Shown: piece after piece, positions 1-27,710 of the stretch
Position numbering within the stretch: position 1 is the first letter of the stretch
Layout: the number at the start of each line of letters is the position of its first letter
Notes under the pieces: model-generated
The model's database searches: none
What the model saw: the letters and a program-made list of their open reading frames with translations, nothing else
Told to the model about the DNA's origin: nothing
Translations under genes and position numbers: made by a program
Source: a virus
DNA: 27,710 nt
Virus record (IMG/VR): IMGVR_UViG_3300032288_003711
Location: 1-27,710 of that record
Reading direction: 5' to 3' (one strand)

Positions 1-622
1 AAGCCTGCATGACGGCTAGGGGGTAGGTGTCACCGTCAAAGCTCAAAACAGCCCCTTTTTGAGCGTATAGCGCGTACTCTTGGTCATACCTCTTGATGAC
101 CTCTTGGCGGGTGTCCTGAGACTCGTAAAAGTCTAAGGGCAACCCCCTAGACTTAATGCGGTCATGGCAGACCTGCTCAGAGCATCTGAGGTATATCAGC
201 GCATCGGGCCGAGGCGCGCGCGCGTTAATCTGGGCGAGCCACTCCCTGTCGCAGTGGATCCCTTGATACACAAACGAGGACAGGGTGAACCTATCGCTGA
301 TGATGATGTTCCCCGCCTCTAGGTTCGGCTTGATGAAGTTGTTGTAGTGTTGCAGACGATTGGTGGCGAACGACAGCGCAAGTTCCTCATAGAACGACTG
401 AGCGTATGTCTTGTCGCTGTCCATCGCCTTCAGCACCTCTCTGATATGCGCGCCTAGAGCGTTTGAGTAAGGCTCTTTGGTGCAGAGCGCATGGCGGTGA
501 CCGCCCTCTTTGATAAACCGCTGCTCCAGGTTCTTGGCGAGCGCCATCGTCTGAGTGGTCGTGCCTGCGCCGTCAGCGCCCTCTATGACTATCAACCGCC
601 CTGTGTATCGCTTCTTTGTCAT
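1..622 (-). CDS. tmk: thymidylate kinase (dTMP kinase), C-terminus cut by window edge
   Basis: Translating the reverse strand from the ATG at 622 gives 207 residues, open to the window edge. The start MTKKRYTGRLIVIEGADGAG fits the P-loop region of thymidylate kinases (EGxDGAGKTTQ). A DRF motif follows (IISDRFTLSSFVYQG), as in the TMP-binding region of the family. The enzyme phosphorylates dTMP to dTDP in the cytoplasm, downstream of the ThyX gene at 20749. A strong AGGAGG ribosome site lies six bases before the ATG. Oddity: the P-loop lysine is replaced by threonine (GADGAGTTTQ), so catalysis must differ or lean on another residue. I recall similar GTTTQ sequences in some bacterial thymidylate kinases but cannot verify this. 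It is divergent from the next gene with only 49 bases between them. Confidence 0.9.
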   Translation of the reverse strand, partial: MTKKRYTGRLIVIEGADGAGTTTQTMALAKNLEQRFIKEGGHRHALCTKEPYSNALGAHIREVLKAMDSDKTYAQSFYEELALSFATNRLQHYNNFIKPNLEAGNIIISDRFTLSSFVYQGIHCDREWLAQINARAPRPDALIYLRCSEQVCHDRIKSRGLPLDFYESQDTRQEVIKRYDQEYALYAQKGAVLSFDGDTYPLAVMQA

Positions 623-671
623 GTGTTATCCTCCTATACGCCACATACCACAGCGCCTCTAGGAGAGCAAG

Positions 672-1103
672 ATGGCTACTACGAACTCTAAATACGACAA
701 GCCAGAACTCAGAGAGCGCATCAAGTCGCGCATCATGGCGAGTGATAAGGGCGGTAAGGCTGGGCAGTGGTCAGCGCGTAAGGCGCAGCTGCTCGCTCTT
801 GAGTATGAAAAGGCGGGCGGTGGCTACACTAGCAGTAAGAGCGCCACGCAAAAGAGCCTCTCTAAGTGGACTAAAGAGGAGTGGACGACAAGCGATGGCA
901 AGCCCGCTATCAGGAAAAACGCTAAGGGCGAGACTGTCACCACACGCTATCTGCCCAAAAAGGCTTGGGAAGGTATGACTGAGGCTCAGAAAAAAGCCAC
1001 CAACGCCAAGAAAACCGCAGGCAGTAAAGAGGGCAAGCAGTTCGTGGCAAACACCAAGACTGCTAAGGCGAAGGGTCGCGCGGTGAGAAACAGCACCAAG
1101 TGA
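672..1103 (+). CDS. small basic protein, DUF5872-like
   Basis: A 143-residue, lysine-rich protein without membrane segments. The start is supported by AGGAGAG upstream. The pattern KPELRERIKSRI, then GGKAGQWSARKAQLLALEYE, then GGGY, then KSLSKWTKEEW, then YLPKKAWEGMTEAQKKATN matches a small conserved family of phages and large DNA viruses that I remember as DUF5872 (name unverified). Function is unknown; the charge suggests nucleic-acid binding. The C-terminal 30 residues are low-complexity K/A/T-rich. A related flavour of protein is encoded at 14600. It stands alone between tmk on the other strand and the long control region. Confidence 0.75.
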   Translation: MATTNSKYDKPELRERIKSRIMASDKGGKAGQWSARKAQLLALEYEKAGGGYTSSKSATQKSLSKWTKEEWTTSDGKPAIRKNAKGETVTTRYLPKKAWEGMTEAQKKATNAKKTAGSKEGKQFVANTKTAKAKGRAVRNSTK

Positions 1104-1128
1104 ACTCATAGGCCCTGCGAAAAGATAC

Positions 1129-1393
1129 CTCTGCCGAGGGCGAGATCATCAGCAGTCAGCGCCAAAGCGCCGCTTTGGCACTGCCCGCCGATGATCCTGA
1201 GACAGATGAAAAATCCGCTCTGCCCTGAAAATCGCTCGCGCATTGTATGAAACACGCGCGCGATGAAAAATCTGCGCGCGCGCAAAAAAAAGATGAATAA
1301 GAGCTAAACGACCGAAAATCAAAAGGGTTATGAGTGGGGCGCGACAGAGCGGCGCTCTGTCGTGACACGCTCATAACCTCGCCCTCGGCAGAG
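1129..1393. repeat. nested inverted repeats; candidate replication origin or control element
   Basis: A perfect 16-bp inverted repeat (1129-1144, CTCTGCCGAGGGCGAG, and its complement at 1378-1393) encloses two hairpins of equal length. Hairpin 1 spans 1144-1196: 7-bp outer stem (1144-1150/1190-1196), a 10x10 internal loop, then an 8-bp inner stem (1161-1168/1172-1179) with loop GCC. Hairpin 2 spans 1326-1378: 9-bp outer stem (1326-1334/1370-1378), a 7x7 internal loop, then a 9-bp inner stem (1342-1350/1354-1362) with loop GGC. Each hairpin is 53 bases and abuts one 16-bp arm. The 129 bases between them hold the A-rich direct repeat GATGAAAAATC (1205-1215, 1262-1272), degenerate copies near 1225 and 1312, and an A-tract at 1284-1291. 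No convincing gene lies here. Lying just before the replisome operon, it could be an origin; this is inference. Confidence 0.55.
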
Positions 1394-1535
1394 CAAATAT
1401 ATGCAGGGTCTATGAGAAATCCAGACGCGCGCTCAAGAGCAGAAGCTAAGGTGTGATGGTGCGAGGCGTGTGGGGGCGTAAAGGCTCGTAAATCAAGCGA
1501 GTTGTTGAAAAGTAGCGTTATGGCGAAAAAAAATC

Positions 1536-1563
1536 TTGACACAACAGAAATCCGCCATATAAT
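1536..1563 (+). promoter_or_regulatory. consensus sigma70-type promoter for the replication operon
   Basis: TTGACA at 1536-1541 and TATAAT at 1558-1563 are both perfect consensus hexamers with a 16-base spacer, preceded by an A-rich stretch (1527-1533) that could act as an UP-like element. Transcription should start near 1570 and read through the iterons at 1565-1627 into the gene at 1726. A copy of the dispersed motif GAGTTGTTGAAAAGTA lies upstream at 1499-1514. Confidence 0.85.
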
Positions 1564-1633
1564 GGAGCGAAGCGACATTAAGATGTAGGCGAGCGAAGCG
1601 AGACTACAGAGTAGTGGAGCGAAGCGACACTAC
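1561..1633 (+). repeat. three 26-bp-spaced iterons, GAGCGAAGCGA, each inside different palindromic arms
   Basis: The 11-mer GAGCGAAGCGA occurs at 1565-1575, 1591-1601 and 1617-1627, exactly 26 bp apart. Each copy is bracketed by inverted arms of different sequence: AATG/CATT (1561-1564/1576-1579), TGTAG/CTACA (1584-1588/1604-1608) and GTAGTG/CACTAC (1611-1616/1628-1633). Arms that change while still pairing argue for a selected hairpin or a dyad operator. The core contains GCGAAGC, known from biophysical work as an unusually stable single-stranded DNA mini-hairpin. The first copy overlaps the -10 box and start site; the others lie in the 5' leader. Confidence 0.75.
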
Positions 1634-1649
1634 CTCCTGCGAGGTTCTC

Positions 1650-1677
1650 CGCGCGCGTGTGCGCGTGTGCGTGCGCG
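1650..1677. other. 28-bp alternating pyrimidine-purine tract (Z-DNA-prone)
   Basis: From 1650 to 1677 every step alternates pyrimidine and purine, using only CG, TG and CA-type steps, followed by more GCGC and a G-rich stretch to 1704. Such tracts can flip to Z-DNA under negative supercoiling. It sits in the leader between the iterons and the first operon gene. A small reading frame running through it from 1657 is in phase with the next gene, but its Cys/Ala-rich composition looks non-coding. Confidence 0.6.
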
Positions 1678-1725
1678 AGCGCGCAGGGGGCGTGCGGGGG
1701 TGGGCAGACACAGCAAAGGCACAGC

Positions 1726-2523
1726 ATGAGTAAGCACAAAGACAATCTGGGAGGGCTGATACAGCGGCTCACTCACAAGCAGTCTCAATGGCAGTTGAGC
1801 GCGGAGGAGTACGGGGTGTTATGTCGCGCTTTGGCGCTGAGGTGTGAGGGCGCTACTCTCACAGCTGGCGAGTGTGTAGTAGGCTTCTCAGATACAGCGC
1901 GCGGAGTCGCTGTTCTGAGCGGGTTGATTGGCAAGGGTCTGCTCTCATGTGGAGCGCCTCTAGACGGCCCTGAGAGGCTCTTATCGTGCGACCCTATCTA
2001 CGCCACCCTCTCTAAGCCAGATGATGTGGAGATCAGTGAGGAGAAGTTCCCCCTCAGCACTCTCATCCGCGCGACTATGCACATGATGAAGCAGACACCT
2101 AGCGGTGAGTCAAAGGTGACGGCTCGGCATTGGGCGCGCGTTTCGGAGTTCTCCAAGAGGGCTGAGAGCGACTACAGCGGGAACGACCTAGAACTGCTCA
2201 TCGCTGTGTATTGGGTGCAAAACGGCTGGGCATCACAGCCACCTGTGTTCACGGCTAAGGACTACTCCAACGCCAAGCGGTTCGTGAGCCTATATGGCGC
2301 GGAGCAGTCGGCTAAGATCATCGCTTATGCGGTGAGCCGTTGGGAGGTGGTAGCACAGAAGATTAGGGTCAACTCATACCCTTCCATGTCTATCATCTAC
2401 GGCTTCAGAAACTCTATCGCCCCTCTAGTTCTTGACGGTGACGCTGTTGAGAAGCCATCGTGGGGATCTCAGTTCAACCCTCAGACTGACAGCCGTAAAG
2501 ATGACGGCATAGTCGGCTGGTAA
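1726..2523 (+). CDS. first gene of the replication operon; unknown, possible DNA-binding or initiator protein
   Basis: 265 residues from ATG 1726; AAAGG eight bases upstream is a weak ribosome site. An upstream in-phase GTG at 1657 would add 23 low-complexity residues encoded by the GC-alternating tract, so I reject it. I recognise no family motif with certainty. The N-terminal half (ca. 20-90) alternates helices in a way compatible with a winged helix. The C-terminal half contains a Trp-rich helical stretch (about residues 135-180, including ARHWARVSEFSKRAE and AVYWVQNGW). Position directly after the iterons and before the helicase loader is where phages often encode an origin-binding or replisome-organiser protein. 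That role is inferred from context only. Confidence 0.7.
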   Translation: MSKHKDNLGGLIQRLTHKQSQWQLSAEEYGVLCRALALRCEGATLTAGECVVGFSDTARGVAVLSGLIGKGLLSCGAPLDGPERLLSCDPIYATLSKPDDVEISEEKFPLSTLIRATMHMMKQTPSGESKVTARHWARVSEFSKRAESDYSGNDLELLIAVYWVQNGWASQPPVFTAKDYSNAKRFVSLYGAEQSAKIIAYAVSRWEVVAQKIRVNSYPSMSIIYGFRNSIAPLVLDGDAVEKPSWGSQFNPQTDSRKDDGIVGW

Positions 2524-2539
2524 TCGCTCAAGAGGTCAT

Positions 2540-2815
2540 ATGAAAATCAATAAAGACACAGACAAGATTGGCACAGTCGTCAACGGCGCGAACTTCAACC
2601 AAAACCATCTAGACCGCGCCAACAGCCTGATGATTGTGGAGTTGAAGGGCGGCGAGAAGGCGCGCATTGAGGTTTATGGGCCTATGACCAATCAGGGCCG
2701 TCTGCGCCTCCGCTACACAGAGGTCAAGATCAACGAGGCGGCAGCGTTCGCGCGCTCCACCTGCCAGCAGTTCAAGATCTTGAGAGAAAATGTGCAGGTG
2801 ACAAGTGAGGCGTAA
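2540..2815 (+). CDS. small protein of unknown function
   Basis: 91 residues, ATG 2540, 16 bases after the previous stop with GAGG upstream. No recognised domain. The middle (residues 30-62, MIVELKGGEKARIEVYGPMT onward) looks like a run of beta strands. The gene overlaps the helicase-loader gene by 11 bases, so the two are probably translationally coupled and may act together. No Cys pairs, signal peptide or membrane segment are seen. Confidence 0.7.
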   Translation: MKINKDTDKIGTVVNGANFNQNHLDRANSLMIVELKGGEKARIEVYGPMTNQGRLRLRYTEVKINEAAAFARSTCQQFKILRENVQVTSEA

Positions 2816-3422
2816 GCGCACACCTCAGCCTCTCACTGAGGAACTGCTCAAGCGCATGAACATCGGCAGGCGTTATTGGCCCGCACAGATGAGCGACTTT
2901 GAGGAGGGTGAGTTCAAGGCTCTCATGCGTAAGTTCGCAGGCGACCTGGAGCGCAACTTCACCGAAGGGTGGGGGCTGTTCATATATGGCGCTAACGGAG
3001 TCGGCAAGACCCACGCCTCATGCGCGCTGTTGAAGGAGATCGCCGCGCAAGGCTACTCCACCTACTGCGTACTCTCAGACGCTCTCAAGGCAGCTTATAT
3101 TGACGGCGCGCGGTTTGACGCAGACAACACCATTATTCAGCGCGTGGAGAGCGTGGACTTCCTACTCCTAGAGGACTTGGGGAAGGAGTACAACGGCAAC
3201 GGCTCTGGCTTCGCTGAGTTGTGCTTTGAGAACCTCCTGCGTAAGAGGTGTCGTGAACTCCTCCCCACTATCATCACCACCAACCTCTCCCCCGCTGCGT
3301 TTAAGGAACGCTACAAGCAGTCTGCCGCCTCTCTAGCGATGGAGTGTATGGTAGCGGTGGAGTTGAGGGGGCAAGACCGCAGAGCGCAGGCGGGAGCCTC
3401 TAAGGCTCAGGAGATGAGATGA
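2805..3422 (+). CDS. DnaC/IstB-like AAA+ helicase loader
   Basis: 205 residues from a GTG at 2805 inside the end of the previous gene; the next in-frame start (ATG 2857) would drop 17 basic residues. Walker A is GANGVGKT (62-69), Walker B is LLLEDLG (120-126), and TTN near residue 165 fits sensor 1. The family uses ATP to open and load the hexameric DnaB ring on single-stranded DNA. Length is near the usual 200-260. The DnaB-type helicase gene lies one gene downstream, which supports the assignment. It overlaps the next gene through ATGA. Confidence 0.88.
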   Translation: MRRKRTPQPLTEELLKRMNIGRRYWPAQMSDFEEGEFKALMRKFAGDLERNFTEGWGLFIYGANGVGKTHASCALLKEIAAQGYSTYCVLSDALKAAYIDGARFDADNTIIQRVESVDFLLLEDLGKEYNGNGSGFAELCFENLLRKRCRELLPTIITTNLSPAAFKERYKQSAASLAMECMVAVELRGQDRRAQAGASKAQEMR

Positions 3423-3748
3423 GGCGAGGACATATGGCTAACACCCTGCAAGCCACCCTCTGGGTGCATGAGGAGGTCTTGATCACCACCGCAGATGACG
3501 GCGCGGTGAGCCTCCGCAGGTTAGATTGGCTATGGCGTGTCTCCTGTCGCTTCTCCCCGCTCATCGTGTGCTTCTCAGCACAGCACCTGCAACTCCTCTC
3601 AGACTACCCTTGTGAGGTGTTCCCCTCGTTCGCAGAAGCGCGCGCGAGGTTCATCAGAGATATGCGCTCTACGCTGTTCATCGTTGACCGCGCAGACCTC
3701 GTGTCTCCCCCCGATATTCTCCTATTTGACAAGTCAACAGGAACCTAA
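3419..3748 (+). CDS. unknown protein between helicase loader and helicase
   Basis: 109 residues from ATG 3419, which overlaps the loader stop (ATGA) and has CAGGAG five bases upstream. A second ATG at 3434 has GAGGA only three bases away and is less likely. The protein is mixed alpha/beta with hydrophobic strands (SPLIVCFSAQHLQLL, STLFIVDRADLVSPPDILLF); the latter resembles a degenerate Walker B strand but no P-loop exists. The stop codon touches the dnaB start (TAAATG), so it is coupled to the helicase. Function unknown. Confidence 0.75.
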   Translation: MRRGHMANTLQATLWVHEEVLITTADDGAVSLRRLDWLWRVSCRFSPLIVCFSAQHLQLLSDYPCEVFPSFAEARARFIRDMRSTLFIVDRADLVSPPDILLFDKSTGT

Positions 3749-4978
3749 ATGGACTTTGAAAAGACTATCGTCACCCTCTGTGCGGAGTCGCCCGAGAGCG
3801 CCTACGCTCAGGTGATAGACTCGGGCGTGACAGCTGAGATGTTCGCTGGAGACTACTCCGCGCTGTGGGCCTACGCCATAGAGTACATCAAGCAACATGG
3901 GAGAGGGCCGTCAGCCACCGCTATCTTCTCTCGCTTTGAGTGGTTTGAGCCTGACCTCTCCATCTCAGAGCCTATGTCGTTCTACATCGCTGAGTTGAAG
4001 CGTAAGCACGCATACAACCTCACCCTGCAAGCCATACAGGGCGCATACACAGACCTCTCAGCGCGCAACATAGAGGACGCTGTGAGCAAGATGAGAGATG
4101 CTCTGAGGCGCATAGAGGACAGCGCCTCCAATGAGAGCGATCTTGATTGGAACGCCAACGCCCACACCCGCTATCAAGAGTATCTCACCATGCGCTCTGG
4201 TGATGGTATTGACGGCTATCGGACACCCTTCAAGACGCTAGACGAGGCGACTCAAGGCTTCCATAACGGAGAGTTCGTCTTGATCGCTGCGCGTCAGGGT
4301 GTCGGCAAGACATGGCTCTCAAACATCATGGCTCACGAGAACCTCAAAGAAGGGCTGAGGGTGCTGTACTTCACAAAGGAGATGCCCTCACGGCAGGTGG
4401 CGAGGCGCTTTGACGCTCTAGCGTTCTCTCTCCCCTATCCCGACCTACGGCGCGGATCACTTGAGACTCATGTGCAGATGAGGTGGGAGAAGAACAGCCT
4501 ACAACTGCCCCTCGGCGGTTCTCTCATTATCGCGGGTGAGGAGAGCGGTGGTGTCTCTCAGGTCGCTGCCAAGATAGAGCGCCACAAGCCACATATCGTC
4601 TATATTGACGGTATGTATCTAATGGAGGATGACCAGCGCGCGAAGGAGTCATGGCAGCGCATAGGGAATATCTCACGCGACCTCAAGCGCCTCGCCAAGC
4701 GCGTGAACCTCCCCATCATCGCCACCGTTCAGCTAAACCGTTCAGCTGATAACACAAAGGGCGATGCGGCAAACATCGCTATGGGTGACATCGCCAAAGA
4801 CGCTGATGTGATCTTGGGGCTGTTCCAAGATGAGGATCAGCGAGTCGCCAAGCGCATGACCCTGCGCGTGCTAAAGCAGAGAGAGGGCGACCGCCCAGAG
4901 ATAGAGTGCGATTGGGACATGAGCGAGATGCGCTTCGGTGAGATAGGCGACATTGATGTCGGCCCTATCAAGTGGTGA
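3749..4978 (+). CDS. dnaB: replicative DNA helicase, DnaB family
   Basis: 409 residues, somewhat shorter than cellular DnaB (about 450-470). The N-terminal ~110 residues fit the helical DnaB-N domain. The RecA-like motor follows: AARQGVGKT (180-188) as Walker A, HIVYIDG with Asp287 as Walker B, FTKEMP as the H1a-like segment, and TVQLNR with downstream basic residues near 325-380. The ring helicase unwinds DNA 5'-3' on the lagging strand. It sits after its loader and before the primase, a classic replisome order. The start is adjacent to the preceding stop, with AGGAA upstream. Confidence 0.93.
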   Translation: MDFEKTIVTLCAESPESAYAQVIDSGVTAEMFAGDYSALWAYAIEYIKQHGRGPSATAIFSRFEWFEPDLSISEPMSFYIAELKRKHAYNLTLQAIQGAYTDLSARNIEDAVSKMRDALRRIEDSASNESDLDWNANAHTRYQEYLTMRSGDGIDGYRTPFKTLDEATQGFHNGEFVLIAARQGVGKTWLSNIMAHENLKEGLRVLYFTKEMPSRQVARRFDALAFSLPYPDLRRGSLETHVQMRWEKNSLQLPLGGSLIIAGEESGGVSQVAAKIERHKPHIVYIDGMYLMEDDQRAKESWQRIGNISRDLKRLAKRVNLPIIATVQLNRSADNTKGDAANIAMGDIAKDADVILGLFQDEDQRVAKRMTLRVLKQREGDRPEIECDWDMSEMRFGEIGDIDVGPIKW

Positions 4979-4981
4979 CCT

Positions 4982-5962
4982 ATGAGCAAGCGAGACAAGA
5001 TCGTTGACCTACTGACGCGATGTGGCTTGCGTCCAAGAGGCTCGGGCGACAACATCTCAGTCCCCTGCCCGCTCGCTCCCTACAGCCCCATGCACAAGCA
5101 CAACACCGACAGCAGACCCTCTATGGGTGTGAGAGTGGAGGCGGGTGAGGTCTTGATCAACTGCTTCACCTGTGGCTTCAAGGCGCGTCAAATATCAAGC
5201 CTGTTCTATGCCATGCACCTCAACAACAAGGCATGGGCAGACGCTCTGACACAGGCGCGCGCCATAGAGGCTGAGTCTCTAGGAGAGGGGCTGTTCGCGC
5301 TCTCTCAGATAGGCTACACCGCCCCTCGCGCTGAAGAGCCTCAAGAAGTGGATGAGGCGCAGTTCAGCCCTTACGCTAGAGTATTCCATCGCTACCTAGA
5401 GACACGCAGCATCACCCTAGACACAGGGCGCGCGTGGGGTGTCGGCTTTGATGACGAGCGCGAGCGCGTCTTGATCCCTGTGCGCGACACCCAGCACAGG
5501 CTATGGGGCGCTGTGGGCAGGTCTATACACGCTGAGGCGAAGCCTAAGTACCTCAACTACTTCAACATGATGAAGGGCGCGCACCTCTTAGGCGCACACA
5601 CCATTGGCGCAGCTAAGAGCCTCATCATCGTTGAGGGTGGCCTAGACGCTATGCGCGCCTATCAGGCGATCCACTCGGCAGGACTGCAAGATGAAATCGC
5701 CTGTGTGTCTATCATGGGCGCTACCCTCTCGGACAGACAAGCCAGAGCCATCATGTCTATCGCGTATGAGGTCATCATCGCACTAGACGCAGACGATGCT
5801 GGCGACCGAGGCACAGACCTCGCGCTGTCTAAGTTGTCTCAGCGTATCACCACTCGTAAAGCTGATATGCGAGTTGTGGGTAAGAAAGACTTTGGAGACT
5901 GCCAAGATAGCGAAATACTTAAAGTTATTGACGCTTCCTATATTGCAGTTAAACCTACTTGA
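4982..5962 (+). CDS. DNA primase with CHC2-type zinc finger and Toprim domain
   Basis: 326 residues. Zinc-finger candidates: Cys29, His38 or His40, Cys61 and Cys64 (CFTCG). The Toprim catalytic signatures are LIIVEGGLDA (Glu218) and ALDADDAGDRG (269-277), which bind metal for RNA primer synthesis. Cellular DnaG is about 580 residues; here the C-terminal helicase-interaction domain is missing, so contacts with DnaB must be made otherwise. The gene starts three bases after dnaB. Its last ~80 bases are clearly more A+T-rich than the rest, and the stop TGA is part of the -35 box of the next promoter. Confidence 0.9.
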   Translation: MSKRDKIVDLLTRCGLRPRGSGDNISVPCPLAPYSPMHKHNTDSRPSMGVRVEAGEVLINCFTCGFKARQISSLFYAMHLNNKAWADALTQARAIEAESLGEGLFALSQIGYTAPRAEEPQEVDEAQFSPYARVFHRYLETRSITLDTGRAWGVGFDDERERVLIPVRDTQHRLWGAVGRSIHAEAKPKYLNYFNMMKGAHLLGAHTIGAAKSLIIVEGGLDAMRAYQAIHSAGLQDEIACVSIMGATLSDRQARAIMSIAYEVIIALDADDAGDRGTDLALSKLSQRITTRKADMRVVGKKDFGDCQDSEILKVIDASYIAVKPT

Positions 5963-5987
5963 CAGCGTTATTTTGTAAAGGTACAGT
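5959..5987 (+). promoter_or_regulatory. sigma70-type promoter for ssb
   Basis: TTGACA (5959-5964), 17-base spacer, TACAGT (5982-5987). The -35 is perfect, the -10 matches four of six. The primase stop codon (5960-5962) lies inside the -35. The surrounding A+T-rich DNA and the strong AGGAGG ribosome site before 6024 suggest an extra boost for the SSB, a protein needed in large amounts. Confidence 0.75.
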
Positions 5988-6023
5988 CTGCATACCAAGC
6001 CCTATTCGTCACAGGAGGACACC

Positions 6024-6866
6024 ATGTCTTGGTATAACGATGACGCTGCTTTCAATGACACCAAAGACTACGGCCCACGCCGCTTTTGGATGCCGAACAA
6101 CTCTGAGCGCAAGATCACTATCGTGGACGCTCCCAACATCACGCTCAACGGCGTGCAGGTCAAGACCCCGTTTCAGTTCCAAGAGTACAACATCCAACTC
6201 AACGGACATTGGCGAAACTGGTTCACCCGTCACCCCAACGCCTCCGAGGACTTGTTGGCTGAGATGGGTCACAAGGCTTCTCGCGTGGCGGTGTTCACCG
6301 TCATTGACCACAACGAGTACACCGACAAGAAGGGCATCGTCCATAAGGACAAGACCTGCGTCTATGTGATCAAGCGCAGCCTCCCCATCTTCCCCATGTG
6401 GGAGCGCGCGATGGCTCGCTTCGGGTCGCTTCAGGGCAAGACCTTCCTCATCTCGCGCATGGGCGACAAGTCGTCTGGCTGTGGTAGCGTCATTGAGCGC
6501 GTGGAGGATTGGCAAGGCTTCAACCCCTCCACCCATCAGCCACTCAACTATCTTGAGTTGTTCGCGCCTAAGTCGCGTGAGGAGTTGACCGCGCTCTTGG
6601 GCAACTCAGAGCAAGGCGACAACGGCTCTTGGGGAGGCGGTTCATCTTCTATGGGCGCACCTCAGCAGTCTGCACCTCAGCAGGGCGGGTGGAACGCAAA
6701 CCAAAGGACAGCGCCTCAGCAGAACAACGGCGGATGGAACGCACCTCAGCAGTCAGCCCCTCAGCAGGGCGGGTGGAATAATCAGCAGAACCACGGCGGT
6801 GGCTGGAACGGCCCTCCTCCTCCTAACGGCGGGTGGGGCAACAGCGACAGCAAGGTTCCGTTCTAA
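6024..6866 (+). CDS. ssb: phage single-stranded DNA-binding protein with Q/G/W/N-rich tail
   Basis: 280 residues, ribosome site AGGAGG. Residues ~15-190 form the core (RRFWMPNNSERKITIVD, LNGHWRNWFT, VAVFTVIDHNEYTDKKG, ERVEDWQGFNP), like phage SSBs of the T4 gp32-like kind that I know from other phages, but without the usual zinc cysteines. Residues ~200-270 are a flexible linker rich in Gln, Gly, Trp and Asn, with a 28-residue direct repeat. The protein ends in SDSKVPF, resembling the SSB tip (DDDIPF) that recruits polymerase, primase and nucleases, though less acidic. It has its own promoter, fitting high expression. Confidence 0.85.
   Translation: MSWYNDDAAFNDTKDYGPRRFWMPNNSERKITIVDAPNITLNGVQVKTPFQFQEYNIQLNGHWRNWFTRHPNASEDLLAEMGHKASRVAVFTVIDHNEYTDKKGIVHKDKTCVYVIKRSLPIFPMWERAMARFGSLQGKTFLISRMGDKSSGCGSVIERVEDWQGFNPSTHQPLNYLELFAPKSREELTALLGNSEQGDNGSWGGGSSSMGAPQQSAPQQGGWNANQRTAPQQNNGGWNAPQQSAPQQGGWNNQQNHGGGWNGPPPPNGGWGNSDSKVPF
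6658..6783 (+). repeat. 84-bp direct repeat inside the ssb tail
   Basis: CCTCAGCAGTC starting at 6660 recurs at 6744, with the following bases up to the GGCGGGTGGAA element nearly identical. The 84-bp period equals 28 residues (APQQSAPQQGGWN start) and keeps the frame, so the linker length can change by slippage or recombination without breaking the gene. Confidence 0.7.
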
Positions 6867-6941
6867 GACCAACCGCACATAGGCGCGTAAGCCGCGCTCT
6901 GCTCCCTGCGGTGAGGGCGCGCGCGCCACACCGAGGGACAC

Positions 6942-8780
6942 ATGAAGATCTCAAGAACTCCTGTTCTAAACACAGAGGCGCAACTCGCAGACCTGCTCAA
7001 GTTGTTGGCGAGCGCCTCTGAGGTAGCCTTTGACACCGAGACAAACTCGCTCTCTCACGACCGCTTTATGGTGGGCTTCAGCCTGTCGTTCTGGGCGGAG
7101 ATGAAGGGCGAGGTGGCGTGGTATGTGCCTGTGGCGCATGAGGCAGGTGATGACCTGTTCGCAGTCGCCCCTGAGAACGCCCCAAGCGCCTCTGTGCGCG
7201 CGGTCTTGGAGGCTCTGTTCATCAGCGATAAGACCGTGTGGATCCACAACGCCAAGTTTGATCTCGGCGTTCTCCACAACTACGGCTTGTCTCCATCTCG
7301 CATCACCGCGCGCGTCTATGATACCCTCGCAGTCTCATGGCTCTTGGAACCAGAGCGAGAGGGCGGGCATGGACTCAAGGCTCTTGTGAAGCGTCAACTC
7401 GGGTATGAGATGGGCGAGTATTCTCAGTTCGCCTCATACTCAAACAAGGCGGCAATCCCTATCGGCATGATCGCCAAGTACGCCTCAGATGACGCGCTGT
7501 ACCTCCTCAAACTCGCGCACCACCTGTCGCCTCTGCTGTCAACCGATGACCGCAAGGTACTGACAGACCTAGAGTCACCCTTCATGTTTATTGTGGAGGA
7601 GATGGAACACTACGGTATGAAGGTGGACACCGCCGCCCTCAAGCGCGCGGGTGCTATCATGGGCGCTGAGATCCAGCAGATAGAGCAAGAGTTCAGGGCG
7701 CAGTTCGGTGATGCCTCTAACATCTCCTCCCCCCAATGGCTCGCAGACAACCTGTGCGGGAGGATATGGGGGACAATAGGTCTAGAGAAGAAGGGCGCGC
7801 GCTACTCCACCGACTCAGAGCATCTCAAGGCGTGGGCGGAGGGTGAGGTAGAGGGGACGACTGATACAGGGCGCGCGGTGGCTTCCGCTGTGCTACGCCA
7901 CAGGGAACTCTCTAAACTCGTGAACACCTACACATCCACTCTGCTCTCAGCTGCGGATGCCCGAGGGCGTGTTCACGCTTCGTTTAATCAGTTCGGCACA
8001 GCGACAGGCCGTCTGTCTTGTAGTGAACCCAACCTACAGAATATCCCCTCATCGCGCTCTGAGTGGGGCGCGGCTATTCGTAAGGCGTTTATCGCTGAGG
8101 ACGGCTACAAGATCATCAACGCAGACTACTCTCAGGTGGAGTTGAGGGTCACCGCGCACTTCAGTTCTGACCCTGTTATGTCGCAGGTGTATCAAGAGAA
8201 CGGTGACATACACCAGATGACGGCTGACGCCTGTAGCTGTTCGCGCTTCGCGGCTAAAGCGGTGAACTTTGGGCTGATATATAAGATGGGGCCGCGCACC
8301 CTCGCCAACAAGATCAACACCAGCGAGGTAGAGGCTAAGGCGTACATCACGCGCTACTTTGAACGCTACAGCGGGGTGGCGACATGGCAGAACCTCACCA
8401 TCAGCAGAGCGCGCGCCAACGGCTACACACAGACCATCACAGGGCGTAAGAGGCAACTACCCAACATCAACTCCGCTGACCGCTTCTTACGGACAGAAGC
8501 AGAGCGCATCGCCATCAACACCCGCATACAAGGGAGCGCCGCCGACATCATCAAGATCGCCATGAGGAACTTCATCAGAGAGCGCACAGCGCGCGGATAT
8601 ACCTCTGAGGATATGCGCTTCATCGGGCAGGTACACGATGAGGTTCTGCTGGAGGTCAAAGACCACCTCGTTGATGAGGCGCGAGAGTTGTTGAAAAGTA
8701 CGATGGAGCGCAGCGTGTTGCTGGCTGTGCCTCTCATCGCAGAGCCTGTCGTAGTCTCATCATGGGGAGACGCTAAGTGA
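6942..8780 (+). CDS. polA: DNA polymerase, family A, with 3'-5' exonuclease
   Basis: 612 residues, no 5'-3' nuclease domain. Exonuclease motifs: DTET (31-34), IHNAKFD with Asn103/Asp107, and YASDD (Tyr180, Asp184). Polymerase motif A is DYSQVELR (395-402, steric-gate Glu400); motif B runs from Arg435 and Lys439 to Phe443 in RFAAKAVNFGLIYKMG; motif C is HDE (565-567). The loop between DIHQMTADA and motif B is short, as in T7 polymerase. The usual Gly after the motif B Tyr is Lys. Phe443 equals E. coli Phe762. The start follows GAGGG; the stop overlaps the helicase start (GTGA). This is the likely replicative enzyme, used with the clamp at 24554. Confidence 0.95.
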   Translation: MKISRTPVLNTEAQLADLLKLLASASEVAFDTETNSLSHDRFMVGFSLSFWAEMKGEVAWYVPVAHEAGDDLFAVAPENAPSASVRAVLEALFISDKTVWIHNAKFDLGVLHNYGLSPSRITARVYDTLAVSWLLEPEREGGHGLKALVKRQLGYEMGEYSQFASYSNKAAIPIGMIAKYASDDALYLLKLAHHLSPLLSTDDRKVLTDLESPFMFIVEEMEHYGMKVDTAALKRAGAIMGAEIQQIEQEFRAQFGDASNISSPQWLADNLCGRIWGTIGLEKKGARYSTDSEHLKAWAEGEVEGTTDTGRAVASAVLRHRELSKLVNTYTSTLLSAADARGRVHASFNQFGTATGRLSCSEPNLQNIPSSRSEWGAAIRKAFIAEDGYKIINADYSQVELRVTAHFSSDPVMSQVYQENGDIHQMTADACSCSRFAAKAVNFGLIYKMGPRTLANKINTSEVEAKAYITRYFERYSGVATWQNLTISRARANGYTQTITGRKRQLPNINSADRFLRTEAERIAINTRIQGSAADIIKIAMRNFIRERTARGYTSEDMRFIGQVHDEVLLEVKDHLVDEARELLKSTMERSVLLAVPLIAEPVVVSSWGDAK

Positions 8781-10057
8781 GCCTCGCATACCTTCCAAAC
8801 CCACAGCCTCACGACTTCACCGCCCTCACCCTGTTGTGCGATGAGGTGGAGGTTAAGTTGTACGAGCGCGCACCTGGAGGCGGGCTGTATGTGCCGCGCG
8901 CCTACGCCAACTTCGCCTACAAGGACACAAGAGCCGTCATGGGTGAGCCTATGCGCGCCCTACCACCTATCAGGCTGAGAGACGAGCAGATACCCGCTGT
9001 AGAGGCGGTGGAGCAGGCGCTGCGCGAGGGAGGCGGAGAGGCGCGCGGGGCTATCCTGTTCGCCCCTTGTGGCAAGGGTAAGACGGTGATGGGTCTTGAG
9101 ATCGCGCGCCGTATGGGGCGTAAGACCCTCGTCTTGGTTCACAAGACCTTCCTCGTAGAGCAGTGGGTTGACCGCGCGCGAGCGTTCCTGCCTGACGCTA
9201 AGATAGGCTTCTGGCAGAGGGATCAACTCCCCTCAGAGGATGATGAGATTGTTATCGGCATGGTGCAGTCTATCTGCAACCCGCGCCGAGAGTATGACCG
9301 CTCAGTCTATGAGCAGTTCGGCATGATCTTGGCTGACGAGACTCACCGATACGCCGCGCCTATGTGGCAAGACGCTATCAAGGCTTTCCCCGCTGCATAT
9401 CGTGTGGGCCTCACCGCTACACCAGAGCGCAAAGACAATATGCAGGCGGTGTTCCTCCTCCACATCGGGCCTATCGTCTATCGTATGCAGGGACACACGC
9501 GCGCCCCCACGATATTCAAGATAGAGACAGGCGCTCAGATAGAGATGCCCAAGACCAACCGCAACGGCACAGAGAACACCTCAGCTATTGTCACTCGCAT
9601 CTCTGAGGTGGCATCTCGCACAGCCTCTATCGTGGACTACGCCCTGCGCGCTGTGGTGACAGGGCGCAAGGTCTTGATCCTCACAGAGCGGGTCAAGCAC
9701 GCACAGCAGATGCTCAACGCAGTCACCGCGCGCCTCCCAGATGGCATGAGCGCCTCTCTCTACATAGGAGCCACCACTGAGGAGCAGAGGCGCGCAGCGT
9801 CTGAGTGTGATGTGATCATCGGCTCTTATGCGATGGCTCAAGAGGGCTTAGATATACCTCACCTAGATACCCTCCTGCTCGCCACCCCTAAGACCTCCGT
9901 CACGCAGTCTATAGGGCGCATACTGCGTGACGCGCCCGACAAGAAAGACCCTGTGGTGTTGGACTTCGTTGACTCTGAAATAGACATCTGCGGTGCTTAT
10001 TGGGGCGCGCGCCGTAGGCTTTACCTGTCTCTTGGATATTTGGTTCGTCATACTTGA
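8777..10057 (+). CDS. superfamily 2 DNA helicase (RadD/UvsW-like)
   Basis: 426 residues from GTG 8777 overlapping the polA stop. SF2 motifs in order: PCGKGKT (motif I, ~97-103), LADETH (motif II, DETH 187-190), LTATPER (motif III, 212-218), EGLDIPHLD (motif V) and QSIGRILRD (motif VI). The combination LADETHRYAAPMW and TATPERKD is typical of phage helicases of the T5 D10/T4 UvsW type, which process branched DNA during recombination and fork restart. Cellular relatives are longer. The last ~40 bases become A+T-rich and the stop lies inside the next promoter's -35 box, as at the end of the primase gene. Confidence 0.92.
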   Translation: MSLAYLPNPQPHDFTALTLLCDEVEVKLYERAPGGGLYVPRAYANFAYKDTRAVMGEPMRALPPIRLRDEQIPAVEAVEQALREGGGEARGAILFAPCGKGKTVMGLEIARRMGRKTLVLVHKTFLVEQWVDRARAFLPDAKIGFWQRDQLPSEDDEIVIGMVQSICNPRREYDRSVYEQFGMILADETHRYAAPMWQDAIKAFPAAYRVGLTATPERKDNMQAVFLLHIGPIVYRMQGHTRAPTIFKIETGAQIEMPKTNRNGTENTSAIVTRISEVASRTASIVDYALRAVVTGRKVLILTERVKHAQQMLNAVTARLPDGMSASLYIGATTEEQRRAASECDVIIGSYAMAQEGLDIPHLDTLLLATPKTSVTQSIGRILRDAPDKKDPVVLDFVDSEIDICGAYWGARRRLYLSLGYLVRHT

Positions 10058-10082
10058 CTTGTTTGAATACTCATAATATAAG
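10054..10082 (+). promoter_or_regulatory. sigma70-type promoter after the helicase gene
   Basis: TTGACT (10054-10059), 17-base spacer, TATAAG (10077-10082): five of six in each box. The helicase TGA (10055-10057) is embedded in the -35 box, the same design as at 5959. It drives the genes from 10111, whose first has an AAGGAG ribosome site. Confidence 0.72.
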
Positions 10083-10110
10083 TAGTCTAACATCACACAT
10101 AAGGAGTGTT

Positions 10111-10479
10111 ATGACTCACAATAAGTACGATGAGTACGCTCGCCTCAACGAGCAGATCAAAGAACTGACAGCGCGCAAAGACAGCCTAAAGGCTGAGATT
10201 ATTGAGGAGATGAAGTCTCAAGGCGTTCCCGCTGTTCAAGGTAGCGCCTGCTCCCTCCGCATCTCGCCCCGCTCTAAGATGACACTCAACGATGAGGCGC
10301 TGGCGGGCTACCTGCGCGAGCATGACATCGCAGAGCGCCATTACATGGCTGTGAAGGTCTGCCACAAGAAACTACAGAGTCTCATCTCTAACGGCCTCGT
10401 GAACTCGGATGAGGTCTTACGGTTCGTCAAGATTGAGCCTTACGATGTGCTTCTGGTCGGTGGGAAGGAGGAGCCGTGA
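10111..10479 (+). CDS. small coiled-coil protein of unknown function
   Basis: 122 residues from ATG 10111, chosen for AAGGAG upstream; a longer in-phase frame runs from 10054, but that lies in the promoter. Residues 5-35 (YDEYARLNEQIKELTARKDS onward) form a strong heptad coiled coil. The rest is alpha/beta with no family I recognise. It overlaps the next gene through GTGA. It may be a dimeric regulator or accessory replication protein, but that is a guess. Confidence 0.7.
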   Translation: MTHNKYDEYARLNEQIKELTARKDSLKAEIIEEMKSQGVPAVQGSACSLRISPRSKMTLNDEALAGYLREHDIAERHYMAVKVCHKKLQSLISNGLVNSDEVLRFVKIEPYDVLLVGGKEEP

Positions 10480-11006
10480 GCGGCAGACAGACCTATATGC
10501 GCTCCTACTATGAGGACAATAAGGAGAAGATCTTACAGCGCCGCCGCGACCGCTATAAGACCGACCCTGAGTTCCGTGAGCGCCTCTGCGCCAACCGCAG
10601 AGAGAGCATGAGCCGCCGTAGGCTCCTCGGCGGTCACGCCAAGCCAGCCCCCAAGCGTTCCACAGGTCTTGAGATGGTTCTCAGCGTTCAGGGCAAGACC
10701 CTCAAGGTGGCGATGTTTAATCTCTCTGAGGTCGCCAGCAAAGCCGCCGTCACACGCAACCGCCTCCAGATATGGGCTAATCAAGATTGGTTCTTCGCCC
10801 CCTCTTGGCGCAACACGCGAGGTCATAAACTCTACACACAGTACGAGACTGAGGTCATCGTCAACCTCGTTTCATCTTACCGCAGCATCCTGACCCTTAG
10901 AGGCTACTCCTTCAGAGTCACTAAGCAGATGAAAGAGGAGTTCACCGCCCTCAAGAAAACGATGATACAGGGCGTTCCTATCAGCGCACTAAAGAACGCT
11001 GAGTAG
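10476..11006 (+). CDS. putative DNA-binding protein with MerR-like helix-turn-helix
   Basis: 176 residues from GTG 10476 coupled to the previous stop. The N-terminal ~55 residues are extremely basic and helical (MRSYYEDNKEKILQRRRDRY), similar to basic arms next to phage HNH or AP2 domains. Residues ~75-125 (FNLSEVASKAAVTRNRLQIW, then a wing ending GHKLYTQYE) look like a MerR-type winged HTH, in which a helix pair is followed by RGHRLYT. No nuclease His/Asn motif is present, so I favour a DNA-binding regulator over an HNH enzyme. Confidence 0.65.
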   Translation: MSGRQTYMRSYYEDNKEKILQRRRDRYKTDPEFRERLCANRRESMSRRRLLGGHAKPAPKRSTGLEMVLSVQGKTLKVAMFNLSEVASKAAVTRNRLQIWANQDWFFAPSWRNTRGHKLYTQYETEVIVNLVSSYRSILTLRGYSFRVTKQMKEEFTALKKTMIQGVPISALKNAE

Positions 11007-11055
11007 CCATACCACCACACAACACCACCACACACAGCACAGACACGAGAACAAC

Positions 11056-11286
11056 ATGAGCAACGATACCAAGACCCCCGAGCAGATCGCCAAAGTGCGC
11101 GCAGGCGCGACCATGACCCTCAATGTGGGCAACTACGAGTCCATCAAGGTAGAGGCGGGCGTGGAACTGCCCTGCGCGACCTCTGAGGTGGCTGAGGAGT
11201 TCAAGAAAGCGTGGGCTGAGGTCTATCGCCAACTTGATGTACGCATCGCTGAGATCCGCAACGGCAGGCGCAACGGCAATAACTAA
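11056..11286 (+). CDS. small protein of unknown function
   Basis: 76 residues from ATG 11056. The 49-base leader is almost pure C and A (11007-11055) and has no clear Shine-Dalgarno sequence. The central part (GATMTLNVGNYESIKVEAGV) suggests two or three beta strands, followed by a long amphipathic helix (SEVAEEFKKAWAEVYRQLD). No known family. Confidence 0.6.
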   Translation: MSNDTKTPEQIAKVRAGATMTLNVGNYESIKVEAGVELPCATSEVAEEFKKAWAEVYRQLDVRIAEIRNGRRNGNN

Positions 11287-11309
11287 GACACACCCCAGAG
11301 ACACAGCAC

Positions 11310-12191
11310 ATGACATACGAAAAGATTAACCTCAGCGCCATCCGCACCACCCTGCACAACTGCCGAGATGTGGTGGACAGCGCAGACCTGCAAGAGAGCA
11401 TCAACCAAGACGGCGTGCAGGTTCCTGTCGGCGTGAACAGCGTCAATGGCGAGTACCAACTCATCTATGGGTTCAGGCGCTTCCACGCTGCGCGCGCCCT
11501 CGGCCTCACACACATCCCCGCGCGCGTCTATCATGGATTGACTCAGGCAGAGGCGCTCACCCTCAACCTGCAAGAAAATGTGGCGCGTAAGGCTCTCACA
11601 GCGATGGAGGAGGCGCAGTCTATCAAGCGCATCCTAGACGCTTCCAACAGCCCCACAAGCACCGAAACCCTCTCGCGCTCTCTCGGGTGGAGCAAGACCC
11701 TCATCACCCAGAGGCTCGCCCTCTTGGAGATGCCCGCTGAGGTGCAAGAGGCTCTCAAGCGCGACTCCATCTCTGTGGGTCAAGCGCGCGCTATCGCCTC
11801 TGCCCCTGCCGTGGCTCTCTGTGATCTCATTAAGACAGCTGAGGGGGGCGCTACGCTCTCTACGCTGCGCGACCAAGTAGATGACGCGATTGACCAAGAA
11901 CTCTACAGTCAGATAGAGGACACAGACGATGCGCCCACAGACCACGACATCTCACCTGTGCAGGACAGCGATGAGGTAAAGCGCGCAGCCGACCCACGCT
12001 GGCTCAAAGACCACCTGCTCAGACTCGGTGAGTTCATGTTTGATGGGAGCGCCCTCACCCTCTGGTCACTCACCGTTGACCGCCTCAGCGCCAAGCGCAT
12101 CCCCACAACCGACCTAGAGGCTCTCTGCGACCTAACGGCTCAGATGGTCAAACTCTATGAGGATCACATCGCCCAGGAGCAGAACAAGTGA
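11310..12191 (+). CDS. ParB-like partition/regulatory protein
   Basis: 293 residues. The N-terminal ParB/Srx domain is visible: LQESINQDGVQVPVGV, then YGFRRFHAARALGLTHIPAR (GERR-like box) and NLQENVARKALTAMEEAQ (ENxxR-like box). An HTH follows (~125-150: SRSLGWSKTLITQRLALLEM), then a linker rich in Asp and a helical C-terminus. The family binds parS-like sites and hydrolyses CTP, or cuts DNA in phage variants. No ParA partner or parS site is recognisable here, so it may be a transcription or replication regulator rather than a true partition protein. It overlaps the nuclease gene through GTGA. Confidence 0.85.
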   Translation: MTYEKINLSAIRTTLHNCRDVVDSADLQESINQDGVQVPVGVNSVNGEYQLIYGFRRFHAARALGLTHIPARVYHGLTQAEALTLNLQENVARKALTAMEEAQSIKRILDASNSPTSTETLSRSLGWSKTLITQRLALLEMPAEVQEALKRDSISVGQARAIASAPAVALCDLIKTAEGGATLSTLRDQVDDAIDQELYSQIEDTDDAPTDHDISPVQDSDEVKRAADPRWLKDHLLRLGEFMFDGSALTLWSLTVDRLSAKRIPTTDLEALCDLTAQMVKLYEDHIAQEQNK

Positions 12192-13063
12192 GCCTACTCG
12201 CCTTAATGAAAAGCGCCAAGACAGCGGGGGAGCAACCCTCCATCAAGCACACCGTTGATATGTACTACCTCAAGAAGTCTCAAGAGACTGACCAAGAGCG
12301 ATACATTGACCGCCTTATGCGCTTTCAGCCTTCGCAACTCTCCTACAACGGCTCATGCCCGCGCGCCTATCACCTCGTGATGCGCCGTGACGAGTACGGC
12401 ATCTCCTTTGTCCAAGAGCCTAAGTTTAGCGCGAGCATGATGAGGGTGTTTGACCACGGTCACGCTCTCCACGCCCTCTATCAAGACAAGGTTCTCGGCC
12501 CTGCTGGAGTGCTGTATGGCGAGTGGCAACACCAGCGCACAGGAGAGAAGATAGAAGGCTTTATGCCTCAGAACGAGCAGAGCCTGTGGCGCTATGTGGA
12601 GCCTCGCCTCATATGGCCTGAGATGCGTATCACAGGCTACTGTGACGGCATCATCTTCGTGAACGGTCAGTGGTGCATCTTGGAGATCAAGAGCGCCAAC
12701 AACAACTCGTTCATGTATGTGAAAAGCACAGGCAAGCCACGCGACTATCATGTGCGCCAAGCACAGATCTATGTGTTCGCCCCCAAGCCTACCCTCTCTC
12801 AGCAGATGCACATCAGCGGTGTACTGATGCTCTATATCAACAAGGACACAGGCGAAGAAGCTGAGTTCTATGTACCGAGGGATGAGGGCATCATGGGCGC
12901 TATCGCCAACAACATCCAGCAGTCTATCGCCGCCGCCGACAGCCCCAACCTGCCCCCTCGCCTCTCGGACTGCAAGAGCGAGCGTAGCACGCGCGCTAAG
13001 GACTGCCACGCTTGTGGCGCGTGTTTCAGCCTGCCTAATGGCTCTAACGATGAGTTATTCTGA
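12188..13063 (+). CDS. Cas4/RecB-like PD-(D/E)XK exonuclease with Fe-S cysteines
   Basis: 291 residues from GTG 12188. Catalytic pattern: His in DHGHALH (~90-95), Asp153 in TGYCDG, Glu166 and Lys168 in LEIKS, then RQAQIYVF with Gln191. Cys57 (SCPRAYH) and Cys273, 276 and 279 (CHACGAC), with Cys262 as an extra, match the four cysteines that hold a 4Fe-4S cluster in Cas4 and AddB-type nucleases. Phage Cas4-like enzymes resect DNA ends for recombination. No CRISPR array or other cas gene is near, so a replication/recombination role is more likely than adaptation. Confidence 0.88.
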   Translation: MSLLALMKSAKTAGEQPSIKHTVDMYYLKKSQETDQERYIDRLMRFQPSQLSYNGSCPRAYHLVMRRDEYGISFVQEPKFSASMMRVFDHGHALHALYQDKVLGPAGVLYGEWQHQRTGEKIEGFMPQNEQSLWRYVEPRLIWPEMRITGYCDGIIFVNGQWCILEIKSANNNSFMYVKSTGKPRDYHVRQAQIYVFAPKPTLSQQMHISGVLMLYINKDTGEEAEFYVPRDEGIMGAIANNIQQSIAAADSPNLPPRLSDCKSERSTRAKDCHACGACFSLPNGSNDELF

Positions 13064-13541
13064 CCCCCCTCAAGAGGTGCAGTTCTCCTCAGAGATCGCC
13101 TCTTACTCAGCCCGAGCGCGCGTCATGCTGGATAGACTCGGTCTGCCCATAGACTCCGCGCCACCAAAGCCCCTAGACTTCCCAAGCGACCTCTCGGCTG
13201 TGGCTGATGAGGACTTGGGGCATCACCTGTCCTATTGGGCGGCGATGTGCGCCTATGCACACCACAAAGTAGCTATCCTAGAGGGCGCTCTCATCATCGC
13301 GCGCTCAAAGTTCAATAACGAGTATCAGTCACGCATGATGGCGCGCACAGGCTCCTTCGCTGACCGTAAAGTCGCTGTGGAGTCATCTAAGGCTATTAAA
13401 GACTACTCAGACGAAATAGCTATTATTGAAGCAGACCTAAAGGTGCTAAAGTCTGTCGTTATCGGTTATGACCTAAAAAACTCAGCAGTCAGCCGAGAAA
13501 TCACAAGACGCACTCACGAGAGGTCTATTAGAAATGGATAA
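13050..13541 (+). CDS. unknown protein following the Cas4-like nuclease
   Basis: 163 residues from ATG 13050; an ATG at 13038 would add four residues. Neither has a clear ribosome site; both overlap the nuclease 3' end, so translation is probably coupled. The protein is helical (LSYWAAMCAYAHHKVAILEG, SSKAIKDYSDEIAIIEADLK). I recall similar small helical proteins beside phage Cas4/RecB nucleases but know no function. A recombination-accessory role is inference. The last 150 bases are A+T-rich, like other gene ends here that carry promoters, but I find no good -35/-10 pair. Confidence 0.75.
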   Translation: MSYSDPPQEVQFSSEIASYSARARVMLDRLGLPIDSAPPKPLDFPSDLSAVADEDLGHHLSYWAAMCAYAHHKVAILEGALIIARSKFNNEYQSRMMARTGSFADRKVAVESSKAIKDYSDEIAIIEADLKVLKSVVIGYDLKNSAVSREITRRTHERSIRNG

Positions 13542-13803
13542 TCACATCAACCTGCGTATTGCAGGCAGTTCTGTACCTGCCTCAGTCGCAGGCTCCGCAG
13601 TCAAGAATATGAACGAGGGGCGCACCGTGTCATTGACCGCTATCGGGGCGGGCGCGGTCAACCAGATGCTCAAGAGCGCCACCATCGCCCGCTCTATGGT
13701 CGCCTCCTCTGGGCGTGACCTCACCTTTACAAGCGGCTTCTGCACCGAGATCATTGAAGGTGAAGAAAAGACCGCTATGAAGATCTATCTCTACATCAAG
13801 TAA
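13534..13803 (+). CDS. SpoVS-family protein (stage V sporulation protein S homologue)
   Basis: 89 residues, overlapping the previous gene by eight bases. Nearly the whole length aligns by eye with Bacillus SpoVS (86 residues): SSVPASVAGSAVKN, TAIGAGAVNQMLKSATIARS, VASSGRDLTF and IEGEEKTAMKIYL match SVAGALAG, QAIGAGALNQAVKAVAIARG, VAPSGVDL and DGEERTAIKL. SpoVS is a small Alba-like-fold dimer needed for normal spore development; it is thought to bind nucleic acid. In a phage it could alter host development or coat DNA or RNA; no sporulation link is visible here. Confidence 0.88.
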   Translation: MDNHINLRIAGSSVPASVAGSAVKNMNEGRTVSLTAIGAGAVNQMLKSATIARSMVASSGRDLTFTSGFCTEIIEGEEKTAMKIYLYIK

Positions 13804-13812
13804 GGCGCTCTC

Positions 13813-14136
13813 ATGTTCTTGAACACCTATAAGATGCAGATGCCCACAGGTATTCTCATCTTTGAACTTGACCTCCTCGTGACAGACCTTATTGATGGTG
13901 TAGCGGTGGACGCTGTAGGCTTAAAAGCCGCACTCTCCGCTTGGTGGCTAGACGAGAGCGCACCGCGCCGTACACCTGAAGAAGCCTGTCTCGGCGCGTG
14001 GGCCACCGCCACCGACCACTTCGTTAATACCAAACAACACCCTCGCGTTCAGTGCGTCAGAGTCTCCGTGGAGACTTCTGGTCAAACTGCATCGTTCACA
14101 CCTACAGACGACACATGGAGTCGCTTAGATGGCTGA
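13813..14136 (+). CDS. unknown protein, possibly a degenerate QueD-like T-fold
   Basis: 107 residues, AAGG eight bases upstream. By eye the order of GILIFELDLLV, DGVAVDAVGLKAAL, RTPEEACLGAW and VRVSVETSG follows the C-terminal two-thirds of 6-carboxytetrahydropterin synthase (QueD: strand, GWIIDFAELKAAF, PTSEVLAKW, VMVKET). The zinc-binding histidines and the LDHHYLND loop are absent, so if related it would be inactive in that chemistry. No other deazaguanine-pathway gene lies in the window. The resemblance may be chance; I treat the function as unknown. Confidence 0.65.
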   Translation: MFLNTYKMQMPTGILIFELDLLVTDLIDGVAVDAVGLKAALSAWWLDESAPRRTPEEACLGAWATATDHFVNTKQHPRVQCVRVSVETSGQTASFTPTDDTWSRLDG

Positions 14137-14569
14137 GTATAAAGAGAACATTGATATTGCAGATGAGACGAACATCAACCCCTCTATCATCGGTGACGAC
14201 CCTAGCGAGGTTCCCACCCTTGACGACCCCGAGAACGCCGTTGACCCTGAGCGTCAGACCGCTGAGACAGCCGCTAAGGTTCAGCAGTCTCAGATTGACG
14301 ATGACATCGTGACCGCTGTCCTGCTCATCCGCAACCGCGCGGGCGCTGTGCTTCCTGTGACCTCTCTTGATAACCTCAAGATGGATCATCAGGCGAACGC
14401 CCATGAGGTGTTCCGTATGTGCGCTGATGTGCAAGACCAGATCAGCGCCGTTCGTATCGTGGGCGAACTCGCTCAGATCTTTGACCACATCAACGCCCGC
14501 TCGCTCAAGCAGGTCGCTGAGTTGTTGGGTGTCAAGATGGACAACAACATCAAACAGGCGAAGCCCTAA
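14129..14569 (+). CDS. acidic protein of unknown function
   Basis: 146 residues from ATG 14129, overlapping the previous stop by eight bases, with GGAG upstream. Residues 1-50 are disordered and acidic (IIGDDPSEVPTLDDPENAVD); residues 55-146 are helical, with DNLKMDHQANAHEVFRMCAD and ARSLKQVAELLGVKMD suggesting a small helical bundle. No recognised motif. Confidence 0.72.
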   Translation: MAEYKENIDIADETNINPSIIGDDPSEVPTLDDPENAVDPERQTAETAAKVQQSQIDDDIVTAVLLIRNRAGAVLPVTSLDNLKMDHQANAHEVFRMCADVQDQISAVRIVGELAQIFDHINARSLKQVAELLGVKMDNNIKQAKP

Positions 14570-14599
14570 ACAGCGCCTCAACGCGCGAGGAGGAGTGTT

Positions 14600-15022
14600 A
14601 TGGCCCCTAAGTATAACCCTCAATGGTTCGTGCCACCCCAAGCGGTACGGAACAACGCCGAGCGCGGCTTAGAGATGCGGAAGAAAACAGGGCGCGGTGG
14701 CCTCACACCCGCACAGGCAAGCAACGCAGGCGCGGGCGGTAAGCCTATCGGCTCGGGCGTTCAGCGCGCAGTCAACCTCAAGAACGGCTCTAGCCTCTCA
14801 CCTCAGACCATTAAGATGATGAGCGCCTTCTTCTCTCGCCATGAGCAGAACAAGGACTCAAAGAAGCCTGACGGGTCACCAGGTGCAGGCAAAGTCGCTT
14901 GGGAGTTGTGGGGCGGTGATGCAGGTCGCCGTTGGGCTGACAGCGTAAAGAAGAAGATGGAAGCAGCCGATGAGGCTGAGAAGAAGAAGAAGCGCGCAGC
15001 TAAGACTTCCTCCTCTAAGTAG
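14600..15022 (+). CDS. small basic phage protein of unknown function
   Basis: 140 residues, strong GAGGAGGAG ribosome site. Conserved-looking blocks: RGLEMRKKTGRGGLTPAQA, IGSGVQRAVNLKNGSSLSPQ, MMSAFFSRHEQNK and GKVAWELWGGDAGRRWADSV, which I recall from many phage hypothetical proteins. The C-terminus is a Lys/Ala-rich tail (about 25 residues). Like the protein at 672 it is small, basic and ends in a lysine-rich tail, so it may bind DNA. Function unknown. Confidence 0.78.
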   Translation: MAPKYNPQWFVPPQAVRNNAERGLEMRKKTGRGGLTPAQASNAGAGGKPIGSGVQRAVNLKNGSSLSPQTIKMMSAFFSRHEQNKDSKKPDGSPGAGKVAWELWGGDAGRRWADSVKKKMEAADEAEKKKKRAAKTSSSK

Positions 15023-15052
15023 CCTACATCTAAACAGACACGCACACCCCAA

Positions 15053-15074
15053 CCTCGGCGCGAGCGCACCGAGG
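15053..15074. other. GC-rich hairpin before the gene at 15101
   Basis: CCTCGG (15053-15058) pairs with CCGAGG (15069-15074); inside, CGC/GCG continue the stem around a two-base GA turn, with a CA bulge. No T-run follows, so it is not a classical terminator. It could be an RNA stabiliser between two transcription segments. Confidence 0.4.
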
Positions 15075-15100
15075 GCGGGAGAACTCATCTTGGAGACATT

Positions 15101-16444
15101 ATGAATATCTACCTAAGCGGGATCACAAGGGACGAGAACTACGAGGTCTTAGAGGGCATCAGCGCAGCGCCTCTGGTGATTGACTACTCCTACACCAAGA
15201 CGCGCGACCGCGCCCTCCTAGAGCGTCTGAGGGAGAGCCGCAGACTCATGGCGCACATAGACACCTTGAAGATGGAGGCGGCGTGTGAGCGCGCAGGCGC
15301 AGCTGCTCAAGCGTCAAAACTCAATCACATGATGGAGCAGTACGCTGAGTGGGCGCATCAAAATCTTGACCTACTTGACCTCGTGATCTGTCCACAACCG
15401 AAGGTCAACGGCTGTTATTGGGAGTTCTCAGATGCGGTTAAGGCGAAGGGCATCTACAGCGTCAAGACCGCCACGCGCGCAGAGGCGCTCTCAGCCCTTG
15501 AGGAGTATCTGCTGATAACCACTCTGGGCGAGATGCCCGCCACCGATATGCGCGCCATCAATACAGCCACAGGGCGCGCGTGCTTCCATACCCACGCCTC
15601 CATCACCAAAGATGAAGTGATGAGTGGCCTGTATGCTTCAGGCGCGACCTCTAGTTGGCTGAGTGGCGCTAAGTTCGGCAACACCTACGAGTATGTGGGC
15701 GCTCTCAAGATGACCACACACCACGGCTCTAAGGGCAGCGGCAAGGCTGTGCGCGATCACCTCAAGGGCAAGTGCGCGCGCCTCGGGATTGACCACTCTC
15801 TGCTCATGCAGGACGACAGGCTCACCGTCAACACATGGAACGCCCATCAGTGGATCCTGTTCATCAACGATGCCGCCCCCTCATCCGCGCTCACGGTACA
15901 GGCAGACACTTTTCAACAACTTTCAGAGGATGACCTCACCCTCGCTGTAAGTACCTCAAACGCCTTAACAACTCCGCAACAACAGCCCACAACCCTTGCA
16001 ACCCAAGAGGCGGGTGGAGCATATCTGAGGGTCTGCAACTCGTGCTTCTTGAGCGCCACCTGCCCCGCCTACAAGCCCGATGCGAACTGCTCAGTCTCTA
16101 CACGCCCGCGCGTAGATACCCCAGAGGACTTACAGCAACTCCTCAACCGAGTCATAGAGATACAGGGCGAGCGCGTCATGTTCTCCGCCTTCGCTGAGAA
16201 GAACCAGAACATGGGACTCAACCCCGATGTCTCTAGAGAGATACAGACCCTCACCAAAATCGTGAAAGAAGCGAAGGAAATCATGGCCCCCATCTCTGAG
16301 GAAATCACCATCAAGGCGCGCGGGCCAAGCGTGATGAATAGTCTGTTCGGCGGCTACGGCAGAGCAGGTGGAGGGGGCGGGTCTAAGCCCTCTCAGTCAG
16401 AAGCGATTATTGATGTCTCACCATTGGATGTTAAGAAAAAATGA
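15101..16444 (+). CDS. large two-part phage protein with C-terminal cysteine cluster
   Basis: 447 residues, GGAG six bases upstream. N-terminal ~120 residues (MNIYLSGITRDENYEVLEGI, PLVIDYSYTK, HQNLDLLDLVICPQ) remind me of alpha/beta barrel starts in phage TGT/DpdA-like proteins, but I see no catalytic residues and hold this lightly. A basic glycine-rich stretch (HHGSKGSGK) lies near 235. The C-terminal part has a Cys cluster (RVCNSCFLSATCPAY, then Cys after DAN), followed by a helical segment (VIEIQGERVMFSAF, SREIQTLTKIVKEAKEIM), a module I recall from other phages. A Gly-rich linker ends the protein. Function unknown. It overlaps nrdA through ATGA. Confidence 0.75.
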   Translation: MNIYLSGITRDENYEVLEGISAAPLVIDYSYTKTRDRALLERLRESRRLMAHIDTLKMEAACERAGAAAQASKLNHMMEQYAEWAHQNLDLLDLVICPQPKVNGCYWEFSDAVKAKGIYSVKTATRAEALSALEEYLLITTLGEMPATDMRAINTATGRACFHTHASITKDEVMSGLYASGATSSWLSGAKFGNTYEYVGALKMTTHHGSKGSGKAVRDHLKGKCARLGIDHSLLMQDDRLTVNTWNAHQWILFINDAAPSSALTVQADTFQQLSEDDLTLAVSTSNALTTPQQQPTTLATQEAGGAYLRVCNSCFLSATCPAYKPDANCSVSTRPRVDTPEDLQQLLNRVIEIQGERVMFSAFAEKNQNMGLNPDVSREIQTLTKIVKEAKEIMAPISEEITIKARGPSVMNSLFGGYGRAGGGGGSKPSQSEAIIDVSPLDVKKK

Positions 16445-18165
16445 GCGACCTAAACCCACCAAACAACGGCTTTCAGTTCTCAGACCACGCGCTCTCTCTG
16501 CTAGAGAACTACTACATGAACCAGAGCGAGAAGCCCACAGAGGCTCTACGGCGCGCGGCTTACGCCTACGCCAACAACCCCGCCCTCGCAGAGCGCGTCT
16601 ATCAGTACGCCCTCAACGGCTGGTTCATGTTCTCCTCGCCCATACTCTCAAACGCAGGGAGGACAGGTATGCCCATCTCCTGCTTCCTCACCTATGTGGA
16701 CGACACCATTGAGGGACTCCTGAGCCACACCAATGAACTCCGCATGATGAGCGTGATCGGTGGGGGTGTGGGTGGTCATTGGAGCGATGTGCGCGCTGTC
16801 TCCAAGAAGGCTCCAGGGCCTATCCCCTTCCTCAAGACTGTGGACGCAGATGTGGTGGCGTATCGTCAAGGGAGCGTGCGCCGTGGCTCCTACGCCGCCT
16901 ACATAGACATCAGCCACCCAGACATCTTGGAGTTCGCCTCTATACGCCTCCCCACAGGCGGTGACCCCAACCGCAAGTGCTTCAACCTGCACAACGCCAT
17001 CAACATCTCAGATGAGTTTATGCAGGCTGTGGTGAACGGCGCTCAGTGGAACCTCATTGACCCTCACTCCAAAGAGGTGCGCGACACCGTTGACGCGCGC
17101 GAACTCTGGCAGAGGCTGTTGGAGATCCGCTTCCGCACAGGTGAGCCTTACCTGTGCTTTATTGACACCGCCAACCGCGCCCTCCCTCAGAGCCTCAAGG
17201 ATAAGGGGCTGCGTATCAACGGCTCCAACCTCTGCTCTGAGATATTCCTCCCCACCGCCGCTGATCGCTCCGCTGTGTGCTGTCTCAGTTCTGTCAATGT
17301 GGAGAGGTTTGATGATTGGTGCGACACCAACATGGTCAGCGACCTCATAGAGTTCCTAGACGATGTGTTGCAATACTTCATTGACCACGCCCCCAAGAGC
17401 CTCGCGCGCGCTATCTACAGCGCCTCACGCGAGCGTTCTCTCGGTCTAGGCGCGATGGGGTTCCACGCCTATCTCCAGAGCCGTATGATCCCCTTTGAGG
17501 GCCTCTACGCCACCATACAGAACCACCGCATATTCAGCACCATCAAGAGGCAGGCAGAGGAGGCTTCGCGCCGACTCGCCCTCACCCGTGGCGAGTACCC
17601 TGACGGCATCGGCACAGGGCTACGCAACGCACATCTGCTCGCCATAGCGCCTAACAGCAACAGCGCGGTGCTTATGGACACCTCCCCGTCTATTGAGCCG
17701 TGGAAGTCTAACTCATACACACACCGCACACGCGCTGGAGCCTTCCGCACCGACAACCCCTATCTGGTGAGACTGCTCAAGACTAAAGAGGGGGTATCGG
17801 TGGAGGAGGTGATGGACAGCGTAGTCTTGAACGGAGGGTCTGTTCAGCACCTGTCGTGCTTGACAGACGATGAGAAGGCGGTGTTTAAGACCGCCTTTGA
17901 GATTGACCAGATGTGGCTTGTGGAACACGCCTCAGAGCGCCAAGAGTACATCTGCCAGGGACAGAGCCTTAACCTGTTCTTCCCCTTCGGAACCGACAAG
18001 AACTATGTGAACGCCGTCCACCTCTCAGCGTGGCGCAAGGGCCTCAAGAGCGTCTATTACTTACGCACAGAGGCTAATAAGACAGCTGAGAAGGTGAGCG
18101 AAAAGGTAGAGCGCAAGCCGCTCAAAGACTACGCCATAGAGGAGTGCCTATCATGTCAAGGCTAG
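16441..18165 (+). CDS. nrdA: ribonucleotide reductase, class I, large (alpha) subunit
   Basis: 574 residues, shorter than NrdA (761) or NrdE (~715), mainly because the ATP-cone domain is missing; dATP inhibition through that domain is therefore unlikely. Catalytic residues: Cys81 in GMPISCF, Asn263-Cys265-Glu267 in SNLCSEI, and the second redox Cys at 280/281 in AVCCLSS. The loop NSNSAVLMDTSPSIEPW is typical. The C-terminus is ECLSCQG, giving the Cys569/Cys572 pair that passes electrons from thioredoxin or glutaredoxin. The radical chain is completed by the small subunit, which starts inside this gene. Confidence 0.95.
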   Translation: MSDLNPPNNGFQFSDHALSLLENYYMNQSEKPTEALRRAAYAYANNPALAERVYQYALNGWFMFSSPILSNAGRTGMPISCFLTYVDDTIEGLLSHTNELRMMSVIGGGVGGHWSDVRAVSKKAPGPIPFLKTVDADVVAYRQGSVRRGSYAAYIDISHPDILEFASIRLPTGGDPNRKCFNLHNAINISDEFMQAVVNGAQWNLIDPHSKEVRDTVDARELWQRLLEIRFRTGEPYLCFIDTANRALPQSLKDKGLRINGSNLCSEIFLPTAADRSAVCCLSSVNVERFDDWCDTNMVSDLIEFLDDVLQYFIDHAPKSLARAIYSASRERSLGLGAMGFHAYLQSRMIPFEGLYATIQNHRIFSTIKRQAEEASRRLALTRGEYPDGIGTGLRNAHLLAIAPNSNSAVLMDTSPSIEPWKSNSYTHRTRAGAFRTDNPYLVRLLKTKEGVSVEEVMDSVVLNGGSVQHLSCLTDDEKAVFKTAFEIDQMWLVEHASERQEYICQGQSLNLFFPFGTDKNYVNAVHLSAWRKGLKSVYYLRTEANKTAEKVSEKVERKPLKDYAIEECLSCQG

Positions 18166-19121
18166 ACCAATACAGCACAGCCTATAAGCCCTTCACCGCC
18201 CCGTGGGCGATGCAGGCAGCAGAGGCTCACGAGAAAGCCCATTGGGGCGAGTGGGAGGTTCGCCTCCAAGAAGATGTCGCGCAGTGGAAGGGATCCACCA
18301 TCTCCGCTGAGGAGAAGGATCATATCACCCAAATCCTCCGCATATTCACGCAGTCTGACTGCGCGGTGGCTTCAAACTACTGCGACATCTTTATCCCCTA
18401 CTTCAAGAACAACGAGATCAGGAATATGCTCCTCTCGTTCGCCAACCGAGAGGGGACGCATCAGCGCGCATACAGCCTGCTCAACGATACTCTGGGCATG
18501 GGTGAGGGCGAGTACAGCGCCTTCCTCAAACTCTCTCAGATGAGAGATAAGATCGCGTTTATGGTGACCCCCGCTGAGACTCCCTCTAACGACCAAGAGC
18601 GCATCAGTTTTGAACTCGCGCGGTCGGTCTGCAACGAGGGCATGAGCCTGTTCAGCGCCTTTGTGATGCTCCTCAACTATCAACGCTTCGGCAAGATGCG
18701 CGGGATGTGTGAGGTGGTGGAGTGGTCTATCAGAGACGAAACGATGCACATTGAGGGCATGACCAAACTGTTCCACGCCTTCGTGGAGGAGAACCCCTCA
18801 GTCGTCACCGATAACCTCAAAGCCTTCATCTATCGCAACTACACCACAGCCGTCAGCCTAGAGTTCGCTCTGATTGACCTGGTGTATGACGGCGCGCAGG
18901 TCATCTGCGACCTCGCAGCTGAAGATGTGAAGCAGTATGTGAAGTACCTCGCCGACCGCCGCCTGCTCCAACTTGGACTGAAGCCTATCTTCAACCAAAA
19001 GGACAACCCCCTCAAGTGGGTGGATTGGATCGTAAGTGGAGACAGTATGAAGAACTTTTTTGAGGGTGTCGTGACTTCATACTCAACGGACGGCATGACA
19101 GGGGATTGGGGCTGGGACTAA
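18153..19121 (+). CDS. nrdB: ribonucleotide reductase, class I, small (beta) subunit
   Basis: 322 residues from ATG 18153 (AGGAG eight bases upstream, in the end of nrdA; a GTG at 18144 is less likely). Metal ligands line up with E. coli NrdB: Asp69, Glu100, His103, Glu162, Glu196 and His199, and the radical Tyr is Tyr107 in REGTHQRAY. It overlaps nrdA by 13 bases. The last ~90 bases use codons unlike the rest (AGT, TTT TTT, ACT TCA), and the final peptide SYSTDGMTGDWGWD has a near copy at 20430-20466, after the homing endonuclease. This suggests the 3' end was replaced when the endonuclease arrived. Confidence 0.95.
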   Translation: MSRLDQYSTAYKPFTAPWAMQAAEAHEKAHWGEWEVRLQEDVAQWKGSTISAEEKDHITQILRIFTQSDCAVASNYCDIFIPYFKNNEIRNMLLSFANREGTHQRAYSLLNDTLGMGEGEYSAFLKLSQMRDKIAFMVTPAETPSNDQERISFELARSVCNEGMSLFSAFVMLLNYQRFGKMRGMCEVVEWSIRDETMHIEGMTKLFHAFVEENPSVVTDNLKAFIYRNYTTAVSLEFALIDLVYDGAQVICDLAAEDVKQYVKYLADRRLLQLGLKPIFNQKDNPLKWVDWIVSGDSMKNFFEGVVTSYSTDGMTGDWGWD

Positions 19122-19140
19122 AAGGCCGATCAGCAGGCGG

Positions 19141-19155
19141 ATTTACAATGTAAAT
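19141..19155. other. palindrome ATTTAC-AAT-GTAAAT upstream of the homing endonuclease
   Basis: A perfect 6-bp inverted repeat with a three-base centre (19141-19155), in the 98-base gap after nrdB, which is more A+T-rich than the surrounding DNA. It may be an operator or leader hairpin of the endonuclease. No convincing promoter hexamer pair was found. Confidence 0.4.
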
Positions 19156-19219
19156 ACTACTTGTAGAACTGTACATATCATGGCACCATCCCCAATAACT
19201 TCTTTGAAAGGGGCTGACC

Positions 19220-20296
19220 ATGAAGTGTTCGCACTATGTGTACCGCCAAGTAAATAAGGCTACAGGCGAGTATTATATCGGGAAAGGGACTTACTCTGCG
19301 CGGGATCCAGATGGGAGCAAGTATAAGGGGTCTGGCATACTGCTTCTCCGCAAAATGAGCGCACACCCTTATGACTTTGAAAAGATTATATTAAAGGAGT
19401 TTGAGTCTGAGCAGGACGCATATGAATACGAGCGCGCTATGGTGGGTGAGATGTATATTGGCGGTAGAGATCACGATCCCCTGTGCTTAAACATGAATAG
19501 CGGGGGTATGGGCACATCTTCCGACTTCATGCGGAACTATTATCGCAACCATCGCCATAGGCAGGAGCGTTCTATTGAGTCAAAGAGAAGATGGGAGCGC
19601 GCAGAGTATAGGATCAAACTGAGGGCTTCTCAGGCCCTAGTAAGGGATCAGAGGATAAAAAGGTTAAAAGAAACAATGAGCAGACCTGATGTGCAGGCAA
19701 AGATTAAAGACGGTTATAAATGCCCTATTAGGAGGGCCAAGTTGCGCGAGAAGGCCAAGCCATCTACGCTAAATATAGAGCGTGATGGGCACACAATATC
19801 CATCCCATATGGCCACCTGCGCGACTACCTTGTTCTCGGCTGGGCGCTGTGTTCAAAAGGCGTGGTCAACATACACCGCTCCGACATAGGCGTTTATTCC
19901 TGTGGTCAACACGATGTCGTAAAGCATCTAATCGTGGAGCATGGCTTCGTATTCGGGACAAACTTTGCGCTCAATCGTGTGACATACGACACAATATCTA
20001 AACTGAGCGGAGTGAAAGAAGCAAAGGCTAAGGGGCAGATGGATAAATGGTCGTGCAAGCCCGTGGTTTTAGTTGACCCAGAAGGGCAAGAGGAGGCTGT
20101 ACCTCGCCACGAGTATTTAGACCGACTAGAGAACGGATACATATTTAAGAGCGCAAGCGTTCAAGTTAGAAACCATAAACTGAAGCAGACTGCACTTGTA
20201 AGCAGAGCGAGGGCGAAGGCATTACTAGTCCTGAGAGGGGATTGGGAGTTGGGGAGCAAAAGGGGCTACCGTGCGGTGAGCGCCAAATCGGTTTGA
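19220..20296 (+). CDS. GIY-YIG homing endonuclease (Seg-like)
   Basis: 358 residues, AAAGGGG upstream of ATG 19220. The N-terminal ~95 residues are a GIY-YIG nuclease: YVYR at 6-9, YYIGKGT at 18-24, and KYKGSG and EYERAMVGE downstream for the Arg/Glu side of the site. A basic helical stretch follows (RHRQERSIESKRRWERAEYR, REKAKPST), then a C-terminal half that probably binds DNA. Codon use is looser and A+T-richer than its neighbours, a sign of recent arrival. It lies between nrdB and a leftover nrdB 3' end, so its target is probably the nrdB end. An intron is not needed, because nrdB reads through to its own stop. Confidence 0.9.
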   Translation: MKCSHYVYRQVNKATGEYYIGKGTYSARDPDGSKYKGSGILLLRKMSAHPYDFEKIILKEFESEQDAYEYERAMVGEMYIGGRDHDPLCLNMNSGGMGTSSDFMRNYYRNHRHRQERSIESKRRWERAEYRIKLRASQALVRDQRIKRLKETMSRPDVQAKIKDGYKCPIRRAKLREKAKPSTLNIERDGHTISIPYGHLRDYLVLGWALCSKGVVNIHRSDIGVYSCGQHDVVKHLIVEHGFVFGTNFALNRVTYDTISKLSGVKEAKAKGQMDKWSCKPVVLVDPEGQEEAVPRHEYLDRLENGYIFKSASVQVRNHKLKQTALVSRARAKALLVLRGDWELGSKRGYRAVSAKSV

Positions 20297-20364
20297 TGTT
20301 GCTAGGTGCTTCATCTTCTGATTTATCTAAAGGCGCGCAAAGAGAACGCGCAAGACACTAAAAC

Positions 20365-20383
20365 CAAACCGACCAGCGGTTTG
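20365..20383. other. hairpin CAAACCG/CGGTTTG in the gap after the homing endonuclease
   Basis: A 7-bp stem (20365-20371 with 20377-20383) and a five-base ACCAG loop. A weaker GCGCG/CGCGC stem lies just upstream (20333-20337/20347-20351). CGGTTTG also occurs at 20289-20295 overlapping the endonuclease stop, so the left arm could pair with either copy. No T-tract follows, so termination is doubtful; RNA folding control is possible. Confidence 0.45.
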
Positions 20384-20409
20384 CACCTCATAGAGCGAGG
20401 CTATTTAAT

Positions 20410-20469
20410 ATGAGCATGATGGATACACCCTACTCAACAAACGGCATGACAGGAGAGTGGGAGTGGTGA
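20410..20469 (+). pseudogene. nrdB: remnant of the nrdB 3' end, readable as a 19-residue mini-ORF
   Basis: From 20430 the DNA encodes PYSTNGMTGEWEW and a stop (20467-20469), matching the present nrdB C-terminus SYSTDGMTGDWGWD at 10 of 13 shared positions or with conservative changes. At DNA level about 30 of 36 bases match. An ATG at 20410 makes a 19-residue frame. The stop overlaps the GTG start of the next gene (GTGA), with AGGAG ten bases upstream, so the remnant still holds the signals that coupled the original nrdB to its downstream neighbour. Confidence 0.75.
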
Positions 20470-20726
20470 CTAAGAAGGCGAGACTCCGTACAGCGCCCAA
20501 TCGTATCCGCACTAATAAATGCTTTAAGCGTGTATTTAGGCGTGGCCCTATCGCTGACTGCGACAGCGCGATTGTGTCCATAACACCTGACGGAGTCTAT
20601 CTGTATGAGTATTGGGGGCTCGTAGAGTGCTTTCAAAACACTATGGGGTCTGAGAACGCACAGGAGTGGGTTGACTTCAATATCGTCAGACTCAAAAACG
20701 CTGCTATCGTGTACAAGTCGCTTTAA
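20466..20726 (+). CDS. small basic protein of unknown function
   Basis: 86 residues from GTG 20466, overlapping the stop of the nrdB remnant; AGGAG at 20451-20455. Residues 1-30 are strongly basic (TKKARLRTAPNRIRTNKCFK); the rest alternates strands and helices (AIVSITPDGVYLYEYWGLVE). Codon use is relaxed, like the endonuclease region. No known family. Its original coupling to nrdB suggests it belonged to the RNR operon before the endonuclease arrived. Confidence 0.65.
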   Translation: MTKKARLRTAPNRIRTNKCFKRVFRRGPIADCDSAIVSITPDGVYLYEYWGLVECFQNTMGSENAQEWVDFNIVRLKNAAIVYKSL

Positions 20727-20748
20727 GCATAAAGAGAAGGATAAGACA

Positions 20749-21564
20749 TTGAACAAGACACAGATCGCTCAGGGACTCCAGCGCCGCCTCAAGTGCGCTG
20801 TAAAGCCTATCAACGCTCTCAAGGAGCGCATCGCACAGGCAGACACCGTTCCTCCCTTTATGCCCACCTCTGACGGCGGGCGAGTGGTACTCGTCAGCAC
20901 ATGGGGCGATGACCTTGATGTGGTCAATGTGGCTAAAGTCTCCTTTGACAAGCACGACCCCTCAGTCATCGCGCATCTAGGCGAGGGCCTCACCGACCGC
21001 CAACTCTCTCTGCTCAACTTCCTCTGGAAGAACAAGCACACCTCACCCTTCCGCCATCAGTACCTCAAGTTTCAGATCACCGCCCCTATATTCGTGATGA
21101 GGCAGTGGATGAAGCACACCGTGGGGTGCGCTTGGAACGAAGCCTCTGGGCGCTACATCAAGTTCTCAGACGACTTCTACGCCCCCAAAGAGTTCCGCGC
21201 CTCAGTCAAAGACACCAAGCAAGGGAGCGGTGGCCCTATTGAGAGCGCAGAGATACAGGAGAGTGCCCTGACCGCCTATAACGACTCCCTGAGCGCCTCC
21301 TACCTCACCTATCAATATCTGCTCTCCATCGGTGTCTGTCACGAGCAGGCGCGCACCGTCATGCCACTCGCCACCATGACGCGCTGTGTGTGGACTTGTA
21401 GCCTGCAAGCCTTCCTCAACTTCTTGGAACTGAGGCTCTCCCCCCACGCGCAGTTGGAGATCCAAGAGTACGCTCAAGCCTGTCTCTCTCTCGTGATAGA
21501 TCAAGGCGACTTCATAGAGACTCTGCGCGCTGCGCTCGCCCTCTCAGACTCCCCTGAAGAGTAG
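20749..21564 (+). CDS. thyX: flavin-dependent thymidylate synthase
   Basis: 271 residues from TTG 20749, chosen because GAAGGA lies seven bases upstream; the in-phase frame extends upstream into the previous gene. ThyX features: TSPFRHQYLKFQITAPIFVMRQW, then the signature region KHTVGCAWNEASGRY, a variant of the usual RHRxxSxNExSxRY, and later QARTVMPLATMTRCVWTCSLQAFLNFLELR, where RxxxP and the Arg/Asn-type residues bind dUMP. ThyX makes dTMP from dUMP with FAD, NADPH and methylene-THF, and needs no dihydrofolate reductase. With RNR and thymidylate kinase it gives a route to dTDP. Confidence 0.93.
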   Translation: MNKTQIAQGLQRRLKCAVKPINALKERIAQADTVPPFMPTSDGGRVVLVSTWGDDLDVVNVAKVSFDKHDPSVIAHLGEGLTDRQLSLLNFLWKNKHTSPFRHQYLKFQITAPIFVMRQWMKHTVGCAWNEASGRYIKFSDDFYAPKEFRASVKDTKQGSGGPIESAEIQESALTAYNDSLSASYLTYQYLLSIGVCHEQARTVMPLATMTRCVWTCSLQAFLNFLELRLSPHAQLEIQEYAQACLSLVIDQGDFIETLRAALALSDSPEE

Positions 21565-21627
21565 ATAACAGATACAGCCCCGCCTCTCCTGTGTGCTAGG
21601 ATAGACTGCACCTTATAGGAGGGCTGT

Positions 21628-22500
21628 ATGGATCAAATCAAAGAGGTCATTGTCTCCTCTGCGCTTATTGACGAACTCTACAAGCGCGGCTCAGTCTCCA
21701 CCCCTAGCCATGTTCAATGTATGGGCTGGTTCCTGATCCTCAAGTCGGACTGTGGCAAGAGCGCCCTCGCTGCCTATCAAGGCGATACCCTCGTCTTAGT
21801 GAGTGGCAAGGCTCTCAAGACACAGAACATCTCGCCCAAAGACGCAGGGCAGACCTGCCTCATGTGGGCGTTGGATGAGTACGACATGGTGATCGCTGTG
21901 GGCGGTGCAGGCACAGGTAAGACCACCGTGGCTCTAGCGTGGGCCGTCAACCAGATGATGAAGCACAACAAGCGCATCATCCTCTGTAAGCCCACTCACT
22001 TTGTGGGCGGTAAGAGCAACGCTATCGCCGCCATACCTGGCACGCACAGGGAGAAGCTAGAAGGCTACATTGACAGTTATCTAGGCGCTCTCCGCAAGAT
22101 CATGGGCGACAACTACCTTGAGTACCTCCGCACTCTTGAGGAGTCGGGTAAGGTGATATTTCAGCCTCTTGAACTCCTGCGCGGGCTAGACTTTGAGAAC
22201 TCGGTGGTGATTATTGATGAGGCTCAGAACACCACCCCACACGACCTGATGAGCGCCATCTCGCGCGTAGGGCAGGCTTCCACCTGCATCGTCTTGGGCG
22301 ACCCCCGACAGGTGGATATTGACCTGCACCCCTCAGAGACAGGGCTGGCTGTGCTTCTCAACTCTGAGGCGATGAAGTACACCGAGATCGCCTGCGCGGT
22401 GCGCCTCAACGGACAGTACAGAGGGCCTCTCGCCACCCTCGCAGCTGAGGTCTTGGAGGAGTTCTACGCTGAGGAGGAGTTAGAGGAGGAGGAGCCTTAA
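21628..22500 (+). CDS. phoH: PhoH-like P-loop ATPase
   Basis: 290 residues, GGAGG upstream. GGAGTGKT (92-99) is Walker A, VVIIDEAQNTTPHDL (about 193-207) is Walker B with the PhoH-typical NTTP, and IVLGDPRQVDID is the downstream motif. ELLRGLDFEN replaces the usual RGRTL segment. The first ~60 residues are outside the ATPase. Phage PhoH is common but its role is unclear; an RNA helicase-like or stress-linked NTPase role has been proposed. The acidic tail (EEFYAEEELEEEEP) is unusual. The stop overlaps tail-to-tail with the reverse-strand gene through the palindrome TTAA. Confidence 0.92.
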   Translation: MDQIKEVIVSSALIDELYKRGSVSTPSHVQCMGWFLILKSDCGKSALAAYQGDTLVLVSGKALKTQNISPKDAGQTCLMWALDEYDMVIAVGGAGTGKTTVALAWAVNQMMKHNKRIILCKPTHFVGGKSNAIAAIPGTHREKLEGYIDSYLGALRKIMGDNYLEYLRTLEESGKVIFQPLELLRGLDFENSVVIIDEAQNTTPHDLMSAISRVGQASTCIVLGDPRQVDIDLHPSETGLAVLLNSEAMKYTEIACAVRLNGQYRGPLATLAAEVLEEFYAEEELEEEEP

Positions 22501-24389
22501 CCTTTCTGTGGCTTAGGTGCGGGCCAATAATCAAGATCGCCTTGATGGGCCACTTGGTCGCGCAGTTTATAGTTGGTGGATCCACCCTCTCGTACTTGTT
22601 TTACGCCACCGTCAGCCTCACAGGCTCTTGGGGTTTTCCACATCAACGCTTCGCTGTCCTCACCGCTCTTATCTGCGGTGTTCTTCTTGGGTAGGTAAGG
22701 GGGCGCATCAATAGGCTCAGGCCAATAGTCAAGACTGCCTTGATGTGCCACCTGATCACGCAACTTCAACTGCGCGGTGTCGTCTTTACGCACCTGCTTA
22801 ATACCGCCCTCAGCCTCCATTGTAGATGGAGTTTTCCACATAAGCGCGTGACTATCTCCTGTCACCGCTTCTAAGCGTAAAGGCATAGTGATGACGCTAC
22901 AAGAGGGCAAAGTCCACCCCACAGGCAAGCCCATCAATACCTCCACCCAACGAGGGTTCACAAAGCCTGTGTAGCCTGTCTCATGGTGAACCTGTCGGGG
23001 CATCGTATCATCTCTTGTCTTACCATCTTTACGGTCAGGATGAGGGCCGTGCATGGAAGCCTCCATGTAATCTCTAACGATTGGAGTCGTCCAAGCGACT
23101 CCACAGGACTCTGAAGGCTCGCTCTGCGGTGGCTGGGACAACTCCGTTTCCAAGAAGGCGCAACTCGTCTGCACGAGAGTCAAGGGAACTGCACAAGAGG
23201 GCATAGTCCACCCCACAGGCAGACCCATCAGTACCTCCACCCAACGGGGATTGAGTACCCGCTTCTCCTCTTTCATCACTTCCTGTGTCTGTGGATCCGC
23301 TGTCTCTTGGAGTGACTCGTGGGGGTTCCCAAGAGAACTGAGCGACTCCTCTACCTGCGGGCCAGAGTTCGCGCCGATACACAACAAGGGGTCTGCTATC
23401 TTCTCTGCATATTCCGCTAATATCGCAGCATCGCATAAGTTCATGCTGTGGCAAGTTGACCCCTCTTTGGCTCCTGCTCTCCGACCTGTCGGTGTCAATG
23501 TCATCTGAGGGTGAGCGTTCTCCTGTGTCGTAGGCGTGGGCCACAACTTGTCCATCTGCACTGCCACCGTCAGCGATGGCCCTCTGTTCTTGGCTGAGGG
23601 CTTCTGTGCGCGCGCAAAGTGCTGCTCCACTGTCTCGTGGATCTCTGAAGCCTTCGGCGTAGGCCACGGCTGTTCTATAACTTGAAGCCATAACGACTTC
23701 TGTGAACCGCCCTGCTCTATCTTTAGAGCCTTCTCCACATCTTTGTAGCGCATACGGTTCACTTCGCCTAATGTCGGCGTGCGCCAATAGTTCTCCAACT
23801 CTTGAGCGCCCTGCATCTGAGAGGTCTGCTCTGACACCAAGAATAAAGATGCGCTTCCGTTGGTGGGGCGCTCCGACTTCAGACGCTGAGAATACTCCTG
23901 CCGTTGTGCGATAACCCAGCCGCTCCAACTCTCTAAAGACATGGAGCAGAACGGGAGTTCCCTGTGGGTCTGACCAATCGTCTCCCTTGAGGTTGGAGGA
24001 GAGTATTCCTTCAACATTTTCAAAGAAAACAATGGGAGGTCGCTCCAACTCTCTGATGCCTCTGACAATGTGGGGCCACAGGTGTCGCTCGTCCTCGTCT
24101 CCTGCTTTTCTTCCTGCGGCACTAAATGGCTGACAAGGGAAGCCTCCAGAGATGATGTCCACTTTCCCACGAAACTCTGCCCACGGGAAGGTTTTAAGAT
24201 CCGTCCAGATAGGCGCGTTATCCAACCACCCCGCTTCAATCTTGCTGACCAGGTTCGTGCAGGCGAAGTCCCCGATTTCGCTATAAGCGACTGTGCGAAC
24301 ATCTCTGATAGCTCTTTTGAGTCCGAGGTCAATCCCTCCGTATCCACTGCAAAGGCTGATGTGTGTAAGGTCTTTGGTATGATCCACAT
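22497..24389 (-). CDS. overprinted WxTP-repeat protein, second frame of the methyltransferase locus
   Basis: 630 residues from ATG 24389. It covers the whole methyltransferase gene in another frame and runs 577 bases further, to a TAA shared with the phoH stop. It has six copies of W-x-T-P-x(3)-[E/D] (residues 202, 242, 283, 433, 518, 584), two of NPRWVEVLMGLPVGWT (380, 478) and two of LRDQVAHQG-x-LDYWP (543, 609). Between the two NPRWVE copies (20 codons) six bases differ: five are silent here, whereas all five affected codons change the residue in the methyltransferase frame. Between the two WKTP units about 15 codons differ silently. This is the mark of selected protein. I recall database proteins of this type near phage methyltransferases; function unknown. 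The N-terminal third is less certain. Confidence 0.65.
   Translation of the reverse strand: MWIIPKTLHTSAFAVDTEGLTSDSKELSEMFAQSLIAKSGTSPARTWSARLKRGGWITRLSGRILKPSRGQSFVGKWTSSLEASLVSHLVPQEEKQETRTSDTCGPTLSEASESWSDLPLFSLKMLKEYSPPTSRETIGQTHRELPFCSMSLESWSGWVIAQRQEYSQRLKSERPTNGSASLFLVSEQTSQMQGAQELENYWRTPTLGEVNRMRYKDVEKALKIEQGGSQKSLWLQVIEQPWPTPKASEIHETVEQHFARAQKPSAKNRGPSLTVAVQMDKLWPTPTTQENAHPQMTLTPTGRRAGAKEGSTCHSMNLCDAAILAEYAEKIADPLLCIGANSGPQVEESLSSLGNPHESLQETADPQTQEVMKEEKRVLNPRWVEVLMGLPVGWTMPSCAVPLTLVQTSCAFLETELSQPPQSEPSESCGVAWTTPIVRDYMEASMHGPHPDRKDGKTRDDTMPRQVHHETGYTGFVNPRWVEVLMGLPVGWTLPSCSVITMPLRLEAVTGDSHALMWKTPSTMEAEGGIKQVRKDDTAQLKLRDQVAHQGSLDYWPEPIDAPPYLPKKNTADKSGEDSEALMWKTPRACEADGGVKQVREGGSTNYKLRDQVAHQGDLDYWPAPKPQKG
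23074..24387 (-). CDS. DNA (cytosine-5) methyltransferase
   Basis: 437 residues from GTG 24387; GGGAG lies six bases upstream. Motif I is SLCSGYGGIDLGL (11-23), motif IV is GGFPCQPFSAAGRKAG with catalytic Cys85, motif VI is FENVEG (122-127), motif VIII is QRKRIFILG (176-184), and motif IX/X is LLGNGVVPATAERAF near the end. The target-recognition region (190-400) has [L/V]A-x-A-[D/E] repeats and WEPPR. The enzyme methylates C5 of cytosine, probably for restriction escape. GTG 24387 overlaps the ATG of the other frame (ATGTG), so one ribosome site could serve both. Confidence 0.93.
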   Translation of the reverse strand: MDHTKDLTHISLCSGYGGIDLGLKRAIRDVRTVAYSEIGDFACTNLVSKIEAGWLDNAPIWTDLKTFPWAEFRGKVDIISGGFPCQPFSAAGRKAGDEDERHLWPHIVRGIRELERPPIVFFENVEGILSSNLKGDDWSDPQGTPVLLHVFRELERLGYRTTAGVFSASEVGAPHQRKRIFILGVRADLSDAGRSRVGELLAHADIRRSEPYALQRCGEGSKDRAGRFTEVVMASSYRTAVAYAEGFRDPRDSGAALCARTEALSQEQRAIADGGSADGQVVAHAYDTGERSPSDDIDTDRSESRSQRGVNLPQHELMRCCDISGICREDSRPLVVYRRELWPAGRGVAQFSWEPPRVTPRDSGSTDTGSDERGEAGTQSPLGGGTDGSACGVDYALLCSSLDSRADELRLLGNGVVPATAERAFRVLWSRLDDSNR

Positions 24390-24433
24390 GACGCTCCCAT
24401 GTCTATTATGTATCTGAGGAGTTGATTAACAGG

Positions 24434-24452
24434 TCTGTAGATATACTACAGA
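24434..24452. promoter_or_regulatory. dyad operator TCTGTAG-ATATA-CTACAGA in the divergent region
   Basis: Perfect 7-bp arms (24434-24440/24446-24452) with a five-base A+T centre, between the methyltransferase pair (-) and dnaN (+). The centre overlaps the likely -10 box of the reverse promoter, so a dimeric repressor here could silence the methyltransferase genes. The binding protein is unknown. Confidence 0.6.
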
Positions 24453-24469
24453 TCACGGCTATTTTTCAA
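24440..24469 (-). promoter_or_regulatory. likely promoter for the methyltransferase pair
   Basis: Read on the minus strand: TTGAAA (24469-24464), 18-base spacer, TATATC (24445-24440). The -35 is part of the dispersed motif AGTTGTTGAAAA. Transcripts would start near 24433, about 45 bases before the ATGTG start. The -10 lies in the dyad operator. Confidence 0.5.
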
Positions 24470-24474
24470 CAACT
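24463..24474 (-). repeat. copy of dispersed motif AGTTGTTGAAAA
   Basis: Minus-strand copy of a motif present six times: + strand 1499-1514 and 8685-8700 (identical 16-mers GAGTTGTTGAAAAGTA); minus strand 15908-15921, 24463-24474, 26560-26573 and 27357-27370 (AGTTGTTGAAAAGT, except here where the last two bases differ). Four of the six lie in intergenic or upstream positions. Confidence 0.6.
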
Positions 24475-24553
24475 TCTATGTGCCTTTACAAGACCTCTGC
24501 TGTGGTGTAAGCCTGTCATCTCCCTTTATTCAACAGGCACACACGAGGAACTG

Positions 24554-25699
24554 ATGAGCCTACACATCTCCGCTAAGACACTCTCCACGATGGCTGCCGC
24601 CTGTGCGCGCGTCACGCCTTCAAAGTCACTCCACTCCGCCCTCACCTCCACTCTCATCACCCAGAGCGGGGGCGACATCTCTCTCACCGCCACAGACGCT
24701 ATCAACTCTCTGACGATGAAGGCCACCTCGTCTAGCTACACGATGGACACCGACTTCTCCGTCTGTGTGGACAGCAAGAAGTTCTCTGAGGCTCTCAAGG
24801 CGATGCCACAGAGCAACGACATCAGCCTGCACACAGAGGAGAGCGAGAGCGCCGCCTCTCTGGTCATCTCTCACGGCAAGAGCAAGATCAAGCTCCCCTG
24901 TCTCTCAGCTGATGAGTTCCCCGAGCCAATGCCGATGGACACCTCCTTTGAGACTGTTAAGTTCAGCGACCTCAAGCCTCTCTTTCAGGGGGTCTTGTAC
25001 GCCGCCTCTGATGACTCCGCTCGCGCTAACCTGTGCAGCGTCTATCTGCACACCAAAGACGGACACCTCCTCAGCGCCGCGACTGATGGACACCGCCTCG
25101 CGCGCGCCTCTAGGGCTAAGACCGAAGGCGAGGCTGTCACCGCCCTCTCGTCCCTGTTCACGCGCGACAGCGTGTTGGAGGTGATGAAAGGCGACTACAA
25201 CTACGCCCAGGTAGGCGCTCAGTACGCCCGCTTCATCTCTGAGGGCGACATCAAAGCCTCTTATATGTGCCGTCTGCTCAATGAGAAGTTCCCCCCTTAT
25301 GAGGCGGTGATCCCCAAGAGCAACACCTACGCGCTGACGGCTCCTGTGGCAGACCTCAAGAGCGCCCTCACCCGCATGATGGTGATCGCTGACGATAAGA
25401 TGCACCCCGTCTCTCTTGTCATTGAGACAGACTCTCTGGGGCTGACGAGCCTGCACCTTGAGTCTAAGAACGACCACGGCGTGACCAAAGAGCAGATACA
25501 GGTGATCTCCACCGAGGGAGAGGCTAACGGCTCTATTGGCTTCTCGGTGAAGTACCTGCAAGACGCTATCAGCCGAGTGACCACAGAGAACCTAGTGCTG
25601 CGCCTCAACCCCGCCCTCAAGAGCGCAGCTATCATCCATGATGACGGCCCACAGGATAAGACCGCTGTCCTATCCATCGTGATGCCTCGGCGCGCGTGA
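24554..25699 (+). CDS. dnaN: DNA polymerase sliding clamp, bacterial beta type
   Basis: 381 residues from ATG 24554 (GAGGA four bases upstream; a longer in-phase frame from 24422 lies in the promoter region). The protein fits the three-domain beta clamp in length (E. coli 366) and holds AATDGHRLARA near residue 180, MPMDTSFE and FSDLKPLFQGVLYAASDD in domain 2, and LNEKFPPYEAVIPK at the domain 2/3 border. The C-terminal end AVLSIVMPRRA equals the family's conserved MPMR(L) end. It forms a ring that holds the polymerase on DNA. Phage-encoded DnaN is uncommon. Peptides QLDLF and QLSLF in genes at 27297 and 27413 are probable partners. Confidence 0.92.
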   Translation: MSLHISAKTLSTMAAACARVTPSKSLHSALTSTLITQSGGDISLTATDAINSLTMKATSSSYTMDTDFSVCVDSKKFSEALKAMPQSNDISLHTEESESAASLVISHGKSKIKLPCLSADEFPEPMPMDTSFETVKFSDLKPLFQGVLYAASDDSARANLCSVYLHTKDGHLLSAATDGHRLARASRAKTEGEAVTALSSLFTRDSVLEVMKGDYNYAQVGAQYARFISEGDIKASYMCRLLNEKFPPYEAVIPKSNTYALTAPVADLKSALTRMMVIADDKMHPVSLVIETDSLGLTSLHLESKNDHGVTKEQIQVISTEGEANGSIGFSVKYLQDAISRVTTENLVLRLNPALKSAAIIHDDGPQDKTAVLSIVMPRRA

Positions 25700-25893
25700 T
25701 GCTGGTGGTAGCCTGCCTCCTCATATTCAGCAGGATCGCCCTGCCGATTGGAGGCTCTCAGACAGCCCTCTTATTTTGCTCTCTATTGAGCGTTTATGTA
25801 GCGGGGGCATATCACCCTACCACCAAGCGCCCATCTTGCGTCTGTCGCTTAAATAGACCCCTAAAACAGCATACGACAGATAACGCCAAGTAG
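25699..25893 (+). CDS. small predicted membrane protein
   Basis: 64 residues from ATG 25699 (a GTG at 25696 adds one residue), overlapping the dnaN stop by one base. Residues 1-14 and 20-39 are hydrophobic (MLVVACLLIFSRIALP and ALLFCSLLSVYVAGAYH), suggesting two short membrane helices, followed by a basic tail (KRPSCVCRLNRPLK). Could be a phage membrane peptide such as a small holin-like or superinfection protein, but nothing specific supports this. Reality of the gene is moderately likely from its coupling. Confidence 0.5.
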   Translation: MLVVACLLIFSRIALPIGGSQTALLFCSLLSVYVAGAYHPTTKRPSCVCRLNRPLKQHTTDNAK

Positions 25894-25897
25894 AGCG

Positions 25898-25971
25898 CCC
25901 CCCAACACATCGCTCGGACACCCACCGCCCACCCCATCGCATACCCCCACCGCGCCCCTCTCAGTCACCCC
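25898..25971 (-). other. C-rich tract; G-quadruplex-prone on the minus strand
   Basis: C runs at 25898-25903, 25932-25935, 25944-25948, 25955-25958 and 25968-25971. On the minus strand these become four G runs of 4-5 with loops of 9, 6 and 8 bases, meeting a loose quadruplex pattern. It lies at the end of the minus-strand gene at 25965, in the convergent junction with the small gene ending at 25893. No T-rich terminator is seen, so this may take its place. Confidence 0.45.
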
Positions 25972-26483
25972 TTAGTCGGAAAGAACTTCATCAGCCCCTT
26001 CGGCATATCTGAGAAGCGCACCAGCGACATCAAGTCCATGCGATCCTTGCGAGTGTACACACAATACTTGCAGTCACGGCTACTCGTGACCGCCTTGTCC
26101 ATGTCCACCACCCCGCGCGCCCACTCCAACAACTTCTCACGCTGACACACCAGAGCGCCACCCTCCACCTCAAAGCACATAATCTCAGCGCCCTTCACCA
26201 ACCAACCGTCAAGGCCGTATTGGTTCTTCCACTCAATAAATGTCCACTCAGCCTGCGTGTCAGCGTCAGAGCGGTTCAGACGCTTCATCGCCTTAGCGTC
26301 CACACCATGCCACTCCCCATCCTTACCCTTCGCCCAGAAGTCAATGTGCTGGTAGATGCCCTCATGCTTCAGCGCAGGGCGTGTCTCATACCCATAACTC
26401 TCAAACAGCGCGCGCGCCACAGGCTCAAACTTCAACCCACGGATGTTGCACTCTGCGTTCCTGTCGTAAGGGGGAATATACAT
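25965..26483 (-). CDS. PD-(D/E)XK-like phage nuclease family protein
   Basis: 172 residues from the ATG at 26483 with GAGGAGAG upstream; a longer frame from a TTG at 26522 lacks support. The pattern FEPVARALFESYGYETRPAL, HIDFWAKG, then VDAKAMKRLNRSD is compatible with an E, D and D-x-K active site (Asp in HIDF, Asp-Ala-Lys in VDAK). TFIEWKNQYGLDGWLVKGA follows, as in phage proteins I remember with a conserved WxWxExxNxxGxxGW block. CKYC near the end could bind metal. Probable DNA-binding or endonuclease role; unproven. It follows the Mom-like gene, with a 46-bp repeat in its leader. Confidence 0.7.
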   Translation of the reverse strand: MYIPPYDRNAECNIRGLKFEPVARALFESYGYETRPALKHEGIYQHIDFWAKGKDGEWHGVDAKAMKRLNRSDADTQAEWTFIEWKNQYGLDGWLVKGAEIMCFEVEGGALVCQREKLLEWARGVVDMDKAVTSSRDCKYCVYTRKDRMDLMSLVRFSDMPKGLMKFFPTKG

Positions 26484-26527
26484 CGTCTCTCCTCTGCGCG
26501 GGGCGCTGTTCTGTAGTCTCAATAAAG

Positions 26528-26573
26528 TGTCTTACACTTCTTTGAGGCGGTGGTCAAGGACTTTTCAACAACT
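26528..26573 (-). repeat. 46-bp leader repeat, copy A
   Basis: Identical over 46 bases to 27325-27370. On the minus strand it starts at the stop codon of the Mom-like gene and lies upstream of the nuclease gene (start 26483). It contains AGTTGTTGAAAAGT and CCTTGACC, followed 17 bases later by TAAGAC, a weak -35/-10 pair. Two copies before two adjacent minus-strand genes suggest a shared promoter or operator. Confidence 0.85.
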
Positions 26574-27297
26574 ATTTTTGAGGCTTCGGGTACTGCTGAG
26601 GGGTCAACTTGCACATCTTCATGTGGAGCCGCTTCTGACGGTTAGAGCCATGTATCATCTTGATATATCTATACTTACAGCCACTAGCTGGGACGACCGT
26701 CCACCCTCTCTCGCGCGCATCTCCCGCTGAGATGTTCACGCCACACTGACGAGAGTGCCTGAGCCTGCCCGCCTCGTCTATGTAGGTGTTCGCGTGGTTT
26801 CGGCTTTCGCCCGTGTACACCCAACTCATCGCCTGATACACGCCGCCGTGGTGTCCCTGCGTGGAGTCAGCAAAGGAGATGAGCGCCCAGATAGGGGTCA
26901 GCCCTCTAGCCTCTCTATCTGCGCGATACGCCTCTATCACGGCAGGTACGATCATGGACGCTGACATCTTGACCCCCTCTTTGATGGAGAGACGGCCCAA
27001 CTCAGCCACATGGCTCTTGAACTCCTCACCGAACACGCTTGCTCTGACATTTTCGCTACAAGGCGTAGTGAAGGAGACGCAGCAGAGCATATCCACAGAG
27101 TGGGCGAGGAATACCCCAAAACTCGTGGCAGAGTTCGCAACGCCCCCAGCGTAGTGGTAGCGCCTGTAAAAGTCGCAAGCGTCGTCTAGGCTCACACGCC
27201 TAATCTCAACATCCTCTAGCCTGTACTCGGTCTGAGCCTCTCGGTCATCGCTGTATTGTGAGAAAAGGTCTAGTTGATCCATCAACTTCATCTCCAT
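26572..27297 (-). CDS. Mom-like GNAT-fold DNA modification protein
   Basis: 241 residues from ATG 27297. Conserved features of the phage Mu Mom type: RRYHYAGGVANSATSFGVFL, CCVSFTTPCSEN, ELGRLSIKEG, ALISFADSTQGHHGGVYQAM (Mom: ISYAD-x-x-QGH) and YTGESRNHANTYID with a C-terminal KYRYIKMIHG. Mom changes adenine in DNA to an acetamido-type base and protects phage DNA from restriction. The fold is acetyltransferase-like; a GNAT-type cofactor or metal chemistry is debated. The N-terminus has QLDLF (8-12), a perfect clamp-binding peptide, in MDQLDLFSQY. In the same direction as a DNA methyltransferase. Confidence 0.85.
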   Translation of the reverse strand: MEMKLMDQLDLFSQYSDDREAQTEYRLEDVEIRRVSLDDACDFYRRYHYAGGVANSATSFGVFLAHSVDMLCCVSFTTPCSENVRASVFGEEFKSHVAELGRLSIKEGVKMSASMIVPAVIEAYRADREARGLTPIWALISFADSTQGHHGGVYQAMSWVYTGESRNHANTYIDEAGRLRHSRQCGVNISAGDARERGWTVVPASGCKYRYIKMIHGSNRQKRLHMKMCKLTPQQYPKPQK

Positions 27298-27307
27298 TTA
27301 TTGATAC

Positions 27308-27323
27308 TTACAAGTGCCTGTAA
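27308..27323. other. inverted repeat TTACA-6-TGTAA before the Mom-like gene
   Basis: TTACA (27308-27312) and TGTAA (27319-27323) with a six-base spacer, between the Mom-like start and repeat copy B. It may be an operator; TGTAA/TTACA elements also occur at 19141. Small, so could be chance. Confidence 0.35.
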
Positions 27324-27324
27324 A

Positions 27325-27370
27325 TGTCTTACACTTCTTTGAGGCGGTGGTCAAGGACTTTTCAACAACT
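27325..27370 (-). repeat. 46-bp leader repeat, copy B
   Basis: Exact match of copy A (26528-26573). It lies 28 bases upstream of the Mom-like start (27297), after the end of the methyltransferase gene at 27413, so each copy precedes one gene of the same minus-strand cluster. Confidence 0.85.
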
Positions 27371-27412
27371 TTTAATCGGCTGTGCTTGGCTACTCTCAAC
27401 ACAGCGAGCGGG

Positions 27413-27710
27413 TCAGAACAGCGAGAGTTGTTCAGGGTCGCCGTCATCTGACCCCGCCTTAGTCGCCTTCACCGCAGTCTGCTCGGGCTGAGAGGGCTGA
27501 GAGGGCTGAGGTGTCCAATGCTTCACCCGCTCCTGAGCGATTGTGATGTATTCACCCTCACGCTCAATCCCTACGAAGCGCGCGCCTTCAATAGCAGCTG
27601 CACACCCTGTCGTGCCTGACCCCATAAACGGATCAAGCACGATAGCGCCCTTCGGTGTCACCAACCTCACCAGATAGCACATCAAGTCAAGAGGCTTGAC
27701 GGTTGGGTGC
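27413..27710 (-). CDS. beta-class DNA methyltransferase, N-terminus outside the window
   Basis: The last 98 residues only. HPTVKPLDLMCYLVRLVTPK (motif X region) is followed by LDPFMGSGTTGCAA (motif I) and GIEREGEYITIAQERV (motif II/III), the order of beta-class adenine-N6 or cytosine-N4 methyltransferases such as CcrM. Motif IV (D/NPPY) and the target domain are beyond the edge. The linker PQPSQPSQPEQ is flexible. The C-terminus ends EQLSLF, a textbook beta-clamp-binding peptide (QLSLF). It may methylate at the fork with the phage clamp. 115 bases separate it from the Mom-like gene. Confidence 0.9.
   Translation of the reverse strand, partial: HPTVKPLDLMCYLVRLVTPKGAIVLDPFMGSGTTGCAAAIEGARFVGIEREGEYITIAQERVKHWTPQPSQPSQPEQTAVKATKAGSDDGDPEQLSLF

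Follow-up and report, generated by a model that had tools for sequence, protein, structure and literature searches.

Why should a phage carry the 3' end of its ribonucleotide reductase gene nrdB twice, once in place and once behind a neighboring endonuclease gene? We addressed this question in a 27,710-nt virus record (27.7 kb; IMG/VR IMGVR_UViG_3300032288_003711), the whole of which is referred to here as the window (Table 1). The explanation we judge best, at a probability of roughly two in three, is that the locus represents a homing cassette that replaces the tail of its target gene and leaves the old tail behind. The nrdB product has 577 relatives in IMG/VR and ends in SYSTDGMTGDWGWD. An initial reading from the letters alone (the sequence-only reading) had held the gene to be intact, and its full reading frame, recognized by Pfam, bears this out.

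Table 1. Features at the nrdB 3' end and its surroundings, in window coordinates
Feature	Position	Strand	Basis
nrdA, intact	16441-18165		
nrdB, class I ribonucleotide reductase small subunit, intact	18153-19121	+	Pfam PF00268, E 5e-64
S, nrdB stretch coding SMKNFFEG, putative source of the leader copy	19044-19067	+	sequence; always the nrdB segment matched by the leader
T, functional nrdB tail YSTDGMTGDWGWD plus stop	19080-19121	+	direct repeat D1; mildly atypical codons
Spacer, nrdB stop to endonuclease start, 98 bases, GC 0.44	19122-19219	+	
S', nrdB-like fragment, CCCC/GGGG hairpin before endonuclease start	19190-19213	+	12/14 nt; motif confinement; folds
Predicted GIY-YIG-type free-standing homing endonuclease gene, 358 codons	19220-20296	+	PHROG 314; relatives always behind nrdB; foreign codons, z -9.0
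Short open frame MSMMDTPYSTNGMTGEWEW, 19 codons, enclosing T'; putative coding frame	20410-20469	+	sequence
T', second nrdB tail copy with stop, proposed left-behind old tail	20431-20469	+	83% over 36 nt; 23.6 bits vs ≤11.2 elsewhere
Orphan gene, 86 codons, GTG start, four-base overlap with T' stop; proposed original nrdB neighbor	20466-20726	+	

The tail copy is a direct repeat of the nrdB end, with 83% identity over 36 nt (19080-19115 versus 20431-20466). It begins after a gap of ~130 bases behind the endonuclease gene, encodes (P)YSTNGMTGEWEW and ends with a TGA codon (20467-20469) that shares four bases with the GTG start at 20466. Both the duplication and the overlap of this stop with the next gene had been claimed at the outset; both are confirmed, and the coordinates given for the repeat were correct within one or two bases. 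With a profile built from 40 distinct nrdB tails, T' scores 23.6 bits, and the next-best downstream place in the window scores -2.2. The same profile gave a top score of 11.2 bits within 5 kb 3' of ~70 other nrdB genes; that is, nothing comparable to T' was detected over that distance in these related loci. T' is also the best second nrdB match inside the window by both blastn (E 4e-5; runner-up, 0.27) and tblastn (E 0.04; runner-up, 0.5). The repeat is well above chance. One other match, GGGATTGGG inside the endonuclease gene (20232-20246), was considered as a fossil tail and rejected, as it corresponds to DWELGS codons conserved in the endonuclease family.

A second case of an nrdB end behind the endonuclease was found in L086 (the same contig as L008), where the endonuclease frame runs into LDWSEIA and stops. 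The phage's own nrdB ends in GEWDWSEIA, and the DNA of the two ends is identical at 20/21 nt. The arrangement is therefore present in two diverged members, free in the window and fused to the endonuclease C terminus in L086. No T' copy was found behind the endonuclease in L082, L083, L084, and L088, and, given these four family haplotypes, T' would be either often lost or dispensable. Duplicated tails were likewise absent from the controls, namely, five endonuclease loci of isolated phages in which the upstream neighbor lies on the same strand and one HNH gene after nrdA; the nrdA-HNH-nrdB arrangement of L103 showed no second tail. Two tails in a phage lacking the endonuclease, which the sequence-only reading had named as fatal to its own proposal, occurred in none of the endonuclease-free relatives examined.

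For the gene between the tails, residues 1 to 147 of the product match PHROG 314 (homing endonuclease; E 9e-18), and the N terminus carries the GIY-YIG-like motif HYVY...YYIG, on which basis the enzyme is classed as a predicted GIY-YIG endonuclease. The Pfam match for the endonuclease of L088 reaches only E 0.013, below the cut-off, and the AlphaFold model of the window's endonuclease is poor (pLDDT, 52). Close relatives occur in ten IMG/VR records (54 to 64% identity over readable lengths), several of them on contigs spanning 226 to 376 kb; isolated phages and bacterial genome contigs yielded distant GIY-YIG relatives only. Including the window, the family comprises 11 records and 7 distinct sequences: L084 equals L085, L087 equals L088, L083 and L015 share their endonuclease, and L010 matches L011/L084 except for one distant base. 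The gene directly follows nrdB in 11/11 records and starts 72 to 87 nt after the nrdB stop in the ten relatives. With a gene of its own outside introns and inteins and one conserved site, the enzyme is, by all appearances, free-standing. The endonuclease tree came out unresolved, and pairwise and site-pattern tests were used in its place.

Several features of these loci are recorded here in their own right. The endonuclease genes of L008 and L009, otherwise 92 to 100% identical, contain a sharply divergent block (40 to 80%) at bases ~280 to 460, which suggests that a middle part has been swapped between enzymes. Behind the endonuclease of L084, the minus strand at ~6090 to 6300 encodes a Ser/Gly/Lys-rich repeat (SKSSSGSKGG type) that is absent at the same place in the other endonuclease-bearing loci. 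Farther downstream in the window, two long minus-strand frames (22497-24389 and 23074-24387) overlap on the same strand by ~1.3 kb; one encodes a cytosine-methyltransferase-like protein (PHROG 363, E 3e-52), the other a 630-aa protein (PHROG 1008, DNA methyltransferase, E 1e-19). The same overlapping pair is present in L011, with 40% and 36% identity in the two frames.

A further fragment of nrdB lies in front of the endonuclease. The core of this fragment, S' (AATAACTTCTTTGA, 19194-19207), is a leader copy of the nrdB FKNFFE(G) codons. It matches nrdB at 12/14 nt in the window (shuffle p 0.03), at 21/22 nt in L088, and at 17/18 nt in L086, and the other members show weaker matches (shuffle p 0.02 to 0.5). 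Across 11 phage records, the motif TTCAANAANTWCTTTGA has only nine occurrences. The five endonuclease-bearing records have one each in the leader, and the rest fit the nrdB FKNFFE codons (those in G007 and G011 being assigned to nrdB without a coordinate check). In both L086 and L088, the distance from the nrdB occurrence to the leader copy downstream is exactly 140 bases. The leader folds into a hairpin whose 3' arm contains the ribosome-binding purines; an RNA function has modest support, with one compensatory pair change only and a z of -1.1 for the window's own fold. Read in order, S', the endonuclease gene, and T' appear to constitute a second nrdB 3' end that is interrupted by the endonuclease and follows a complete first copy. 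The initial picture of a gene with a spare tail was right about the tail copy, missed S', and is better drawn as this split second copy.

The nrdB 3' end evidently moves with the endonuclease between related phages, as judged from two pairs. L083 and L015 differ at 18 positions (12.5%) in the first 144 comparable nt of nrdB and then at 0/1,027 nt, the identical stretch running through the final 213 nt of nrdB, across the spacer, and over 741 bases of the endonuclease gene; L083 begins just 430 nt before the endonuclease, and, these being metagenomic contigs, chimeric assembly is possible for L083. Between L008 and L009, nrdB identity is 87% in the core, 61% over 72 nt around the S/T junction, and 100% in the last 15 nt, and the endonuclease genes are 99% identical over the first 280 bases. 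The 72-base stretch, which lies at the FKNFFE codons within the last 150 bases of the L009 gene and has more conserved flanks, could represent a swapped target-site allele.

A third phage, L082, has mixed ancestry. Its nrdB is 95% like that of L015, yet its last 18 nt equal those of L011, whose core is only 77% alike; informative sites for affinity to L015 versus L011 split 191:17 in the body and 0:6 in the tail (p 8e-7). The tail end thus comes from an L011-like source and the endonuclease start is L015-like; the two need not be transferred together, and the exchange points vary. In L083/L015, L008/L009, and L082/L011, the 5' and 3' parts of nrdB appear to have different histories. In most close pairs, moreover, the endonuclease DNA is more alike than the nrdB core, as would be expected for horizontal spread.

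To decide which tail is native, a relative with an empty site would be most informative. No close endonuclease-free relative was found, and IMG/VR held no NrdB closer than ~72%. Queries with the gene at 20466, thyX, and a degenerate pattern of the nrdB-end/20466 junction retrieved no empty-site relative, two matches to the junction pattern being rejected as chance. As no such relative was found, the native and incoming tails can only be inferred. The hints favor T' as the old tail, namely, its stop/start overlap, its kept residues, and its host-like codons. A four-base stop/start overlap at the nrdB end is seen in 4/61 distinct relatives (L039, L050, L056, and L064). T' is undecayed and keeps the family-conserved residues, a fit that six random changes to T achieve in 2% of trials (p 0.02). 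Codon use deviates strongly in the endonuclease gene (z -9.0) and mildly in the nrdB tail (z -2.4), compared with a z of 0.2 for T' (few codons). The unlike codons that had been noted in the last ~90 bases of nrdB are thus real (p 0.018), but the signal is weak, as 5% of the genome's 30-codon windows are equally extreme. The gene at 20466, for which no relatives were found in IMG/VR or isolated phages, has codon use unlike the phage's main genes (z -3.3), and these atypical codons count against a clean old-tail picture for T'.

In the proposed mechanism, the cassette would consist of an intact nrdB with S and T, the spacer with the S' hairpin leader, the GIY-YIG endonuclease, and T', in this order. 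In a co-infecting phage, the endonuclease would cut an endonuclease-free nrdB near the S/T junction, S being the proposed vicinity of the presumed cleavage site. Break repair would then copy the donor's nrdB 3' end together with the endonuclease, as in the joint transfer seen in relatives. Were recombination to resolve within the homology of T, the recipient's old tail would end up behind the endonuclease as T'. In this way, nrdB would stay whole with a recoded, presumably resistant end, and T' would keep the old stop/start overlap with the gene at 20466 and, probably, the translational coupling. Such a tail replacement had been suggested by the sequence-only reading; it has gained the second case in L086, the constant position behind nrdB, and the joint transfer of the 3' end, whereas the empty site that it predicted was not found and its assignment of the native tail still rests on inference.

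A similar layout could have arisen if the nrdB 3' end and the start of the downstream gene had been duplicated in tandem, in the window lineage or its ancestor, with the endonuclease entering the spare copy and the tails diverging without any replacement. The close likeness of T and T' in the window would also fit such an in-place event, and we count it against the cassette; S', the endonuclease, and T' do read as a single split copy of the nrdB 3' end. The likeness of T and T' continues weakly beyond the stop (GACTAA-AAGGC; p 0.007 in random window pairs), and this possible extension would fit an old tandem duplication. Leftward, T' showed no similarity to the 5' side of S (p 0.61). An idle spare, however, would not be expected to hold family-fitting residues at 83% identity, and the nrdB 3' ends of relatives move with the endonuclease. 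On balance we regard duplication without replacement as unlikely, though the two models are compatible, and a duplication may have been the origin of the cassette.

An ordinary free-standing endonuclease, lodged between nrdB and the next gene and co-converting its flanks as in T4, would leave the tail copies to be explained as repair debris. Co-conversion of flanks is a familiar property of phage homing endonucleases (PMC2988022), and T' is missing in the four haplotypes named above. Against this, nrdB pieces flank the endonuclease in nrdB order in two diverged members and are lacking at the six control loci, which makes debris an improbable account. Alternatively, the 19-codon frame around T' might be expressed as a mimic of the NrdB C terminus that modulates ribonucleotide reductase. 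Peptides from the NrdB C terminus do compete for NrdA, and the frame has start codons and all family-conserved tail residues; its ribosome-binding site looks weak by eye, and the copy is fused to the endonuclease in L086 and absent in four members, so that we give a peptide mimic very little credence. Least credible of all is a self-splicing (group I) intron joining the nrdB body to T', with T read in unspliced RNA only: T' is still a good tail and the endonuclease sits between the copies, but T alone forms a complete, family-like end, and Rfam returned no intron either in the window, searched with gathering and permissive thresholds, or in five relatives, searched with the gathering threshold, in keeping with the initial judgment that no intron interrupts the intact nrdB.

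The cassette that we favor has counterparts outside phages. The WHO elements of Torulaspora and Lachancea, each defined as an endonuclease plus a replacement 3' end, give FBA1 a new 3' end, and the old one stays behind (Coughlan et al. 2020, eLife, PMC7282813). As in those yeasts, the endonuclease here lies behind an intact host gene (nrdB in place of FBA1) and is followed, in the window and L086, by a piece of that gene's 3' end; in L083/L015, L008/L009, and L082/L011, the 5' part of the host gene differs in history from its 3' part, again as in the yeasts (PMC7282813). However, WHO enzymes are HO/VDE-related, intein-derived proteins with zinc fingers, whereas the present enzyme is GIY-YIG by its PHROG match; membership in the WHO family was rejected because the enzyme type differs. 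In addition, WHO elements reside in yeast nuclear genomes, often in clusters, and their cleavage has been shown, while the phage genes occur as single copies and would encode a cleaving enzyme (PMC7282813). The nrdB cassette also differs in that its tail is only ~14 codons long and in that the fragment S' stands before the endonuclease gene as well.

Fungal mitochondria provide a second parallel, in the mobile open reading frames with inserted C termini of Allomyces macrogynus atp6 and of Glomus atp6, atp9, cox2, and nad3 (Beaudet et al. 2013, PMC3630166). There, an inserted C terminus fused to the host gene is followed by an endonuclease frame and then by the native C terminus, and the endonuclease of the Glomus atp9 element is GIY-YIG, as here (PMC3630166). 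These elements are mitochondrial, and the native end is recognized through near relatives without the insertion, none of which was found here (PMC3630166). Among phages, the T4-type free-standing endonucleases MobE and Hef target nrdB, and the Seg enzymes are GIY-YIG (PMC2988022). The present system resembles them in its free-standing enzyme, its presumed nrdB target, and flank co-conversion; MobE, however, is an HNH enzyme located between nrdA and nrdB, unlike the GIY-YIG gene after nrdB (PMC2988022). A word search of the T4 review found no mention of a duplicated target-gene end (PMC2988022), and word-matched searches of the open-licence literature retrieved no report of a phage tail-replacing homing element. 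What is new here would be the combination of phage, GIY-YIG enzyme, and nrdB, tail-replacing homing being already known from yeast and fungal mitochondria.

Beyond this locus, we lean slightly toward the view that GIY-YIG cassettes repeatedly rewrite the nrdB 3' end across distant phages, as a class convergent with WHO elements and fungal mobile frames, in which an nrdB fragment is reused as a leader hairpin. Phage crosses would make the tail-replacement model directly testable. If it is true, tail replacement exists in phages as it does in fungi, with an unrelated enzyme, and would explain why the ends of nrdB in these phages have histories that differ from the rest of the gene. It would also constitute a third strategy by which an element can live at an essential gene in the absence of splicing, namely, by replacing its end and leaving the old end behind.

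Follow-up and report, generated by a model that had tools for sequence, protein, structure and literature searches.

A viral C5-cytosine DNA methyltransferase probably made as two chains from two overlapping reading frames

Two long reading frames overlap in the window, by which we mean the whole stretch of 27,710 nucleotides of viral DNA analyzed here (IMG/VR record IMGVR_UViG_3300032288_003711). ORF A is recognizable as a C5-methyltransferase gene, and ORF B lies in its +1 frame, which raises the question of whether the second frame is a passive by-product, an unrelated protein, or a part of the same enzyme. It is highly likely, in our judgment, that the locus encodes one C5-cytosine DNA methyltransferase made as two chains, alpha from frame A and beta from frame B of the same DNA (Table 1). 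A preliminary description of this DNA had already reported the second frame, and its extent, including 577 bases beyond the stop of A, was reproduced. The start of both ORFs at one ATGTG with one ribosome site could also be confirmed, the ATG and the GTG lying behind a single GGGAG common to both. The repeats described for B were all located, namely six WxTPx3[E/D] units, two copies of NPRWVEVLMGLPVGWT, and two of LRDQVAHQG. The B-only extension terminates 4 bases within a convergent PhoH gene.

Table 1. Features of the overlapping locus (positions in the window)
Feature	Position	Strand	Size and start	Remarks
ORF A, alpha chain	23074..24387	-	437 aa, GTG start	C5-methyltransferase motifs I-VIII and X, without motif IX
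ORF B, putative beta chain	22497..24389	-	630 aa, ATG start	+1 frame of A; order: N-terminal part, helix, WxTP modules, motif IX, C-terminal extension
Overlapping starts, ATGTG	24385..24389	-		ATG for B, GTG for A
Catalytic zone in A	23842..24387	-		both frames constrained, A more
Motif I in A	24322-24357	-		
Motif IV (PCQ) in A	24121-24147	-		
Motif VI (ENV) in A	24007-24027	-		
Motif VIII (QRxR) in A	23842-23865	-		
Conserved helix/linker in B	23844..23939	-	B residues 151-182	just before the modules; block pLDDT up to 89
Module zone	23368..23841	-		A close to neutral, B constrained; wA 1.02, wB 0.48
WxTP modules in frame B	23763-23786, 23643-23666, 23520-23543	-		
A-frame island WPAGRGVAQFSWEPPR	23317..23364	-		constrained in A within a B-dominated zone
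Assigned motif IX, LNPRWVEVLMGLPVGWT	23205..23255	-		encoded in B; wB 0.10, wA 3.8; single-chain relatives; chimera test
Motif X, ELRLLGNGVVPATAERAF (RLLGNGVVP)	23113..23166	-		encoded in A; wA 0.10 after IX; phrog models reach motif X
WTTP module	23070-23093	-		astride the stop of A
B-only extension	22497..23073	-		second motif IX at 22911-22961
WKTP modules in the B-only extension	22815-22838, 22617-22640	-		with LRDQVAHQG

The claim that all methyltransferase motifs stand in one frame was not borne out. The match of A to PF00145 (E 1.5e-34) covers residues 8-190 only, which correspond to motifs I-VIII; motifs I, IV, VI, VIII, and X could be found in A, and motif IX is missing from the chain that carries the catalytic motifs. 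A also matches phrog_363 and phrog_116. B gave no match in Pfam or NCBIfam and matches phrog_1008 over residues 76-395 (E 1.3e-19), the end of this family model matching motif X of A. Wherever the motif IX pattern was found among the loci, frame B holds it and frame A of that locus does not. Phage Javan308 has an ordinary single-chain enzyme with LTPRECWRLQGFPDWAF as its motif IX, and a motif of the same kind, LSPAFVEWLMGLPAGW, shares its frame with motif X and the catalytic part in the Propionibacterium phage PFR1 and in four relatives (L056, L082, L091, and L094). By its sequence, LNPRWVEVLMGLPVGWT of B can be identified as the motif IX missing from A, and the view of two unrelated proteins fails on this point, as frame B carries what frame A lacks. 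A chimera composed of A, the B modules, motif IX, and motif X of A was also scored against PF00145. It aligns with positions 2-319 of the 324, whereas A alone stops at 166, and reaches 131.5 bits, compared to 120.3 for A alone. Control chimeras showed no such extension, with 123.7 bits for a scrambled IX and 122.4 bits for A's own sequence in that place, which makes the gain over the controls a modest 8-9 bits for this window, and an L042-type chimera (see below) gave no PF00145 gain. The case for motif IX in B is argued from the relatives and not from the chimera gain. A PDB sequence search with A, the chimera, and the single-chain relatives matched the catalytic part only.

Peptides of B itself, searched in viral contigs, gave no close relatives; therefore, relatives were gathered through A. 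The scan of viral contigs with A yielded 65 loci, 56 distinct ones of which were used for stop counts, with the expected numbers obtained by shuffling the synonymous codons of A. In 52 of the 56 loci, frame B has no stops inside A (0 against 258 expected); by zone, the counts are 0 against 119 expected in the catalytic part and 0 against 118 in the rest. The third frame over all 56 loci showed 936 stops, compared to 956 expected. The start codons of both frames are retained in 51 of 51 loci, arranged in one of three ways, namely the overlapping NTGTG (41 loci), two ATG codons five bases apart (5 loci), and two ATG codons eight bases apart (5 loci). The beta ORFs of phages K1ind2 and Jacopo are annotated with an internal start of their own.

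Selection was estimated from independent locus pairs, each change being classed by its effect in both frames (an OLGenie-like count). The estimates for frames A and B, wA and wB, are 0.29 (0.23-0.34) and 0.66 (0.53-0.80) in the catalytic zone, 1.02 (0.83-1.2) and 0.48 (0.29-0.74) in the module zone, 3.8 and 0.10 (0.04-0.18) at motif IX, and 0.10 and 0.30-0.68 after motif IX. Constraint alternates along the locus: it acts on A in the catalytic part, on B alone in the modules and motif IX, and on A again at motif X. The per-frame dN/dS analysis of homologues that the preliminary description had proposed thus gives purifying selection in each frame after correction for the other, with a strength that varies by zone. 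A simple overprinting of an intact gene is not what is seen, as between motifs VIII and IX A is nearly neutral and B is the constrained frame. Within the B-dominated zone, an A-frame island, WPxRPGxxQYxWEPPR, is present in 31 of 63 loci, with divergence concentrated at A third positions. Frame C was tried as a selection control; its third position coincides with the second position of A, which pushed the values above 1. The control was therefore switched to methyltransferase DNA lying upstream of the final +1 stop, beyond the reach of beta. In this non-overlapped DNA, pseudo-wB is 1.08 (0.80-1.39; 7 pairs); B is therefore constrained in the catalytic zone too, weakly, its interval of 0.53-0.80 touching that of the control.

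The B-only extension is also found in L001, and comparison with this locus shows synonymous differences at saturation in the tail together with a preserved protein (pS 0.84, pN 0.45). The tails of L006 and L012 are identical in protein and share their final ATGA with the next ORF. Comparisons of repeats within the window agree with what had been described: the two NPRWVE copies differ in 6 of 60 bases, five of them silent in B and the sixth a change from Met to Leu, and among the 44 codons of the WKTP units, for which about 15 silent changes had been given, 16 differ silently and 14 with a change of residue. The five touched codons of frame A do all change residue, but as evidence on the methyltransferase this observation falls away, because the second copy lies past the stop of A, where A-frame codons are uninformative on that enzyme. 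The second protein is very probably real. Its earlier delimitation, from the middle to the end, proved too narrow, since support spans the whole length of B: the start is kept in all 51 loci, the 119 stops expected in the catalytic zone are absent, and wB is 0.66 there. As to the two observations that the preliminary description had regarded as damaging to it, none of the 52 loci has scattered stops in frame B beside an intact A without motif IX, and an excess of silent change is found in the B-only tail.

Structure models bear on the parts unequally. The AlphaFold model of L094, a single-chain relative, matches M.HhaI from one end to the other (Z 24.1, 249 residues, rmsd 3.5 Å), with the part containing motifs IX and X at a pLDDT of about 90. 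Beta modeled alone is poor, with a mean pLDDT of 46, and the helix/linker is the highest-confidence segment of its model; W155 and R169 are invariant among 40 B proteins. The WxTP modules remain below a pLDDT of 50 even in the single-chain L094. Because they are unmodeled in both beta and L094, the models lend no structural support to the idea that the modules serve target recognition.

Among the loci gathered, L055 was set aside, as its motifs IX and X lie one frame on compared to the 97% similar L054, and a sequencing error or a broken gene is likely. Another locus, L044, has a NUMOD4/HNH endonuclease inserted in an otherwise ordinary B frame. Elsewhere, the parts of the enzyme are rearranged in several ways. 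A ends right after motif VIII in L042, L043, L046, and L047, where motif X has moved to B behind IX. L037 and L053 combine an intact B with an A that many stops interrupt over the module zone, and their motif X stands on its own in another piece of frame A. The second ORF holds the modules, IX, and X in L092, L095, L100, and L111, whereas L056, L082, L083, L103, and L105 have the modules in the +1 frame and IX and X in the catalytic one. In L094 and L091, the same modules and motif IX share one frame with the catalytic part. The parts shift between frames or fuse, and all of them are kept; therefore, the two ORFs behave as one enzyme.

The same layout occurs in sequenced phages, with both ORFs annotated as methyltransferases in K1ind2 and Jacopo, only alpha annotated in HB10c2, ABMM1, BS-TP4, ctgrD200, R9.1, and C75C1, and only beta annotated in Sc-Yong805-2 and Alfacinha3, the beta of the latter being called a 'cytosine-specific methyltransferase' though it has no catalytic motifs. 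The beta of K1ind2, an E. coli phage, alone matches 220 phage records, and the BASEL phages Bas71 and Bas73 have the beta sequence as well. When bacteria and archaea were surveyed with a beta alignment as the query, each species being represented by one genome, 191 confirmed stretches were obtained, of which 80 were kept. That the second-frame protein always accompanies a C5-methyltransferase holds here, as alpha adjoins beta in 80 of the 80 bacterial contigs; motif IX is in the +1 frame in 78, and the alpha ORF crosses IX in 72. The phyla represented include Pseudomonadota, Bacillota, Bacteroidota, Kiritimatiellota, Spirochaetota, Actinomycetota, Planctomycetota, Acidobacteriota, and Verrucomicrobiota. 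Since the survey was selected on NPxWVExLMG, the motif IX pattern itself, its counts give no share of all C5-methyltransferases. Judged from these sequences, phages and prophages from many bacterial phyla have conserved the two-frame arrangement, which mostly goes unannotated.

Could frame B be a passive shadow, open only because the composition of the methyltransferase leaves few stops? Some chance openness of the +1 frame is seen in the high-GC relatives L054 and L055, but the explanation is hardly credible in view of the complete lack of stops where synonymous shuffling predicts 258, the low wB at motif IX (0.10) and in the modules (0.48), where A is neutral, the 577 bases beyond the stop of A with their excess of silent change, the protein-identical tails of L006 and L012 with an ATGA shared with the next ORF, and the retention of both starts. 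It is very unlikely that B is an independent protein, such as an accessory or counter-defense factor, overprinted on a complete methyltransferase. The lack of a Pfam match would suit such a protein, as would the N-terminal 150 residues, which resemble nothing known, but A is without motif IX while the conserved core of B is motif IX, in the relatives IX, X, and the modules change frames or are fused to the catalytic part, and alpha adjoins beta in all 80 contigs.

A mobile insertion out of frame in the methylase, comparable to the ShiLan HNH element found in actinobacteriophages, merits almost no credence as an account of B. Insertions of this kind have been described in phage methylases (PMC11855218), and L044 has an endonuclease in its B frame. 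That HNH, however, sits within an otherwise ordinary B, and the B of the window has no endonuclease domain in Pfam and does not belong to the ShiLan type; it extends over the entire methyltransferase, start included, and its occurrence is conserved, not sporadic. Close relatives in which frame A has an intact IX and the site of B is empty were not seen. Programmed ribosomal frameshifting would join the frames into one chain instead of two proteins, and we consider it unlikely. Single-chain relatives exist (L094, L091, and PFR1), and a single +1 shift close to the stop of alpha would suffice for a complete enzyme in loci of the L042 type, whereas the window type needs two shifts, into B for IX and back to A for X. 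Furthermore, each of the 51 loci provides B with a start of its own, as does the annotation of K1ind2 and Jacopo, and the upstream part of B, which a frameshift product would not need, is open and weakly constrained.

The reading that we prefer, one methyltransferase made as two chains, has a computed basis in the conservation of and selection on both frames, the alternating constraint, the kept starts, the presence of IX only in beta, the co-occurrence, and the swapping between frames. According to this reading, a ribosome loaded at the one Shine-Dalgarno would begin with either the ATG, giving beta, or the GTG that follows two bases later, giving alpha; this sharing of starts could fix the alpha/beta ratio. 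Alpha would supply the SAM-binding and catalytic part, motifs I-VIII, plus motif X; beta would supply motif IX and the WxTP module array at the place where C5-methyltransferases carry their target-recognition region, and it may also supply target recognition via these modules. The two chains, if beta is translated as expected, would then assemble into one active methyltransferase, which probably protects the phage genome. The middle of alpha must stay stop-free because alpha must reach motif X, and its sequence in the module zone may otherwise be mostly free, a stop-free by-product of the beta code. The LADTD-like repeats in alpha presumably arise because WPTPT of beta reads LADTD when shifted, as suggested by the genetic code and a wA near 1. 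In multispecific phage methyltransferases, tandem recognition domains give further specificities; the second motif IX and the additional modules beyond the stop of alpha may likewise provide a second one here. For the wider group, we lean slightly towards a joint reading in which many phage and prophage C5-methyltransferases would be obligate two-chain enzymes with recognition modules and motif IX in the +1 frame of the catalytic gene, the LADTD-rich middle and 'GRVADGIPxRVDR' would be beta shadows, the overlapping starts would set the ratio, and specificity would evolve by gain and loss of WxTP modules, two complete module/IX sets being present here.

A two-chain enzyme of this kind is already known, because M.EcoHK31I has the same partition, and the window, judged from the description of that enzyme, agrees with it in the layout of the motifs: alpha has motifs I-VIII and X, and IX is in the putative second chain. 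Lee et al. are said to have reported in 1995 that the two M.EcoHK31I reading frames overlap. The large subunit of the two-polypeptide M.EcoHK31I (YGGCCR) carries motifs I-VIII and X and the small one IX only, and the two chains of M.AquI (CYCGRG) are split between motifs VIII and IX (PMC3404938). Unlike in M.EcoHK31I, beta of the window begins two bases ahead of alpha, covers its whole length, and has WxTP modules, a second motif IX, and 577 bases past alpha; the recognition domain of M.EcoHK31I is predicted in the literature to lie in the large subunit, whereas in the window that zone is selected in beta. An M.AquI-like split is seen in L042, L092, L100, and L111 and in gp79/gp78 of phage Twister. 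The second chain of M.AquI has IX and X, as has that of L042, L043, L046, and L047, whereas the window keeps X in alpha and falls outside this type. The family phrog_1008, named 'DNA methyltransferase', has B and motif X in one ORF; its name implies a whole methyltransferase, but in these loci it is a chain without catalytic motifs. The ShiLan type (PMC11855218) is similar in that a phage methylase hides a second protein in its other frame and both frames are open, and differs in that this protein is a homing endonuclease at an insertion site, not a missing enzyme half. EcoHK31I was not named among the listed matches of a plasmid search with A. A literature search for overlapping phage C5-methyltransferases, limited in extent and no proof of novelty, found only reviews of EcoHK31I and AquI and the ShiLan work. 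As far as this literature goes, what is new here is the breadth of the arrangement, the overlapping starts, a beta frame that spans the whole alpha gene, the near-neutral shadow middle, and a second module/IX set past the alpha stop.

If the two-chain reading is true, many 'DNA methyltransferase' annotations would denote half an enzyme, or its non-catalytic half as in the case of Alfacinha3 gp46, and the annotated gene expressed alone would give an inactive protein. The overlap, which measures up to about 1.3 kb and occurs across many phyla, offers a natural data set on two long frames under different selection. Moreover, an unexplained phage protein family would be tied to a known function, and the modular evolution of target recognition would become directly testable.

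Public database entries for Synechococcus phage Sc-Yong805-2 and for Acidovorax phage Alfacinha3 carry an annotation for the non-catalytic beta chain alone (related loci L072:1210-2139 and L073:961-2127, respectively); the alpha ORF, which is read in the other frame and is the catalytic one, is left unannotated. Two further related loci, L054 and L055, are 97% similar, and motifs IX and X lie one frame off in L055; this displacement looks like a sequencing error or the mark of a recently broken gene. At another related locus (L044:2996-5278), the beta frame contains, between WPTP modules, an inserted NUMOD4/HNH homing endonuclease, and the alpha frame is open there too.

Other ORFs in the window
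Feature	Position	Strand	Relation
Queuine tRNA-ribosyltransferase-like protein	15101-16441	+	weak, phrog_887, E 2.7e-12
Homing endonuclease-like ORF	19220-20296	+	phrog_314, E 8.8e-18
Thymidylate synthase gene	20671-21564
Mom-family DNA modification protein	26572-27297	-
N6/N4 amino-methyltransferase ORF, end part	27413-27685	-

In the window itself, the homing endonuclease-like ORF, with an N-terminus that looks GIY-YIG-like, lies close to the thymidylate synthase gene, and the queuine tRNA-ribosyltransferase-like ORF is possibly another base-modification gene. The Mom-family gene and the end of the amino-methyltransferase ORF sit in the vicinity of the two-chain C5-methyltransferase, with which they apparently make up a DNA-modification cluster.
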